A DNA stretch of 64,000 nucleotides from Candidatus Hydrothermarchaeum profundi (GTDB taxonomy: Archaea > Hydrothermarchaeota > Hydrothermarchaeia > Hydrothermarchaeales > Hydrothermarchaeaceae): NCBI GenBank assembly GCA_002011125.2, contig MTMF02000009.1, positions 148,332-212,331 of the forward strand, read 5' to 3'. The position numbers and the translations under genes were made by a program. The first letter of the stretch is position 1. Every line of letters begins with the position of its first letter. Positions 1-64,000 of the stretch are shown here, one piece after another. The notes below the pieces were generated by a model. That model was given only the letters and a program-made list of their open reading frames with translations, had not been told where the DNA came from and made no database searches.

Positions 1-195
1 CCTTTACATTACCCGTTACTCAATAAAATTCCTACACATCAAGCTAAGTTAATTTTTGATGTAGGCGATGAAAATTTCAAAGAAACATTTGAAATAATGA
101 CTGACAAAGAAGATTATGAATCACTTAAACAATCGATAGAAAGTGCCAGGACTGGAAGATTTTTTACGTTTGAGGAGATTTTTAAGTGTGTATAA
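1..195 (+). CDS. antitoxin-like protein, C-terminal part (5' end outside window)
   Basis: The frame is open from the first base to TAA at 193-195 and gives about 64 residues ending in a charged helix, FTFEEIFKCV. The short acidic tail that closes on an EEIFK-type helix is common in RelB/Phd-like antitoxins. The stop codon overlaps the GTG start of the RelE-like gene, the usual coupling of antitoxin to toxin. The N-terminal DNA-binding part is off the window, so the family is inferred from position and not from a motif. Confidence 0.55.
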   Translation, partial: PLHYPLLNKIPTHQAKLIFDVGDENFKETFEIMTDKEDYESLKQSIESARTGRFFTFEEIFKCV

Positions 196-517
196 ACCAT
201 TCTTTACTGAATATTTTAACGAAAAAATTAAAAAATGGCTGAAGAAAGATAGAAACGCGGTAATAAAGGTTAAAAAGAAGATTGAGGATGATTTGTTTTT
301 AAGTGACCCTCAAAGAAAAGCTATTTTAATAAAAGATCCTGACCTACTTGGAATGAGAAGGACAAAGTTCAGTAATATAAGACTTTCTTTTAATATCTGC
401 AAAGAATGTAAGGAAACCGGGGAGAAGGAAATTTATAATTGTAATTTTTGTGATCAATTACCAGAGAATGCAATAGTGATATTTGACTTTGATTATAGGA
501 AGAGTTTTTATAAATAA
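188..517 (+). CDS. RelE/ParE-like toxin with CxxC...CxxC insert
   Basis: About 110 residues. Seen: an N-terminal basic helix (FNEKIKKWLKKD), a second helix (KVKKKIEDDL), then DPDLLGMRRTKFSNIRLSFNI, which follows the RelE pattern (LG.RR...G.YRI.Y), and a C-terminal strand ending FDYRKSFYK. Between the last strands sit CKEC and CNFC, which could hold a metal; this insert is not part of standard RelE. GTG at 188, overlapping the upstream stop, puts the start directly before YKPFF. An ATG at 143 in the same frame would add 15 residues lying inside the upstream gene and is less likely. RelE-type toxins cut mRNA on the ribosome; that activity is inferred. Confidence 0.65.
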   Translation: MYKPFFTEYFNEKIKKWLKKDRNAVIKVKKKIEDDLFLSDPQRKAILIKDPDLLGMRRTKFSNIRLSFNICKECKETGEKEIYNCNFCDQLPENAIVIFDFDYRKSFYK

Positions 518-542
518 TGATACAAAAGATAATAGAAAGAAT

Positions 543-1133
543 ATGAACTTTATAACGCTTGATATTGAAGTCGTACCAATTGATTTTGAAGATAAAATGG
601 TCATAGATTATCTAATATCAAAGCAATTTACTGTAGGATTAAATCCACTTTTTGCTAAAATCATCGTTATTGGATTAAAAGAGAATAAACAAGATCCTAT
701 ATGTTACTACGGAGACAATGAGAAAGAGATCCTGCAAAAGTTTTGGGACTATTATTATGAAAAAAAACCCGAAAAAATAGTAACTTTCAACGGATATAAA
801 TTCGATGTTCCTTTTATTTATGTAAGATCGGCAATCAACGGATTGAAAAAGAAACCACTTATTGGGATTAATAGAAACAAATGGTATATGGAGGGTTCTA
901 ATCATTTTGACTGTATGTTGTTTCTTTCTGGAATGGAGAATTTCCAATGGGTTGCGAAAGATATTGCTTGTAAAATGTTAGGAATCTCCGTACCTGAAAA
1001 TAGGTTAACCATAGATGAATTGTTACTAAATTACAGGAAGGGAAATTGGGATCCCATTATCCAATATAACAAAGAAGATTTGACAATGACAGAACAATTG
1101 TATGAAAAATTATTGTATTTCGACATGAAATGA
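543..1133 (+). CDS. DEDDy-type 3'-5' exonuclease domain protein
   Basis: A single-domain protein of 196 residues resembling the proofreading exonuclease domain of family B polymerases. Seen: ExoI (TLDIEVVP near residue 6), ExoII (VTFNGYKFDVPF, mid-protein) and ExoIII (YNKEDLTMT, with the Tyr and Asp spacing of the DEDDy subtype). These supply the acidic residues that bind two metal ions for 3'-5' removal of nucleotides. ATG at 543 is preferred because the protein then opens directly on the ExoI strand; an ATG at 483 would lie inside the toxin gene. It follows the toxin gene by 25 bases on the same strand and may be co-transcribed. Its substrate is unknown. Confidence 0.75.
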   Translation: MNFITLDIEVVPIDFEDKMVIDYLISKQFTVGLNPLFAKIIVIGLKENKQDPICYYGDNEKEILQKFWDYYYEKKPEKIVTFNGYKFDVPFIYVRSAINGLKKKPLIGINRNKWYMEGSNHFDCMLFLSGMENFQWVAKDIACKMLGISVPENRLTIDELLLNYRKGNWDPIIQYNKEDLTMTEQLYEKLLYFDMK

Positions 1134-1272
1134 TGAACATGCCGAATCTTTTTATTGAATTTTTAAAAGATTTTTTTAAGCCTCCTTAAATATTTCGAAA
1201 AACGTGTAGGCGAATTTTATCCGAATTTCAAAAACAAGATAAGCTTTCACCGTTTAACATTTGGGGTATGAG

Positions 1273-1374
1273 ATGTCCAAGGCATCCCCGGGTAAGCCTC
1301 TTGGTCAAGCTCTAGCTTTTCTTAGGCCTCGGCCACCTAGAAAGCGGCGAGGTTATTATACACTGCGGAGCTAA
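1273..1374 (+). CDS. possible 33-residue basic peptide
   Basis: ATG at 1273 opens 33 codons rich in Arg, Lys and Pro (RPRPPRKRRG) and ends at TAA. The upstream TTTGGGGTATGAG gives at best a weak ribosome binding site. The composition suggests nucleic acid binding, but an open frame this short can occur by chance in GC-rich sequence. It lies at the left margin of the GC-rich block. The remaining bases between 1,134 and 1,391 show no other gene. Confidence 0.25.
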   Translation: MSKASPGKPLGQALAFLRPRPPRKRRGYYTLRS

Positions 1375-1391
1375 GAGAAGATAAAGGGGAA

Positions 1392-1685
1392 TTACTGAAT
1401 CTCTTTGTACCAGGTAGAGGCCTTGTTAGGGTCTTCCTTCTCTTCCTGGCTTAGAACCTCGTCTAGGGCCCGGTATAGCTTGGCCGCCTCCCTCGGAGTC
1501 ATGTGTATCCTTAATGGAGGAGGGCACAAAATCAGGCCGGATTTCATCTCTATTGAGGCAAGCTTCAATATGATCGTTCCCAGGTCTGAAGTCTCGTCCC
1601 TCTCAGCCTTTGCGTCCTCCACTTCTACAAAGATCATTTGCTCCACCATGTTACCTTCTCCTTGTACTTCATTATCTATTATCAA
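1392..1685 (-). CDS. hypothetical acidic protein
   Basis: About 97 residues, acidic, with a C-terminal helix MTPREAAKLYRALDEVLSQ. No family recognised. TTG at 1685 has GGAGGTGA five bases upstream and is preferred. Two other starts are possible: ATG at 1649, behind AAGGAGAAGG, and GTG at 1700, which lies upstream of the SD. Divergent from the small gene at 1,788, with an AT-rich shared promoter gap. Probably a plasmid or virus gene of unknown role. Confidence 0.6.
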   Translation of the reverse strand: MIIDNEVQGEGNMVEQMIFVEVEDAKAERDETSDLGTIILKLASIEMKSGLILCPPPLRIHMTPREAAKLYRALDEVLSQEEKEDPNKASTWYKEIQ

Positions 1686-1787
1686 TTTCCTCACCTCCAC
1701 TAATATCTTTCTACTTTATTATAAACTAATAATAAAGTAGTAAATTATTTAAATGTTTCTATCTAAAAACTAAGAAAGGTGATAGAA

Positions 1788-1955
1788 ATGGGGAAGAAAG
1801 AAGTAAAGAAAATCATGGTAACACTAGACATGGAGCAATACAAGCTCCTGCAAAGGCTCAAAGGCTTCGGGGTCAAGGACGCTGAAAAGCTGCGTAACGT
1901 GTTTATCGCATATCTATCTGAGAAGAGCTACCTCAAAGAGGCAAGCAAAAAATAA
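1788..1955 (+). CDS. small ribbon-helix-helix-like protein
   Basis: 55 residues. After a basic start (MGKKEVKKI) comes a strand MVTLDMEQYKLLQRLKGFG, then helices with EKLRNVFIAYLSEKSY. The order strand-helix-helix and the motif VTLDMEQYKLL resemble CopG/Arc-type regulators, common on archaeal plasmids. The SD sequence AAAGGTGAT lies just upstream. A TATA-like run TAAATTATTTAAAT is at 1,741-1,754. First gene of a two-gene rightward unit with the membrane protein that follows. Confidence 0.55.
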   Translation: MGKKEVKKIMVTLDMEQYKLLQRLKGFGVKDAEKLRNVFIAYLSEKSYLKEASKK

Positions 1956-1984
1956 AAAAAGAATCACCACTAAAACCGATTCCT

Positions 1985-2155
1985 ATGTTTGGGAAGATAC
2001 CCTCCAAGATACTCGGCCTAATACTTTCAACAATGGGCCTAGGCGTGATCCTACTTGTCCTTGCGCCAGAGATCTATGGAGAAATGGCCGACCTTGTAAC
2101 AGGCATTATTGGAATAATCATCTTGCTTATAGGAATCTTCAAACTACTAAAATAA
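1985..2155 (+). CDS. small membrane protein, two predicted TM segments
   Basis: 56 residues. After a basic N-terminus (MFGKIPSK) come a hydrophobic stretch (ILGLILSTMGLGVILLVLA), a short acidic loop (PEIYGEMAD) and a second hydrophobic stretch (LVTGIIGIIILLIGIF) ending in KLLK. This is a helical hairpin in the membrane. It starts 29 bases after the preceding gene. Hairpin proteins of this size are frequent in archaeal plasmids and viruses; the function is unknown. Confidence 0.5.
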   Translation: MFGKIPSKILGLILSTMGLGVILLVLAPEIYGEMADLVTGIIGIIILLIGIFKLLK

Positions 2156-2448
2156 AGTTCCTTTTTTACAATAATGTTTATAAAGCTATATATATTAATT
2201 AAAAAATATTTGTAAAAGGCTGTATTATGTCAAGAATAATGTAGGATAAAATTACAGAACTATAGGAATTTGCTGGTAACAGGCTAACAGCTGAAAACCC
2301 TACTATAATATAAATATATAGTGGGCTATGGGTTCCTGCATGCTAACAAGATAAAACAATTCTATAATATTTTGTTAACCAATGTGCCCTAGTATTTTAC
2401 AAAATGGTTAACGGATAAGGCTCTTACCGTTCACTCTGGTTATTTCTT
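2156..2448. other. AT-rich non-coding region between convergent genes; repeats, possible origin
   Basis: No gene seen. The stretch holds an imperfect inverted repeat at about 2,296-2,335 (AACCC...TACTATA against TATAGTGGG...GGGTT). GTTAACCA at 2,374-2,381 is inverted as TGGTTAAC at 2,405-2,412, and a third GTTAAC is at 2,456-2,461. The motif GCTAAC(A) recurs near 2,283 and 2,342. It lies at the joint end of two converging transcription units, so part may be terminators. Repeats in AT-rich DNA on a replicon with an ATPase also fit an origin. Neither is proved. Confidence 0.35.
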
Positions 2449-2592
2449 CTAACTTGTTAACTTGTGGATGTAGCGTTTAACCGTGCTTGGCGAGACACCC
2501 GCCTTACGGGCGGTCGAGTGGAAGCCATAGCCCCTGCTATAGTACCTGAGGATCTCCACAAGCTGCTTGGCCGTTATGGGATGGTTGGGCAA
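2449..2592 (-). CDS. 47-residue helix-turn-helix protein, TTG start
   Basis: The frame reads an HTH of resolvase/transposase-like form: ITAKQLVEILRYY, then FHSTARKAGVSPSTVKRYIHKL. The helix STARKAG, turn VSP and recognition helix STVKRYI are clear. TTG at 2,592 has AAAGGTGGG just upstream. Further upstream in the same frame an ATG (ATG CCG GGC) is followed at once by TAA and then GAA AGG TGG GAA, which would read as a natural N-terminus. The current gene may therefore be a shortened form. Last gene of the leftward operon; likely a DNA-binding regulator. Confidence 0.6.
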   Translation of the reverse strand: MPNHPITAKQLVEILRYYSRGYGFHSTARKAGVSPSTVKRYIHKLTS

Positions 2593-2727
2593 GGCTTCCC
2601 ACCTTTCTTAGCCCGGCATAGCTCAGGAAACCCGATGCAATGTTTAACTCCTCCTCTGGGTGGCGTGAGCATGCAGCCCCTGCAATGGCTTGGTATCAGG
2701 CTTGGCTCACAAATCTCCAAGGATATT

Positions 2728-2979
2728 TCACCACCATGCCCTAGAATGCACCAGGAAGCTAACGAGCCCTGGAGCCATGATGATCCTAGGAAGCCGTTTA
2801 AGCCGGTAACCAGTCGGCCCAGGCATGACAAGAGCAACCAGGCTTGGAGCCAGCAAGTAGTAGCATGACAGCAGGCCAAAGGGGAAAGAAAAAGGATAGG
2901 GTGAAAGCCAAGCGAAGAACAACGAGGCCGGAAGAAGAACCCGCTTGTGTGAATGAAGGGCTACCAGGATCGTCTTCAT
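2728..2979 (-). CDS. small membrane protein
   Basis: 83 residues. The first 50 are strongly hydrophobic (LLPASLFFAWLS; FGLLSCYYLLAPSLVALVM) and would form one or two membrane helices; the tail is basic, then hydrophobic (YRLKRLPRIIM). The ATG lies inside the last codons of the preceding gene and has GGAGGGGAGG directly upstream, a strong coupling signal. This supports coding although the residue composition is unusual. The 135 bases between it and the HTH gene hold only very short frames. Function unknown. Confidence 0.5.
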   Translation of the reverse strand: MKTILVALHSHKRVLLPASLFFAWLSPYPFSFPFGLLSCYYLLAPSLVALVMPGPTGYRLKRLPRIIMAPGLVSFLVHSRAWW

Positions 2980-3107
2980 ATCCTCCCCTCCTTCTTCAGC
3001 TCCTTGAGCCTGGCCTTTATCTCACGCCTATACGCCTCTATCTCCCTTTTCCTCTCCTCAAGGGTAGACGGCTTACGCTTTCTCTTGAACAACCTTGGAA
3101 TCTTCAA
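2976..3107 (-). CDS. 43-residue highly charged helical protein
   Basis: Starts with TTG overlapping the TGA of the upstream zinc-ribbon gene, behind GGGAGG. The protein is basic at the start (FKRKRKPS) and then one long charged helix (LEERKREIEAYRREIKARL), suited to coiled-coil or nucleic acid contact. Its TGA overlaps the next ATG. The regular overlaps on both sides and the clean amphipathic pattern argue that it is a real gene despite its size. No family recognised. Confidence 0.6.
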   Translation of the reverse strand: MKIPRLFKRKRKPSTLEERKREIEAYRREIKARLKELKKEGRI

Positions 3108-3538
3108 TTTCTATCAACCTCCCTCTTGATAAGTCTTTCAAGCCATGAAGATATCGGCCTGTACTCTTGGATCCTAGTATAGGTCTCCCTGTCAACCCTG
3201 CAGGCTACCACGAAGGGCTTACTCCTAGCATTGGTGCAGCGGATGCAGTACTTGGCGTTACCATGTCTATCGCTGATGTCTTCTCCACATCTCAGGCAGC
3301 GTCTAAAAGTCAGAGGTTTACCGTGATTTCTGGTAGGGGTTAATCTATTTCTATTCGCTTCCTCTAAACCTTGCCTACAGTTGCCTGTAGCTGACGAAAT
3401 TTGACCTGTAGATGCAGCTTCTTCATCTTCCACGAGACACTTTGACAGCGGCGGCCTTCTTTGATGCTTTGGTTGCCATAGTAGGCCGCATTTCCTACAT
3501 CGCAGCCTATTATTATGCTCGGCGAAGTCATTCTCCAC
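3104..3538 (-). CDS. zinc-ribbon protein with possible C-terminal DNA-binding tail
   Basis: About 144 residues from GTG at 3,538, which has AAGGAGG ten bases upstream. Seen: CRKCGLLW near the N-terminus, an Arg/Thr-rich linker, then CLRCGEDISDRHGNAKYCIRC, a four-cysteine zinc ribbon. A C-terminal segment follows (VACRVDRETYTRIQEY, SSWLERLIKREVDRN) with the strand-helix-helix layout of ribbon-helix-helix proteins. Probably binds DNA. Third gene from the operon's replication ATPase and coupled to the charged peptide downstream by a TTGA overlap. An upstream TTG at 3,568 in the same frame is possible but has no SD. Confidence 0.65.
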   Translation of the reverse strand: MENDFAEHNNRLRCRKCGLLWQPKHQRRPPLSKCLVEDEEAASTGQISSATGNCRQGLEEANRNRLTPTRNHGKPLTFRRCLRCGEDISDRHGNAKYCIRCTNARSKPFVVACRVDRETYTRIQEYRPISSWLERLIKREVDRN

Positions 3539-3584
3539 GGGTACCAGCCTCCTTAAGCTCCTTCTCAAAACAGTAAAGTCTCAT
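3528..3584 (-). CDS. 18-codon overlapping frame, possible frameshifted N-terminus
   Basis: ATG at 3,584 overlaps the TGA of the ATPase gene in an ATGA arrangement, as elsewhere in this operon. It reads MRLYCFEKELKEAGTRGE and stops, overlapping the GTG start of the zinc-ribbon gene in another frame. Either it is a short translated leader that delivers ribosomes to the next gene, or the zinc-ribbon protein once began here and a frame change separates the two. The peptide looks like a normal protein start. Confidence 0.35.
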   Translation of the reverse strand: MRLYCFEKELKEAGTRGE

Positions 3585-5530
3585 ACAGCCCTCCATGTAT
3601 CCGGCCCTCTGGGATTGTAAAGCTCTCCTTGAGTTTTCAGATATTGCAGGTCTCTATCCAACTGCTCAGAGTCTACGCCTTTTTCCACGGCCCAGTCTAA
3701 CAAGTCTTGGGTTGTGAGGTAGTCGATCTTCTGTTTTCTACACTCTGACTCAATGAATATTTTAATCGACCTATGTCTTTCCAGAGCCTCCTCATCCAAC
3801 AAGCTTAAATCAGGCTTGTTTTCATCTTTTACATCTTTTCTATTCGGTTTAACTCGGTTCCAAGTTTCACCGCTTCCATCACCGCTATCAGAGGATGGTT
3901 TACCCCCTAATTCGATGTTCTCGTTTTCGGTTACCGGTGTATAGATATATTTTTTTAAATCTTCATAAGCTAGTCTTGGATTTGAAAAATTGTTATTCTC
4001 TACATAACCAACCGAAACCGAATAGATGCTATTCAGCCATTCCTTGAACTCCTTTTCTCCAAATCTCTCCGCTAAACTCTGAAACCGAATCAAACCGAAT
4101 TCATTACCGTTGTTTTCAGATTTCGGACTTAATTCATAGATATTCCTCCTTCCCTCCTTATCAACGTACAAATAACCCCAGTCAACAAGCAAGTTAAGTT
4201 TCCGGTAAACATTATCCTGGCCAAGTCTTAATCCCAGTTCATTTGCCTTCTTAGTTACCTCTTTAACCGTGCCCTCCCCCGATTCTTTAACAGCTTTCAA
4301 TAGCGTTTCAAACTCCTCATCAAGGCCGGTTATAGTAGGCTTGATCGAGTTGAGTATTGCAGACCTCACGATCCTATAGTCCGCGAAAGTAGCGACCAGG
4401 TACTCCTCTCCCTCAATCTCTATAATGGGCCTATTCCTCTGATGCAGCAAAGCACAGGCCTGTATCAAGGCGCCTATCTTCCGAAAGTCTCTTCTAATCC
4501 TAACGTCCTGCTTTGGTATAGTCTCCTTAAGGACCCCCATATAGGGCACGAGAACCCTGTAAGGCTTCAGCGATTTCAGGGCATAGCGGATAACCCTTAG
4601 CTCTTCATCACTATTATTAGATGAACCTGGGAACATAAAGTCTCTAGCCTCGAACTCCAGTATCCTCTCGGTTTGTTCTTTAGATTCATCTAGGGTTATC
4701 GTCCACACCCTAGTTTTGAGCTCAGGATCGATTTTTTTCTCCACCTGGGTTGTAATGAAAACAGGCTTGCCCACGGTCTCGATCTCTTGGGTCTCAAGCC
4801 TCCCGTCCTCTGTCTTAACATTTGTAAGCAGCCTCAGTTTGCCCTCGGATATCCATTGTCTTAGGATCTCCACAGCCTCTTTGGCTCCCACTCCCTCACC
4901 AATCCACAGAATTTTACCGGTGATATCCTTGCCGATCCTATCAAGTGCCTTTTCTGTCACCCTAGTGTAGTATAAAACATCTTCTTCGAAGAGGCACTTG
5001 ATATTGTTTACAAGATATGATTTGCCTGTACTGCTTTGAGCCAACAGGAAGCACGCCTGCGGATCAGTATTCTTGGTTAAAAAGATAAGAAACAGCAGCA
5101 GCTTATTTTGGTCTTCTCCGACTATCTTTTTATCCAAGTACTCCTTGATTTCTCTTAGAATATAGGGATCGTCTAGCAGTTCTTCGGCTTTGGCTTCGAT
5201 CCAGTCGTCAACGTCCTCACTTTCTCCGGTGCTCTTGTTTTTTGTTTTGAATATCTGATTATACTCTGCAATTATTTCCCTTGCAATTCTTTCAGCCTCT
5301 TTTCCTCCTTCACGGCCTTTGAGGTCGAAAAGACTTTTTAAAATCTTCCGGAATTTATCTTGTACTGAGGGACGGGAGATATCGCCTAGGACGGTTTCGC
5401 CATGGACGATTTTATCCTCTTCGCCTCGGGTTACTTCGAAGGTGAACTTACCGTTGCTGTTCCAGTACCAAACTGAAAAATCTCCAAAGCTATACTCGGC
5501 TGCACCCCTATATCTTTCGCTAAGCGTCAT
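3581..5530 (-). CDS. AAA+/helicase-like ATPase of plasmid or virus replication type
   Basis: 649 residues. Walker A is A-QSST-GKS at residues 164-171 and a Walker B-like strand ILWIGEG lies near 207-213. A conserved VFITTQVEKKIDPELKTRVWTI block (about 250-280) resembles the sensor and arginine region of replicative AAA+ proteins. The C-terminal half carries a winged helix (GTVKEVTKKANELG, then YRKLNLLVDWGYLY) and a charged tail. It has no primase motif that I can see. It is the largest gene of the element and the best candidate for its replication initiator or helicase. ATGA overlap with the upstream winged-helix gene. Confidence 0.65.
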   Translation of the reverse strand: MTLSERYRGAAEYSFGDFSVWYWNSNGKFTFEVTRGEEDKIVHGETVLGDISRPSVQDKFRKILKSLFDLKGREGGKEAERIAREIIAEYNQIFKTKNKSTGESEDVDDWIEAKAEELLDDPYILREIKEYLDKKIVGEDQNKLLLFLIFLTKNTDPQACFLLAQSSTGKSYLVNNIKCLFEEDVLYYTRVTEKALDRIGKDITGKILWIGEGVGAKEAVEILRQWISEGKLRLLTNVKTEDGRLETQEIETVGKPVFITTQVEKKIDPELKTRVWTITLDESKEQTERILEFEARDFMFPGSSNNSDEELRVIRYALKSLKPYRVLVPYMGVLKETIPKQDVRIRRDFRKIGALIQACALLHQRNRPIIEIEGEEYLVATFADYRIVRSAILNSIKPTITGLDEEFETLLKAVKESGEGTVKEVTKKANELGLRLGQDNVYRKLNLLVDWGYLYVDKEGRRNIYELSPKSENNGNEFGLIRFQSLAERFGEKEFKEWLNSIYSVSVGYVENNNFSNPRLAYEDLKKYIYTPVTENENIELGGKPSSDSGDGSGETWNRVKPNRKDVKDENKPDLSLLDEEALERHRSIKIFIESECRKQKIDYLTTQDLLDWAVEKGVDSEQLDRDLQYLKTQGELYNPRGPDTWRAV

Positions 5531-5766
5531 TTCCCCTCTCCTCCTATGATCCGTATGCCGTGAAAAGGCACGATCTCAATCAGCCCGGCCTCTTCAAGCT
5601 CCCTCAACAGTCTTTTGGCATCCGCCTTAGGTAAGTGATACTTCCATGCTAGCAAGCGAAAAACCTCAGGGAACCGGACTATGCCACCGCTAGTGCGGGG
5701 CAGCTTTTTAAGGTCCTCGAGAATCCGGTAGTGTAGAACTGTTAGGGGGTTTTCCTTCGTCTTTAT
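5527..5766 (-). CDS. winged-helix protein, start codon unclear
   Basis: An open frame of 79 codons ends in TGA overlapping the ATPase ATG. It reads LTVLHYRILEDLKKLPRT, FPEVFRLLAWKYHLPKADAKRLLRELEEAGLIEIVPFHGIRI, a clear winged helix. The frame is closed by TAA upstream and contains no ATG, GTG or TTG before the domain; the only plausible initiation is ATA at 5,766 or another rare codon. Alternatively a small indel has cut it from an upstream start. It may autoregulate the operon. Confidence 0.6.
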   Translation of the reverse strand: MKTKENPLTVLHYRILEDLKKLPRTSGGIVRFPEVFRLLAWKYHLPKADAKRLLRELEEAGLIEIVPFHGIRIIGGEGK

Positions 5767-5780
5767 GAGTTAGCAACGTG

Positions 5781-5906
5781 CTACACATTCTTGATCACCT
5801 CCTGAACCTCCTTCGCTCGGTGGTGCTGGCCCCTCCCCACTGGGGCCTCCTCTTCAGCTTCTCTGAGCCAGCTGGCTAGAAGTGACCTCACCCTTTCCAC
5901 AGTCAT
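5781..5906 (-). CDS. 41-residue charged protein overlapping the AbrB gene
   Basis: ATG at 5,906 has GGGAGGG four bases upstream. The product is one amphipathic helix (VRSLLASWLREAEEEAP) followed by a basic segment and a second helix (AKEVQEVIKNV). It overlaps the 3' part of the AbrB-like gene by 53 bases in another frame. No family recognised. The good SD, the sensible residue pattern and the operon position support coding. Confidence 0.55.
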   Translation of the reverse strand: MTVERVRSLLASWLREAEEEAPVGRGQHHRAKEVQEVIKNV

Positions 5907-6042
5907 CGCCCTCCCTAATCGGCTTAAGTGATACTAGATAAACCCCTCCTAAGTCAACCATTTCAAATAAGGCGAAGGGCACGTTTATGACCCGTTTATT
6001 CCCCATTTTTGCGATTTTTCCCTTGAATTTCACAGTCGTCAT
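5854..6042 (-). CDS. AbrB-like DNA-binding protein
   Basis: 62 residues. The first 45 fit a swapped-hairpin AbrB domain: KGKIAKMGNKRVINVPFAL, then a hydrophobic core MVDLGGVYLVSLKPI. The polar tail is read through the start of the next gene in a different frame. First gene of the leftward operon and divergent from the winged-helix regulator, so it is placed to control both units. The start ATG follows GGTTGTGGTAAAAG, a weak SD. Confidence 0.6.
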   Translation of the reverse strand: MTTVKFKGKIAKMGNKRVINVPFALFEMVDLGGVYLVSLKPIREGDDCGKGEVTSSQLAQRS

Positions 6043-6173
6043 CTTTTACCACAACCTTTTATATGTTAACTTTCTATTATACACGTATGGAATCATCTAT
6101 GTATGTTTACCATTTAAATAAGTTTCCATTACGTATTCATTACGTATTTAAAAATTAGGAGGAGAAGCAAGAC
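6043..6173. promoter_or_regulatory. divergent control region with repeated ACGTAT
   Basis: Between the divergent AbrB-like and winged-helix genes. ACGTAT occurs at 6,083-6,088, 6,131-6,136 and 6,142-6,147; the last two sit in a direct repeat TTACGTATT spaced 11 bases, one helical turn. A TATA-like CATTTAAATAAG is at 6,111-6,122 for the rightward gene and a TTTATATG run at 6,058-6,065 may serve the leftward operon. The spacing suits an operator for one of the flanking regulators. Inferred from sequence only. Confidence 0.5.
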
Positions 6174-6980
6174 ATGGCTGGTTTAAGTGAAACCCGGAGA
6201 AAGATTCTCGAGCTAATATCCCAGGGAGAGGCTAAGAGGGTTAAAGACTTGGAGGAAGCCCTACAGATGACCCGGCCAGCAGTTATCAGGCATTTAAACG
6301 AGTCAGAGGCCAAGGGCTGGATTGTTAGAGAGAAACACGGGAGGGAGACCTACTTGAGGGCCACGCCTGAGGGCCTTATCGCCTTGGGGATCCCACCTGA
6401 GGAGACATATAACGACCTGCTGAAGAAGCCCCACGCCAAGCTGGTTATACAGGAGCTGCTAATGGCTGCTAGGGTGATGACGCCAGAGGAGCTGGTGAAA
6501 AACGTCGTGGACAGGCATGGAGGCGTCATAAAAGAGGAAGCAGTAAGAGGAGCCATTGAAGACCTAGAAAAGGAGAGGATAATAGTTAAGAGAGAAGACG
6601 GCAAATTGGATATAAGTTATCTTGGCTTAGTGCTTATATCCAAGGAAGAGAACGGTTATAGCAGCCTCTTATCCATGTATTTTAAAAGACTCCTAGCTGA
6701 GGGATTCAAGTTTTACCAGGACCTGCTTAAGGGAATTATACCTCTGACTGAGAAGGCACTGGTTGTCAGCCCTGTGGATATAGTGGATGTTTTGAAAAAC
6801 ATGGATAAGGACCTGGCCTTATTCTTACGGAAACACGAAGCAACTATAAGCGCAGTCAAGGCCGATGACAGTCTCTTTAACAAGCTAGAAGAGTCATTAA
6901 AGGAGTCCTTGTTCAAAAACCTATTAACCCTAGCTATCAAGAAACTACCCTCAGAGCTTCTTAAACGTGTCTGGAAATAG
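6174..6980 (+). CDS. winged-helix transcription regulator
   Basis: 268 residues. Residues 5-65 form a MarR/ArsR-type winged helix (TRRKILELISQ; VKDLEEALQMTRPAVIRHLNE; GWIVREKHGRETYLRATPEG). A second winged-helix-like segment follows at about 90-150 (MTPEELVKNVVDRHG, AVRGAIEDLEKERIIVKREDG). The C-terminal half is helical and without a known domain. AGGAGGAG precedes the ATG. It faces the replication operon and probably regulates it or itself through the ACGTAT repeats. Confidence 0.7.
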   Translation: MAGLSETRRKILELISQGEAKRVKDLEEALQMTRPAVIRHLNESEAKGWIVREKHGRETYLRATPEGLIALGIPPEETYNDLLKKPHAKLVIQELLMAARVMTPEELVKNVVDRHGGVIKEEAVRGAIEDLEKERIIVKREDGKLDISYLGLVLISKEENGYSSLLSMYFKRLLAEGFKFYQDLLKGIIPLTEKALVVSPVDIVDVLKNMDKDLALFLRKHEATISAVKADDSLFNKLEESLKESLFKNLLTLAIKKLPSELLKRVWK

Positions 6981-7063
6981 ATCAAGCAAACCCTGACCCC
7001 TAGATATCTTAATAATAAGGGGTTCGAGGTCCCTATACGCTAACGTCTCAAAAAGAAGCTCTT

Positions 7064-7192
7064 TTAGGCTTTCCTTGGCGTCTTCTTCTTTACCACTGAC
7101 TCAACCACCAGCGGCTCCGTGAACTCGACCTCCGTCCACTCCCCCGTGTCCGGCAACTCCTCCAAGCTCCTAGCCTTAACCTTCTTCATCAT
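7064..7192 (-). CDS. 42-residue hypothetical protein
   Basis: Starts ATGATG at 7,192/7,189 with AGGAGG about 16 and 19 bases upstream. The product begins basic (MMKKVKARS), has an acidic middle (LEELPDTGEWTEVEFTEP) and a basic tail (VVKKKTPRKA). No family recognised. The pattern of charged ends around a beta-like core looks like a real small protein of the element. Divergent from the DUF4258-like gene. Confidence 0.5.
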   Translation of the reverse strand: MMKKVKARSLEELPDTGEWTEVEFTEPLVVESVVKKKTPRKA

Positions 7193-7314
7193 AATACTAC
7201 TTCGCCCTCCTAACGTATAAATCCTCCTCAAAAAGAATTAGGAAGAGGCACACTAGAGAACTCCTTTGACGGATAAGCTTTAAACGCTGAAAAAAACCAC
7301 TTATTTTCTCGTAA

Positions 7315-7653
7315 ATGAAAGAAAAAAACTATAAGGATACGGTAAAAAAGAAACTGAAGAAATACCAGAAATCTGATATAATAATCACTAAACATGCAAA
7401 AATACAAGCCGAAAGGAGGGGGATTAGCTTAGAGGAGGTAATAGAGAATGTTACAAACCCCAAGAGGCTGGTCTTTGCTGGGAAACAAGTAGCAATGAGA
7501 CCTAATGAAGAAAAATATGATTGCTATTTCGGTTATAGCAAAACCCAAGCACACCGATATATTTTAGTATTAAGTGATAAGGTTATTATACCTACTGTGA
7601 TAAAAATTAATAGAAGATGGCAACATAAGGTTGAGAAACATGCGAGATTTTGA
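7315..7653 (+). CDS. DUF4258-like toxin candidate
   Basis: 112 residues. After a basic lead comes IIITKHAKIQAERRGISLEEVIENVTNPKRLVFAG, then a strand-rich core and RYILVLSDKVIIPTVIKIN. The H-A...R-R/K-I-S...V motif is typical of DUF4258 proteins, small RelE-fold-like proteins often paired with DUF2283. The downstream gene is a DUF2283 protein and overlaps it by 14 bases, which supports a toxin-antitoxin-type unit. Nuclease activity is not shown by sequence alone. AT-rich compared with neighbours in the element, so possibly acquired separately. Confidence 0.6.
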   Translation: MKEKNYKDTVKKKLKKYQKSDIIITKHAKIQAERRGISLEEVIENVTNPKRLVFAGKQVAMRPNEEKYDCYFGYSKTQAHRYILVLSDKVIIPTVIKINRRWQHKVEKHARF

Positions 7654-8002
7654 ATTTAGTTATGATGAAGAAAATGATGACCTTTTTTTATTTAGAAAAG
7701 ATGTTAAATCTAAGGGTAGCATAGAATTCGGGAACCTAGTATTAGACTTTGACAATAAAAAGAACCTAGTAGGGATACAGATAATGGAGGCGACTGAGTT
7801 CATATGTGAAATAACCGGCTGTGATAAGAAACTGGCTAGGAATATATTGGTTAATTTGAAAAAGAGCCAAGTTGAGATAAAGCTGCATAGAAATATGATA
7901 ATATTCAAGATCTTTCTTTTTAGTAAGTTCGAGGAGAAAATGCAGATCCCTATAACATTACCAAATATTACCTCGCCAAGCCCTGCACTAATCTATACTT
8001 GA
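7640..8002 (+). CDS. DUF2283-like protein, antitoxin candidate
   Basis: The first 55 residues match the DUF2283 pattern: FSYDEENDDLFLFRKD, IEFGNLVLDFDNKKNLVGIQIMEATEF. The rest (about 65 residues) extends beyond the usual short domain with helices and a hydrophobic strand (NMIIFKIFLFSKF). ATG at 7,640 is preferred over 7,631 because it starts the domain cleanly. Overlaps the DUF4258-like gene, as these two families commonly do. Taken as the antitoxin by analogy. Confidence 0.6.
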   Translation: MRDFEFSYDEENDDLFLFRKDVKSKGSIEFGNLVLDFDNKKNLVGIQIMEATEFICEITGCDKKLARNILVNLKKSQVEIKLHRNMIIFKIFLFSKFEEKMQIPITLPNITSPSPALIYT

Positions 8003-8025
8003 TTTTGGCGCTATTTCAAGAATTG

Positions 8026-8039
8026 CATAAAGCTTTATG
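8026..8039. promoter_or_regulatory. 14-base perfect palindrome before hicB
   Basis: CATAAAGCTTTATG is a perfect inverted repeat lying directly before the SD sequence (GGAGG at 8,039-8,043) of the HicB gene. HicB antitoxins usually bind palindromes at their own promoter. It is a good candidate operator, though a 14-base palindrome in AT-rich DNA may also be chance. Confidence 0.4.
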
Positions 8040-8056
8040 GAGGTTAGGATTCCCCG

Positions 8057-8278
8057 ATGTCTAGCATGAGGTTTGACGTCGAGCTAACCCCCGAGCCGGA
8101 GGGCGGCTACACAGTCGTCTGTCCTCTAGTAAAAGGCGCTGTCTCCTACGGTAAAACCGTAGAGGAAGCCCTAGACATGATAAAAGACGCCATCGAAGGC
8201 ATCCTAGAGGTCAGGGGCGAATTAGAGAAGTACGCCCCAATAGAGATAGGTGAATACAAGGTTAAAACCACTGTCTAG
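8057..8278 (+). CDS. hicB: HicB-family antitoxin
   Basis: 73 residues of the partly degraded RNase H-like HicB fold: MRFDVELTPEPEGGYTVVCPLVKGAVSYGKTVEEALDMIKDAIEGIL. The E-x-x-G-Y-x-V and G-x-T-x-E-E-A motifs are typical. There is no C-terminal DNA-binding domain of the HTH or RHH kind. It converges on hicA and the two stop regions overlap by four bases. In most genomes the two genes are co-directional, so this layout is unusual. Confidence 0.85.
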   Translation: MSSMRFDVELTPEPEGGYTVVCPLVKGAVSYGKTVEEALDMIKDAIEGILEVRGELEKYAPIEIGEYKVKTTV

Positions 8279-8487
8279 GGGTCGTGTTCAAGGAACTCTC
8301 TGACGCTTATCCCCGCCTCTCTTATTATCGCCTTGATCGTGCCCCTCGGTATCTCTCTATGATATGGCACCGGCACTATCACGCCTCCTCTCCGCATGAT
8401 GTAGTGCTTCCCTACCCTTGCTATCGTGAAGCCCAGCCGCCTGAGGGTTGCCACGATGTCCTTGCCTGACTTGGATTTAAGTTTCAC
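8275..8487 (-). CDS. hicA: HicA-family toxin (mRNA interferase)
   Basis: 70 residues of the dsRBD-like HicA fold: KSGKDIVATLRRLGFTIARVGKHYIMRRGG, VPVPYHREIPRGTIKAIIREAGISVREFLE. The catalytic His in the GKHYIM segment is present. GTG start overlaps the integrase stop (GTGA), so the toxin is translated in line with the recombinase. HicA cleaves mRNA and is held by HicB; the partner gene lies convergently on the other strand. Start and context are clear. Confidence 0.85.
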   Translation of the reverse strand: MKLKSKSGKDIVATLRRLGFTIARVGKHYIMRRGGVIVPVPYHREIPRGTIKAIIREAGISVREFLEHDP

Positions 8488-9677
8488 GTGAACAGCTCCC
8501 TAGCACCTTTCTCCTCGACAATCCTTCTAAACCTCTCCCTCACGCTTGGGAACTCCTCTGCAACTGCTTTGAGGAAGTCTATCATGAGCTCCTCGAACCT
8601 GTCCACATCAAACCCCGCCCTATCACCCAATGGCAACCCGCATTTTCTGCAAAACAAGCTGGCCGGGTCTGTCTTCTCCTTGCACCTTGGGCACTCCATT
8701 ACCCTGATAACTGGATCCTGGGCCTCCTTGGCTTCCTTGTATCCGTAGACCGCAAGTAGGCTCCCGTCCACGTCACGGCCGGATAGGTGCACGTATATGC
8801 TGGGCATCTCGCTGTCCCTTCCCCAGCCGAAGAACTCCCGCATCTCAGGCTCCTTCAAATGCCTAGCCAAAAACGTGGCCCGGGCATGCCGAAACGCATG
8901 AGGGTTAACCCTCTTCTTTACCCCTGCTTTAACAGCCAGCTCCCTCAACAGGCGACAGGTGAAGCCATAGGACAAGTGGTTGTTCTTCCACTTCGGGTTG
9001 TTCGGCGTGGGCGTCTTACACCAGAGGTAGGCGTCGGGGTCATCCTTCCGGGGGTGCTCCTCGATCCACCTCTCCAAGGACAAGGAGCTGGCAACGAGCC
9101 TTACACGCCTGTCCCCCGTCTTACCGCTGACCCTGAGCACGGCCCCGTACCTGTCAAAGCTGACATGCCTTAGTCTAAGTGGGAGGAACTCGCCGATCCT
9201 GCAGCCAGACTCATAGAGAGCCAGCACCAGGGCCCTATCACGGGTAGTATAAGCAACAGCTGCCAGCTTCTTTATGTCTTCCTCGGTCAAGACCTCCTCA
9301 GGCGTGGTGCCGTTCTTAGGCTGCTTAACCTTGATCCAGTCAACCGCTTCGCCTTTGCCAAGCCAGCGCATGTAGCGCCTGAGGATCACCTTGTGGTCGT
9401 GCTTGGTCCAGCCGCTGTAGCTGCTTCTCTCCAGGCCCGCCACGTATGCCTTAACGTCCTCCATCGTGAGATCCTTGAATGGCTTACCCAGCCTCCGGCT
9501 TATACTGCTTAGAGCTGAAACGTATTTCATTACCCTGCTTGTGCTGTAGCCCTCAGCCAGCAGGTCGTTGCAGAAGCGCTCAACGTCCCCTCTATCCTCG
9601 GGGTGCAGCCTGGATATACATCTCCCGGCATATTTCTCCAGGTTGTCATCTCTCTTATATAGGTCCTCGGAAGCCAT
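8484..9677 (-). CDS. tyrosine recombinase / integrase with C-terminal zinc ribbon
   Basis: 397 residues. An N-terminal SAM-like core-binding domain (about 15-115) precedes the catalytic domain. Catalytic residues seen: Arg160 (SGCRIGEF), Lys186 (SGKTGDRR), His260-xx-Arg263 (NPHAFRHA), Trp285 and Tyr295 (SIYVHL). After the nucleophile comes a zinc ribbon with CPRC and CRKC (Cys329, 332, 343, 346) and a helical tail. XerA/XerD-like; likely integrates the element at tRNA-Cys, whose 3' end is about 60 bases upstream of the start. AAGGAGG precedes the ATG. The ORF is intact. Confidence 0.9.
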   Translation of the reverse strand: MASEDLYKRDDNLEKYAGRCISRLHPEDRGDVERFCNDLLAEGYSTSRVMKYVSALSSISRRLGKPFKDLTMEDVKAYVAGLERSSYSGWTKHDHKVILRRYMRWLGKGEAVDWIKVKQPKNGTTPEEVLTEEDIKKLAAVAYTTRDRALVLALYESGCRIGEFLPLRLRHVSFDRYGAVLRVSGKTGDRRVRLVASSLSLERWIEEHPRKDDPDAYLWCKTPTPNNPKWKNNHLSYGFTCRLLRELAVKAGVKKRVNPHAFRHARATFLARHLKEPEMREFFGWGRDSEMPSIYVHLSGRDVDGSLLAVYGYKEAKEAQDPVIRVMECPRCKEKTDPASLFCRKCGLPLGDRAGFDVDRFEELMIDFLKAVAEEFPSVRERFRRIVEEKGARELFT

Positions 9678-9729
9678 GTCTTAAACCTCCTTTTCAACGG
9701 CTAATAAATTCTAAGGCTTAAGACATGGC
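9673..9729. repeat. 12-base perfect inverted repeat around the integrase start
   Basis: GCCATGTCTTAA at 9,673-9,684 is repeated inverted as TTAAGACATGGC at 9,718-9,729, with 33 bases between. One arm covers the integrase start codon; the other ends eight bases before the tRNA-Cys 3' end. It may be a recombinase arm site, an operator that controls integrase, or an mRNA hairpin covering the start codon. Exact over 12 bases, so unlikely to be chance. Confidence 0.6.
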
Positions 9730-9736
9730 CCCAGAC

Positions 9737-9807
9737 AGCCGAGGAGGGGAGTCGAACCCCTGTAAACCGATCTGCAGTCGGTCACATAGCCTCTCTGTCA
9801 CCTCGGC
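9737..9807 (-). tRNA. tRNA-Cys (anticodon GCA)
   Basis: Read on the minus strand: acceptor GCCGAGG pairs perfectly with CCTCGGC, the anticodon loop is CTGCAGA giving GCA, the T arm is GGGG-TTCGACT-CCCC, and position 73 is U, the usual discriminator for tRNA-Cys. CCA is not encoded. No intron. Its 3' end faces the integrase and so marks the right end of the element. Confidence 0.95.
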
Positions 9808-9995
9808 ATAATACTAATAAACTTTTAACATTGTTATACCAAATCCTCTTTTCAAAAGAATTTACTGCAAGAGAGAAAAAGACATTTACACTTGCATTCT
9901 TCAGAAAAGTAGAATCACGGCCTTATTTTTCATTGCTCTAATCCCAGCATAGCTCTAATGAAAATTTATTATATAATGAAATTACAAGTTAAAGC

Positions 9996-10499
9996 ATGAG
10001 CGCAATATTATTGGAAGGACTTAAAACCGGAATAACAATCGAAGAGGATGGTATAAAATTTTATTCTAATGCGGCTGAAAAAACCCAAGACCCGGCTGGA
10101 AAAAGGACTCTAGAGTTCTTGGCTAAAGAAGAGAAAAGGCATAAAGAATTTTTAGAATCCCTCTTGAAATCCGTAGAAGATAAAGAAAACCCTGAGAAGA
10201 TCATAGAGAAGCACATCGGCAAACCGAAAATATTCCCGAAAGAAGAAGAATTCTCTGAAAAAATAAAAGCTGGCAGACAGGACAAAGAAATCCTAGAAGA
10301 AGCCAAAAAAGTTGAAGAGAGGTCTATAAACTACTATGCAGGATTATCAAATAAAGTAGGAGAAAAAGAGAAGAAGATTTTTGAAATCTTAGTTGGTGAA
10401 GAAAGGAAGCATAAAGAATGGATCGAGTATATGGAGGAAGCCCTAGAAATCCACGGATACTGGCAAGGAGTAGAGAAGTACTTTGAACTAGAAGGTTAA
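9996..10499 (+). CDS. ferritin-like diiron protein (rubrerythrin type, no rubredoxin domain)
   Basis: 167 residues, four-helix ferritin-like fold. Metal-binding motifs: E-E-D-G-I-K-F-Y (helix 1), EEKRHKEF (helix 2), EERSINYY (helix 3), EERKHKEW (helix 4), giving the E/ExxH pairs of a diiron centre. It lacks the C-terminal rubredoxin domain of rubrerythrin. Likely a peroxide or iron handling protein. It converges with the leftward oxygen-defence genes. The 188 bases before it hold only promoter-like AT-rich sequence. Confidence 0.85.
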   Translation: MSAILLEGLKTGITIEEDGIKFYSNAAEKTQDPAGKRTLEFLAKEEKRHKEFLESLLKSVEDKENPEKIIEKHIGKPKIFPKEEEFSEKIKAGRQDKEILEEAKKVEERSINYYAGLSNKVGEKEKKIFEILVGEERKHKEWIEYMEEALEIHGYWQGVEKYFELEG

Positions 10500-10506
10500 A
10501 GGCAAA

Positions 10507-10737
10507 CTAATCCCTGAACTCACCAACAACCGGAAAGACTTCTAATCTATCCTCTCCATGTGGGGCGTCTTCAAATTCCTCTGTAAGGTCATGGCCAGCT
10601 AGATGGTCGCCCATATGAACACCAGTCTCCCACATAAGGCTGTCAGACACATCATATACCTTCCCTTTATAGGCTACATAAGCAGGCTTATTTACACCAT
10701 CGTATTCTTTTAGCTCTTCTTTAGTAAAAACCTTCAT
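10507..10737 (-). CDS. small cytochrome b5-like heme/steroid-binding domain protein
   Basis: 76 residues: FTKEELKEYDGVNKPAYVAYKGKVYDVSDSLMWETGVHMGDHLAGHDLTEEFEDAPHGEDRLEVF. This is the Cyt-b5 fold found in short archaeal and bacterial proteins, with His residues (HLAGHDLT; DAPHG) placed to bind heme. No membrane anchor. Its ATG overlaps the fprA stop (ATGA), so the two are made together; it could pass electrons in oxygen or NO reduction, which is an inference from context. Confidence 0.8.
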   Translation of the reverse strand: MKVFTKEELKEYDGVNKPAYVAYKGKVYDVSDSLMWETGVHMGDHLAGHDLTEEFEDAPHGEDRLEVFPVVGEFRD

Positions 10738-11921
10738 TTATCCTCACCTCTTATCATAGCCGCAATGTCTTCTCCAAATCTATAGCACTCTTCGATATCT
10801 TTTTTTCCAGGCGCATACTTCACTTCCAAGGTATCTATCACCTGAAATCTTCCTCTACTCAGCTCTTCCTTTATAGCTTTTACTGCTCCTCCGCCCCATC
10901 CATACGAGCTAAAAGCAAACCACATCTTGTTCCGTGGCCTTAGTCCTCTTATGTAATGCAGGAACCCAGCTACAGTCGGATACATTCCTGAGTTAAGAGC
11001 AGGAGAGCCTACTAAAACCGCCTTTGATTCCATAACCTCTTTTGCAATTTCAGTCCAGTCGGAATTCCTTAAGTTAAAAAGCCTAACTTGGATGTTATTC
11101 TTCTCCATGCCTCGGGAGATCAACTTCGCCATCTCTGCAGTACTAGACCACATAGTATCGTATATGATGACCGCCTTATTTTCAGCCTCCCCACTTGCCC
11201 ACTTTGCATATGCTTCTATTATCTTTTCAGGGGCTTTCCTCCATATCAGCCCGTGTGCTGGAGCAATAGCATTAATGCGTATACCCATATTTTTTATTTC
11301 TCCTATTTTTTTAAGTACCACGGCTGAATAGGGCATTACAATAGCCGCAAAATATCTTGCAGCATGCTCCATTAATTTCTCGCTTGGAATCTCGTCATCG
11401 AAGCGCTCACTGCTAGCAATATGTTGACCAAATGGATCATTAGAAAAAAGAATTCCCTCTTTCTCCGAGTATGTGCACATATTATCCGGCCAATGAAGCA
11501 TTTGGGCCTTGATAAATGTTAGAGTCCTTTCGCCTATTTTCAATGCGTCCCCTGTGTCTACAGCCCTCGCAGGCCAAGCACCATAATATTTCAATAGGCT
11601 CTCTTTCCCCTTATCAGATATAACAATCTCTGCGTCTTTTGATTCTCTCATAACTTCAAGTAATGCGCCAGCATGATCCTTCTCAGTATGATTAACTATC
11701 ACATAGTCAATTTCCGAGGGATCTATTATGTTCCTAATCCTTTCGAGTAACTCGGAGTGAAATCCCGTCTTAACGGTGTCTATAAGGACATTTTTTTCAT
11801 CTAAAATTAGATAGGCGTTATATGTGGTTCCAATCGGAGTAGTGTAGGAACCGCAAAAACGTATATCCCAGTCAATAGCTCCGACCCAATATATCCCATC
11901 AGCTAGCTTGACATCTTTCAT
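10734..11921 (-). CDS. fprA: A-type flavoprotein (F420H2 or NADH oxidase / NO reductase type)
   Basis: 395 residues. An N-terminal metallo-beta-lactamase-like diiron domain has H-T-E-K-D-H at residues 78-83, His in MLHWPDN and Asp in SNDPFGQH. The C-terminal flavodoxin domain starts near 255 (IIYDTMWSSTAEMAK) and has YGWGGGAVK. FprA family members reduce O2 to water, or NO; in F420-containing archaea the donor is F420H2. It is in an operon with superoxide reductase and bacterioferritins, which supports oxygen removal. The donor is inferred. Confidence 0.92.
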   Translation of the reverse strand: MKDVKLADGIYWVGAIDWDIRFCGSYTTPIGTTYNAYLILDEKNVLIDTVKTGFHSELLERIRNIIDPSEIDYVIVNHTEKDHAGALLEVMRESKDAEIVISDKGKESLLKYYGAWPARAVDTGDALKIGERTLTFIKAQMLHWPDNMCTYSEKEGILFSNDPFGQHIASSERFDDEIPSEKLMEHAARYFAAIVMPYSAVVLKKIGEIKNMGIRINAIAPAHGLIWRKAPEKIIEAYAKWASGEAENKAVIIYDTMWSSTAEMAKLISRGMEKNNIQVRLFNLRNSDWTEIAKEVMESKAVLVGSPALNSGMYPTVAGFLHYIRGLRPRNKMWFAFSSYGWGGGAVKAIKEELSRGRFQVIDTLEVKYAPGKKDIEECYRFGEDIAAMIRGEDK

Positions 11922-11943
11922 ATGAGCTACCTCGATTTAATAC

Positions 11944-12048
11944 TTAAACCTTTGAGAAGGAATTTTTAGAACCGCATTCGGGACACTTTCTTGGTTTACA
12001 TCTACTCTCCTTCTCAAAGCCGCAGTTTTCACATTTCCAAGTTGCCAT
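11944..12048 (-). CDS. 34-residue rubredoxin-like RCKP zinc ribbon
   Basis: MATWKCENCGFEKESRCKPRKCPECGSKNSFSKV: two cysteine pairs, CENC and CPEC, with the RCKP motif seen in minimal rubredoxin-like domains that carry Fe or Zn. The ATG is two bases after the superoxide reductase stop, so it is cotranslated with it. Superoxide reductase needs a one-electron donor, commonly a rubredoxin; this small protein is a candidate. Easily missed because of its size. Confidence 0.75.
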   Translation of the reverse strand: MATWKCENCGFEKESRCKPRKCPECGSKNSFSKV

Positions 12049-12050
12049 CT

Positions 12051-12413
12051 TTACTCAACCCTTATTTCCGAGGTGTTCTCCCACATACCATGGAGATTGC
12101 AACTCTCAATTGCCCTAAGAGTAGTGGACCCATCTAGTGAAACTTTAAAAGTTACCTCAGGTTCACTTTTAACAGGCGATAAATCAGCTCTACCTATAAA
12201 GGCCTCACCCGCATAGAGTTCGATCCACTGGATAAAGTGTCCATATTCATTAGGATGTTTTAATAATTCTCCAACCTTAACTGTAACGCTAAAGGCTTCA
12301 TTTGCCTTCACAACTTCCGGAGCATAAAGTACCGGCAGATGCTTCTTTTCAAGATCGCTTAGATTTTCTGGGTCTCCCGGCCTATTTATAGATTTTAAAG
12401 AAAACTCGGTCAT
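12051..12413 (-). CDS. sor: superoxide reductase (neelaredoxin class)
   Basis: 120 residues, class II, without the N-terminal desulforedoxin domain. The iron centre ligands are seen: Glu and His in EKKHLPV, His in KHPNEYGHFIQW, and Cys and His in SCNLHGMWE. Reduces superoxide to peroxide without making oxygen, as suits an anaerobe. It sits between the bacterioferritin pair and the RCKP zinc ribbon and fprA on the same strand. GGGAGGTAG precedes the ATG. Confidence 0.95.
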   Translation of the reverse strand: MTEFSLKSINRPGDPENLSDLEKKHLPVLYAPEVVKANEAFSVTVKVGELLKHPNEYGHFIQWIELYAGEAFIGRADLSPVKSEPEVTFKVSLDGSTTLRAIESCNLHGMWENTSEIRVE

Positions 12414-12428
12414 TTTTTCTACCTCCCT

Positions 12429-12842
12429 TCATTTTGATAATAAGCTGTTCCAAGTATGAAGATGCTCTTCTTCATCAGCCAAAACTTCTTCGTAAATTCT
12501 TCTCGTAACATAGTCGTTTTCCTCTATACAAATCTTTATATGCTTGTTATACATCTCAACGGCACCTTCTTCAAGCTCCAAGTCATCTCTAATCATTTTT
12601 TCAAGATTACCTCCCACTTTAATAGGGTTAGGCTTTATTGTAGGTACTCCTCCAAGATAGTTTAATCTCTTTGCAAAGGCTTCAGCATGCTTCATCTCAG
12701 TTATAGAGATATTTCTAAAAATTTCTTTTATTTTTAGGCTCTCCATGCCAGTTGCCATGACATTATGCCACATATACTGAGTTATAGCTGTTAACTCCCG
12801 AGCTATAGCTTGGTTTAACGCCTCTTTTATTTTTTCAGACAT
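12429..12842 (-). CDS. bacterioferritin-like ferritin, copy 2
   Basis: 137 residues. Ferroxidase ligands: Glu in RELTAITQY, E-M-K-H in TEMKHAEAF, Glu in LELEEGAVEMY, and E-x-x-H in DEEEHLHTW. The Met of EMKHAE sits where bacterioferritin binds heme between subunits. Its stop leaves 15 bases before sor. Clear paralogue of the adjacent gene but well diverged in sequence, so an old tandem duplication. Stores iron or oxidises Fe(II) with peroxide. Confidence 0.88.
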   Translation of the reverse strand: MSEKIKEALNQAIARELTAITQYMWHNVMATGMESLKIKEIFRNISITEMKHAEAFAKRLNYLGGVPTIKPNPIKVGGNLEKMIRDDLELEEGAVEMYNKHIKICIEENDYVTRRIYEEVLADEEEHLHTWNSLLSK

Positions 12843-12844
12843 TG

Positions 12845-13288
12845 TTATAACCCCTCCTCTCCGAGAGTCTTGATATCAAGCACTGAACTCCAAAAATCGT
12901 CATGTTCTTGTTCATCAGCTATTATTTTTTCGAGCATACGTTTTGTGACAAAATCCCCTTCCTCATCACATAGTCTTACATGCTCAGTGTATTGTTTAAT
13001 AGCTATACGCTCGCCCTTAAGATCATCCTTAATCATCTTTTTTAAATCCCCCCCAACTCTAATTTCAGCTGGTTTTGTAGTAGGGGTGCCCCCAAGATAG
13101 GTTATCCTATTAGCAATAGCCTCTGCATGTTTCATCTCTACAATGGAAATTTCTTTGAACTTTTGCTGTATATGCGGACTCTCTAAACCCGTAGCCATTA
13201 CGTGATGCCACATATACTGAGTTATAGCACTAAGTTCAAGCGCTAAATCTGAGTTTAATGCTTCCACTATTTTCTTATTCAAAACCAC
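12845..13288 (-). CDS. bacterioferritin-like ferritin, copy 1
   Basis: 147 residues. Same layout as copy 2: LELSAITQYMWHHVMATG, VEMKHAEAIANR, ERIAIKQYTEH, DEQEHDDFW, all diiron ligands present, plus the potential heme Met. Ten residues longer at the C-terminus (KTLGEEGL). First gene of the leftward oxygen and iron unit; the 238 bases upstream are AT-rich and hold promoters for this gene and for the divergent lipoprotein. Two related subunits suggest a mixed shell, an inference. Confidence 0.88.
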   Translation of the reverse strand: MVLNKKIVEALNSDLALELSAITQYMWHHVMATGLESPHIQQKFKEISIVEMKHAEAIANRITYLGGTPTTKPAEIRVGGDLKKMIKDDLKGERIAIKQYTEHVRLCDEEGDFVTKRMLEKIIADEQEHDDFWSSVLDIKTLGEEGL

Positions 13289-13526
13289 TCGCCTCCAACG
13301 GTGCTCATTCGCGATATTTATCTTCTAAAATACGGTTAATTAACTTGATTACGAATAATAAAAAAAATAGGACATTAAATTATTGAATCACTACTTCAAT
13401 CCTATTATAAAAAGACAAATATAGCAACGGCCCTAAAATTACTCTTTTTTAATCATAAAATAATGAAATATTGAAATATGAAAATACCATTTTTTTAATT
13501 CGATTTTCTTAAGAGGTGGTTACTCC

Positions 13527-13976
13527 ATGACTTGGAAGACATTAGTAACTAAAAATTTTATTTTTCTATCATTGCTCCTTGCAGTTATCTTAATCGCAGG
13601 ATGTGTTACGTCACAGCCTGAGGAAAACATACTAGCCCTTCCTAATGAAGCAATAAAGCTAAGCGAAGTTGTACCTGGGATGGGAGAGCACTGGGCGATT
13701 CCTTCTGATCTTCCTTTCGGACCGATATACCTAGTTCATGAAGGAAAGATCATTGGGATCGAGTATATGATTCACGAAGATGAGTTAGAGAGCAACCCTA
13801 TTACATTACCATCAGGCGAAGTAATAGGCAGGCCTTTCATTATGTCAACACTAGGCCAGAAAATCAATCATGTAGAACTAAATTACCTGCCACAAGGACA
13901 TGCAGGCGACGAAGAGCCTCATTATGACTTGCACATGTATTTCATATCGAAAGAAGGGCGGGAACAAATAAAATAA
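13527..13976 (+). CDS. lipoprotein with DUF5602/TTHB210-like domain
   Basis: 149 residues. A signal peptide ends in a lipobox LIAGC (Cys at about 26). The rest has VPGMGEHWA, FGPIYLVHEGKIIGIEYMIHE and HYDLHMYFI, with several His residues placed like a metal site. This matches my memory of small secreted proteins of the DUF5602 type. Probably anchored outside the membrane. It starts after AAGAGGTGGT. Stands alone, divergent from the ferritin genes. Function unknown. Confidence 0.65.
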   Translation: MTWKTLVTKNFIFLSLLLAVILIAGCVTSQPEENILALPNEAIKLSEVVPGMGEHWAIPSDLPFGPIYLVHEGKIIGIEYMIHEDELESNPITLPSGEVIGRPFIMSTLGQKINHVELNYLPQGHAGDEEPHYDLHMYFISKEGREQIK

Positions 13977-14046
13977 CCACAACCACTACATCTAAATTCA
14001 AATGATGCCCTACAATTATTTAATTGAAAAACAAAATATTTAATTT

Positions 14047-14763
14047 GTGAATAGAGGAATAGATAAAAATCATCACGAAGTTTCTGTTGTAGTTCCAGCA
14101 TACAACGAGGAAAAACTTTTAAAAAGCTGCCTAGAATCCCTAAGAAACCAGAGCCTTGAAGCACATGAAATAATTGTAGTGGACAATGCAAGCACAGATG
14201 ATACAGCCAAAATAGCAAAAGAATACGCAGATAAAGTAGTATATGAGCCTAGAAAAGGAGTTGCTTTCGCTAGGCAAAGAGGGTTTAAAGAGGCAAAGGG
14301 AGATCTAATAGCTTCTACCGATGCAGACACCATCGTTACTGAAAACTGGATAAGAGAGATACAGAAAAGTTTTCATAAAAATATAGTCTGCGTATATGGT
14401 CCAGTATATCTTGCTGACGCCACAGTATTTGAAAAATATTTAGCTAAGTTTGGATTTACTTTTTTTCTCATAGCGAGTCATTACCTAGGGGTCCCAAATA
14501 TAACAGGTATGAATTTTGCAGTATCTAAAAGGGCCTTCGAGCATGTAGGAGGTTTCGATTTAACTGTGAAATCTGCTGAAGATGTTACTCTTGCCCTGAA
14601 GCTTAAAAAAATTGGAAAGATGCATTTTAATTCGAAGATGCTGGTTTATACCTCTGCCAGAAGACTTCAAGCGGGAAGGAGAGATTTCTTAACCCATCAT
14701 GCCTTAAATTACTTGTCTATATTATTCCATGGTAAAACGAGGGGATTTGAAGATATTAGATAA
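14047..14763 (+). CDS. family 2 glycosyltransferase
   Basis: 238 residues, GT-A fold. Seen: SVVVPAYNEEKLLKSCLESL, the nucleotide-binding IIVVDNASTDDT, the DxD-like STDADT, and VGGFDLTVKSAEDVTLALKLKK, the acceptor/catalytic ED region. Starts with GTG. One hydrophobic stretch (FGFTFFLIASHYLGV) may touch the membrane. Transfers a sugar from an activated donor, probably for envelope glycans or glycolipids; donor and acceptor cannot be told. Confidence 0.88.
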   Translation: MNRGIDKNHHEVSVVVPAYNEEKLLKSCLESLRNQSLEAHEIIVVDNASTDDTAKIAKEYADKVVYEPRKGVAFARQRGFKEAKGDLIASTDADTIVTENWIREIQKSFHKNIVCVYGPVYLADATVFEKYLAKFGFTFFLIASHYLGVPNITGMNFAVSKRAFEHVGGFDLTVKSAEDVTLALKLKKIGKMHFNSKMLVYTSARRLQAGRRDFLTHHALNYLSILFHGKTRGFEDIR

Positions 14764-14946
14764 ATGCATAGACCTATATAAAAAGTATTCTAACAAATCG
14801 TTACTAAAATATTTTAAGATGTTATCCAACTCCCGTTTTCGTGTTAGAACTTAGAAATGGAGGTGCCGTGTAGGAGATTGGCAGAAAATCTACATGGAAC
14901 CTTATTTCTGATTATTACCAAAAACTAAAATCAAGGAGGTGTGAAA

Positions 14947-16590
14947 TTGGCAGCACAGCTTGGTGGACAACCGATACTAATATTGTCGGATAAGACTCAA
15001 AGAACTATTGGGAGAGATGCCCAACGGATGAATATTTTAGCGGCTAGAGTAATCGCCGAAAGCGTAAAAACCACCTTGGGCCCGCGGGGAATGGATAAGA
15101 TGCTTGTTGATAGCTTAGGCGACGTGGTGGTAACGAATGATGGTGTGACCATACTAAAGGAAATGGATGTTGAGCATCCCGCGGCTAAAATGATGGTGGA
15201 GATAGCAAAAACACAGGATGACGAGGTCGGCGATGGCACTACTACAGCGGTAGTAATCGGAGGAGAACTTCTCAAGCGAGCAGAAGAGTTGCTCGACCAA
15301 GACGTTCATCCAACGGTCGTGGCTAATGGCTACAGAATGGCTGCCGAGAAGGCTGAAGAAATTATAAAAGATATTTCCATCGAAGTGAAAAAAGATGATA
15401 TCAAGACTCTGAAAAAAGTTGCAATAACTGCAATGACGGGTAAAGGAGCCGAGAAGTCCAAAGAATACTTAGCTGATCTAGTGGTCAAAGCCGTACTGGC
15501 GGTCGCAGAGGAAGAGGACGGAAAGATCATGGTCGACACTGACAATATAAAACTTGAGAAGAAAGAAGGAGGAGGAATCGAGGATACAGAGCTGGTACAG
15601 GGTATTGTAATAGACAAGGAAAGAGTACATCCTGGAATGCCCCGAAAGATTGAAAACGCCAAGATTGCCTTACTCAATACATCTATAGAAATAGAGAAGA
15701 CCGAGATAGATGCGGAGATCAGAATCACAGATCCAAATCAACTCAAGGCGTTTATAGATGAAGAAGAGAGAATGCTTAAGGATATGGTAATGAAGATCAA
15801 AGAATCCGGTGCAAACGTGCTTATATGCCAGAAAGGCATCGACGACCTAGCCCAGCACTATCTAGCAAAAGAAGGAATCTTCGCCGTACGTAGAGCTAAG
15901 AAGAGTGATATGGAAAAGCTTGCCAGAGCTACTGGAGCGAAAATCGTAACTAATATCGAAGACCTAAGCCCTGACGACTTAGGATACGCTGGAGTAGTCG
16001 AAGAGATAAAAATTGGAGATGACGAGATGACCTTTGTCAGAGACTGCAAAGACCCGAAAGCGGTGACGATACTTATACGTGGAGGTACTGAGCATATTGT
16101 AGATGAAGTAGAGAGAGCTTTAGAGGACTGCCTTGGTGTAGTGCCTGCAGCCTTAGAGGACGAGAGTATAGTACCTGGTGGCGGAGCAGCTGAAGTTGAA
16201 ATTGCAAAGAGACTCAGAGACTATGCTAAGACGGTTGGGGGCAGAGAGCAGTTAGCTATAGAAGCCTTCGCTGATTCTCTAGAAGTCATCCCACGCGCCC
16301 TCTCCGAGAATGCCGGACTAGACCCAATAGATATGATCGTAGAACTGAGAGCGAAACATGAGCAAGAGAAAAACGGAGTAAGATTCGGACTAGACGTTAT
16401 CGAAGGTAAAGTGAAGGACATGTTCAAAGACGGCGTGGTAGAACCAGCACGAGTGAAAACCCAAGCGATATCAAGCGCAAGCGAAGTGGCTGTGATGATA
16501 CTACGAATAGACGATGTAATCGCGGCCTCTAAGTTAGAAAAGGAATCGCCACCAACGCCTCCTGAAGGCGGAGAAGGTGGTGAATTCTAA
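14947..16590 (+). CDS. thermosome subunit (group II chaperonin)
   Basis: About 547 residues. Typical N-terminus [28 protein letters not shown] site [13 protein letters not shown], and [13 protein letters not shown]; ends in a Gly/Glu-rich tail ([10 protein letters not shown]). The start is TTG at 14,947: AAGGAGGT lies six bases upstream and the family usually begins MAQLGGQP. GTG at 14,941 would sit on the SD itself. The gene has its own leader (14,764-14,946). Folds cytosolic proteins; often heat-induced. No second subunit gene lies in the window. Confidence 0.97.
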
Positions 16591-16664
16591 GGGTGGATAA
16601 TCCACCCATCTTATTTTTTGTTTGATTAATTGCTCAGAAAAATTTTTGAGGGGGAGATTTAAAC

Positions 16665-16796
16665 ATGCCTCAGAAATGTTTTTGTGGAGTAGAATTAGAA
16701 ATTATTAAAAAAGGTCGTATTTTAAGGTGCCCTGTGGAAGGAATAATTTATGAATATCCAAATAGAGTAAGTAGTGGAGAAGGTGCAAAGTCTTAA
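16665..16796 (+). CDS. 43-residue cysteine-containing microprotein
   Basis: Starts ATG behind GAGGGGGAGA. Sequence features: QKCFCGVELEIIKKGRILRCPVEGIIYEYPN. The CxC near the N-terminus and a later Cys with Pro resemble half of a zinc ribbon. No family recognised. It follows the thermosome gene by 74 bases on the same strand. The 237 bases after it, up to pdaD, show no gene. Confidence 0.5.
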   Translation: MPQKCFCGVELEIIKKGRILRCPVEGIIYEYPNRVSSGEGAKS

Positions 16797-17033
16797 AAAA
16801 TATCTAATCTTTCTTCAAGTAGAAGTAAATCTTATGCTGGAGAGATTGATTAGGTATTTAGAGAATTAATGCATCAATGCTAAGCTTTGAAAAAACATGA
16901 ATTCTATTGGCTCCTCTCGTAGATTGATTACTAGGTGACTTATGCTAATAAAATCCGAAAAGGTCCAAACAGCCTTATAGAAGTTTCTTCAATCCCCCCC
17001 AATATGAGGATAACCCATAATCCTTAAATCGAA

Positions 17034-17576
17034 TTATAAAATAAAAACTGCGGCGGCTACTACGGTTGTCCATCGACCGTCTTTTCCAACTACTGCCGAC
17101 TGAGTAACGTTTGTGGTCCTCACGATTTTGCCGCTGATCTTCCAAAGTTCTCTCCTTTCATCATAGTCTTTTTCAGGATCAAAATCTATCCCAAGCGTAG
17201 TAGCCAGCATGCTCGCTGCCAGGTCCTCAGCATAATCTCCTGCCTTTGTTTCGTTTTCTCCAAACGAATGATGCTCACTGAGATACCCGTATAATCCTTT
17301 TTCCGCGGGGATAGCACATCCAACTGAAGCGGCTAGAAGACGCCTAGGCTCATTACTAGAATTAACACTCATAACGCAGTGTACTATCTGTCCAGGTAGC
17401 AACTCTTTTAAACCTTTTTCCCTAGGAATAACCTTACAATTTGGAGGCAGTATGCTGGAGACCTTCACTAGATTGTATTTTTCAATTTTAGCATTTCTTA
17501 GAGCTAACTCAAAGGATTCTAATTTTTCTTTGTGCCTTCCTACACCTTTTGTAAAAAAGACTTTCCTAGGAATCAT
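17034..17576 (-). CDS. pdaD: pyruvoyl-dependent arginine decarboxylase
   Basis: 180 residues. The self-cleavage site is VKVSS-ILPP with Ser40-Ser41; cutting between them makes the pyruvoyl group on the beta chain. LPPNCKVI and [18 protein letters not shown] are conserved in the family. Makes agmatine from arginine for polyamines. It begins two bases after the deoxyhypusine synthase stop, a sensible pairing because deoxyhypusine synthase consumes spermidine made from agmatine. Confidence 0.95.
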
Positions 17577-17578
17577 TA

Positions 17579-18616
17579 TTACACCGCGTATGATAAGCTA
17601 AGATTTCCGTTCCAATCGTATTTTGGCTTTTTCCTTTTTTTTGCTGTTTTTAAAGATTTCTCCAAGAGAGCATGAGAAACTATAGGCAAAGCGATAGTAG
17701 CATCGACATGAACTTGAATTTTACTAGCTACAGAATCAATCTTCCCCCAAGAAACCGCCTCCTCAAAAGTGCTCCCACTTAAACCTCCCCACTGAGGCAT
17801 ATCGGTCGTAAACTGGATCGCATAACTATGCCCCCCAAGATCGGTACCGGTATTCCTAGCTATAACCTCGGTTTGCTGAATAAAGTTTTTAGGTACACCT
17901 CCTCCGATATAAATTACTCCAGTTTTTTCTGCCTTCTCCACTATCTGAGTGACCTCCTCTACATCCTTCATCTGATTAATGTTAGGGCATTCACCATGCT
18001 CTCTTGATAACATCGCCAATGCGATACCAATAGAGCTATCTCCCAAGGCAGGAACGAATAATGGGACACCAGCTTCATATGCGCTTACTATTATGGAATC
18101 CTTAGCGCCCCCATTTTTTTTAATCTCTTCGCCTAAAAGATAAAGGAATTCCCTAGAAGAGTACTCCTTCTTATCCAATTTCTTCGCAAATCCTCCTATT
18201 AATCTGTCAGTTTCTGCAAATTTATCTTCATCGGCGAATATATCGTACATTCTATCGATTTTATATCTATAAAGTTCAGCATCATTAACAACTGGAGTAC
18301 CCACATAGTGTTTCTCGCCTATCGCTTCATAAATATCATGAAAAATATTTGCCCCAGTTGAAACCAAGCAATCTACCATTCTCTCCCTTATAAAAAAAGA
18401 GATTATGCGCCTCATGCCAGCAGGCACCATTGCCCCACTAAGGCCCATCAATATAACTATCTTATCCTCATGTAACATAGAATCCCATATTTCTATACTT
18501 TCTGCAAGTTTTCTACCTTGGAAACCGGTATAGAGCATAGACTCAAGTAGACTAGAAATCTTTCTTTCTTTTACTATTATAGGCTCAGTAGGTCTTCTTA
18601 AAAAATCTCGCTTCAC
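17579..18616 (-). CDS. dys: deoxyhypusine synthase
   Basis: 345 residues. NAD-binding region [17 protein letters not shown]; conserved [13 protein letters not shown]; active-site lysine in [35 protein letters not shown]. Transfers the aminobutyl group of spermidine to a lysine of aIF5A. Length and motifs are normal for the archaeal enzyme. In an operon with pdaD, so polyamine synthesis and use are transcribed together. Confidence 0.95.
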
Positions 18617-18722
18617 GAAATCTCACATAAGGGAAGATTATATTTAAAATTTCTGTAATTATTAGTAATTTTTACCTAAAAATTTATTACGAAAATAAAA
18701 AGAATGTAAAGTAGGTGTAGAT

Positions 18723-19376
18723 ATGGTATACGAACTCGATGAATCAAAGCTTAAAAATATTAAAAAAGAATTCGAAAAGTTAAGAGAGGATGTGAAATTA
18801 ATTCTTTTTACCGGTGATAAGGACTCCTGTATTAACTGTAAGGAAATTGAAGAAATGATAGAGCAAATCGCAGCTCTATCAGACAAAATAAAGATTGCTA
18901 AAGGGCTCACACTTAAGTCAGAAGAGGCTAAAAAATATAAGATTGATAAACACCCTGCAATTGTGATTGAGGGCTCCAAAGGAAAGATAAGATACTTCGG
19001 CATACCTATTGCAAAAGAATTTATGCCGTTCATATATACGCTCGTAGATGTTTCCTCCGGCACCCCTAAACTAAGCCCTACAACTGTTAAGAGAATTTCA
19101 AAAGTAAAAACCCCAGTTCATCTAAAGGTATTTACAACTCCAACCTGCCCATATTGCCCTACCATGGTGCGACTGACCCAAAAACTTGCTATGATTAATG
19201 AGAATATAATAGCTGATATGATTGATGCCCTGGAATTCCCAGAGTTAGCCCAGAAGTACCAAGTATTTTCAGTGCCAAAGATTATAATAAACGATAAATT
19301 AAACATTGACGGGGTTCAGCCTGAACCGGTAATAGTCGATAAGATCATAGAATCTACGCACTTAATAGAATATTAG
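18723..19376 (+). CDS. pdo: protein disulfide oxidoreductase (two thioredoxin folds)
   Basis: 217 residues, the length of archaeal PDO. N-terminal unit with CINC at residues 36-39, C-terminal unit with CPYC at 142-145 in FTTPTCPYCP. The cis-Pro loops are HPAIVIEG and SVPKIIIND. PDO makes, breaks or shuffles disulfides in the cytosol of thermophiles. An N-terminal C-x-x-C other than CPYC is common. SD is weak (AGGTGTAG). Confidence 0.9.
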   Translation: MVYELDESKLKNIKKEFEKLREDVKLILFTGDKDSCINCKEIEEMIEQIAALSDKIKIAKGLTLKSEEAKKYKIDKHPAIVIEGSKGKIRYFGIPIAKEFMPFIYTLVDVSSGTPKLSPTTVKRISKVKTPVHLKVFTTPTCPYCPTMVRLTQKLAMINENIIADMIDALEFPELAQKYQVFSVPKIIINDKLNIDGVQPEPVIVDKIIESTHLIEY

Positions 19377-19513
19377 AAAGATTTTAAAAATGAAAATCTA
19401 GCGATAAGTTGTATTATAGTTTGATTTATAATTATAATTTTAGATGATACGTTTAAAATTTATAGTAAAGTTTAAATATTAGTTCAATAAAGTTATGTGG
19501 TGGTGAAATAAAA

Positions 19514-19687
19514 TTGACCGTCTACAATGTAACCATATGGAAAGCAAAATGCCGTGTATGTGGTGAAATCTTTTCTACTTGTCTAGAAGAAGAACTCAAA
19601 CATTGTAATGAACCATGCGAAATAGCATTTGGTATTGAAAAAGAAATAGCTGTACCTAAGGTACCTTCCCGATTATTTCGTCCCTAA
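19514..19687 (+). CDS. 57-residue cysteine-rich microprotein
   Basis: TTG start behind GGTGGTGA. Cysteine pattern: CRVCG, then STC, KHC and EPCE, enough for one zinc site (WKAKCRVCGEIF is ribbon-like). The 3' end overlaps the convergent mer gene by 32 bases. No family recognised. Short intergenic sequence upstream includes TATA-like AT-rich DNA. Likely real given SD and Cys pattern; function unknown. Confidence 0.55.
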   Translation: MTVYNVTIWKAKCRVCGEIFSTCLEEELKHCNEPCEIAFGIEKEIAVPKVPSRLFRP

Positions 19688-20633
19688 CGATTTCTAGAGA
19701 CCTTTTTTTATTAGGACCTATAGGTGATCCTAATACTACTTGAGAAACACCAAGTTTCGAAATTTCTTCAATCCTCTGTAGGCAATCTGCTGGCGTTCCA
19801 TAAATCGAGAAGCAATCCATCATCTGATCTGTGACAGATTCAAATGCTTTCTTAAATTTTCTTCTTTCGAGAAATTTCCTAATAGTTTCAGAATCTTCTT
19901 GAGATATATCATGCCTCTCTAATACAGCCTTGGGGGAACCTGCAACTATAAAGGCCACTATAGGCTCAGCTGCTCTTCTAGCTTTAATGGGATCAAAATC
20001 GACCGAAAAGCATGTGAAAGCAGATACATCGATTTCACCTCTATTACCTCTCCCTTTCTTTATCTGTTTTACCGCATATTCTAGGTCTCGCTTATGAGAG
20101 GCATTAACTAGAACTCCATCCCCTACACGACCAGCCATCTCAAGCATCTTAGGTCCTTGTGCACCTACATATATTGGGATATCCCTATTAGCTTTGATAT
20201 TTAAAGTAGCCCCTTGGATTTTAAAAATTTCACCATCAAAACTCACAGTTTCTCCTGCCAATAATCTTCTTATTATAGTAATGCTTTCTTCTACTGCGCT
20301 GACAGGGCTCTTCATCTCTATACCTAAGCAATTTAATGTAGCTCTGTCACCAGCCCCAATCCCTAGCATAGCTCTTCCGCCTGAAACTCTATCAAGTGAT
20401 AATAGTGCAGAAGCATTAAGGACCGGATTATATAAATAAGGATTTGTGACACCGGGACCTAGTAGAATCCTTTCAGTATAGTTTGCGATAGTAGTCAAAA
20501 TTATATAAACGTCTTGATTGTTAAAGTGATGAGTCACCCAAATAGAATCAAAGCCAAACTTCTCTGCCATTATGCCGTAACTTGCAATCTTCCAAAAATC
20601 CTCTCTAGGAACAAACTCAACTCCAAAGCGCAC
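19656..20633 (-). CDS. mer: F420-dependent methylene-H4MPT reductase (Mer)
   Basis: 325 residues, bacterial-luciferase-like TIM barrel. Seen: MRFGVEFVPREDFW, SIWVTHHFNNQDVYIILTTIA, LLGPGVTNPYLYNP, GAGDRATLNCLGIE, and the C-terminal LGSPIGPNKKRSLEIV typical of Mer. Reduces methylene-H4MPT to methyl-H4MPT with F420H2, or the reverse. Together with Ftr in this window it shows a C1-H4MPT pathway. A different F420-dependent luciferase-like enzyme is possible but the C-terminal motif favours Mer. Confidence 0.88.
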   Translation of the reverse strand: MRFGVEFVPREDFWKIASYGIMAEKFGFDSIWVTHHFNNQDVYIILTTIANYTERILLGPGVTNPYLYNPVLNASALLSLDRVSGGRAMLGIGAGDRATLNCLGIEMKSPVSAVEESITIIRRLLAGETVSFDGEIFKIQGATLNIKANRDIPIYVGAQGPKMLEMAGRVGDGVLVNASHKRDLEYAVKQIKKGRGNRGEIDVSAFTCFSVDFDPIKARRAAEPIVAFIVAGSPKAVLERHDISQEDSETIRKFLERRKFKKAFESVTDQMMDCFSIYGTPADCLQRIEEISKLGVSQVVLGSPIGPNKKRSLEIVRDEIIGKVP

Positions 20634-20676
20634 TCTAACCTAACTCCAATCTAACATAATATCCGCTTTGCGGAAT

Positions 20677-20985
20677 TTAGAACGGAGCGGAAATGATTTT
20701 TCTAGTTTCAGAGACCTCTTCTATGGCTTCAATCGTTTTTTCAGGTTCGAGAATCATGCTAGCTTTAATAAGTTGAGTTACTCCGAATTTAGAACCAAGC
20801 ATATCATGAGCTTCAAGGTAAAGGATCGTTCTAGCGAGACGGCTATCCAATCTAGCTTCCGTCTTGGAATCGAGAAGGATTCCTAGAAGTTTATCCGCAA
20901 AGGCCTTCTTTTCTTCTGGAGATAACCCTTCAGCTATCTCCTCACACATTTTATCGAGGTCTTTCTCAGTACGTATTTTTTCCAA
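20677..20985 (-). CDS. hypothetical helical protein
   Basis: About 102 residues, almost all helix: DLDKMCEEIAEGLSPEEKKAFADKLLGILLD, RLARTILYLEAHDMLGSKFGV. TTG at 20,985 has GGGGGTGA five bases upstream, and is preferred to the ATG at 21,036. No family recognised; no membrane segment or cysteine pair. It lies behind the single-TM peptide gene on the same strand and before mer. Confidence 0.6.
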   Translation of the reverse strand: MEKIRTEKDLDKMCEEIAEGLSPEEKKAFADKLLGILLDSKTEARLDSRLARTILYLEAHDMLGSKFGVTQLIKASMILEPEKTIEAIEEVSETRKIISAPF

Positions 20986-21070
20986 ATTTCTCACCCCCTC
21001 ACCCACTAATAAGGGGTTATTCATATATTTGCACAACTTTGTATTTATATTTTTTGGGTTCCCATAAAAC

Positions 21071-21184
21071 TTAGTCTGAGACCCCCCCTTTTCTAGACTT
21101 AATTTTGTCGATTTCCATCACTAATATTATTCCCAGCATTATACTCGCTAACGCCAAGTACATCGTTAGAAGCTCTTCACTCAT
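21071..21184 (-). CDS. 37-residue single-pass membrane peptide
   Basis: MSEELLTMYLALASIMLGIIL then VMEIDKIKSRK: one membrane helix with a basic cytosolic end. The ATG has no SD and may be leaderless, because AT-rich promoter-like DNA lies just upstream. Small archaeal genomes carry many such peptides; the function is unknown and the evidence is composition only. Confidence 0.4.
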   Translation of the reverse strand: MSEELLTMYLALASIMLGIILVMEIDKIKSRKGGVSD

Positions 21185-21289
21185 AAATTTAGATTTATTT
21201 TGTATTTATTTATAATTTTTCTTTAAACTATTCTATCTAAAACCAAAAATATAATGAAATTAGGAGTTTTATTGTTTTTAAATGTTTAT

Positions 21290-22201
21290 TTATGTTTCTT
21301 TAATTTTTTCAGTTAAATATATTTTGTTTCTTCTTCCATGCGGCTCTTTTCTAATAACTCCTCTTTTCTCTAACTCGGATAATATTTTGCTCACTTTAGC
21401 TTTTGAAAATCCGGTTTTCTTTTGAATATCTCTTTGATCTATTCCATCCTCCTCTATTATTAAGTTCATTATCTTCTGTTCATCTTCCTTCAAAATATCA
21501 ATCTTAGATTTAGCCCCTCTTCGCCTTTCCTTTATACGAGTATACAGGGAGACTGCCCCTCCTGTTAAAACTATCAAAGCCACTAGCCCGTAGATATACT
21601 TCTCTTTCCCAACCCACCATGGTAGAAATAGTCTTTCGTATAAAACTATAACTTTAAATCCTCGGTAAAAAGTCGGGATAGGCTCTCTCAAATCCCAGCT
21701 AAGTATATGTCTCCTTCCATCAGAGACTATTTTGGTTGGACCTGGACTAGCCTCAACTAAACCGAAGCCCTCAGGAAGAGTGAGAGTCATATCAAAATTT
21801 ACAACACTTGCTAGGAGAGAATAGCTCTCAGTTAAGATATAAGTATTTTCTTTCCTAGTTATAGCGCCTTCTCTCGTAAATTTATAAATGATCGTGAAAT
21901 TCTCAGCTATCGGCAATGGTTTTGAAAAAAATACGGTAACATATGTATTGCCCCCTCGATAAGCAGATGAAAAGTTAAGCATATCCCCCCTAGCATCATA
22001 AACTGAAAGGCCTATCAAACTACCTGGAAAAGGATATGTAAATTCAGTAAGATCCTTACTATATGTATTTAAAAAAGTGATTGAAATACTCTCATACAGC
22101 GTCATTTCTTCAATCGAAGCATCAACGCTGTAGGAAACTATCTGTTGCGCCAACACAGGGCTTGCAATAAAACACAATAGCAAGATTATGAATTTAATCA
22201 T
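21290..22201 (-). CDS. membrane-anchored winged-helix regulator with extracellular domain
   Basis: 303 residues. Signal peptide (FIILLLCFIASPVLAQ), an extracytoplasmic beta-rich domain (about 20-200), one TM helix (YIYGLVALIVLTGGAVSLY, near 206-224), then a cytosolic winged helix (DEQKIMNLIIEEDGIDQRDIQKKTGFSKAKVSKILSELEKRG). One-component transmembrane regulators of this layout are known in Euryarchaeota. The ligand is unknown. ATGA overlap with the DUF1805 gene upstream. Confidence 0.8.
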   Translation of the reverse strand: MIKFIILLLCFIASPVLAQQIVSYSVDASIEEMTLYESISITFLNTYSKDLTEFTYPFPGSLIGLSVYDARGDMLNFSSAYRGGNTYVTVFFSKPLPIAENFTIIYKFTREGAITRKENTYILTESYSLLASVVNFDMTLTLPEGFGLVEASPGPTKIVSDGRRHILSWDLREPIPTFYRGFKVIVLYERLFLPWWVGKEKYIYGLVALIVLTGGAVSLYTRIKERRRGAKSKIDILKEDEQKIMNLIIEEDGIDQRDIQKKTGFSKAKVSKILSELEKRGVIRKEPHGRRNKIYLTEKIKET

Positions 22202-22491
22202 TTCCCTACTAGTTTCTCCAATGCTTCTCTTCCTTTCATTCCCTTAAGAATTCCCAACTTCTCTGCCTCGGTTGTGACATCAGTTATCTCGCCATCAAGG
22301 ATATCAACGAAATCAGAGACACCTTTTATCTTTGCAGCTACGTCTTTAAGCTTTTCAGCCGCCTTTATATCCAAGTAGCCACACATTATAAAGCCCTTAT
22401 CTCCTTTAATCATCAAGAAGGGGGCATTTGGGAGTTCAACTTTAATTCCCAAGGCTACACCATTCTTTAATGAAATTTCTTTTATCTCCAC
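22198..22491 (-). CDS. DUF1805 family protein
   Basis: 97 residues: ISLKNGVALGIKVELPNAPFLMIKGDKGFIMCGYLDIKAAEKLKDVAAKIKGVSDFVDIL. The GFIMCGYLD strand with one Cys is the family hallmark. Role not known. First gene of a two-gene unit with the membrane-anchored regulator; divergent from the GT-C-like gene across a 71-base promoter region. Confidence 0.85.
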   Translation of the reverse strand: MEIKEISLKNGVALGIKVELPNAPFLMIKGDKGFIMCGYLDIKAAEKLKDVAAKIKGVSDFVDILDGEITDVTTEAEKLGILKGMKGREALEKLVGK

Positions 22492-22562
22492 GTTATACTA
22501 CCCCCGATAAAATTTTGCCCCCAAGTTTATATTTTTTCTGGTAGATTCATAAAATTGAGAGT

Positions 22563-24320
22563 ATGCGCTACTTACTCATCTTTGTTATCTTGTTGTATTT
22601 ATTAAGCGATGTAGAAGTCACTGCCGGCAGTATTATGATTGTTAGTTGTAACCAAGACGAAGACATAGCCAAACTACTCTCCGAGTCACTACAGGCGCCC
22701 TACCTCATTATAGAATGCGGTAAGTTCACTCAGGAAGTTAAAAATGAAATAAGAAAAATTAATCCAGAGAGGCTAATCATAATCGGAGGGCGGTTCGCAG
22801 TACCTTATGATGCCGAAAAATTAGGAATCCGCTATGAGAGAATCGGAGGTAAAAACAGGATTGAAACGGCTCAAAACGTTCTAAACAGGTTTTTCAACTT
22901 TAGTATCCAAGAATCGTACATACTCCCTTCGACATCTGAAGTTCAAAACTTTTTGATAAACTCAAAAGCTTCAAAACTCCATGTCTTTATAGGGAATTCT
23001 TCTGTAAGTCACCGATGGGGAGCATATTATACAAAGAGATTAGAAGATTACTTTCAAACCATTATATCTCATGAAGAAAGCTCGCTTAATAGACCTGCAT
23101 TACTAATAGGAAATACGGAGAATAATGGAATAATCAAGAATTACTGGAATATAACAGGACTACCAGAAGCTGCCTCGATGCTACCCCTCGTATATTTGAA
23201 AGATGACATTTTATTTATAACTGGAACAGACCAAAATATATTTTTTAACCAAAGAGCCTTCGAAAAAATAGAACCCCGCGAATATAATATAAGAGAGTTG
23301 CTAGTTTTTTTCATTTTACTTGTAGGAATCCTAGCCTTCCTAACTTTTTTCTTAAAACAATATGAAAAGATGCTCATAAGCGGGATAATCTTAGGATTTA
23401 CCCTGTTTTATCTTTACTATATCCCTCCAAAAGGACAGTTAATCTGGGATAGTCTTTATCTATATTTTGACGGAGCTATTTCTCTTTTATTCAATGGAAA
23501 ATATGAAACTATACTTACCGGACGAGGCTTACCTGGAACAAGTTTCCTGACATATCTTTATTTTCTACTTTCAGGCCCTAGTGATATCAACGCCAATCTT
23601 CTGATACTCCTCTTGTCCATTTTTATCCTTTCAGCCACTTATATAATAACCTACAGAATGTTTGGTAGAAAGGCCGCAATAACAGCTTTAATTCTTCTTC
23701 TCTCTAATCCTCTTTTCAATAAGCAAACCCTTCTATATTCCTCCGATATTCCATTTACAGCCCTAACCCTAGCCACCATTCTAACGATTATTTTTAAAAG
23801 TAAGTATTCACCCCTAGCTTCAGGCATTTTTTTGGGATTTTCAATGCTTATAAGGCCCTCGGCAGCTATTTTAATTCCACTACTCTTATACCACTATAAA
23901 TCAGTTAAAGAAAAAATATCATTGCTGATTTCAATCCCCTTATTTATAGTAGGCATTCAAACACTCGGAGGTGTCTCAGGCTATCTAACAGAACTAACAG
24001 TAAAATCACCTATTATAACTGCCTACACTCTGGATTATATAAAATCATTCTTTCAGGAAACCGGCATATTGGCAGCGCCCCTTCTCCTAATTGGAATGTA
24101 TAAATATAGGAACATTCTATCACAATATACCCTCCTTCACCTAGTAGCTCTTTTATTTTGGGTTACATACGATACCCGATATATATTACCTATAATACCT
24201 TTTGCAGCAATGCTTCAGAGTTCTATTTTCTCCCTTACCAAAACAAAGTTTCTAATAGTGCTGGTAATAGCAACTATTATACTTAACATAGCCGGACTAA
24301 AAATTATCTTTTTATCTTAA
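22563..24320 (+). CDS. cell-wall-binding-like domain fused to GT-C-type membrane protein
   Basis: 585 residues. A signal-like N-terminus is followed by an extracytoplasmic domain (about 20-225) with IMIVSCNQDEDIAKLLSESL, INPERLIIIGGRFAVPYDAEKLG and RIGGKNRIETAQNV. This is close to the CWB2 repeat (GG...R...T). From about residue 228 there are roughly ten TM helices with loop motifs (WDSLYLYFDGAISLLFNGKY, LYSSDIPFTAL) like GT-C glycosyltransferases of the ArnT/PMT type. It may glycosylate cell-surface proteins or lipids. The combination is unusual. The reaction is inferred. Confidence 0.6.
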   Translation: MRYLLIFVILLYLLSDVEVTAGSIMIVSCNQDEDIAKLLSESLQAPYLIIECGKFTQEVKNEIRKINPERLIIIGGRFAVPYDAEKLGIRYERIGGKNRIETAQNVLNRFFNFSIQESYILPSTSEVQNFLINSKASKLHVFIGNSSVSHRWGAYYTKRLEDYFQTIISHEESSLNRPALLIGNTENNGIIKNYWNITGLPEAASMLPLVYLKDDILFITGTDQNIFFNQRAFEKIEPREYNIRELLVFFILLVGILAFLTFFLKQYEKMLISGIILGFTLFYLYYIPPKGQLIWDSLYLYFDGAISLLFNGKYETILTGRGLPGTSFLTYLYFLLSGPSDINANLLILLLSIFILSATYIITYRMFGRKAAITALILLLSNPLFNKQTLLYSSDIPFTALTLATILTIIFKSKYSPLASGIFLGFSMLIRPSAAILIPLLLYHYKSVKEKISLLISIPLFIVGIQTLGGVSGYLTELTVKSPIITAYTLDYIKSFFQETGILAAPLLLIGMYKYRNILSQYTLLHLVALLFWVTYDTRYILPIIPFAAMLQSSIFSLTKTKFLIVLVIATIILNIAGLKIIFLS

Positions 24321-24322
24321 AA

Positions 24323-25207
24323 CTACTCTAAAAGCTTCCTAAGATGAAAATGAACCTTCCCTAAAGTCCCGCCGTAATTGCCCGCCGTAATTTTTTTAAC
24401 TCCATCAACTTCTGCGGCTGCCTTTATACCTTGCTTCATTGCTTCGCCTACTTTTTCCTCGGATATTCCATCTATCACTATCTCTAATACTGCCCCAATT
24501 CCCTTAACTTTGCTGTCCTTTACTTTATCTGCGATAGTTGGACAGTATTTATCATTAGTAGACGCTATCATAAACTTATATTTTGACCCGACTTTAGAGC
24601 CTGCTGCGCATACGCCTCCAGGGAATGGAGTTATAACCCCCTCTACTCCCTCTATAACACAAACAGCCTCCTCAGCTGCTCTTAGCGCAGATTTTTGATC
24701 TTTAGCTAGGATTATAAAATTACCGCCTGCAACGCCTTTAGCGATTCCAAGCTCTTTTTCAATAAGAAAATCCCCCATCATAATGGGTATAGAAACCATC
24801 TCCCTACCCCCCACGCTCGTAGTGCTCTCATATCCGTCCCCAAAAAATCTCATCTTATATCCAACATCCAACTTCTCATCACTATCACAGTAATTGAAAA
24901 CAGCTGCAGTCGGCGAAGTTAGTATGCATTGACCAATCCTTCCAATAAGTTCTTTAGTCATCTTTTTCTTAGATGCCCAAATCTGAATTACACAGCCAGG
25001 TCTACCGTCTGGAGTGCTCTCCGAGGGCAACATCCCCTCAATACCCGTCTCCGCAGAACATTCTATTAAAGAAGTTCCATAACCAACTGCCTCAGTAGCT
25101 GCGATTCTTGCCCATTTTTCATTTACAGCTGTTATCAAAATCCTAGAATAAAACCCAGTAAAAGCTTCCGCATACGTATCCTCAATCTCTACGCCATTTA
25201 ATTTCAT
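24323..25207 (-). CDS. ftr: formylmethanofuran:H4MPT formyltransferase
   Basis: 294 residues, the normal length. MKLNGVEIEDTYAEAFTGFYSRILITA is the standard start; VSIPIMMGDFLIEKELGIAKGVAGGNF and KITAGNYGGTLGKVHFHL are conserved. Transfers the formyl group between methanofuran and H4MPT in C1 metabolism. Begins 24 bases after porB on the same strand, so likely cotranscribed with the por genes: pyruvate synthesis is fed by C1-derived acetyl-CoA. Confidence 0.97.
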   Translation of the reverse strand: MKLNGVEIEDTYAEAFTGFYSRILITAVNEKWARIAATEAVGYGTSLIECSAETGIEGMLPSESTPDGRPGCVIQIWASKKKMTKELIGRIGQCILTSPTAAVFNYCDSDEKLDVGYKMRFFGDGYESTTSVGGREMVSIPIMMGDFLIEKELGIAKGVAGGNFIILAKDQKSALRAAEEAVCVIEGVEGVITPFPGGVCAAGSKVGSKYKFMIASTNDKYCPTIADKVKDSKVKGIGAVLEIVIDGISEEKVGEAMKQGIKAAAEVDGVKKITAGNYGGTLGKVHFHLRKLLE

Positions 25208-25231
25208 ACAGTAGAAGAAAATAGAAATACC

Positions 25232-26215
25232 TTAAAAAATCTTTCGTATGCCAAAAGTCTTTTCCCATCTTTCATCGACTTCAGCCTGTATTTTATTAAT
25301 CAACTCATCGCTTAGATGCCTAAACCTCTTCTGCATCTTCAAATAATCCCTCACAGGCTTTTTAACTGTAGGCGTATAAGTTACCCTCATCTCTCCCTTC
25401 TCGACTTCATATAATAACCACATACCACAGTCTACCGCAAGACGAGCTACTTCAATACTTTTCTCCGAAGGAATACCCCACCCAGGAGTACATGGTGCAA
25501 GAACGTGAATATAAGCGGGCCCATCTATCGCTACAGCCTTTTTAACCTTCTCCATATAATCTAGAGGAAAAGCCACAGAGGCTGTCGCTACATAATCCAC
25601 TCCATGAGCAACCATGATCGAAGGCATATCTTTCTTGGGTCTTTTATTTCCAAAAGATACCTTCCCAGCCGGAGAGGTTGTTGTTACCGCTCCAAAAGGC
25701 GTAGAACCGCTCCTCTGAATACCTGTATTCATATATGCCTCATTGTCATAGCAAATATAAGTCATATTATGCCCCCTTTCCATAGCGCCACTAAGTGCTT
25801 GAAAACCTATATCAACGGTCCCCCCATCTCCACCAAAAGCTATGACATTAACCCCTTCCTTCTTCCCTAAAGCTTTCAAGGCAGCCTCAATACCACTTGC
25901 AACTGCTGCAGAGTTCTCGAATGCAACATGAATCCAAGGTATCTTCCACGCAGTTTGAGGATAGGGACTGGAGACTACTTCCATACATCCTGTGCACTGG
26001 GAAGCTACAGTATTAGCGCCGCTTGCTTTCAAAGCAAGCCGGAGAGCTATGGTGCCTCCACAGCCAGCGCAGGCTCTATGTCCGTAGGAAAACAGCTCCT
26101 CTTCGGATACTTCTTTTATATTCTGAGAAAACTTCCAACATCTATTGCTATACAAGTTTGCTCTGCAAACGTGCCTACATTTTACATAAGCCGGGATATC
26201 TTCAACTATCTTCAT
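25232..26215 (-). CDS. porB: pyruvate:ferredoxin oxidoreductase beta subunit
   Basis: 327 residues from ATG 26,215, which overlaps the porA stop (ATGA). TPP-binding motif [20 protein letters not shown]...DNEAYMNTG; [4Fe-4S] cysteines CAGCG, QCTGC and APCTPGWG. Compared with usual PorB the N-terminus is about 25 residues longer and carries three more Cys (CRHVC...NRC) before the GHRACAGCG motif; these might bind a further cofactor or zinc. Works with PorA, D and G to interconvert pyruvate and acetyl-CoA plus CO2. Confidence 0.95.
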
Positions 26216-27375
26216 TCTTTCAACCCAATCCAATGCACTTCGTCAATATCTTCTTTAATCGCTTTTTTACAGATTGAAATAATTTCCCTCACATTGTCCA
26301 TAGAAATATCTCTGCCACCTAATCCTCCTACAAAGCCTAATAATTTAGGCCTATAGCTAGAGGGATACAGTGAAGCCTTAATCTCTGAGAAGAGCGCGCC
26401 TTCCCCAAGTCCTATAACTATATCTTTCTCTAATACGCCAACTACTTTAGCGTCCTTTAAAGCTTTTAAGACCTCTTCTTTTGGGAAAGGTCTGAAGACC
26501 CTAATCTTCAAGAGCCCCACTTTTTCATCTAAAGAATCGATTACCTCTTTAATCGTGCCTGCCACAGAGCCCATAGTAACAAGTAAAACTTCTGCATCGT
26601 CCGTATTGTACTCCTCAACAATGCCATAGCTCCTACCGGTAAGCTCGCCAAATTCTTCATCAACCCTCCTTATTACCTCAAAAGCCCTTTTCATAGCTTT
26701 TTCCTGCTCTATTCGGAATTCCATATAAGTTTCAGGATCTGCAAAAGCGCCTTGAGTCATAGGGTCAGAAGGGTCAAGATAAACCTGTGGCTCGTAAGGA
26801 GGTAAAAACTTCTCTACTTCTTCTTTATCTGGGATCTCTACTGGCTCAATTGTATGGGTTAGAACGAATCCATCTAAGTTTACCATGACCGGAAGTAAGA
26901 TATTTTTATCTTCAGCAATCTTATAGGCCTGCACAGTAGTATCCAACGCCTCCTGATTTGTCTCTACGTACAATTGAATCCAACCAGTATCCCTCTCGGA
27001 TATTGAGTCCTGCTGATCATTCCAAATGTTAATAGGGGCTGATAAGGCTCTATTGGCGTTAGCCATTACGATAGGAAGCCTCATACCAGAGGCTATGAAA
27101 AGTACTTCATGCATTAGGGCCAGGCCTTGAGAAGAGGTAGCTGTAAAAACCCGGGCCCCGGTAGCACTAGCGCCAATACATGCACTCATCGCCGAATGCT
27201 CTGATTCAACCATTATATACTCCGCATTTAGTTCACCGTTTGCTATAAGTTCCGCTAGGTCTTCTACTATATGCGTCTGAGGGGTAATAGGATATGCAGC
27301 AATAACTTGGACATCGCAAAGCCTTGCAGCTTCCGCAACACATCTACTTCCGTGGAGAACATCTCTAACAGGCAT
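26212..27375 (-). CDS. porA: pyruvate:ferredoxin oxidoreductase alpha subunit
   Basis: 387 residues. Start ATG at 27,375 overlaps the porD stop (TAATG) and has GGAGGAG upstream; the longer frame to 27,417 lies inside porD. Seen: [46 protein letters not shown], and the C-terminal [29 protein letters not shown]. Provides the pyrimidine-binding half of the TPP site. All motifs present. Confidence 0.96.
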
Positions 27376-27632
27376 TACTTCTCCTCCAATACCATTTTTA
27401 TAGCCTCTGTAGGGCATTCATTTGCACAGATACCACACCCCTTACAATAATCATAATTGAAGCTGTACTCTCCATCTTTTCTTATTACAGACATATCAGG
27501 ACAAAATATCCAACAACTTCCACAGTCTATACACTTCTCCATATCAATTACAGGCTTAAAAGTCCTCCATCCACCTGTTTTAAGGTTCTTTGTACTGCCA
27601 ATATCTTTTACATGCCCGCCAATAGGTCTCAT
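27375..27632 (-). CDS. porD: pyruvate:ferredoxin oxidoreductase delta (ferredoxin) subunit
   Basis: 85 residues with two [4Fe-4S] motifs: [12 protein letters not shown] and [12 protein letters not shown]. Passes electrons from PorB to external ferredoxin or, in this operon, perhaps to the FrhB-like protein. Its ATG overlaps porG by four bases. Confidence 0.96.
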
Positions 27633-28174
27633 ACCGACCCTCCAGCAACTTCATAAGCTACCTCTACAGCTTTAGAATTCTTAGTAGCTAGTTTTTCAGG
27701 GAACCTCTTAACTACGGCTCTTTTTAATGAATCTAAGGTTACCTCCCCCGTAATCGCTGCAAATGCACCAAGCATAGCTGTATTCACTATTGGAACCCCC
27801 AGCACATCTAAAGCTATCTTAGTTGCATTTATCGTGTAAACCTCCGCACTAGTATTCAGATTAATTTCGCCAGGCTTCTTCTCTGTGTTGACTATAGCTT
27901 TCCCATTATTGCTCAGACCTTCTGCTACATTTATAACTTCTAATAAAGTAGGGTCTTGAACTACGATGTAATCCGGCTTATATATTTGGTTCCTTCTTCT
28001 TATAAAGTGGTCATCTATTCTTGCGAAAGCGGTTACTGGCGCGCCTCTTCTTTCAACGCCAAAAAAAGGGAATGCCTGTGAATACTTTCCATCATAAAAT
28101 GCAGCTATTGCTAGTATTTCCGCCGCAGTAACTGCTCCTTGACCACCTCGTCCGTGAAACCTTATTTCTTTCAT
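27629..28174 (-). CDS. porG: pyruvate:ferredoxin oxidoreductase gamma subunit
   Basis: 181 residues: [20 protein letters not shown] is the signature start, then [18 protein letters not shown] and [25 protein letters not shown] overlap with the FrhB-like gene upstream, so the four por genes plus the FrhB-like gene form one coupled unit. Confidence 0.96.
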
Positions 28175-29280
28175 TCTTTATACCTCAGTTTCGGAATTGA
28201 TGTTGAGTGAGAATAAATTGTTCCACTATGTCTCTTTAAATCATTGGCTACCGTTGAAACATAAGGAGTTGGTTTCCAAGGCTCAGGTCCCTTCCCAACA
28301 GAAATTACTTCGTCTATAATCCCTTTATCCAATGCGTATGTTAACAAAGCCGTAACCACACCGCCATCCTGGCCTTTTTCATGTATATGCGTATCCGCGG
28401 CCCTTGCAGCATAGATATTTAAACACTTACCAATTCCTTGAACTAATTTTGTTCCATTAAAAATCATCTCCTCAAACAGAAGCTGAGGGAGAGATGTTCT
28501 GGGACAAGCAAGATAACATTCAAAACATTTTTCTTTTGAACACTCATTAGATAACTCGGGTCTTTGGTCAATTACTTTTACGCAATGATCAGGACATACC
28601 GCTTCACATGCACCACAGGATATACATGCACCAGCATCAATTACATCACGCTCCAAAGCGAAGAAGTCTTTGCCCTCCGCCGCTTTTTTTATCTTCTCCA
28701 AGTTTTTTTCTCCTAATGTCTTAATATGAAGCGGCGTTATTCCTATTTTGTTTCTCCGATTGGCCTCGGCGAGATTCTCTTTTTTCTTCTCATCAGCGAT
28801 TTTTCTGATTAGAGATACCCCTGGCTTGACTTCCTCGATAGGCTTCAACTCGATATATCCCTCTTTCGCAGCCTTATCAACTAACTCTTGTCCTTTTTTA
28901 GATCTAGTTATCACAGTACTCCATTTCGGGGGGGTTCCAACGGCTCCAATCGAAACATCCGCTAACTCCGCAGTAAAATCTATACAAACCTGACAGCCTA
29001 TCCTGACATATGGCTTAGATTTCTCTAACGGAATTTCTCTCTTTTCTCCATTTATGTAGGCAATTATGTTTTTCTTTTTAATATCAAATTTATCCACATC
29101 ATTGAGCTTAACACCGAAATCGTCCTCTACAAGAGCTCTAAAACATGTATACGCCCAGTTTTCTCTGCAGAATAAGCCGATTTGTAGATTTAGATTTTTT
29201 TTCCACTCTTGATCTACTAATGCTTCGATTTTTCTTAGAGCTTCTATATCACAGGGGAGTCCTACGAAAGCAGTTTTCAT
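28171..29280 (-). CDS. FrhB-like F420 oxidoreductase subunit with permuted domain order
   Basis: 369 residues from ATG 29,280 (SD CGAGGT). In FrhB/FpoF/FqoF proteins the order is ferredoxin motifs, then [10 protein letters not shown]...GTKY, then VAFVGLPCQI...LGLFC...C-x-x-C-x-DFT. Here the protein opens with [15 protein letters not shown] (4-16), [10 protein letters not shown] and [15 protein letters not shown] (96-110). The two [4Fe-4S] motifs come after ([11 protein letters not shown] at 219-229; C247, C252, C255, C259). [10 protein letters not shown] is at 304-313 and the chain ends [18 protein letters not shown]. The halves are swapped exactly at the usual boundary. Likely binds FAD and F420. 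First gene of the por operon. Confidence 0.85.
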
Positions 29281-29331
29281 TTGATCTACCTCGATTGTCA
29301 TAATTGATAATGCTAATTTATAAAAAGATTT

Positions 29332-30291
29332 CTAAAAATCTACTTCAATGCCCAGAAAGTCTCTTCTACCTCTTAAAATATCCCTTGCAATTTCAGCGCT
29401 ACCCATCGCAGCAGCATAGCCATTAATTCTATAAACTGGAGCAAACTTACTTAAAGTCTCTTTCAAAGGAATAAAAACCGAATCTTTGAATCCTGCAGAA
29501 CCCGTTATAACAAATGCGTCCGGTGCTACCTCAGAAAGAAACCCAAATATCTCCATTTTTACGCTCATAATTAATGATTTCAAACTTAATTCAGCTCTGC
29601 CTTCCCCTCTTAAGATTTCATTTGGCGATAATCGTGAAATTTTAATAGCCCCAGAAGAATAAAAAGCTTCATTCGCCGTTATCTCGCCGTTATCAATTCT
29701 TCTTATTGCCTCAAGATCCAAAGGCCCATGCTCAAGACCTATAGCCCCTATACATGCATCCATAGCCCCAAAAAAACGTCCATCTTTTATAACAATAGTT
29801 ACTGTGTTAGAACTAATATCCGAAATAATCAAGTTCCTAGCATCTAAGTCCTTATTCGCCCTTAAATATGCATGATAACTTAAACTTACTTTCTCAGAAC
29901 TGGCACAATGCGAGTAAAGAGCCCGAAATCTCTCATCTAACACTTCTAACCCTCTATGTAACCCAGGAATAACTACCGCCCTGAGACCTGAATTAGCTAT
30001 TTCATCATATACCCTCGTGCCACCACCTATGTATTTTCCAACTTTCTTTTCAAGAACCCCCCGATTCTTAACCTTCCGAATATCAGTTATTTTAGTTATA
30101 GCGTCCCCCATCGAATATGTTATCCCAACTAATTCTATATCTTTTAAAGAGAAATGCTTCTCGATTTCTTTTAAAATAGAAACATTAAGAACCTCTTCTC
30201 TACGAAGTTCAAACATTATATTGTCTGGTATAATGCAAAATCTTACTGCTTGCGTACCATGATCCACGCCTAGTGTGGCTAATACATTCAC
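29332..30291 (-). CDS. methanogenesis marker protein 12 (ASKHA-type)
   Basis: 319 residues: LATLGVDHGTQAVRFCIIPD is the phosphate-1-like strand of an ASKHA fold; GITYSMGDAITKI, ISDISSNTVTIVIKDGRFFGAMDACIGAIGLEHGPLDLEAIRR and FVITGSAGFKD follow. This is the family called methanogenesis marker 12 (also seen as DUF1464-like). It also occurs in some non-methanogens with H4MPT chemistry. Starts with GTG two bases after alba. Biochemical role unknown. Confidence 0.8.
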   Translation of the reverse strand: MNVLATLGVDHGTQAVRFCIIPDNIMFELRREEVLNVSILKEIEKHFSLKDIELVGITYSMGDAITKITDIRKVKNRGVLEKKVGKYIGGGTRVYDEIANSGLRAVVIPGLHRGLEVLDERFRALYSHCASSEKVSLSYHAYLRANKDLDARNLIISDISSNTVTIVIKDGRFFGAMDACIGAIGLEHGPLDLEAIRRIDNGEITANEAFYSSGAIKISRLSPNEILRGEGRAELSLKSLIMSVKMEIFGFLSEVAPDAFVITGSAGFKDSVFIPLKETLSKFAPVYRINGYAAAMGSAEIARDILRGRRDFLGIEVDF

Positions 30292-30293
30292 CC

Positions 30294-30563
30294 CTACTTC
30301 TCAAGCGTAATTTCAATCGTCGACAGTCGGATAGGTGTACCCTCTTCACCAGTAATCTCTTCTGTGCCTATTTGAATATCCTTAACCTTGACTTCCGGCA
30401 TAAACCGATTTCTAACTATTTCCACTACATCTACTGCACGGCTTATCGCCTTACCTCTAGCCTTGACTACCACTTGATTAGCGTTGTTAAACTGAGTAAC
30501 CACTGAAAGAACGTAGCTCATTACCATTTTGTTACCTATGTAAACAACATTTTCGTCTGCCAT
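30294..30563 (-). CDS. albA: Alba chromatin protein
   Basis: About 89 residues: [49 protein letters not shown]. The [10 protein letters not shown] and [12 protein letters not shown] motifs, including the lysines that bind DNA or RNA and are acetylated in some species, are present. ATG at 30,563 with a TATA box TTTATATAA about 30 bases upstream and no SD, so a leaderless transcript is likely. Unit with mmp12. Confidence 0.96.
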
Positions 30564-30668
30564 AACCAACAATTTCTTATTGAGTTATATAAATCTGATG
30601 GGAATTACATACCACTCTCCAAAATTTATTTATGGAAGAAATTGCAAAACCCGGCTTGAGTGGTTAGT

Positions 30669-31088
30669 ATGACAGTGAAAGAAATAATGCATGGGATTAC
30701 CCTTGTAGAACCCGGCACGTCTATCAGAGAGATCGGCCGAATAATGAGGGACAAAAATATAGGTTCGGTACTAATAAAGGTAGATCCTCTACATTGGGGA
30801 ATAGTAACCGAACGAGATATAGTAACCAAAGTGGTAGCTAAAGGATTAGACCCTAGAGATGTTAAAGCCTCTGACATTATGACTGAACTCAGGTATACCA
30901 TAGATGCTGGTGCTAGTGTACAAAAAGCGAGCGAGATTTTTAATTTACACCATATTAGAAGGTTACCTGTAATGGAAGACGGAGAAATCATAGGAATGAT
31001 AACAGCAAGAGATGTGGCAAAATACTGTGCCTTTAAGTCATTAAAATATAAAAGAGAATATGGCAGAGGTTCCTCTAGCCTTAGGTGA
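30669..31088 (+). CDS. two-CBS-domain protein
   Basis: 139 residues. Two CBS motifs: MTVKEIMHGITLVEPGTSIREIGRIM...GIVTERDIVTKVV and ASDIMTELRYTIDAGASVQKASEIF...IGMITARDVAKYC. Such pairs bind adenine nucleotides or S-adenosylmethionine and act as energy sensors. No catalytic domain is attached. It heads a unit with DUF22 and AtpC. ATG 30,669 is preferred; GTG 30,660 is possible. Confidence 0.88.
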   Translation: MTVKEIMHGITLVEPGTSIREIGRIMRDKNIGSVLIKVDPLHWGIVTERDIVTKVVAKGLDPRDVKASDIMTELRYTIDAGASVQKASEIFNLHHIRRLPVMEDGEIIGMITARDVAKYCAFKSLKYKREYGRGSSSLR

Positions 31089-31093
31089 TCGTC

Positions 31094-31459
31094 ATGAAAA
31101 TGCGGATAAGAGACTTGGTAAATAAAGCATTTGAAGTTTCAGCGGAAGTAAGGCCTACAGAAGTAAAAAGAGTAGTCTATAGCCTCATTTCCGCTGAAAA
31201 CAAAGAAGTAAAAAAAAGCCAGACTATCTTATTAGAGGTAAATCCTGTAGATGTACCCCCCTACGGTCTGATCATCGTAGGAGGATATGCAAGACATCCT
31301 CTCGGCAATGTTATTACTGTGCTGGAAGATAAACCTAGGTTAATCGAGCAGCCTAGAAAGATTACAAAAGCGGCCTTCCATGCATGGGAAGATGGAAAAG
31401 TAGAAAAAGGAGAGGTAGTGGGTGTAGTTGATATGATGCTGACTAAGGTTGTAAGGTGA
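31094..31459 (+). CDS. DUF22 family protein
   Basis: About 121 residues: RDLVNKAFEVSAEVRPTEVKRVVYSLISAENKEV, DVPPYGLIIVGGYARHPLGNVITVLEDK. Matches the archaeal DUF22 family (beta-rich, function unknown). ATG at 31,094 has AGGTGA six bases upstream; a GTG at 31,085 would overlap the CBS gene stop. Tightly packed between the CBS protein and AtpC. Confidence 0.8.
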   Translation: MKMRIRDLVNKAFEVSAEVRPTEVKRVVYSLISAENKEVKKSQTILLEVNPVDVPPYGLIIVGGYARHPLGNVITVLEDKPRLIEQPRKITKAAFHAWEDGKVEKGEVVGVVDMMLTKVVR

Positions 31460-31470
31460 GGTTTTGATAG

Positions 31471-32592
31471 ATGTCAATATCAGAGTATGCTTATGTAAAC
31501 GCCAGAGTTGGCGGGATGAGATCTTACTTATTAAGTGTAGCTGATCTAAAGTCCCTAATGGAAGTCCAGAGTTACGAAGACTGTATCTCACTTTTGAAAA
31601 ATACTGTATATGGTAAAGACATCTCAAAACTTTCATCTCTAACGCTAATGGAGATTGAAAACGTATTCACGAAGTCTCTTTTGATAGATTATGATAAGAT
31701 AGCAAAATCCCTGATGAGCGCTTATCCTAAAATGTTAGTTGAGGAGTTGCAGAAGAAATTTGAAGTCTCTGCCCTGAAGACTATAATAGAAATGAAGATA
31801 GCCGGATTCACAGAGAAAGAAATGAAAGGATATCCATGGATTTTAACAGAGATACTAACTGAACAGCTTATAGAAAAGCTAATGCAGTTAGAATCAGTTG
31901 AAGAGCTAATAGAGATATTAAAGTTCACAGAGTATTATAAAGCTTTAAAGGAAGCCATTCCAAAATATCAAGAAACTGGAGTAGCAACACCGTTTATAAT
32001 AGCTTTGGACAAACATCACTATACCGAAGTTGGCAAAGCCCTTGATAGACTCTCTGGTCTAGACCAAGATAGGGCTAGGTTATTAGTGGGAACTGAAATA
32101 GATGCTAAGAATATCATTATAGCTATTAGAGCAAGAGGACTTCCTGAAGAAGATGTTTGGGACAGCTTTATCCCCTACAGATATCGAGTGACAGACGATC
32201 TTCTTAGGAGCATTTTAACTGTTTCAAACCTAAATCAACTTTCCACAGAACTCCCGCAGTTCCGGTATACCAAAGTAATTTCTTCTGCTCTCAAAGAGTA
32301 CGAAAAAATTGGAGAAACCTTACCATATGACGCAGCATATGTTCCACTCATTATAGAAGCTGCAGAGGAATATGAGAAAACCGAGTCTTTTCTTCCATTC
32401 GAGCTATCTCTTAGGAGATTTCTATATGTATTAAACAAACAGGAATTCGGAGGAAATAGATTCCATTTGGGAGTCCCGCTTGCCTACCTACATTTAAAAG
32501 AAAATGAGGTGAAAAATCTTATAGCAATTCTAAAGGCTAAAGAGGTAGGTCTTTCCGCTGCAGAAATCGAAGGCCTAGTAGTATACGGATAA
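31471..32592 (+). CDS. atpC: A-type ATP synthase subunit C
   Basis: 373 residues, mostly helical, beginning EYAYVNARVGGMRSYLLS, with the three-fold DLI/LV repeats of the C/d subunit and GTEIDAKNIIIAIRARGL. Couples the central stalk to the membrane ring. It is not followed by F, A, B, D as in a standard atp operon; the next genes are a membrane protein and the MoxR operon, and I and K are 5-8 kb away on the other strand. Confidence 0.92.
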   Translation: MSISEYAYVNARVGGMRSYLLSVADLKSLMEVQSYEDCISLLKNTVYGKDISKLSSLTLMEIENVFTKSLLIDYDKIAKSLMSAYPKMLVEELQKKFEVSALKTIIEMKIAGFTEKEMKGYPWILTEILTEQLIEKLMQLESVEELIEILKFTEYYKALKEAIPKYQETGVATPFIIALDKHHYTEVGKALDRLSGLDQDRARLLVGTEIDAKNIIIAIRARGLPEEDVWDSFIPYRYRVTDDLLRSILTVSNLNQLSTELPQFRYTKVISSALKEYEKIGETLPYDAAYVPLIIEAAEEYEKTESFLPFELSLRRFLYVLNKQEFGGNRFHLGVPLAYLHLKENEVKNLIAILKAKEVGLSAAEIEGLVVYG

Positions 32593-32652
32593 TTCCCCCT
32601 GCTTTTTTACACCAAAAATATATTACGAAGTGAAAGAAAAAATAATTTTCCA

Positions 32653-33234
32653 ATGTCAAGAAATATCGAATTACTAGGTTACTTTCTTGGAGCCGGGTTC
32701 TTAGCAACTCTGCTAGTTGCGCTTGCCCCAATCACCACGGCGATAATAGGCAGAACAGGTTTCATAGAGGTAGTATTGCTTCTGATAGTACTCTATATTG
32801 CAAGTTATCTTGCTCTACGGGGGGGTGATATTCATCAAAGATTTCACCGAGTCACTAGGATAACTATAATAGCAATTTTCCTAGAATTAATTCTAATTGG
32901 AGGAGGCATTTTTGTGAGACTACTAAAGCTATCTGACGTTAAAGCATTCTTAGCACCGCTAGCTGTAATCTTCATATATGAATCCTTTAAGTTAGGTAAG
33001 AGGCTAAGGATAAAGAGGGGCAAAGTAACGGTAGTAGTTACTCAGAAACCTGAAAAGATAGAGAAAGAAGAAGAAGCTGCATACAAGTCATGGCGTATTC
33101 CCGACCTGAAGGAAAAAGTTCCTAGTACAGAATATTTTCCAACAGTGAAGAGGAGAAAGAAAAGGGCTCATCGAACCTCCCTAGTATCATCCCTTAAAAG
33201 GAGATCGGAGTTTATTAAAAAGGAGAAAGATTAA
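32653..33234 (+). CDS. four-TM membrane protein of unknown function
   Basis: 193 residues. Four hydrophobic stretches (FLGAGFLATLLVALAPI; VVLLLIVLYIASYLAL; TIIAIFLELILIGGGIFV; KAFLAPLAVIFIYESF) then a basic cytosolic tail ending SLKRRSEFIKKEKD. Its stop abuts the MoxR start directly, so it probably belongs to that operon. No family recognised. Confidence 0.6.
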   Translation: MSRNIELLGYFLGAGFLATLLVALAPITTAIIGRTGFIEVVLLLIVLYIASYLALRGGDIHQRFHRVTRITIIAIFLELILIGGGIFVRLLKLSDVKAFLAPLAVIFIYESFKLGKRLRIKRGKVTVVVTQKPEKIEKEEEAAYKSWRIPDLKEKVPSTEYFPTVKRRKKRAHRTSLVSSLKRRSEFIKKEKD

Positions 33235-34218
33235 ATGATACCTCAGACATTTTCGGACTTTGAAATAAAAAAAATGGAAAAATTGAAACTAGTTTTGAGC
33301 GAGATTAAGAAAGTAATAGTAGGACAAGACTATGTACTAAATAGACTACTCCTAGGATTATTATCCGATGGGCATATACTTCTAGAAGGAGTACCGGGCT
33401 TAGCAAAAACTATGATGGTTAGATCCCTAGCAAAAAGTGTAAAAAGCGACTTTAGGAGAATACAATTTACCCCTGACCTTTTACCAGCTGATCTAATAGG
33501 AACTAAAGTATTCGATCCAAAAAAAACAGAGTTCGTAACTAAAAAAGGTCCAATTTTTGCTAATTTTGTTTTAGCTGACGAGATAAATAGGGCCCCTCCA
33601 AAAGTTCAGAGTGCCTTGCTTGAAGCTATGCAAGAGCGGAGAGTAACAATAGGGGGGGAGACATATTCTCTACCAAAACCCTTCTTAGTTCTTGCCACTC
33701 AGAACCCTATCGAAATAGAGGGAACGTATCCCCTGCCAGAAGCCCAAATTGACAGATTCATGTTCAAAATAAATGTGGACTACCCAAATAAGGAAGAAGA
33801 AAAAGCTATAATCGATAGAATGGCCTCCGGAAGCCGGAGCGAAGTTGAATATGTATTAACTCCTAGAGAGCTTCTAGAGCTTCAACGACTAGTATATAAG
33901 GTGTATGTAGATGAGAAAGTGAAAAATTATATTGTCGACATAGTGTTTGCAAGTAGAAAACCCGCAGATTATGGCCTGGATGAATTGAATGATATTATAG
34001 AGTATGGAGCCAGTCCCCGGGCCTCTATATATATGACTCTGGCAGCTAAGGCAAATGCTCTCATGGAAGGTAGAAGCTACACTATCCCAGACGACGTAAA
34101 AGAGGTCGCGCCAGATATACTGCGACATAGGATAATACTCAGCTATGAAGCTCTAGTCGAAGAGCTATCGGTAGAATCGGTACTAAATAAGATCTTTGAG
34201 GCCATAGAGGTTCCATAG
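33235..34218 (+). CDS. MoxR-family AAA+ ATPase
   Basis: 327 residues. Walker [11 protein letters not shown], Walker [24 protein letters not shown], sensor 1 [23 protein letters not shown]. Typical MoxR. Works with the VWA proteins that follow; such pairs act as chaperones that mature metal-dependent or membrane enzymes. The client here is unknown. Confidence 0.95.
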
Positions 34219-34220
34219 AA

Positions 34221-35129
34221 ATGGCCCCAGCGGAAGTTTCTGAGATAGTTAAAAAAGTCAGAGAGATAGAAATAAAAACTAAGTATTTCGTAGAAAGTCT
34301 TTTTCAAAGTGCTTATGTAAGCGTGTTTAAGGGGCGGGGGTTAGAGTTCTCTGAAGTTCGGGAATACCAATATGGAGACGAAATGCGCATTATAGATTGG
34401 ACTGTTTCTGCAAGGATGGGAAAACTATACGTAAAGAAGTTTGTCGAAGAAAGAGACTTAACGGTATTTATCCTCCTTGATGTTTCAGAAAGTTTAGAAA
34501 CCGGTACGGCAACTCTGCTTAAAAAAGAACTCCTGATTCGAATATGCGCTACGATAGCATATAGTGCATTAAAAAATAATGACCGAGCAGGACTAATTAT
34601 ATTCACCGACCGGATTGAGAAATTTATTCCGCCCAGAAAGAGAAGAGATCAACTATATAGAATTATCAGAGAAACAGTTGCATCAGATTTTAACAGTAAG
34701 CGAACCGACTTTAAGGTTGCAGTAGATTACCTAATGAAGGTCAATAAAGAAAGAGCTATAGTCTTTATCCTTTCTGACTTCCAGTTTCCCTCCTTAGATG
34801 AAGCAGTGAAATTGATAGCACGAGTTTCAAAAAAAAATGATACTATAGGAATAAGGATTATAGACCCGTCTGATTTTGAACTTCCTCCAGCGGGATTTGT
34901 ACACTTTATTGACCCCGAAACCCAAGAGGCATTAATCATCGATACTTCAGACCCAAACATTAGGGAGAGATATAGAAGACTCGCATTTCAAAAAAATATG
35001 CAAATAAAAAACGCATTAAACATTAAAAACTTCGAATTAATAGAGATATCAACCGCAGAAGATTACGTGAAGCCGTTGCTAAGATTCTTTAAACTCAGAG
35101 AAAAGCGGTTAGGGAGGGCAAGGTATTGA
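34221..35129 (+). CDS. DUF58 protein (VWA-like)
   Basis: 302 residues: RGLEFSEVREYQYGDEMRIIDWTVSARMG is the DUF58 signature; VFILLDVSESLETG is a VWA-like MIDAS strand. Follows MoxR by two bases and overlaps the VWA gene by four. Lacks N-terminal TM helices that some DUF58 proteins have, so cytosolic. Confidence 0.93.
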   Translation: MAPAEVSEIVKKVREIEIKTKYFVESLFQSAYVSVFKGRGLEFSEVREYQYGDEMRIIDWTVSARMGKLYVKKFVEERDLTVFILLDVSESLETGTATLLKKELLIRICATIAYSALKNNDRAGLIIFTDRIEKFIPPRKRRDQLYRIIRETVASDFNSKRTDFKVAVDYLMKVNKERAIVFILSDFQFPSLDEAVKLIARVSKKNDTIGIRIIDPSDFELPPAGFVHFIDPETQEALIIDTSDPNIRERYRRLAFQKNMQIKNALNIKNFELIEISTAEDYVKPLLRFFKLREKRLGRARY

Positions 35130-36058
35130 AATTCGAAGAACCCATGAGGCTTCTGCTCTTGATATTAATACCTATGCTGATATATTTATATCATATCTCC
35201 CTGAAGAGAAAAAAAATAATTGCAATAAAATTTGGAAATTTTGATACCCTTAAAAAAGCTACTGTTGGCACATTACCTTATAAAAACTATGTGCCCTTAA
35301 TACTTAAGTCTCTTATTTTAGTAAGTCTAATTATCACACTAGCAGGGCCACAGACAGAAACTACTATAAAGACGACTTCAACTGATGTAGTACTCACAAT
35401 AGATGTTTCAGGTAGCATGTTGGCAAAAGATTTTCCGCCCAATAGGCTCGAGGCAGCAAAGGAATCAGCTAAAGTTTTTTTAAAAGAACTCGGTAGGGGA
35501 GATAGAGTAGGGATAGTAACTTTTTCAGGCGCAAGTTATGTGATCAGCCCAATAGGTGAAGACATAGAAGAAGCTGAAGAAAAAATAGATTCTATAGACA
35601 TAGGAGCAGAGGACGGTACAGCGATTGGCGACGGCATAATAACGTCAGTAAGTCTTTTAGGCGGCTCTATAGGGAAGAAGAAAGTAATTGTGCTCTTAAG
35701 TGATGGCGAAAATAATAGAGGGAGTTCTCCGAGAGAAGCAGCGGTTTTTGCAAAGAATTCAGGCGTAACAATTTATACCATTGGGATAGGAACTACTAAA
35801 GGTGGATTTATACCTGGAACTAACGAAGTCGTAGGATTAGATGAAGAACTTTTGAAAGATATCGCTGAAAGTACAGGAGGTGAATATTCAAGAGCCACAA
35901 CTCAAGAAGCTCTTAAGAAAATTTATTCTGAGATAGGCAAGAAGATCACTCTGGAAACAGGAACTGAAGACATATCCATATATTTTGTTGTAATTGCAAC
36001 ATTTCTCCTGTTAACAGACTTTATACTTATGTCCACTAAATATAGAGCGTTACCATGA
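35126..36058 (+). CDS. BatA-like VWA membrane protein
   Basis: 310 residues. Two N-terminal TM helices (LLLLILIPMLIYLYHI; VPLILKSLILVSLIITLAG), a VWA domain with MIDAS DVSGSM...T-FSG...SDG, and a C-terminal TM (ISIYFVVIATFLLLTDFI). Starts with TTG overlapping the DUF58 stop. Together with the next gene it matches the aerotolerance-like (Bat) layout MoxR-DUF58-VWA-BatD. Confidence 0.9.
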   Translation: MKFEEPMRLLLLILIPMLIYLYHISLKRKKIIAIKFGNFDTLKKATVGTLPYKNYVPLILKSLILVSLIITLAGPQTETTIKTTSTDVVLTIDVSGSMLAKDFPPNRLEAAKESAKVFLKELGRGDRVGIVTFSGASYVISPIGEDIEEAEEKIDSIDIGAEDGTAIGDGIITSVSLLGGSIGKKKVIVLLSDGENNRGSSPREAAVFAKNSGVTIYTIGIGTTKGGFIPGTNEVVGLDEELLKDIAESTGGEYSRATTQEALKKIYSEIGKKITLETGTEDISIYFVVIATFLLLTDFILMSTKYRALP

Positions 36059-36067
36059 GGCGAAAAA

Positions 36068-37012
36068 ATGAAGAAAATTTTGATCTTTCTGCTTTTAATA
36101 CCCCTCATACAGGGGGCGACGCCAAAAATTATATTTCAAAAGACCATTGATAAAGATACATTACTCTTAGGAGAACCAGTAGTTGTTTATCTTATCCTAG
36201 AAAATAAAGGTGACATCCCCATAAAGGATATAAGGATCATCGATACCATGGATATGCCGGGGATTCAAGAATATCAACAGAACATTAGTGAATTACCTCC
36301 AAAATCTTCGATTCGCTTAGAATATAGCAGAGTTATACCAAAGAAAGAGGGAAACTATACACTTCCTCCAGCAAAGCTAGAATATTATGACCCAGAAATT
36401 GGCAGAACAATAGAGATAGAAACAGAATCATTAAAGTTTAGCGTCATATCTGCTATTTATAATGCCACAGGAAATGTTTCAACCAAATATAGCGTGGTTA
36501 GTGATGTAAGAAATGAAAGCGAAGAAAAGGTTCTCTATCAAAAAGTTGTTACTGAGAAAAAAACAAAGATAGATTTCGTGGCGTTCTCGATATTGGGAGT
36601 TGGATTTCTGGGTTTTATTGGATTAGTTGCATATGCCTATTCAAGACGAAATAGATTAAAATCAACGCTTCCTAAAACGCCGCAGGAGGATGATAATATA
36701 AAAGAAAAACTAATTGAAGCCAAAACTCTCTATTACTCTGACGAAGACCCTGTAAAGGCGTTTAGCATAATATCAGATGAACTAAGAAATCTCATAAAAA
36801 ATAAATTTTCCATTAAAGGCACGCTTACAAATAAAGAGTATATCAATTTATTAAAAAATAAAAAAATAAATGAAGACGTTACCAGCAAGGTTAAATATAT
36901 TCTCGACTTTTGCGACCAAGTGAAATTCGCTAGACTTACACCAAGCGGCGAGGAATTCTATGACGTTGTCTACCAGTTCGAAGAAGTCAGAAGATATCTC
37001 ATAAGCCTTTAG
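36068..37012 (+). CDS. BatD-like protein with CARDB-type domain
   Basis: 314 residues. Signal peptide (ILIFLLLIPLIQGA), extracytoplasmic domain with PVVVYLILENKGDIPIKDIRIIDTMD (CARDB-like), TM helix (IDFVAFSILGVGFLGFIGLVAYAY) and a helical cytosolic part with DEDPVKAFSIISDELRNLI. Last gene of the Bat-like operon. Its partner in the membrane is probably the VWA protein. Confidence 0.75.
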   Translation: MKKILIFLLLIPLIQGATPKIIFQKTIDKDTLLLGEPVVVYLILENKGDIPIKDIRIIDTMDMPGIQEYQQNISELPPKSSIRLEYSRVIPKKEGNYTLPPAKLEYYDPEIGRTIEIETESLKFSVISAIYNATGNVSTKYSVVSDVRNESEEKVLYQKVVTEKKTKIDFVAFSILGVGFLGFIGLVAYAYSRRNRLKSTLPKTPQEDDNIKEKLIEAKTLYYSDEDPVKAFSIISDELRNLIKNKFSIKGTLTNKEYINLLKNKKINEDVTSKVKYILDFCDQVKFARLTPSGEEFYDVVYQFEEVRRYLISL

Positions 37013-37039
37013 AAATAAAAGCTAAGCTGCCCAGAATAT

Positions 37040-37384
37040 TTAACTGGGCAACTTTCCTATAAACATAAAGGCTATAACTAACCCGTACAGTGCAATTCCT
37101 TCAGCGAGAGCTACGATAATCAAACCCCAAGTTGAAACCTCGGGTTTCTCAGCAATAGCTCCCATAGCCGCTGACCCAGCATGGCCAATAGCGTATCCTG
37201 CGCCCAATGCTGCTAGGCCCATTGTTAGGGCTGCCGCCAATGCAATGCCAAAGACCCTAATATCCTGCTGGTAACTTATTCCACTTAATACTTCTCCTGT
37301 CTCCCCTTGCGGAAGCTCTTCTTGAGCAAATGCTAAACCGGCCGACAGGGTTAATAACAGAACGGTCCATGCAACAATCTTCAT
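37040..37384 (-). CDS. atpK: A-type ATP synthase proteolipid subunit K (c ring)
   Basis: 114 residues. A cleavable-looking signal sequence (VAWTVLLLTLSAGLAFAQ), then one helical hairpin: GIALAAALTMGLAALGAGYAIG and GLIIVALAEGIALYGLVIAFMF. The ion-carrying Glu lies in ALAEGIALYG. No Na+-type Gln/Ser pattern stands out, so ion use is undecided. ATG 37,384 has GGTGAT upstream. Follows atpI by 34 bases. Confidence 0.92.
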   Translation of the reverse strand: MKIVAWTVLLLTLSAGLAFAQEELPQGETGEVLSGISYQQDIRVFGIALAAALTMGLAALGAGYAIGHAGSAAMGAIAEKPEVSTWGLIIVALAEGIALYGLVIAFMFIGKLPS

Positions 37385-37418
37385 ACCGATCACCTGTCCA
37401 AAATTTCTATTTGGATAT

Positions 37419-39416
37419 TTAAAGTTTTTGTTCTATATAAGTATATCTCCTAATCGCTTTAAATGGATTAAAGCTTTTTCCTTCTCCTGAATAGAATTTT
37501 GAGAAAATCTCATAGTAATGCAACCTTAGAGTCTGAATAAATGAAACAAACATCTCTATACCAAGAATAAATAGGTTCCCAAGAACAAAAACAAAAGCTT
37601 TTCCGGCAAATCCCACAATAGTTGGAGGCATCGAATCCATAACTAAAACCATCATAGAACTTAAGGCTTCATGAATGATAGCGAGAATGACGATCCTTAT
37701 GAATGATATACTATTAACCAAATATCTAAAGAGATTCTCATATGTCTCGAAGAGGGACCATACGAGGCTAATTTTCGTAACCCTCCATTCACCGATCACC
37801 ATCACCAGTAGCGGAAGAGCTAGTAAAGGGAAAATTAAAGGATCGTCTATAAGCGAGAAAATATCTGTCCCATGCTTTGTGACTAAAATTGTTCCTCCAA
37901 GAAGAAGCCAGATCCCCGCTACACCATAAGGCCCAACGAATGCATCAGCGTACTTTTTATGCATAATTTCATTTGCCATATTCAGTATGCATGAAAGGAT
38001 CAATATTCCTATTCCCACCCTTAATGAAAATTTAATAGCCTCTGGTATATGATGCAACGGACTTTTCCATAAGGGGTGAATCACTCCTTCAAGACCAAAC
38101 ACTGAACCGTAAATTGCGCCTGCTATTATTGAAAAAAATCCGCAGAGTATTATAGTCCTACCTAGCCTCTTTACCTGAATATTCGGCGTTTCAAGTCTTA
38201 CCCCTAGATAATACCCTAAAGCCATCAGTATTAACCCCTGACCTACGTCACCAAACATTAATCCAAAGATCAATGGGAAAGTCAATGCAATAACGCTTGT
38301 TGGATCGATTTCATGATAATTTGGTGCCCCATAGGTCATCGTAATTAATTCTAGACTTTCAGTGGGTTTTGGATTTTTAAGTAACGTAGGCGGCTCTTCA
38401 TCTTCCTCAGGGTCACTAATCCAAACTACAGAATAGCCATCTGATGCTCTTTCGATGATCTCCCTCGCCTCATTAACTAGATGAAGAGGCACCCAGCCTC
38501 TTAATAGATACGTCCGAGAGGTCCTGCCAAAAAAGGTATTAGCCTCATCCATAAATTTTTCAATCTGAAGAGTTTCTTTCATTAAAAGAAGATTCCCGTA
38601 TTCAGCGTCTGAGAGCTTCTTAAGTTCCTTATATAGATTCTCTTCCTCTTTCTTTATCGATGCTAATTCTGAGTCCGCTTTTTCTTTAGCACTATTTAAG
38701 TCTAGAAGGGATATATTAAACGGAATACTTATCTCCTCAAACCTCCGTAATCGTAGAGCCCTCCCAATATCTACTTCAAATTTTCTTGGATAAATTACTA
38801 ATATAAGCGAGTTCTTTTTGTCAAGTTCTACTGACTGATAAGCAAATAAATCTGTAATCTCTTTTATATTTTCATCTAATTTTTCAATTTCTTTTGTAGG
38901 TATCACTCCAAAAACTGCAAGCATGGTCTTAAAGCCTTTTAGATCTCTAGGTCCAACCCCAAGTTTTTCCAGCTTACTTAACACGTCTTTAGCGTTCTCC
39001 CACTCCTCTTTTTCCTTTTTAAGCTTCTCAAGTTCTGATGATATCCTATTAACTTTTTCTTCTAAGAAGTATATCTTATCCTCAATTTCATCAAAAAGTT
39101 TCTCAACAGGGACTTCCTCAACCTTTTTCTTATTTACCTGTTCTCCCAAGAATTGGCTTACAATAGACTGATCCTTTCTTTCTCGAACAAGGTTAAAAAC
39201 TTCAAGTATTCCATCGATCTTTGAGAGGAGTTCAGAAGAATTAACTTTTACCCAACTACTTTTTCCAGCACTTAAATTAAGAGACTTATATAACGGAGTC
39301 TCTTTTATATCAATTAACTGTATTACCCCCCTCTCCTTTAGTTCTCGTAGAATGTCTTCTCTTTTTTCCTCAAGTATTACCGCATCTAATCTCTTCATCC
39401 TTACCGGTTTTAACAT
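37419..39416 (-). CDS. atpI: A-type ATP synthase subunit I (a subunit)
   Basis: 665 residues. Cytosolic coiled-coil half (about 1-345) and a membrane half with about eight TM helices from FGLMFGDVGQGLILMALGYYLG onward. Key region: YLVNSISFIRIVILAIIHEALSSMM with the conserved Arg for ion transfer, and FVSFIQTLRLHYYEIFSKFYSGEGKSFNPF. Overlaps the cbiA/cfbB stop by seven bases. Anchors the stators and forms the ion half channels with subunit K. Confidence 0.94.
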   Translation of the reverse strand: MLKPVRMKRLDAVILEEKREDILRELKERGVIQLIDIKETPLYKSLNLSAGKSSWVKVNSSELLSKIDGILEVFNLVRERKDQSIVSQFLGEQVNKKKVEEVPVEKLFDEIEDKIYFLEEKVNRISSELEKLKKEKEEWENAKDVLSKLEKLGVGPRDLKGFKTMLAVFGVIPTKEIEKLDENIKEITDLFAYQSVELDKKNSLILVIYPRKFEVDIGRALRLRRFEEISIPFNISLLDLNSAKEKADSELASIKKEEENLYKELKKLSDAEYGNLLLMKETLQIEKFMDEANTFFGRTSRTYLLRGWVPLHLVNEAREIIERASDGYSVVWISDPEEDEEPPTLLKNPKPTESLELITMTYGAPNYHEIDPTSVIALTFPLIFGLMFGDVGQGLILMALGYYLGVRLETPNIQVKRLGRTIILCGFFSIIAGAIYGSVFGLEGVIHPLWKSPLHHIPEAIKFSLRVGIGILILSCILNMANEIMHKKYADAFVGPYGVAGIWLLLGGTILVTKHGTDIFSLIDDPLIFPLLALPLLVMVIGEWRVTKISLVWSLFETYENLFRYLVNSISFIRIVILAIIHEALSSMMVLVMDSMPPTIVGFAGKAFVFVLGNLFILGIEMFVSFIQTLRLHYYEIFSKFYSGEGKSFNPFKAIRRYTYIEQKL

Positions 39417-40789
39417 TGCATCACTTCTTTTGCAGTGCTGAGGAAATTTTTAACCATTTCTGGATATGAAAGGACATGTACGTGCATATAATTGGCCAAC
39501 GTGTTTTTAAGTAAGAGGCCGTCATGCAGTCCGTCTACCCCCTTACCCCTTTCTACTTTATAAACATATCGGATGTTACTCAAAAATTCTATTTTTGAAT
39601 AGTGGAACTCATGCCCGATTATCTGTGCTCCTTTCTTTGCAATTGGGCTATCACGAAAGGCTTTATTTTTAACATAGCCCAGCGCCTGAAATCTCTTCAA
39701 CATTTTTGTTTTAATCGGCAAAAAACCCACCATTTTGTATTCCTCTTCCTCCTTAGTGGTAAGGCTTTCACCGAGGTACATTAATCCCCCGCATTCAGCA
39801 TAAGTAGGCTTACCTGAATCACAAAATTCATAAATATCATTCTTCAGGGAGACATTAACTTCAAGTTCTCTTGCAAATATTTCAGGATATCCTCCACCGA
39901 TATATAGGGCATCAATATCAGGCAACCTCCGATCCTTGATAGAATTTATGTATATTATTTCAGCGCCATTAGCTGCGAATGCATCTATATTATCCTGATA
40001 GTAAAAAGTGAACACTTCGTCTCTAATGAAACCGAGCCTTACGTTTATGCTTTTATTAGGTGCGAATATCGGGTTCTGCTTTACTTTTCTCATGCTTTTA
40101 GCTTGCTCGGCTATTTTGATAATAGCATCTACGTCTATATAACTCTCAACTACCTCTGCGAGGTCGTCAAAAAGTTTGTTTAACTTTTTCCGCTCATATG
40201 CCGGTATAAGCCCCAAATGTCTCTCCGGTATAAAAACCCTTTCATCCTTCGGCAATACTCCTATTACCCTCATTTTAGCAAGATTTTCTACAGCAAGCTT
40301 GGCCTTCATAGCATGTCTCGGATTTCCAAGTCTATTAAGGATAACCCCCTCTATATCTACATCCTTATCAAATACTTTATAGCCTAACACCAATGGAGCA
40401 GCTGTCCTAGCGATTCTCTCAACATTAGCTATTAGTATCACAGGCGATTTTAGGATTTTGCTAACATGCGCTGTGCTACCTTTTTCATCAATAGGATGAT
40501 AAGAATCATACAATCCCATAGTACCTTCTATAACTGCGATATCCCCCCCCTCAGCGCTCCTTTGAAAAGTACAAAGTATATCTTGAGGAGTCATCATAAA
40601 TGCATCTAGATTGCGGGAATATCTGCCTGTAGCATAGTGGTGATAGCTAGGATCTATGAAGTCTGGACCTACTTTAAAAGGTCTAACATCTAATCCCCTA
40701 TTACGCAGTGCACGCATTAATCCAATAGAGACAACGGTTTTGCCTGCCCAACTACTCGTACCACTAAGTATTATCCTAGGTATATGCAT
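39410..40789 (-). CDS. cobyrinate / Ni-sirohydrochlorin a,c-diamide synthase
   Basis: About 459 residues from ATG 40,789. P-loop SGTSSWAGKTVVSIGL, VGPDFIDPSYH, EGTMGLYD, and a glutamine amidotransferase domain with YAECGGLMYLGESL and the late His (GHEFHYS). Cuts ammonia from Gln and amidates the a and c side chains of a tetrapyrrole. The family includes CbiA (cobalamin) and CfbB (coenzyme F430); motifs do not decide. A TATA-like TTTTTATATT lies about 20 bases before the ATG and no SD, so leaderless. Divergent from asd. Confidence 0.92.
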   Translation of the reverse strand: MHIPRIILSGTSSWAGKTVVSIGLMRALRNRGLDVRPFKVGPDFIDPSYHHYATGRYSRNLDAFMMTPQDILCTFQRSAEGGDIAVIEGTMGLYDSYHPIDEKGSTAHVSKILKSPVILIANVERIARTAAPLVLGYKVFDKDVDIEGVILNRLGNPRHAMKAKLAVENLAKMRVIGVLPKDERVFIPERHLGLIPAYERKKLNKLFDDLAEVVESYIDVDAIIKIAEQAKSMRKVKQNPIFAPNKSINVRLGFIRDEVFTFYYQDNIDAFAANGAEIIYINSIKDRRLPDIDALYIGGGYPEIFARELEVNVSLKNDIYEFCDSGKPTYAECGGLMYLGESLTTKEEEEYKMVGFLPIKTKMLKRFQALGYVKNKAFRDSPIAKKGAQIIGHEFHYSKIEFLSNIRYVYKVERGKGVDGLHDGLLLKNTLANYMHVHVLSYPEMVKNFLSTAKEVMQC

Positions 40790-40842
40790 TGTTGGAAAAA
40801 TATAAAAAGCCCGATTATAAACTTTTCCGAATGGTGTGACAA

Positions 40843-41886
40843 ATGAAAAAAGTAGCGGTTTTGGGTGCAACCGGAATGGTTGGGCAGAGGTTTGTGCAAC
40901 TTTTGATGGGCCATCCATTTTTCAAACTGGTAGACCTATGTGCCTCTGAAAGATCGGCCGGCAAACGGTATAAAGAGGCTACTAGATGGATGCTTGACGC
41001 CGAAATGCCTGAGAAAGTAGCTGACTTAGAGGTAAAGAGGATCGACCCAAATTTAATCGACGCTGACATCGTATTCTCAGCGCTACCTAAAGAAGTGGCA
41101 AAAAATGTTGAACCAAAGTTTGCAGAGGCGGGGTTCATCGTATCAAGCAACGCATCTGCCTTTCGAATGGTGGAAGACATTCCCTTGCTCATCCCAGAAG
41201 TTAACCCTGAACATTTAGAGCTCATCGAAGTACAGAGGGAGAACAGGGGCTGGGATGGAGCGATTATAACTAATCCTAATTGTACTACTATTATGGCAAT
41301 GCTACCATTAAAGCCTATTTACGACAATTTTGGTTTGAGAAGGGTTATTGTGACTAGCATGCAGGCCTTGTCTGGTGCAGGCTACTCTGGAGTAGTATCT
41401 ATGGCTATATTAGATAACTTAATTCCGTTTATTAGGGGTGAAGAAGAAAAAGTTGAGACTGAAGGACTTAAAATCTTTGGAAAATTCGAAGATAATAAGA
41501 TAACCAAAGCGGGTTTTAAGATATCTGCCTCCTGTAATAGAGTAAATGTCCTTGATGGCCATACTGAATCGATTTTTGTTGAAGTTGAGGAGGATTGTTC
41601 GGTAGATGATGTCAAAGAAGTTCTTAGAAAATTCAGAGGACTTCCCCAGAAACTGAAGCTTCCAACTGCTCCGCAGAATCCTATTATTGTTAGGGAAGAA
41701 GAAGATAGGCCCCAGCCCAGGTTAGATAGACTACAACAAGGCGGAATGAGCGTTAGTGTTGGCAGGATCAGGGAGGACCCTGTGTTTGACTTCAAGTTTA
41801 CGTCAATGGGCCATAATACGATTAGAGGCGCGGCTGGAGCATCTATATTGAATGCAGAACTCTTACTTAAAAAAAATAAAGCTTAA
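40843..41886 (+). CDS. asd: aspartate-semialdehyde dehydrogenase
   Basis: 347 residues. NADP-binding [18 protein letters not shown], active-site Cys in TNPNCTTIM, and [18 protein letters not shown] with the catalytic His. Archaeal/fungal-type. Makes aspartate semialdehyde for lysine, threonine and methionine; dapA and dapB, which use it, are 18 kb downstream. The stop codon lies inside the palindromic terminator. Confidence 0.96.
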
Positions 41887-41904
41887 GCGCATTTGCGCTT
41901 AAGC
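41881..41904. terminator. perfect palindrome shared by two stop codons
   Basis: GCTTAAGCGC at 41,881-41,890, four-base loop ATTT, then GCGCTTAAGC at 41,895-41,904. The asd stop (TAA 41,884-41,886) and the ferredoxin stop (41,899-41,901 on the minus strand) both lie in the arms, and both proteins end with the codons GCT TAA. A stable 10-bp hairpin on either transcript. It looks like a two-way end signal; T runs are absent next to it. Confidence 0.6.
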
Positions 41905-42084
41905 ACATGAATCATGGGTGATAGCCCCATTCGGGCAGGTTTCAACGCAGGAACAGCACTCGACGCACTCATCGACATTCACAGGGTTGGACTTCCCATC
42001 TATAAGTTCAAAGACCGCAGATGGGCATACATCTACGCAATCACCACATCCTTCACATTTTTCACTATCTACTTCTATCAACAT
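41899..42084 (-). CDS. 2[4Fe-4S] ferredoxin
   Basis: 61 residues with CEGCGDCVDVCP and CVECCSCVETCP, both full cluster motifs. The extra Cys in CVECCSC and the terminal SCA are minor oddities. A soluble low-potential electron carrier, suited to Por and other ferredoxin-linked enzymes. Behind AGGAGGTCC. Converges with asd. Confidence 0.95.
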   Translation of the reverse strand: MLIEVDSEKCEGCGDCVDVCPSAVFELIDGKSNPVNVDECVECCSCVETCPNGAITHDSCA

Positions 42085-42220
42085 AGCAGGACCTCCTACT
42101 TTTGACTTGGCTACAGTTTTTTAAAACTTTATTTAAATTTTTCGGTGGTCTGGTATTCTATCTCCCTGTGCGAATATCCCTAGTTCGTCAACTTTTAAAG
42201 GAATTATATTTGAAAAATCC

Positions 42221-44470
42221 CTATTTCCTTCCAAGTAGGGGTAGTAATTCTTTAATCTCTACTTTTTTCCTCACCATAATGACTGTTTTATTTGTTCTCT
42301 TTATGAATCTTTCAGGGAAAGCCCCCTTCACAAAATTTTTAATAAACGGCTGATTCGATGCACCTATTATAATGAGGTCATACTCCTTAGCCCTCTCTAC
42401 CAGGGCCCTAATCTTATTTTTTGTAAATTCAACTATAATATCCTCTTCGATTCCTTGAGATTGTTTGAGTTTCTCCAAATTTGCATATATTTTGTTTTTA
42501 TCCGCATCAATGCTAGCGACATGGAGATAGCAGACTGTTGAATTAAGAGTTTTGCACAAGTCTTTTGCAATTCTATTAGCGGTATATATGTGAGGGCCGC
42601 CAGCCGTGGGTACTAGTATCCTCTTGATATTGCTAACTTTAAAGCCTTGTTCAAACCTTACTACCGCGACATCACATGGAGCTTTGAAAAGAAGTTGATC
42701 AATCGTGCTCCCTAAGATATAATCCCTCTTGTAAGTTCTTCCCCTGAAACCAATTATAAGCATGTCTGGTTTTTCTTCCTCTATCGTGTTTAGTATTGCA
42801 TCTGGGATATTATGAGAAATCTTCAATACCTTATTCACAGGTATTTCCTCTGGTACCTTTAGTTTTTTTAACAGCTCCCGCCTCTTTTCAACGTATTTTT
42901 CTCCAGCAGATAGAGGCGTCTGCGCAGGTAATTTCATTATTGAAAGAATTACTATCTCTCCGTCTTTTGCTTTTGCTATTGTGCTCGCTAGAGATACTAG
43001 GTTTTCTGCAGTAGCAGGATTAGCCACAGAGACCATGATCTTATAGTGCTTTTCTTCTAGTGCTTTTTCCTGGAAAACTGTCTTGAACTCTTCTCCAAGT
43101 TTCTCTTTCCTTTTTTCCTTCGAATAAGAAACATAAACTATTGAACCGAGGGCTAGCCAGCCGATGCAAGCTGAAAGCGCTAGCATTCCATGCTCTAATT
43201 CTTTAATTAAAAAATAAGCGATTAGAACTTGAAGTATTATTGCAGTTAAAGGAACATACGGTACTAACGGCACTTTAAATACCCTTTTTACATTTGGTGC
43301 CTTATATCTGAGCATTATTAATGCCATATTGACCTGTATGAACAGCAATATGAACATTATATCGGTAGAGGCGGCAATCGCCTCTATAGGGAGAGCGAGA
43401 GCCATGAAAGCTATTATGATATATGTGAAGAAAATAGAGTAGTAGGGAGTCTTGTTGGTCTCATGAAGCTTACTCAGCCTTTTATCAAGCAGACCATCTC
43501 TTGCTAATGCAAAGCTTACCCTAGAGGAGGAGTATATAGTGGCATTCATTGCACTAGCAGTAGAAACAAGACCTGCGAATAAAAGGATAGCTGTTCCAAA
43601 AGGCATTATCTGATTTGCGGTTCTTATTAAACCGAGTTCAGCCAACCCCCCTAAGTACTCCCACGTTGGCATGCTTGTTACTACTGAACCTAAAACAGAA
43701 AAAGCCACAAGAATGTATATTACCACCGCTACCCATAGGGAGACAAAAATAGCCCGAGGGATATTCCTATTAGGATTCTTAGCTTCTTCACCACTTTGTA
43801 CAATAATCTCATACCCTTCAAAAGCTATATATGTTAGCCCCATTGCTGCTAAGACTCCTGTGATTCCCGTGGGGAAAAAGGAGGGATCCTCAAATGCCCC
43901 TACCCAATTAGGTCTAGAAATAGTCCTATATACACCAAACGCTATGAATAGCAGTAGGATGGAAACTTTAGAAAGAGTTATAAAAGACCCTACTCTCGCT
44001 GTCTCTTTTACTCCTTTATAATTAATGTAGATTAAGATAGAAATCGCAACAAACGTCGAAAATTTCACTAAAATTATTCTCGGAATAGGTACAATCCCTA
44101 CGAAAATCTCAGCGAAAAATGCTCCGAATGTTACAGCATATAGTGCACAGGCAACTGAGTGAGCAAACCAATCAACCCACCCTGCAAGAAAGCTATAAGA
44201 ATGGCCAAACGCCTCTCTTATCCACACATAGCCCCCACCTGCTCCGGGTATTGCCGAGGATAGCTCCGCATATGCTGACGCCGTTATGGTAGCGATTATT
44301 CCATTGAAGAAAAAAGCAAGAATCAAGGCAGGCCCAGCCAATCCGGCTGCTATGCCTGTTAAAGCAAAGACTCCAGCGCCAATCATCCCAGCGATTCCGA
44401 TCATTGTTATATCCAAAAGGCCGAGTTCCCTGCTTAGCTTTACTTTGACTTCTTGGTCAGAATCCTGCAT
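42221..44470 (-). CDS. APC-type amino acid permease fused to two UspA domains
   Basis: 749 residues. N-terminal 12-TM APC permease: LGLLDITMIGIAGMIGAGVFALTG (first helix with GAGVF), GPALILAFFFNGI, YAELSSAIPGAGGGYVW. From about 465 two universal-stress domains: YKIMVSVANPATAENLV...GFRGRTYKRDYILGST, and IKRILVPTAGGPHIYT...IIGASNQPFIKNFVKG. The first has G-x2-G-x9-G(S) of ATP binders. USP domains probably sense nucleotide or stress and gate the permease. Substrate unknown. Confidence 0.9.
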   Translation of the reverse strand: MQDSDQEVKVKLSRELGLLDITMIGIAGMIGAGVFALTGIAAGLAGPALILAFFFNGIIATITASAYAELSSAIPGAGGGYVWIREAFGHSYSFLAGWVDWFAHSVACALYAVTFGAFFAEIFVGIVPIPRIILVKFSTFVAISILIYINYKGVKETARVGSFITLSKVSILLLFIAFGVYRTISRPNWVGAFEDPSFFPTGITGVLAAMGLTYIAFEGYEIIVQSGEEAKNPNRNIPRAIFVSLWVAVVIYILVAFSVLGSVVTSMPTWEYLGGLAELGLIRTANQIMPFGTAILLFAGLVSTASAMNATIYSSSRVSFALARDGLLDKRLSKLHETNKTPYYSIFFTYIIIAFMALALPIEAIAASTDIMFILLFIQVNMALIMLRYKAPNVKRVFKVPLVPYVPLTAIILQVLIAYFLIKELEHGMLALSACIGWLALGSIVYVSYSKEKRKEKLGEEFKTVFQEKALEEKHYKIMVSVANPATAENLVSLASTIAKAKDGEIVILSIMKLPAQTPLSAGEKYVEKRRELLKKLKVPEEIPVNKVLKISHNIPDAILNTIEEEKPDMLIIGFRGRTYKRDYILGSTIDQLLFKAPCDVAVVRFEQGFKVSNIKRILVPTAGGPHIYTANRIAKDLCKTLNSTVCYLHVASIDADKNKIYANLEKLKQSQGIEEDIIVEFTKNKIRALVERAKEYDLIIIGASNQPFIKNFVKGAFPERFIKRTNKTVIMVRKKVEIKELLPLLGRK

Positions 44471-44766
44471 AATTAAGCGTTCATCACCATATATTTAGAA
44501 CTTTCCATAGTAACCATTGACTCGGTGCTTAAGCTATAACCTCTCTGATAATAAGTTAACAAAAATTTTCAACAATAATTTAGCGAATAGCAAATGTATA
44601 TATCGATCTTTTTGAATTTAATTTTAAAATATCTCAGGAAATATAAGACATTGTTGTATTTTTATACAATAAATTCGGCATATTAGTGTTATTTAGTTTT
44701 AACTTTTGTTTATTATTTGAATTTTAATCCAAAAAATATATATATCAGTAATTTATTTAAATTTAA
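44471..44766. promoter_or_regulatory. AT-rich intergenic promoter region
   Basis: No gene seen. Very AT-rich, with TATA-like runs such as AAAAAATATATATATC at 44,731-44,746, which lies about 25 bases before the structured RNA candidate, and others that may serve the divergent permease gene. Confidence 0.5.
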
Positions 44767-44847
44767 GTAGATGGCAAGGTAGGAGCGGTTTTCACCTCCT
44801 CCAAAACCCCCCTCATTTCTCCTACCCTTGCCAATACTCTTTTTTTA
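44767..44847 (+). ncRNA. candidate small structured RNA with anti-SD-like loop
   Basis: Outer stem: GGCAAGGTAGGAG at 44,773-44,785 pairs with CTCCTACCCTTGCC at 44,819-44,832 (one bulged C). Inner stem: GGTTTT 44,787-44,792 with AAAACC 44,803-44,808, leaving the ten-base loop CACCTCCTCC (44,793-44,802). The loop shares CACCTCCT with the 3' end of archaeal 16S rRNA. A TATA-like box lies upstream and a T run (44,840-44,846) follows, so it looks like a free-standing transcription unit. On the other strand the same DNA reads a strong SD and a ten-codon frame (MKTAPTLPST), so the strand must be tested. Confidence 0.5.
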
Positions 44848-45010
44848 TTAAATCTTGTATAAAAATAGAACGTTTATTTTAATCCAGCAAAAAGCTACCA
44901 AAGGTAAGAAGGTTTATATACGAGAGAAGCAAAGCGTTGTGCGGTATATATTGATTAGGCTTCTTTTCTGAAGTTTAAGCATTATATAACTAGAATATAT
45001 AGGTGAAATA

Positions 45011-45169
45011 ATGGTATATGGAAATAGTAGTTTCGGCAGTCCTAGAGAGATGCATAAAATTACTTGCTCTGACTGTGGCCAGGAAGCCGAAGTTCCTTTC
45101 AAGCCCGACGGTACAAGACCTGTCTATTGTAGGGACTGTTACACGAAGCGTAGGCCAAAGAGATATTAG
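45011..45169 (+). CDS. CxxC...CxxC zinc-ribbon microprotein
   Basis: 52 residues: basic/Gly-Ser lead, MHKITCSDCGQEAEVPFKP, then RPVYCRDCYTKRRPKRY. This is the CxxC-x17-CxxC small protein type often found in archaea and in Patescibacteria. Probably binds zinc and RNA. AGGTGAAATA precedes the ATG. Own promoter (TATATA upstream). No neighbours on the strand within reach. The 214 bases after it show no gene. Confidence 0.8.
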   Translation: MVYGNSSFGSPREMHKITCSDCGQEAEVPFKPDGTRPVYCRDCYTKRRPKRY

Positions 45170-45383
45170 AGGACGTATAGATAATCTCTGCTAATAAATT
45201 AGCGGAAGAATCTTATATCCTTTTTTTAATTTTTTTTCTCTATTTTTTACTAAATACCTCTAACGATCTTTAACAGATTAGCTTAGATACCCCGAGGAGA
45301 AGTTCGAGGAAAAGTCTGAGTAATTTCTCTTGCCGGAATCTTGCATTAGAAATTCTAGAAAATTAGAATAGAGGCTTTAATTT

Positions 45384-48335
45384 TTAATCACAAAGTTTAT
45401 CGATTGCTATGTAATCGGTGTAAACTTCAATTTCTCCCTCACAACATGCCTCGATGTGTACTTTCCCGGAGAAATATGGATTATCCCTGTCTTCATATCT
45501 TATAACTTCGTTTCCATTGATGAAGACTGCTATATTATTTTTGTTAGCTATTAGCTGAAGTGTATGCCATCCTTCACCAATCCTTGTATCTCTGGATACT
45601 AGACTCGGATGTCTTAGCTCGTTTCCAACTTTTATTGTCTTAGAAAGAGAGATATGCTCTTTCTGTAGATTAACAAAGTATCTACCATTCTCATTTTCCC
45701 TAAAGCCCAGATGTATGCTCCCTTTCGAGATATTAAACTTCAGCTTGATTGAAAAATCGCTGAAAATCTTGTGTAACTCGATGAATGCGTGTCCTCTACC
45801 AATAGCTATACCATCTTCTATTCCCCAGCCTCTTTCAACCCTCCAACTCCTAAATGTGGTGAAGTTATCCTCAAAGAGCATTCCACAGGTCTTCAGGTAG
45901 TATACGCATCCTATATCCTTATCCCACATATCAGTCGTCTTCGAGTCTCCATCATCGCAACATCCTTGGAAGAACTCTTCAACATATTTGCACTCTCCTC
46001 TTATACATGTAAAGAAGCCACATTCCTTTCTCCCAGAGCATCCCTCAACCTCTCCGTTAATAAACTCATACTCGCATCTTCTCGAGGTAAAATTATAAGA
46101 GTCCTTGGTGCACGGATTAAAATCATCGCAATTTATCTTATGAAATCTGCCATACTTATAGTATTTCTTTAAAAATTCGCTGAAATTCGCATCAAAGACT
46201 AGTGGTGGCTCAGTTGGCAGATGCTGTTCACCTCTCCATGGATAGAAGAAGTATCCTTTCACTTTCCCTAACGTTTCTTCAAAAAGAATACTCCATGCTT
46301 GCTCTATAACTTCTTCAACTGCTCTGCCCTTTTTAACTTCTTCAGCTAAAAATTGCTCAGGGATTCCCACTTCCGAGCCGAGAATTATACCTTTGGTTTT
46401 ATCTCTTTGATTCAGGATTTCAAGAAAGCTTAAAAAGTTTCTCACAAACCACCGGTAGTCCTCGTAACTTTTGGAAAATTCCGCATGCTTCGGATCAAAA
46501 AAGTAGGTGTTGTCGAAAATATCTGCCGAGACATAGTCATAGCCACTGAAATTCCAGAAGCTAAGATCACCTTCTGGTCCAATACCATACTTAATCCATG
46601 CGATCTCGCCTTTAGGATGAAGCACTTCTCCACGATAAACTTCTCTTATCTTTGGCAAAATCTCTCTTGCCCATTTTTTACTATGGTTCCAGTCAACAAA
46701 TAGATTCATTTCACACCATGGCGAAAACATATCTACTTTTTCTTCCTCAGCAAACTTCGCCGCTCTTATCACAAATTTCGTTGCTTCTTCGAGAAATTCC
46801 TCCTGATTATCAAATGGACCATGCTCGCCTTCTACTCCATGTGTGTTAAACTCTGGTGACTTGCCTTCTATCCAGTACTCTGGGTAGATCTGTAGTAAGA
46901 CTTTAAGTCCTGCTGCTTTGGCTTCTCTTATCCTAGCCCTAACGTCTTCTAACCTCGATCCTCTCCATTCGACCTTTTCTTCTGGCAGGATTTCCCCAGT
47001 ATCCCAATCAATTTCTATCCAGTACATTATGGCAACCCAGTTGGCTCCAATGTTCTTTGCAATTTTTATTCCTTCTTTATCGTGAGGATGAATAACAACT
47101 CCCCTTACCTCTGGTAGAGTAACTGTGTAATAGCTTTTGATAACATTCATAGGGCCATCGCCCTGTCTCCCTGCTATGATTCTATCCATATATCTATGCC
47201 CATCCCTCTCCCTTTCAATCTCAAATTGGGTTATAATATCCCCTGGCACCCATGACCAAAACGAGTATCCATCAACCTTTCCATAACTTTCCTCAAAAAT
47301 GATATTATATAGCTTCATTTTTGCTTTTTCCATTTCCTGCTCAGAGAGATTCCCATGACCCCAGAATTCTGTTCCTTTTTTTAACATTTCTTGGTTTGAT
47401 TCAGGCGGCATAATTTCAGGCCCAAAGATTATTCCCTCTGCCTGATATCTCTCTTTAAAATAGGTTGAGATGCTGAGAAGCCATCTAATTAGCTTTCTAA
47501 AATCTTGATAAGTCCTAACTCCCCCACTAAGAGGGCTACCTGTCGTAAAGACATCCGTAGACACATAGTCATAACCAGAGAAATTAAATCCACTAAAGTT
47601 ATAGGCAGACTTTGCGTCGAGAAAGTTGAGCTGGGCTGTCTCGGGGTTTAAATCTATCTTTTGCACCAACTTACCGGAGTATCTCTTCCTAACCTCTGAA
47701 ATTAGAGAATTAGCCCAATCAAAGGCGCTTATATCTTTAAAAACCAAATAAAGCTGTCCCGCAGAAATAGGAGTGAAGATTTCAACATCTTCCTGCTCAC
47801 ATTTCTCCGCCCAGGCTAATATAACTGGCTTTAAATTCTTTTTGACATTCTCTTGCGCATCCCTAGAAAGCCCTCTGAATTCCTGAGGATTCAATTCAAA
47901 TAAAAATGCGCCTTCCCTCTCTCCAGGGTACATTTTTTCTAAAGGTGTTCTAATTACAAACCAAACCTTTAATCCCCTCTCATGAGCCTTTCTTATCAGA
48001 GCCAATGCCTCAGATGAGTCTATCCCATATCTCGCAATATTCCCATCGGTATCGAGGAATATTTCTTGCGTAATAACTACGTAGTTTGCCCCAGCCTTGC
48101 GTGCCTTATCTATTGTTTCTACTTCCAGAGGGTTGAGTGCTAACGCTCTTATTTTGATTTCCTCATTCGGCTTTATTTCTTCGGTGCTCCCTATCTCTTC
48201 TCTAATACCCTCTACGCTCTCTATTTCTTGAATTTCTATGGGTCGTTCTTTTAAAGTAGGCTGCTCTTTCAGAAATATTCCAACCGAAAAGATTGTAATG
48301 AGAACTATGAAAATTAACAACTTCTTTTTCAACAT
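45384..48335 (-). CDS. large secreted protein: duplicated TIM-barrel-like glycosidase-type domain plus LamG-like domain
   Basis: 983 residues. N-terminal signal or anchor (LLIFIVLITIFSVGIFL). Two homologous halves (about 62-385 and 405-745): RALALNPLEVETIDKARKAGANYVVI against RGVVIHPHDKEGIKIAKNIGANWVAI; SGYDYVSTDVF against SGYDYVSADIF; GIIFGPEIMPPE against GIILGSEVGIPE; YGKVDGYSFWSW against LGKVKGYFFYPW. Then a Cys-rich segment (about 755-830) and a concanavalin/LamG or DUF1080-like domain (about 835-983). Acidic residues at the strand ends fit glycosidases of the GH-A type, but the substrate is unknown. Outside the cell or membrane-anchored. Confidence 0.65.
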   Translation of the reverse strand: MLKKKLLIFIVLITIFSVGIFLKEQPTLKERPIEIQEIESVEGIREEIGSTEEIKPNEEIKIRALALNPLEVETIDKARKAGANYVVITQEIFLDTDGNIARYGIDSSEALALIRKAHERGLKVWFVIRTPLEKMYPGEREGAFLFELNPQEFRGLSRDAQENVKKNLKPVILAWAEKCEQEDVEIFTPISAGQLYLVFKDISAFDWANSLISEVRKRYSGKLVQKIDLNPETAQLNFLDAKSAYNFSGFNFSGYDYVSTDVFTTGSPLSGGVRTYQDFRKLIRWLLSISTYFKERYQAEGIIFGPEIMPPESNQEMLKKGTEFWGHGNLSEQEMEKAKMKLYNIIFEESYGKVDGYSFWSWVPGDIITQFEIERERDGHRYMDRIIAGRQGDGPMNVIKSYYTVTLPEVRGVVIHPHDKEGIKIAKNIGANWVAIMYWIEIDWDTGEILPEEKVEWRGSRLEDVRARIREAKAAGLKVLLQIYPEYWIEGKSPEFNTHGVEGEHGPFDNQEEFLEEATKFVIRAAKFAEEEKVDMFSPWCEMNLFVDWNHSKKWAREILPKIREVYRGEVLHPKGEIAWIKYGIGPEGDLSFWNFSGYDYVSADIFDNTYFFDPKHAEFSKSYEDYRWFVRNFLSFLEILNQRDKTKGIILGSEVGIPEQFLAEEVKKGRAVEEVIEQAWSILFEETLGKVKGYFFYPWRGEQHLPTEPPLVFDANFSEFLKKYYKYGRFHKINCDDFNPCTKDSYNFTSRRCEYEFINGEVEGCSGRKECGFFTCIRGECKYVEEFFQGCCDDGDSKTTDMWDKDIGCVYYLKTCGMLFEDNFTTFRSWRVERGWGIEDGIAIGRGHAFIELHKIFSDFSIKLKFNISKGSIHLGFRENENGRYFVNLQKEHISLSKTIKVGNELRHPSLVSRDTRIGEGWHTLQLIANKNNIAVFINGNEVIRYEDRDNPYFSGKVHIEACCEGEIEVYTDYIAIDKLCD

Positions 48336-48711
48336 AATATCTTATATAGCTAATAAAATTAAAATTCTTCTCTTATCCCTTTTGGATATTCTTTCTCCTT
48401 TCAAATGCGGTGAAGTTATCCTCAAACTTATTTTCTTATCACATGGGTTTAGTACTCCGCTTAATAATCTCTACTGGTTTTCACCACTTTTTCCACCTTT
48501 CCTAGGCTTCCACCCATACCGGAGATCCTCTATAAAATCTCTAATAAGACACTTATTCTCAGAGTCTACGTTGCTTTTGTCTAAAAGAGTAAATTCGTAT
48601 TGAAGCCTTTTATCGAAATTGTGTATGTCACGCCCCTCTTTTACCGTTCGTTTAGCTATGGAGACATCTACTATAAATAAGTTTTTTGGGGATTTGACCC
48701 TTTGTATTATA
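48336..48711. other. intergenic region with a short copy of the LamG-like coding sequence
   Basis: No intact gene. On the minus strand at about 48,400-48,427 the DNA reads KFEDNFTAF, matching LFEDNFTTF of the adjacent large gene almost base for base over 24 bases (TTTGAGGATAACTTCACC then G/A CATTT). Stops interrupt the surrounding frame. It may be the rest of a deleted paralogue. The remaining sequence up to tRNA-Thr shows nothing recognisable. Confidence 0.4.
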
Positions 48712-48785
48712 AGCCCCCGGGGGGATTTGAACCCCCGACCGCCTGATTACAAGTCAGGCGCTCTGGCCAACTGAGCTACGGAGGC
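48712..48785 (-). tRNA. tRNA-Thr (anticodon TGT)
   Basis: Minus strand: acceptor GCCTCCG pairs with CGGGGGC (one G-U), D arm GCTC...GAGC, anticodon arm CCTGA-CTTGTAA-TCAGG giving TGT, T arm GGGGG-TTCAAAT-CCCCC, position 73 U. CCA not encoded, no intron. A long GC stem suits a thermophile. No integrase lies beside it. Confidence 0.95.
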
Positions 48786-48823
48786 GTCAGAATTTAAATA
48801 CATGGTTAACGAAAAAAGTATTT

Positions 48824-49447
48824 ATGATTTGCGGGATAGACGAAGCGGGTAGAGGTCCGGTGCTTGGAGACTTAGTTATCGCTGGAGTCGCATGTAACGA
48901 AGAAAACGAGGAGTATATGCGTGGTATTGGAGTACAAGACTCTAAAAAAGTTAGCTCTAGAGTTAGGGAGAGACTCTACAAAGTCATAACGTCAAAATTC
49001 GAATATTGTCTCATAAAAATTACGCCCCAAGAACTTGACAGGTCAAATATAAACCTCCTTGAGGCAATGAAATTCGCTGAGGTAATAAATACTCTAATGC
49101 CTAATGTGGCTTATGTTGATTGCGCAGATGTAGCTCCTAGTAATTTTTTTAAAAACCTGTCAAAATATCTCTTCCACAGCTGTAGCCTTGTAATCGAGCA
49201 TAAGGCGGATGAAAAGTACCCTGTAGTTTCTGCTGCCAGTATAGTGGCAAAAGTAGAGAGGGATAGAATTATCGAAAAGTTAAAAGAAGAATATGGAGAT
49301 ATCGGCAGTGGTTATCCTTCCGATCCCAAGACTGTAGCATTTCTTGAGAGGTGGTTAAAAGAGTATGGTACACCACCACCCTTTGCTAGGAAAAAGTGGC
49401 GGACGCTTAGTAAGCTATCAAACTCAAGTCTTTTAGATTTTCTATAA
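48824..49447 (+). CDS. rnhB: ribonuclease HII
   Basis: 207 residues: ICGIDEAGRGPVLGDLVIAG has the first Asp/Glu, KKVSSRVRERLY, YVDCADVAP, and HKADEKYPVVSAASIVAKVERD the last Asp. Cleaves RNA in RNA-DNA hybrids (primers, misincorporated ribonucleotides). TATA-like AATTTAAATA lies about 30 bases before the ATG and there is no SD, so leaderless. Confidence 0.96.
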   Translation: MICGIDEAGRGPVLGDLVIAGVACNEENEEYMRGIGVQDSKKVSSRVRERLYKVITSKFEYCLIKITPQELDRSNINLLEAMKFAEVINTLMPNVAYVDCADVAPSNFFKNLSKYLFHSCSLVIEHKADEKYPVVSAASIVAKVERDRIIEKLKEEYGDIGSGYPSDPKTVAFLERWLKEYGTPPPFARKKWRTLSKLSNSSLLDFL

Positions 49448-49479
49448 ACAATTTTATTAGGCAAATCATATTTCCATAT

Positions 49480-51303
49480 ATGGGCAATAATCTTCTCATG
49501 TCTGTAAGAAAGCATCTCTTAGCGTATGTTATTGGGAGCACAGGGTGGGTTATTAACGCCATATATCTAGGTTATGAGTACCTTCGATATGGAACTGAAT
49601 TTTATAAACACCTCGATGAACCCTTGCTAGAGCATATAATGATTATCCTAGCAATCCCTGTGTTCATGCTCGTCGGGCTTTTATTTAAAAAGCAGAAAGT
49701 AGCAGAAGAAGAGCTTAGAGAATCGGAGGAGAAATATAGGAGTCTTGTTGAAAACTCAATCGAAGGAGTGTGTATATCTAAAGGAAATCGTATATTGTTC
49801 GCTAATAAAGCTCTCTTAGATATTTTCGGCTATGAGTCGGTTGAGGAGTTCAGGAAAATACCCTTATTAGATCACTTTACTCCTGAGTTTAGAAACATAA
49901 TAAAGGAAAGATTTGAGGGTAAAAAACGAAAAGAACCTACATTTTACCGGTTTGATTGCAAGGTTTTAAGAAAAGATGGGGAAATCCGTGATGTCGAAAT
50001 ATCTGCTTCCGAAGTTCAGATGAGGGGCGAGAAATATATTCAAAGTACATTTAGGGATATCACAGAACGTAAGAAAGCGGAAGAGAAGATAAAAAGAGAT
50101 TATGAGATACAGCACACTATAACTTCTATCCTTCAGGTTTCATTGGAACCCATATCTCTTAAAGAAATGTTAAACCGTATTCTCGAGCTTATTCTCGCTA
50201 TACCTTGGCTTTCATTTCAATCAAAAGGATGCATCCATTTGGTGGAGGATAAAAAAATTCTAAGTTTGACCGCATATCATAGTTTCTCAAAAGCCCAAAT
50301 AAACACTTGCTCGAAGGTTGACTTCGGCAGATGTCTATGCGGTAGATGTGCTGATACTCGTAGAATAATTTTTTCCGGATGTGTAGATGAAGCGCATGAA
50401 ATCGTATACAAAGACATGCCCCCTCATGGCCACTACTGTGTTCCAATTACCTCTGGCGAAAAACTTCTAGGAGTATTAAATATTTATGTTAAAGAAGGAC
50501 ACCAGAGGTCTCTAGAGGAGGAAGAATTCCTTTCGGCAGTCGCTAATGTTCTTTCTGGTATCATTGAACGTAAACGTTCTGAAGAGCAGCTGAAAGAAGC
50601 CTTCGAAAGGCTTAAAGAACTTGATAAGATGAAGGACGATTTTCTTAGCACGGTCTCCCATGAACTTAGGACTCCTCTAACCTCTATTATTGGTTCCATT
50701 GATATCTTATTGGATGAATGTGAAGGTATTAATCAGAGAAAGTTACTTGAATTAGCTTTAAAGGAAGCAGTACGCCTTAATGATTTAATTGGCGACATCT
50801 TAGATATCACCAAAACTGAAAGTAGACTTCTAAGAATGACTTTGAAGCTTACTTCGCTGGATAAGTTAGTTGAAGAAGCTGTTGAGAGGGTAAAGGTTCA
50901 TGCTCAGAAAAAAAGTATCTCAATAATTAAGCACATTCCTAAAGAGCTTCCGCAGGTAGAAGTAGATAAAGACCAGTTTAAGAGGGCTATTACAAATCTA
51001 TTGGAGAACGCGATTAAATTTAATAAAGAAAACGGTACAGTCGCTATTGAAGCACGCGCTAAAGGAAATTTTGTTGAAATAAGCGTAATCGATACTGGCA
51101 TTGGTATACCTGAAAAGCATTTACCGAAAATTTTTGATAAGTTTTACCGCGTTGAAACTGGGACCGCTAGAAAATATAAAGGAACAGGTCTAGGACTCTA
51201 CATTGTTAAAAAAATCATAGATGCTCATGGGGGGGACATCAGAGTTGAAAGTAAGGTAAATGAAGGAAGTAAGTTCACTATAAGACTCCCAATCAAAACA
51301 TGA
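49480..51303 (+). CDS. membrane histidine kinase with PAS and Cys-rich GAF domains
   Basis: 607 residues. Two N-terminal TM helices (HLLAYVIGSTGWVINAIYL; HIMIILAIPVFMLVGLLF), a PAS domain (about 85-200), a GAF domain (about 215-365) with CSKVDFGRCLCGRCADTRR and a later CV-HYCVP. A coiled coil leads to HisKA DFLSTVSHELRTPLTSI with the phospho-His, and HATPase_c with N box ENAIKFN, DTGIGIPEKH and GTGLGLYIVKK. The five or six Cys in GAF could bind a metal or heme. No response regulator lies beside it. Confidence 0.93.
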   Translation: MGNNLLMSVRKHLLAYVIGSTGWVINAIYLGYEYLRYGTEFYKHLDEPLLEHIMIILAIPVFMLVGLLFKKQKVAEEELRESEEKYRSLVENSIEGVCISKGNRILFANKALLDIFGYESVEEFRKIPLLDHFTPEFRNIIKERFEGKKRKEPTFYRFDCKVLRKDGEIRDVEISASEVQMRGEKYIQSTFRDITERKKAEEKIKRDYEIQHTITSILQVSLEPISLKEMLNRILELILAIPWLSFQSKGCIHLVEDKKILSLTAYHSFSKAQINTCSKVDFGRCLCGRCADTRRIIFSGCVDEAHEIVYKDMPPHGHYCVPITSGEKLLGVLNIYVKEGHQRSLEEEEFLSAVANVLSGIIERKRSEEQLKEAFERLKELDKMKDDFLSTVSHELRTPLTSIIGSIDILLDECEGINQRKLLELALKEAVRLNDLIGDILDITKTESRLLRMTLKLTSLDKLVEEAVERVKVHAQKKSISIIKHIPKELPQVEVDKDQFKRAITNLLENAIKFNKENGTVAIEARAKGNFVEISVIDTGIGIPEKHLPKIFDKFYRVETGTARKYKGTGLGLYIVKKIIDAHGGDIRVESKVNEGSKFTIRLPIKT

Positions 51304-51308
51304 TTAAT

Positions 51309-51863
51309 TTAGTCCTCTGTATTCTTTTTTTCTTCGTAATTTGGAGTGTCTTCTCTATCTAATAGCCTTGCCATTTCCTTCTTTATTTTTTCTATTTCTC
51401 TTGGGAATCCAAAATAATCTGAAAATTTTTTAGTTGTTGTCAACAACTTAGTCCTACCCTTCGGTTCCGCAAGTATAAAATCCTTCATCGCCAGCTCTTT
51501 GATATGGGAATACGCTGAGTATCCCCTAGACTTTACAATTTCCGCTTGAGTGATAGGTTGTTTTAAGGCTATAAGGGACAGCGTCTTTAAAACTTCCTGA
51601 GAAACATCAGGTTTAACGAGATCTATCAATGGAGCAGTAAATATATCCCTTGCTTGCATTATATATCGTTCTTCACCTATTTTTCGGATTTCAATAGAAC
51701 TGCCTCTCTCCTCATATCTCTTTTTCAGCTCTTCTACTATCTCCTTAACTCTATTTTTTTCGAGGCCTGAGATCTCAGAAAGTTTTGTAATTGAGATAGG
51801 ATCAGTAGAAACGAAAAGGGCTGCTTCTATTAGCTGTTCTTCTCTCATTTTATCACGTATCAA
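51309..51863 (-). CDS. scpB: segregation and condensation protein ScpB
   Basis: 184 residues of two winged helices: EEQLIEAALFVSTDPISITKLSEISG and VLKTLSLIALKQPITQAEIVKSRGYSAYSHIKEL. Third subunit of Smc-ScpAB. Overlaps scpA by 11 bases. Confidence 0.92.
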   Translation of the reverse strand: MIRDKMREEQLIEAALFVSTDPISITKLSEISGLEKNRVKEIVEELKKRYEERGSSIEIRKIGEERYIMQARDIFTAPLIDLVKPDVSQEVLKTLSLIALKQPITQAEIVKSRGYSAYSHIKELAMKDFILAEPKGRTKLLTTTKKFSDYFGFPREIEKIKKEMARLLDREDTPNYEEKKNTED

Positions 51864-52530
51864 GAGTTATGAAAATTTCTCCAAAAAGCTCTTTTTGCCA
51901 GATAGTGATTTTCCTTTGAGAATCGAGATAAAGTAGTGCCAGCAGGATCTCTACGATTTCCTTTTTACTACCAACTATATCAGAAAACTTTATTACTTCG
52001 GTAATTTCGGCCAACTTTTTTATCCTTTCAAACACTCTATCTATTTTTTCCTTGATATCACCTTCGTCAACTTGAATAACTAACTTAGGCTTCTGCCTTA
52101 TGTTCCTAGGAAAGTTCTTTCTTATCATCTCCTCACTTAAAGCCCTCTGCAACGCCTCAATTAACTCAAATAAAGTTGTTTTTCTATTTTCTCTCCTTCT
52201 TACAGGAGCCGATAAAGGTAATATCTCCCTTTCTTTTTCAGAGCATTCTAAGCTACTTGGAAATTCAAAATAAACCTCTGCCTCTTTCTCACTTTCCTCT
52301 TCAGGAATTATTCTCTCAGACTTCATTCTCAAAAGGATTGCCGCTGCCAAAAGGGTTTTTCCAGATAGAGCAAGATTCACCCTTGCCATGCTTCTAACTT
52401 TTTCCAAGAATCTCATTGCGATATCAGCTATATCGATGTTCCATGGATCCAGCTCATCAGCTATCACCATGTCAATAAGCAGGTCAACCGGATGAATCTC
52501 AATCTGCAACTTCTTCCAACTCCACTCCAA
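51853..52530 (-). CDS. scpA: segregation and condensation protein ScpA (kleisin)
   Basis: 225 residues. N-terminal IHPVDLLIDMVIADELDPWNIDIADIAMRFLEKVR is the kleisin start that binds the Smc neck; the C-terminal winged helix binds the Smc head. Overlaps smc by 32 bases and scpB by 11, so the three are cotranslated. Confidence 0.92.
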   Translation of the reverse strand: MEWSWKKLQIEIHPVDLLIDMVIADELDPWNIDIADIAMRFLEKVRSMARVNLALSGKTLLAAAILLRMKSERIIPEEESEKEAEVYFEFPSSLECSEKEREILPLSAPVRRRENRKTTLFELIEALQRALSEEMIRKNFPRNIRQKPKLVIQVDEGDIKEKIDRVFERIKKLAEITEVIKFSDIVGSKKEIVEILLALLYLDSQRKITIWQKELFGEIFITLDT

Positions 52531-55500
52531 CTATTTTTGATACTCCCTCTTCAATACTAACACCAAAGAGCTGAGACGCGGAAGTCATTAAGTGCTCCCT
52601 AAGTGAAACGACTATGAACTGCGCTTCCTTTGATGAATTTTTAATAAGCTCAGAGACTTTTCGTATATTATCATCGTCTAAGAACATATCTATCTCATCT
52701 AAAATATAAAATGGTGCGGGCTGATACCTCTGGATTGCAAATATAAATGATAGTGCAGTGATGGTCTTCTCTCCACCAGACATCAGCTCGATATACTGCG
52801 GATTTTTCCCCACCGGCTTAGCCTTTATCATCAGGCCTCCCTCTAGTGGATTATCCTCATCAAGCAAGAGATCGGCTGAGCCGCCATCAGATAACTGAGA
52901 GAATATTCTTCTAAAGTTCATAGCGATATTCTCAAAGGTCTCCATAAAAATATCCTTTTTCCTCTGATCTATTTCTTCCATCAACTTTTTTATGGCCTCT
53001 ATTTCTTCCTCCAACTTTTCTACTCTCGAGTATATTTTATCATATTTTTCTTTAACGACCTCGTAGTCCTCTACTGCCCGCATGTTGATAGGTTCTAGGG
53101 AGGTTAACTCATATTCCATTTTCACAACTTCTTTCTCAAGCTCCACAGTATCTATCGGGGCAAGCAATTCTATATCCAAATCCTCATAGTCTTTAAGTCC
53201 TTCATTTATTCCGTCGAGTCTTGTGAGTACACGTGCCTCCTCAATTCTAGCGAGTTCAGACTTTCTTTCAATGCCTGATCGCTCTTCTTTTAAAGCTCTA
53301 ACCTTTTCTTCTATTTTCTTTAATCCAGTAACCAGCTGGTTTCGTCTCTCTTTTAAACCTTTTATTCTGTTTATCACCTTGCTTTCTTCTTTCTTAAGTT
53401 CTCTAAGAGAATTATTCAGTTCTCCTAGCCTGCCCTGAACATCCCCAAGTAGAGATTCTTTTTCTAATCTCTCGGCCTCATTTATTTGCAACTCCTCTTC
53501 TAACCGCACTATCCTCTGTCCCAATATTTCATCGATCTTAGACTTATTTAACCTGATTTGGCCCCTCTTTTCCTCCCTTGTTCTCTCCAAGCTTTGAACC
53601 TTTGCCTCTAATTTTCTGATTTCTTTTATTACTATCTCGGCTGAAGAATCTTTTAGTTCTCTTTCAATAGATTTCTTCTGTTCTTCAAGATTAACAATAG
53701 ATGCTCCTAGTCTCCTTATTTCATCTTCCTCTTCCTTTAATTTTAAAGAGAATTCTTTTAAAGTTCGCATGAGTTCATTTGCTTCAGCTTCATGAGCAGT
53801 TAGAAAGTTTAAGATATCCTTCTTCTCCTCTTCAACACTCTTTACCTTCTCTGAAAGATTCTCTAGATCTCTTCTTCCATTATCCAATGATAAAGTTAGA
53901 TCTTCAATTTCTTTTCTTATCTCTCCCTCTCTCAATGTGAGTTCTCTCTTCTTATCCCCCAGTTTCTTTATTTCATCTTGAAGTTTTTCTACTTCTCTTT
54001 TAGTAGTATCAACTTCCTCAAAGCTTATGCCGGTTGGCTTATAGAATCCGCCACTCATAACGCCTGAAGGTTCAATCAAGTCGCCATCTAGGGTTACCAT
54101 TCTAACTTCCCCTAGCCCCTCCTTCCTCGCGAATTTTACATCTTTAACCACTACGGTATTCCTGAATATATATGCGAAAGCCTCTCGATATTTCTCATCA
54201 AACTCTACTAAATCTACTGCAAAGCCATAAGACTTTTTAGCTACTTCTAATTCTTTCCTGTTTGGCTTTTTCACTCTTATCTTGTTAAGAGGTAGAAAAG
54301 TTGCTCTTCCAATCTGGTTTTGTTTTAAATAATTTATACATTTCTCTGCTGTTTCATCGTCGTCTACAACTATAAACGTTAATCCTCCGCCAGCCGCAAC
54401 TTCTAGTGCCTTTGAATAACTTTGATTCACCCTACCTAATTCTGAGATAGTCCCATAAACCCCCTTTATTTTGCCTTCGTCCCTTAGTCTAAGGATAGCG
54501 TCAATTGCTTTATTAAATGAGAGCCTCTTTTGAGATATTTTCTCTAAGGCTTGATATCTTGCATTTAATTTTGCAAACTCATCCAGCTTCAATTGCAATA
54601 GGGCATTTAGTTTCTCTATCTCACTTTTTAGTTCTACGTCCTTCTCAACGAGCATTAGCTTTTTAGAATAATTCTGTTTAATTTCTAATTCTAATTGCTC
54701 GATTTTTTTCTTAGTATTCGACAAAAATTTATCTAATTCTAGGAGTTTTTTCTTTTTAAGATGTAATTGATCCTGTAAATCTCTTAAAATTCTATCTTTT
54801 TCAGCTTTGCGCTCAGTTAAAATAGCATAATTTTTTTCTAACTCCAAAAGCTTAGCACGTTCCTCATCTAATTTTATTCTCACTTCTTCAAGTCTTTTCC
54901 TTCGCCTCTCAGATTCTTCATCTTCAGGCGATATTCGCTTATATTGGTCTTCAATCCGGCTTCTAAGTTTTTTTATCTCCCGGCTTATCTGATTATCTTC
55001 AACTATCAGCGCCTCATTTTCCTTTTCAAAGCTAGAAACCTGCTGCTTAGCAGCTTGAATATCGCTGAGTATCCTCTCCTTTTCAGTTATTAGTTTTTTA
55101 ATATCACTTTCTAGAGAATAAGCTTTATCTTGTAAATATTTTATTTCATTTTTGAGCTTTTCTAGATTTTTAAATACTGAAAATTGCTCGGTTTCTTCTT
55201 TAATTATTATCTCTTTATTTATATTCTCTAATTCCCTCTTCTTTATATCTAATTTTATAGTGAGGGTTTCTATGAATTTTTTAAGTTTTTGTGCTCTCTT
55301 TCCTAATGCTTTTAGTTCTTTTTGTAATCTGTCTCTCTCCTCCTCGGCCTCTAATTTGCGAGAATAAAGTACTGTCCCTTTTGCTAGACGTATTTCCCTC
55401 TTTAAGTATTCATGACGTAAAGCGTCTTCTTTTTCCTTCTCCAACCTCTGGAGTTGTTCTTTAACTTCGTTTAACACAGCTCGAGTCTTCGAAAGGTTAT

Positions 55501-56056
55501 TAGAGGTTTTCTCCAACTCTCGTAAGGCTTTTGACTTCTTTACATCATACTCGGCTATACCTGCTATCTCGTCAATAATCGCCCTCCTCTCAAGGGGACT
55601 CATCTCAATAATCCGCGTAATATCTCCTTGAAGAATTATGTTATGCCCATCCGGTTGTATCTTTGCTGCAGAGAGGATTTCAAGTATCTCCGACCTAGTG
55701 GTTCTTTTTCCATTTAGCTTATATATGCTATTTCCGGATGCATCCACAGATCTGTATATTTTTATTTCTTTCGGCTGAGAGGGTATTTCCATACCTGAAT
55801 TATCCAGATATAGTGTAACTTCCGCCTTATCTGCAGGTTTACCTTTCTTCCCTCCATTAAAAATAAGGTCTGAAAATCTCTCGGCTCTAAGACTCTTAGC
55901 TGAACTTCTTCCTAATACGAAACATATCGCATCAATAATATTGGACTTCCCGGAACCATTCGGTCCAACTATCGCAGTAAAACCGTCAGGAATAGGGATT
56001 GAGATTCTTTTAAAGGATTTAAAATTTCTCAAGCTTAATCTTGATATCTTAATCAT
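52499..56056 (-). CDS. smc: chromosome segregation ATPase Smc
   Basis: 1,185 residues. Walker A AIVGPNGSGKSNIIDAI (about 28-44), long coiled coils, hinge domain (about 510-665, GVYGTISELGRV, AAGGGLTFIVVDDDETA), C-terminal signature ELMSGGEKTITALSFIFA and Walker B PAPFYILDEIDMFLDDDN. Full length. Compacts and separates chromosomes with ScpA and ScpB. Confidence 0.98.
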   Translation of the reverse strand: MIKISRLSLRNFKSFKRISIPIPDGFTAIVGPNGSGKSNIIDAICFVLGRSSAKSLRAERFSDLIFNGGKKGKPADKAEVTLYLDNSGMEIPSQPKEIKIYRSVDASGNSIYKLNGKRTTRSEILEILSAAKIQPDGHNIILQGDITRIIEMSPLERRAIIDEIAGIAEYDVKKSKALRELEKTSNNLSKTRAVLNEVKEQLQRLEKEKEDALRHEYLKREIRLAKGTVLYSRKLEAEEERDRLQKELKALGKRAQKLKKFIETLTIKLDIKKRELENINKEIIIKEETEQFSVFKNLEKLKNEIKYLQDKAYSLESDIKKLITEKERILSDIQAAKQQVSSFEKENEALIVEDNQISREIKKLRSRIEDQYKRISPEDEESERRRKRLEEVRIKLDEERAKLLELEKNYAILTERKAEKDRILRDLQDQLHLKKKKLLELDKFLSNTKKKIEQLELEIKQNYSKKLMLVEKDVELKSEIEKLNALLQLKLDEFAKLNARYQALEKISQKRLSFNKAIDAILRLRDEGKIKGVYGTISELGRVNQSYSKALEVAAGGGLTFIVVDDDETAEKCINYLKQNQIGRATFLPLNKIRVKKPNRKELEVAKKSYGFAVDLVEFDEKYREAFAYIFRNTVVVKDVKFARKEGLGEVRMVTLDGDLIEPSGVMSGGFYKPTGISFEEVDTTKREVEKLQDEIKKLGDKKRELTLREGEIRKEIEDLTLSLDNGRRDLENLSEKVKSVEEEKKDILNFLTAHEAEANELMRTLKEFSLKLKEEEDEIRRLGASIVNLEEQKKSIERELKDSSAEIVIKEIRKLEAKVQSLERTREEKRGQIRLNKSKIDEILGQRIVRLEEELQINEAERLEKESLLGDVQGRLGELNNSLRELKKEESKVINRIKGLKERRNQLVTGLKKIEEKVRALKEERSGIERKSELARIEEARVLTRLDGINEGLKDYEDLDIELLAPIDTVELEKEVVKMEYELTSLEPINMRAVEDYEVVKEKYDKIYSRVEKLEEEIEAIKKLMEEIDQRKKDIFMETFENIAMNFRRIFSQLSDGGSADLLLDEDNPLEGGLMIKAKPVGKNPQYIELMSGGEKTITALSFIFAIQRYQPAPFYILDEIDMFLDDDNIRKVSELIKNSSKEAQFIVVSLREHLMTSASQLFGVSIEEGVSKIVGVELEEVAD

Positions 56057-56231
56057 TAGATTCCCCTTTTCTTATAATTATAATCTGCCTAGAAGGGTCA
56101 ACCTCGATTTCTATTATATCATCCTTCTTGAAAGGATATTGGGAATCCCTTACAATAGCTGATGGAATTGTCACATACTGAGTATATGATTTTACACTTT
56201 GAATTATACGGCTTTTTTCTTTTAAAACCAT
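56049..56231 (-). CDS. AbrB/SpoVT-like small protein
   Basis: 60 residues: SRIIQSVKSYTQYVTIPSAIVRDSQYPFKKDDIIEIEVDPSRQIIIIRK. AbrB-type swapped hairpin. Its 3' end overlaps smc by eight bases, so it is the first gene of the smc operon. May regulate that operon or act as a DNA-binding partner; both are inferences. Confidence 0.75.
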   Translation of the reverse strand: MVLKEKSRIIQSVKSYTQYVTIPSAIVRDSQYPFKKDDIIEIEVDPSRQIIIIRKGESND

Positions 56232-56290
56232 GTTTTTTCAATGTGAAAGTCACATATATATACCTTTCTAGCTCTGAGGATTATTTATAT

Positions 56291-57313
56291 TCAGCGTTTT
56301 ATCAACAAAAGTAAGTAATACAGTTTTTCGCCGCTATGCCCTTTAAGTAGTTCGATATTAAAGCCCAGCTTCTCCGCATTCTTTTTAAATTCCCGCAGGT
56401 TTATCATTTTTATCTCCAATTCCTCAACCCAAGTATACGAAAATTTAACAGGAAATTTCTCTAACAGTTCATTATAGAGTGTGACTAATGCTTTTCCTCC
56501 CCTTGCTAGCACCCTCGAAATCTCTCTCAAAACTTCTCTAAAATTAGTGGAAATATGATTAAATCCAAAAAAGCATGTTACATATTCGACGGAGCCATCG
56601 TAGATTTCGAATTCTTTACGATGTGATAGATCATAGCATCTATTCATACTTCCGGCATTACCCTGTAGAAAGGTTATCTTACCTATGTCAGCACCCTGAG
56701 ACTCCCAAAATAACTGAGCAAAATCTTTGTATATCTGAAATTCCGCCCTATTTTCCCTGAGGAATTCTTTGGCTTCTGGCCAATCTGGAAAAAGCTCAAT
56801 ATTAGTTCCCTCTATCCAGACCTTACCATCTCTATCGAAAAAAATTTTCTTAGTATACGAGTTATCTAATGCAAGCACTCTACCTCTCTTTGAAAATAGT
56901 GGAGGGATCCAGCCGAAACCAGATGCAATATCTAAAATCTCTGCAGAATCTATATAATTAACAAATTCCTTTGCATATTTATAGTTTACATCGGGCTCAA
57001 CTGCTATCTCCTCCCCAAAGAGAGACAATGAAACATCATTTCTAAAAGATTCTATCGAGGCATCGCCGGTTTTAATCCTTTTTAATTCTTCAAAAGATGA
57101 CACAGGTATTGCATATCCTTCCTCCCAATATTCCATAATTCTCCTGAAATACCTCTTATCTTCTTCTAATATTTCATCTAAAGGTGCAATAGAAACCGCT
57201 AATAACAGATCCTCTAAGATAGCGTCTTTGTCTTCCAGATAAGACTTTAGGACACGTAGAGATTTCTCATTTAACAAAATAAACTCATCATGAAGTCCAA
57301 AAATCATAATCAC
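56291..57313 (-). CDS. SAM-dependent methyltransferase (class I)
   Basis: 340 residues. Methyltransferase motif I YIDSAEILDIASGFGWIPPLF (about 145-165), motif II VLALDNSYT, and a later ISRVLARGGKALVTLYNELL. Substrate unknown. The N-terminal 130 residues are extra to the catalytic core. Overlaps sppA by four bases. Confidence 0.75.
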   Translation of the reverse strand: MIMIFGLHDEFILLNEKSLRVLKSYLEDKDAILEDLLLAVSIAPLDEILEEDKRYFRRIMEYWEEGYAIPVSSFEELKRIKTGDASIESFRNDVSLSLFGEEIAVEPDVNYKYAKEFVNYIDSAEILDIASGFGWIPPLFSKRGRVLALDNSYTKKIFFDRDGKVWIEGTNIELFPDWPEAKEFLRENRAEFQIYKDFAQLFWESQGADIGKITFLQGNAGSMNRCYDLSHRKEFEIYDGSVEYVTCFFGFNHISTNFREVLREISRVLARGGKALVTLYNELLEKFPVKFSYTWVEELEIKMINLREFKKNAEKLGFNIELLKGHSGEKLYYLLLLIKR

Positions 57314-58209
57314 GGCTCAGCCATTAAATGAGTGTACCCCTCAACTAATCCCTTAGCAAATCCATAACCTATATTCATAAATGCACTTCCGATAAACTCC
57401 TCCAATATGCCGCTCTTCCTATACGTGACTACTTTTGGTTCTCCTTTTATCCCCCCCATACGAGAAGCTATCTCTATGGCTTTTTCTCTATCCCCAATTT
57501 CATCTACGAGACCTAACTCGGCTGCTTTAACTCCGGAATAAACTTTTCCCTCAGCTATAGATCTAGCATATTCTATAGAAAAATTTCTGTTACTAGCAAT
57601 CTTCCATAGGAACTGATCATATATTTCAGAAACAACTTCCTCCATCATTTCTATTTCCTCATCTCTCATAGGCCTATATCCAGTTGAAAAATCCTTAAAT
57701 TCTCCTCCTTTTATAATCGTGAAATTAACCCCGATCTTGTCTAGTAGCTCAGAAAACTGGGGAAACACCGATATAACCCCAATACTACCAGTGATACTCG
57801 CTTTGTCAGCTACAATATAATCTGCAGAAGATGCTACATAATACGCTCCAGAAGTAGCCACCTCACTAAGCCACGCCACTGTAGGTTTTGATGTTCTTTC
57901 AAGCGCAGTAGCTATTTCTTCAGATGCAACTACAGAACCTCCTGGAGAGTTTATATCTATAACAATAGCTTTCACTGAGTCATCATTCTCTGCCTTTTTA
58001 AGTTGCTCCTTAAATTTAGCGGGGGTTACCCTAGACTCCGCAAAAAAACCCGTATCCTGAGAATAAGAGATAGTTCCATAGAGAGGTATTACAGCCACCT
58101 TTTCTCCAAAGGCAACTCCCTCATGCTTTGAAAGTAGGTAGGCTCCTATAACCGATATACTAAATGTAAGAAATATAAGGACTAAGATGAATATTAAAAC
58201 CCTTCTCAT
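57310..58209 (-). CDS. sppA: signal peptide peptidase SppA, archaeal type
   Basis: 299 residues. One N-terminal TM helix, then the S49 domain: VIDINSPGGSVVASEEI, Ser in EVATSGAYYVAS, ASITGSIGVISVFPQF, and Lys in GGEFKDFSTGYRPM, the Ser/Lys dyad. Single-domain short form. Degrades cleaved signal peptides and membrane fragments. Confidence 0.93.
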   Translation of the reverse strand: MRRVLIFILVLIFLTFSISVIGAYLLSKHEGVAFGEKVAVIPLYGTISYSQDTGFFAESRVTPAKFKEQLKKAENDDSVKAIVIDINSPGGSVVASEEIATALERTSKPTVAWLSEVATSGAYYVASSADYIVADKASITGSIGVISVFPQFSELLDKIGVNFTIIKGGEFKDFSTGYRPMRDEEIEMMEEVVSEIYDQFLWKIASNRNFSIEYARSIAEGKVYSGVKAAELGLVDEIGDREKAIEIASRMGGIKGEPKVVTYRKSGILEEFIGSAFMNIGYGFAKGLVEGYTHLMAEP

Positions 58210-58264
58210 ATCTCAAAAAATATAAATACAAATACATTTAAGTCTTTCTCACGGAGGTCGAAAC

Positions 58265-58486
58265 TTGGGAAGAGTAAGACAGACATTCATAAAAAGAACT
58301 GCGCTCGAGATAATCGAGAGACATCGCGATATTTTATCGCTAGACTTTAAAGAAAATCGAGAAGCAATTGAAAAAGTATTAAACATCGAAAGCAAAATAA
58401 TAAAAAATAAGATAGCGGGCTATGTTACTCACCTATTAAAGGCTAAAAAAGCACTCGGACAAGAAAAAAGCCCAATTATTTCATGA
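58265..58486 (+). CDS. rps17e: ribosomal protein S17e
   Basis: 73 residues, archaeal length: MGRVRQTFIKRTALEIIERHRDILSLDFKENREAIEKVLNIESKIIKNKIAGYVTHLL. Starts with TTG behind CGGAGGTCG. Heads a unit with dapA and dapB. Confidence 0.96.
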   Translation: MGRVRQTFIKRTALEIIERHRDILSLDFKENREAIEKVLNIESKIIKNKIAGYVTHLLKAKKALGQEKSPIIS

Positions 58487-58511
58487 AAATCTTAAGAATG
58501 GGGAGATTAAA

Positions 58512-59399
58512 ATGGGCAAGTTTGAAGGTTGCTTTACTGCAATAGTAACCCCATTCAAGGGGACAGGGATAAGAACACCGATAGATTGGGAGGGTTTCAA
58601 GAAACTATTGGAGTTTCAAAAGGAAAATGGAGTAGATGGCATAGTTGCGACTGGTACAACAGGAGAATCTCCAACATTATCCCATGAAGAACATAATGCG
58701 GTTATAGAAACGGCCGTAGAGAATTTTAAGGGAATCGTAATCGCAGGAACTGGATCAAATAGCACCTGGGAAGCTATAGAGATGACAAAGCATGCAGCAG
58801 ATGTGGGAGCTACCGCATCCTTACAGGTAGTTCCATACTACAATAAACCTAGTCAAGAGGGACTTTTCAAACATTTTGGAGCTATAGCAGAGGAAGTAGA
58901 TATCCCCCATATACTCTATAATGTCCCAGGAAGGACAAGTAAAGAAATAACTCCTGAAACTATGGCACGTCTTGCTGAAGAATATTCCAATATTATTGGG
59001 GTAAAAGAAGCATCTGGAAAAGAGGAAGTATGGAAAGGTATTCGTAAGCTGTGTGATGATGATTTCGTAATATTATCAGGCAATGATGGAGACACCCTGA
59101 AGCTCATGCGAGATTACAGTGCTACAGGAGTCGTATCCGTTGCTTCAAATGTAATACCAAAAAGAATGTCAGATTTCGTTAAAATGGGGTTAGAAAAAGA
59201 ATTCTCTTCTATGGAAAAAGAAAACGAGGTATTAAAAGAATTCTTCTCTGTGCTATTTATAGATTCTAATCCTATTCCCGTAAAGGAGGCTATGAACATC
59301 CTCGGCCTACCGGCAGGGGGATATAGACTTCCATTATGCAAGACTACTACTGAGAATAAGAACAAGATAAACTCGGTTTTACAAAAGGTAATTCAATGA
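58512..59399 (+). CDS. dapA: 4-hydroxy-tetrahydrodipicolinate synthase
   Basis: 295 residues: GVDGIVATGTTGESPTLSHEEH, YNVPGRTSKEITPETMARLAE (Tyr), GVKEASGKEEVW with the Schiff-base Lys, LSGNDGDTLKLM. First step of lysine synthesis from aspartate semialdehyde and pyruvate. ATGA overlap with dapB. Confidence 0.97.
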   Translation: MGKFEGCFTAIVTPFKGTGIRTPIDWEGFKKLLEFQKENGVDGIVATGTTGESPTLSHEEHNAVIETAVENFKGIVIAGTGSNSTWEAIEMTKHAADVGATASLQVVPYYNKPSQEGLFKHFGAIAEEVDIPHILYNVPGRTSKEITPETMARLAEEYSNIIGVKEASGKEEVWKGIRKLCDDDFVILSGNDGDTLKLMRDYSATGVVSVASNVIPKRMSDFVKMGLEKEFSSMEKENEVLKEFFSVLFIDSNPIPVKEAMNILGLPAGGYRLPLCKTTTENKNKINSVLQKVIQ

Positions 59400-60223
59400 T
59401 AAAAGTTGCTATCACGGGAGCCCTAGGGAGGATGGGCAGTAGTATAATAAAGACAGTATTAAGCCAAGAGGACATGGAGCTAGTAGCTGCCATTGAAGCC
59501 CCAGGAAATCCCAAAAAAGGAGAAGACATCGGAGAAATACTGGGTATAGGAAGAATGAATGTAAAGCTTTCAACAGCTGAACAACTTAAAGAAACCTTAA
59601 GATCTTCTATTCCTGACGTGCTTGTTGACTTTACAATCGCAGACGCAGCCGTAGAAACAGCTAAGATTTCTGCAAGGGAAGGTATAAACCTCGTAATAGG
59701 TACGACAGGATTTAGTAAGGAGCAGTTAAATGAGATAGAAGACGCAGTAAGAAAAAATAGCGTTTCTGCGGTAATATCCCCAAATATGGCCACAGGTGTT
59801 AACGTTTTTTTTAAAATTGCCCAACAAATGTCAAAAATCCTTGGGGACAGCTTTGACGTAGAGATAATTGAAGCTCATCATAAGCATAAGAAGGATGCCC
59901 CATCAGGCACCGCTATTAGAGTTGGAGAACTTATTGCTGAGGCTACTGGAAGAAATCTAGAAGAAGTAGGAGTATTCGGAAGAGGAAGGGGGATCATAGG
60001 AGAGAGAGGAAAAGAAATAGCATTTCACTCTTTAAGAGGAGGGGACATAGTAGGGGATCACACTGTTCTTTTTGCGGGAGCTGGTGAGAGACTAGAGTTA
60101 ACTCACAGAGCACATAGCAGGCAGGCTTTTGTAAATGGAGCTATAAAAGCCATAAGATTTGTATATGAGAATAAGGGTCAGGGGAAAGTTTTTTCAACCT
60201 GGGATGTGTTAGGCATCAAATAG
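59396..60223 (+). CDS. dapB: 4-hydroxy-tetrahydrodipicolinate reductase
   Basis: 275 residues: KVAITGALGRMGSSIIKTV, VIGTTGFSKEQLNEIE, ISPNMATGVNVFFKI, EIIEAHHKHKKDAPSGTA with the catalytic His and Lys. NAD(P)H-linked second step. The operon gives the diaminopimelate route start; later steps are not in the window. Confidence 0.97.
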   Translation: MIKVAITGALGRMGSSIIKTVLSQEDMELVAAIEAPGNPKKGEDIGEILGIGRMNVKLSTAEQLKETLRSSIPDVLVDFTIADAAVETAKISAREGINLVIGTTGFSKEQLNEIEDAVRKNSVSAVISPNMATGVNVFFKIAQQMSKILGDSFDVEIIEAHHKHKKDAPSGTAIRVGELIAEATGRNLEEVGVFGRGRGIIGERGKEIAFHSLRGGDIVGDHTVLFAGAGERLELTHRAHSRQAFVNGAIKAIRFVYENKGQGKVFSTWDVLGIK

Positions 60224-60233
60224 GGGGGAGGGT

Positions 60234-62897
60234 ATGCAGTGGTATAAAAGAGATATCCCAGATTGTCTTAGGGCACTTAATACCAGCGTAAGAGGTCTTT
60301 CAAACGAGGAGGCGTATAGAAGACTAGCTGAATTTGGACCAAATCAACTCGAAGAAGTTAAGAAAACCTCTCCGATAGGAATTTTTATAAGGCAATTTAA
60401 AAACCTTTTAATAGCCATATTGCTAATCGCTGTAACGGCTTCTTTTATTATCGGAGAAACCCTGGACGCTATCGTGATATCGATTATAGTTTTTTTTGTT
60501 GCTATATTAGGATTTATCCAAGAATTCAGAGCTGAGAAAGCCCTTGACGCGCTAAAAGCATTAACAGCGCCTAAAGCCAGAGTACTGCGGGATGGGAGAA
60601 TAATAGAGATATTAGCTAAAGAAGTTGTTCCGGGAGACATATTAGTTCTTGAAACTGGAGACAAGATTCCCGCAGATGCACGTTTAATCGAGGCTGTAGA
60701 GCTAAAAGTGGATGAAGCTCCGCTCACAGGCGAATCTGTTCCTGTAGAAAAAAATGTAGCTCCAATTGATAAGGACGTGGCAATTGGCGACCAACGTAAC
60801 ATGGTTTTCTCAGCTACAACAATCATCTACGGCAGGGGAAAAGCGGTCGTAACTTCCACCGGAATGAACAGCGAGTTCGGAAAGATTGCCAAGATGCTTC
60901 AAGAGATAGAGGAGCCAAAAACACCCTTGCAGGAGCGATTAGACTATGTTGGTAAATGGCTGGGAATTGGAGTAATTATTGTCGTAGCGATAGTGGCTTC
61001 TCTTGAAATATTCATCCGAGGAGAACCTCCCTTTGAAATGTTTATATGGAGTATTGCCCTAGCCGTGGCCGCTGTTCCTGAAGCCTTGCCCGGAGTAGTA
61101 ACCGGGGCTCTCGCTATAGGTGTTCAGCGAATGTCAAAGAAAAATGCTATAGTGAGGAGATTGCCTGCTGTTGAAACATTAGGTGCAACTACTGTGATAT
61201 GCTCTGATAAAACCGGCACATTGACTAAAAATGAGATGGTAGTAAGGGAACTATATGTAGACAGAAAAACAATAAGAGTAACTGGCGAGGGATTTGAGCC
61301 GGAAGGTAGTTTTCTTAGAGACTCAAAAGAGGTAGAGCCCGATGATACTCTAAAACTGCTTTTAAGAATCGGAGCGTTATGCAATAACTCAAACCTGATT
61401 AAGAAAGACGGTTATAAAATTGAAGGAGATCCAACAGAAGGTGCACTTTTAGTTTCTTCTGCTAAGGCAGGAATATTTAGAGAAAGAGAAGAAGAAAAGT
61501 TTCCACGGATATGGGAGCTACCTTTTTCCTCTGAAAGAAAGCTAATGACAACGATCCATAGGACCTCAGAAGGCAAAATAATCGCATATGTGAAAGGGGC
61601 TCCAGAAGCCATACTGAATCTGTCGAGCCATATTTATGAATCGGGGGATGTTAAAGCCTTAACTGAGAGGGCCAGATCTAGAATCTTAGAAAAAAATGAA
61701 GAAATGGCCTCTAGAGCTTTGAGAGTACTTGCAATGGCTTATAGGGAACTGCCTGAGGCCATAGAATATTCACCAGAATCTGTAGAAAAAAATCTTGTAT
61801 TTGTTGGACTCCAAGGCATGATTGACGCTCCTAGAGAAGAAGCGATAAAAGCTATAGAAGTAACCAAAAGTGCCGGCATCAAAACAATAATGATAACAGG
61901 GGACAACAAAACCACGGCCATCGCAGTAGCCAAAGAAATGGGCATACTTGATAATGGCAAAGTAATTACAGGCGCCGAGCTTGAATCTATGAGTGATGAT
62001 GAGCTAGATAGAAATATTAAAGACATCACGGTCTGTGCTAGGGTTTCCCCAAGTCATAAAATTAGAATTGTCCAAGCCCTAAAGAATAACGGGCATATCG
62101 TCGCTATGACCGGAGATGGAGTAAACGATGCTCCAGCTCTCAAAAAAGCTGATATAGGCATTGCTATGGGCATCACTGGCACGGATGTTACTAAAGAAGC
62201 CAGTGACATAGTATTAGTCGACGATAATTTTGCTACTATAATAGCTGCCATAGAAGAAGGCAGGGTTATCTATAACAATATAAAGAAGTATATCCTCTTT
62301 TTACTTTCCTGCAATATAGGAGAAATATTAGCCATGTTCTTTGCAGGGCTACTTGATTGGCCTTTGCCATTATTAGCAATACATATACTATATGTCAACC
62401 TTGCTACAGATGGATTCCCGGCCATAGCGTTAGGCGTCGATCCACCAGAGCCTGATGTGATGAGAAGGCCCCCCAGAGACCCCAAAGAAAGCTTATTCAA
62501 GAAAATTAAAGCTTCCATTGGTATTATGAGCATATATATTTCAATAGCAATACTTTTAGTCTTCTATTGGGCCTTACAAAGAACAAATTTAGATATCACT
62601 CGCACCATAGTCTTTGCATCGTTGATTATGATTGAACTATTTAATGCTTATAATTGTAGATCAATAGAACACTCCATCTTTAAAATCGGGCCTCTAAAAA
62701 ATAAATGGTTGAATATAGCTGTAATATGGGAATTTATACTATTAAATATCATTATCTTTGTAGCTTTTTTCAATCCTCTACTGCATACCGCCCCCATTTC
62801 TCTTACTCAATACGCAGTGGTTTTCTCCATAGGTTTCTCTATAATCTTTTTTATAGAACTCTGGAAGAAGGTTGTCCAGCATCAAGTACGAGCTTAA
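60234..62897 (+). CDS. P-type cation-transporting ATPase (Ca2+-type)
   Basis: 887 residues. Cation ATPase N-terminus (RALNTSVRGLSNEEAYRRL), TGES in APLTGESVPVEK, phosphorylation site CSDKTGTLTKN, TGDGVNDAPAL, and M4 PEALPGVVT. M6 reads LYVNLATDGFPAIALGVDPP, close to the SERCA/PMCA pattern NxxTDG. Exports Ca2+ or a similar cation. No regulatory calmodulin-like tail. Starts behind GGGGGAGGGT. Converges on the small gene at 62,851-63,213 with 47 bases of overlap. Confidence 0.93.
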   Translation: MQWYKRDIPDCLRALNTSVRGLSNEEAYRRLAEFGPNQLEEVKKTSPIGIFIRQFKNLLIAILLIAVTASFIIGETLDAIVISIIVFFVAILGFIQEFRAEKALDALKALTAPKARVLRDGRIIEILAKEVVPGDILVLETGDKIPADARLIEAVELKVDEAPLTGESVPVEKNVAPIDKDVAIGDQRNMVFSATTIIYGRGKAVVTSTGMNSEFGKIAKMLQEIEEPKTPLQERLDYVGKWLGIGVIIVVAIVASLEIFIRGEPPFEMFIWSIALAVAAVPEALPGVVTGALAIGVQRMSKKNAIVRRLPAVETLGATTVICSDKTGTLTKNEMVVRELYVDRKTIRVTGEGFEPEGSFLRDSKEVEPDDTLKLLLRIGALCNNSNLIKKDGYKIEGDPTEGALLVSSAKAGIFREREEEKFPRIWELPFSSERKLMTTIHRTSEGKIIAYVKGAPEAILNLSSHIYESGDVKALTERARSRILEKNEEMASRALRVLAMAYRELPEAIEYSPESVEKNLVFVGLQGMIDAPREEAIKAIEVTKSAGIKTIMITGDNKTTAIAVAKEMGILDNGKVITGAELESMSDDELDRNIKDITVCARVSPSHKIRIVQALKNNGHIVAMTGDGVNDAPALKKADIGIAMGITGTDVTKEASDIVLVDDNFATIIAAIEEGRVIYNNIKKYILFLLSCNIGEILAMFFAGLLDWPLPLLAIHILYVNLATDGFPAIALGVDPPEPDVMRRPPRDPKESLFKKIKASIGIMSIYISIAILLVFYWALQRTNLDITRTIVFASLIMIELFNAYNCRSIEHSIFKIGPLKNKWLNIAVIWEFILLNIIIFVAFFNPLLHTAPISLTQYAVVFSIGFSIIFFIELWKKVVQHQVRA

Positions 62898-63213
62898 TAG
62901 CTTTTACTTCTCCTTTAGGAGTAATTTTAAATTTTTCAACAAGATCACCTGTTTCTTCCTCAATTTCATAAGCTACTAAAACTTCTCCCTTTTTACAAAG
63001 GAGGTCGAGGTCATCGAGTATAAGATGAAAAAGGGGGTGTTTTTTCTTTTCTGCATATTTAAACTTCAGGTGCTTAAGGCTTCTCGGGAGGTTAATACCA
63101 AAAATCTCGTCAACTCTTTTATCAATATTCTCTACCGCTCCCTTGATATCTTTGAAATGTAACTCTTTTTTAATTAGTAATACCAAAAGCCAAATATCTG
63201 GATTTGATAGCAT
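62851..63213 (-). CDS. hypothetical small protein, possible winged helix
   Basis: 120 residues. Begins SNPDIWLLVLLIKKELHFKDIKGAVENIDKRVDEIF and ends with a beta/turn segment YEIEEETGDLVEKFKITPKGEVKAIKL. The early hydrophobic helix, charged helices and a late beta pair are compatible with a winged helix, which is only a guess. ATG 63,213 has GAGG nine bases upstream. Its 3' end overlaps the ATPase 3' end by 47 bases. Confidence 0.5.
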   Translation of the reverse strand: MLSNPDIWLLVLLIKKELHFKDIKGAVENIDKRVDEIFGINLPRSLKHLKFKYAEKKKHPLFHLILDDLDLLCKKGEVLVAYEIEEETGDLVEKFKITPKGEVKAIKLVLDAGQPSSRVL

Positions 63214-63296
63214 AATGTTAATCCTCAAAACTTAATTCTACTTAGGTAGAATTATTTGTATATTCCCTAATGGGAAGCGGGTTATATACATTTATA

Positions 63297-64000
63297 TTAC
63301 TTTTTTACAACTAAAACAGATACAGGAGAATTTTTCACAATATGCGAGGAAAGACTGCCAGTAAGTTCCGCCAAGATGCCACGAATACCTGAATCCCCAA
63401 GAACTATTAAGTCAAAGTCTTTTTCTTGAGCTTCTAATACGATTTCCTCCTCTGGCACTCCCTCTCTAAAAACTGAACACGCCTCCAAGCCTTCTTTAAA
63501 TGCTCTTTCTACTAACTTATCTGCGATTGTCGCTTTATCCTTATATATTGACTTCAACTCATCACTTGCTCTTTCACTTCTAATAGGATACAAAAAAGGC
63601 TCTGGAACCACATATAAAAACTCTAAGGGACTTCTTGTAGCTTTAGCAAACTTAATAGCGTTTGAAACGACATATTCTGAATATTTCGGCAGATTAATAC
63701 ATGCCAAGATTTTTGATATCTTATTTCCTCTAAACACCAGCGTAGAAGTATTTATATTTTCAATTATATGCTCAGCATCCCCTCCTAATAACTTTTCCAA
63801 CGCTCCAGTTAACCCATGGGACCCTATTATCAAATAATCGAAATTTTTAGATTCTTCGAGTATCTCTTTTGCCGGATTTCCTCTTCTAACCCTTTTATCA
63901 CATTTAAGCCCATATTTACTAAGAATCTGATCTACTCTCTCCTGAACTTGGCGAATATCGATCTTCCTTTTAGGATCGTCTACCGTCAGTAAAGTTATGC
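63297..64000 (-). CDS. tandem UspA universal stress protein (5' part outside window)
   Basis: The frame runs open to the window edge. Seen: end of a first UspA domain (LLTVDDPKRKID, CDKRVRRGNPAKEIL, YLIIGSHGLTGALEKLLGG), then a whole second one (ILACINLPKYSEYVVSNAIKFA, FLYVVPEPF, LIVLGDSGIRGILAELTGSLSSHIVKNSPVSVLVV). The first has G-x2-G-x9-G type ATP binding. A second tandem USP protein beside the permease-USP fusion suggests USP-based control is common here. Confidence 0.88.
   Translation of the reverse strand, partial: ITLLTVDDPKRKIDIRQVQERVDQILSKYGLKCDKRVRRGNPAKEILEESKNFDYLIIGSHGLTGALEKLLGGDAEHIIENINTSTLVFRGNKISKILACINLPKYSEYVVSNAIKFAKATRSPLEFLYVVPEPFLYPIRSERASDELKSIYKDKATIADKLVERAFKEGLEACSVFREGVPEEEIVLEAQEKDFDLIVLGDSGIRGILAELTGSLSSHIVKNSPVSVLVVKK

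Follow-up and report, generated by a model that had tools for sequence, protein, structure and literature searches.

What is the hairpin at positions 44767-44847 of the window, the 64,000-nt stretch of archaeal DNA analysed here: is it the product of a free-standing small-RNA gene, and if so, what would its loop be for? The sequence (U)CACCUCC(U) is the 3′ tail of archaeal 16S rRNA, and the loop of this hairpin, hereafter RNA1, reads together with the preceding T as UCACCUCCU, the consensus form of that tail. The match rests on the archaeal consensus because the 16S 3′ end is missing from the assembly of this genome, where contig C8 stops about 740 nt into the only 16S gene found (locus L032). 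Folding against shuffled sequences gave the 81-nt stretch 44767-44847 an MFE of −25.1 kcal/mol and a z score of −5.29, equalled by 0 of 200 shuffles, and the loop motif is predicted to be 99% unpaired. The nested stems, ten-base loop, upstream A/T box and T run described in the first-pass annotation were all found in the sequence and fold; the asymmetric C-rich strand at 44809-44818 had not been mentioned there. The locus comprises:

44730-44743, plus strand: BRE/TATA element CAAAAAATATATAT, 11.1 bits, 42 nt before the stem
44767-44846, plus strand: RNA1, putative small RNA of about 80 nt (fold z −5.29; 43.7 bits by construction with covariance model R2)
44772-44785, plus strand: 5′ arm of the outer stem, TGGCAAGGTAGGAG (fold; covariation with paralogues RNA7, RNA9 and RNA12)
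44787-44792, plus strand: 5′ arm of the inner stem, GGTTTT (fold)
44793-44802, plus strand: exposed ten-base loop CACCTCCTCC (fold; unpaired motif common to RNA2-RNA7)
44803-44808, plus strand: 3′ arm of the inner stem, AAAACC (fold)
44809-44818, plus strand: unpaired, asymmetric C-rich strand CCCCTCATTT (fold)
44819-44833, plus strand: 3′ arm of the outer stem, CTCCTACCCTTGCCA, with a single bulged C (fold and covariation)
44840-44846, plus strand: T7, a likely archaeal terminator (sequence; T7 in RNA2 and RNA3 too)

Promoters were scored with a 14-base BRE/TATA matrix trained on 28 tRNA promoters of the same genome. The RNA1 score of 11.1 bits is reached at 0.005% of window positions, and the element lies at a tRNA-like distance that would place the transcription start at about 44766-44771; the best minus-strand score at RNA1 is about 5 bits. 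The earlier statement that this strand is free of genes for 540 bases upstream holds in essence, as only an implausible 70-aa ORF (44286-44498) was found there. Each neighbour has its own TATA-like box, scoring 6.4 bits about 36 nt before the start codon of the permease (42221-44470, minus strand) and 7.7 bits for the zinc-ribbon-like ORF that begins at 45012 on the plus strand. A role as the leader of the permease gene, raised in the first-pass annotation as an outcome that would count against it, is unlikely, because the RNA1 promoter and T run face away from the permease and the permease has its own box. An independent gene on the plus strand is the best reading of the RNA1 hairpin.

The zinc-ribbon-like ORF (45012-45170, plus strand) encodes a 52-aa protein with two CxxC pairs and no Pfam match, and relatives occur in one more distant genome besides several within the same order. 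Beyond it, at 45384-48335 on the minus strand, lies a predicted secreted protein of 983 aa that matches glycoside hydrolase family 113 and has a C-terminal domain resembling 3-keto-disaccharide hydrolases.

RNA1 is not alone. In the same genome, RNA2, RNA5 and RNA7 display the exact CACCUCC, accompanied by less certain copies, and three further members occur in other families of the same order. The members located were:

RNA2, same genome, C9:1,579,892 (L045): an intergenic site of the decamer with the RNA1 layout and a different stem
RNA3, genome G008: found with a pattern of the 16S-tail motif plus T7 in 23 genomes of the phylum
RNA4, genome G010: found with a looser pattern; TATA, clamped stem, exposed motif and T6
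RNA5, same genome as RNA1: found with R2
RNA6, genome G007: found with R2; TATA of 8.5 bits, 38 nt before the stem
RNA7, same genome as RNA1: encountered at a locus that had been examined for its tRNA
RNA8, same genome, C9:392450, plus strand (L236, 446-525): between two same-strand ORFs
RNA9, same genome, C9:495337, minus strand (L241, 3252-3338): 17-bp stem related to that of RNA1, TATA of 8.8 bits, T7

Model R2 was built from hand-trimmed seeds of RNA1-RNA4 and contains no promoter information; it recovers RNA3 poorly (18 bits). A TATA box, a clamped stem, the exposed motif and T7 are common to RNA2 and RNA3. The TATA of RNA2 scores 11.8 bits, 37 nt before a stem that keeps CAAGG/CCTTG while its flanking pairs differ from the RNA1-type stem, and the unpaired CACCTCCTCC is followed by a C run and the T7. 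The TATA of RNA5 is weak or displaced and scores between 2.0 and 6.9 bits according to the spacing permitted. RNA8, RNA9 and RNA12 carry a degenerate motif, and the membership of RNA8, RNA10 and RNA12 is less certain. The ORFs around RNA8 read by eye like gatD and gatE, and RNA8 could be a cis element between them. The loop of RNA9 lacks CACCUCC (CUCCCCUAUCCCCC...CCACCAACUCC) and may address a different target sequence. Two other hairpins of the same genome, with stems GCCTGGAGGAC and GCCTGTAAGACA (G000:C9:704569, plus strand, L251; C9:1347251, minus strand, L283), each lead into a C-rich 3′ tail (CCCCTCCCC...) and perhaps form a second class of C-rich small RNAs.

The relationship among some of these copies is visible in their stems. 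RNA1, RNA7, RNA9 and RNA12 have a common stem form, GGCAAAGGYARGA; in this set of four sequences, with stems hand-trimmed and the RNA1 bulge removed, 100% of the letter pairs form, 3 of 14 pairs are changed on both sides, and the covariation score is reached by 4 of 500 shuffles, while slid registers fail. Covariation, proposed as a check from the outset, is thus present among the paralogues with related stems. The stems of RNA3-RNA6 are unrelated in sequence, and homology across families therefore rests on layout. Since paralogues and relatives keep the promoter, the stem and the exposed CACCUCC, the proposal of a free-standing small-RNA gene with an exposed anti-Shine-Dalgarno (SD) loop is well supported; gene-like anatomy, strand, paralogy, stem covariation and predicted motif exposure can all be read from the DNA.

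Because the motif itself had served as the query for many members, more independent tests were made. Their values are exploratory because the thresholds were tuned between scans rather than fixed beforehand: a promoter at the right distance accompanied 4 of 7 CACCTCC sites lying in a stem of at least 10 bp and 7 of the 298 others (305 sites in the DNA analysed, p 3e-5); of 11 promoter-led hairpins from a scan blind to the motif, 2 contained CACCTCC where 0.019 were expected (P 1.7e-4); and with RNA1 and RNA2 excluded, motif-type loops occurred in 4 of 17 promoter-led and 6 of 141 promoter-less hairpins (p 0.013). Only RNA1, RNA2 and RNA9 combined an intergenic hairpin with a stem of at least 10 bp, a TATA of at least 7 bits and at least four T (1.56 Mb of the same genome), and their loops are all C-rich and G-poor. 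A reversed-sequence control of one layout scan gave 19 matches against 12 in the real sequence, which warns that the layout without the motif is not rare; we did not rely on this control because ORF masking differs on reversed DNA.

No convincing member was found in a 400-kb sample of genome G013. A site at locus L035 was rejected since it lies inside an ORF, and pattern scans that tolerated mismatches or a shorter T run were overwhelmed with matches at antisense SD sites and in coding repeats. Permease synteny led to loci in Archaeoglobales and methanogens, and the motif was missing upstream of the gene in these.

RNA1 is most likely a real small-RNA gene, one of a family present in several copies in a phylum of archaea that has been little sampled. 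We give a probability of roughly 0.6 to the fuller explanation that this family masks SD sites in trans and blocks translation initiation. Each gene would have its own TATA promoter and yield a transcript some 75-110 nt long, in which a clamping stem of 10-17 bp would hold a G-poor, C-rich single-stranded region open, with a U run at the end of several copies. In many copies the open region would present CACCUCC(U), the letters of the archaeal 16S 3′ tail, and could pair in trans with ribosome-binding sites of the GGAGGUG type; for the RNA1 loop, an SD sequence such as GGAGGTGA would be the partner. Such pairing would compete with the ribosome for these sites and thereby block initiation, and the bases flanking the motif in the loop may decide which mRNAs are chosen. 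Transcription, pairing in the cell, repression and target choice are the steps that we infer.

The predicted start regions are compatible with this. Computed pairing energies of the RNA1 loop average −13.2 kcal/mol there against −9.8 kcal/mol at internal positions, as is expected of an anti-SD sequence, in a comparison that is partly circular because the starts were chosen for SD strength. A complete GGAGGTG, in contrast, was found ahead of only 26 of 1239 predicted genes; this scarcity weighs against the explanation, and it makes competition across all genes less likely than the masking of selected strong sites. One candidate target is the start region TTTTGGAGGAGG at C9:1,561,246 (minus strand), with 12 letters complementary to RNA1.

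Several other explanations were weighed. A cis role, in which the hairpins would serve neighbouring genes as leaders, attenuators or terminators and their loops would be C-rich only incidentally, seems unlikely. Such a role would suit RNA3, whose end is about 20 nt upstream of a gene on the same strand, and the positions of RNA8 between same-strand ORFs and of RNA10 between convergent ORFs; but RNA1 has its own promoter and T run beside neighbours with boxes of their own, RNA2, RNA5 and RNA9 point towards the 3′ ends of opposite-strand genes, loops of 20-50 nt are unlike those of terminators, and CACCTCC is commoner in loops than its genome frequency. Also improbable is a decoy role, in which the RNAs would not pair with mRNA but capture proteins that recognise the 3′ end of 16S rRNA (Nob1, the maturation nuclease, with its partners, or else initiation factors) and thereby titrate the maturation of ribosomes or initiation. 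The whole UCACCUCCU is present in RNA1, RNA2, RNA3 and RNA5 while their stems vary freely, as a decoy of the tail might have it, but RNA4, RNA6, RNA7 and RNA10 depart from its exact nine letters, and the additional ACCUCC-type repeats in several family loops suit pairing with purine-rich mRNA better.

It is very unlikely that RNA1 is a fortuitous hairpin that happens to contain CACCTCCTCC. Taken by itself the decamer says little, as the 2.19-Mb genome contains 16 copies, mostly antisense inside ORFs, and 12 of the reversed control. The first searches also returned no relative, as BLAST of an 86-mer against 61 relatives recovered only itself and short chance-level matches, and the single-sequence covariance model R1 found none in 198 genomes (six weak matches were inspected and lack the family layout); one weak BLAST match in the same genome proved to be RNA2. 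Against chance stand the paralogues and relatives with their promoters, terminators and covariation; it is the joint occurrence of a promoter, a stem, the exposed motif and a terminator that exceeds chance. Least probable of all is a minus-strand RNA displaying GGAGGAGGUG as a decoy SD site that would bind the ribosome, since the reverse strand folds well too (z −3.4 and −4.7) but promoters at RNA1-RNA4 score 1 to 6 bits on the minus strand against 7 to 12 on the plus strand, and no T run follows the hairpin on the minus strand.

To our knowledge, few archaeal lineages have yielded regulatory RNAs, and a mechanism is known for very few of these. The RNA1 family is apparently undescribed so far: no paper describing it was found in a literature search that had most subscription journals outside its reach, and Rfam 15 returned no family at gathering score for RNA1, RNA7 or the RNA2 locus. 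Guide RNAs were set aside on the same Rfam result and because, by eye, no H/ACA or C/D boxes (ACA; C, D) are common to the aligned members. If the family is real, it can be recognised from DNA alone, and the recipe of a TATA box, a clamped stem, an exposed CACCUCC and often a U run could be applied to other archaea.

Masking of SD sites by the RNA1 family would place it in the class of anti-RBS small RNAs. As in that class, RNA1 has, judged by its sequence, its own promoter and terminator, and the anti-SD motif is accessible, with 76-100% of it predicted to be unpaired in eight members. The Methanosarcina mazei sRNA154 is an archaeal intergenic, trans-acting RNA in which an anti-RBS sequence in loop 2 is reported to mask glnA2; for sRNA41 the proposal is that it covers the RBSs of polycistronic mRNAs (review PMC5867862). 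The likeness lies in archaeal trans-acting RBS masking, which for the RNA1 family is proposed from sequence; compared by description, sRNA154 and sRNA41 are individual Methanosarcina RNAs, whereas the RNA1 family consists of dispersed short hairpins in another phylum.

Similar in design are the alpha-proteobacterial alpha-r14/NfeR1 and 'cuckoo' RNAs (RFM SmelA075, SmelA099), which have two to four consecutive hairpins, each with an anti-SD loop carrying the motif CCUCCUCCC, and several copies per genome; one of them, NfeR1, silences ntrB through anti-SD seeds that pair at the start region of that gene (PMC10746234, PMC3927594). There, as here, an unpaired anti-SD motif is kept while stems diverge and copies multiply within a genome. 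Unlike them, the RNA1 family has one clamped hairpin per RNA, loops with CACCUCCUCC or UCACCUCC variants in which the nonamer CCUCCUCCC is not the common element, the motif (U)CACCUCC(U), and archaeal TATA/BRE promoters; no sequence relation was found, and with another motif and a single hairpin its members do not belong to the cuckoo family. We tentatively suggest, at somewhat less than even odds, that an archaeal phylum independently evolved dispersed single-hairpin RNAs which display the 16S tail and compete with SD recognition at chosen mRNAs. If this is true, control of ribosome-binding sites by anti-SD loops would have arisen in archaea much as it did in alpha-proteobacteria.
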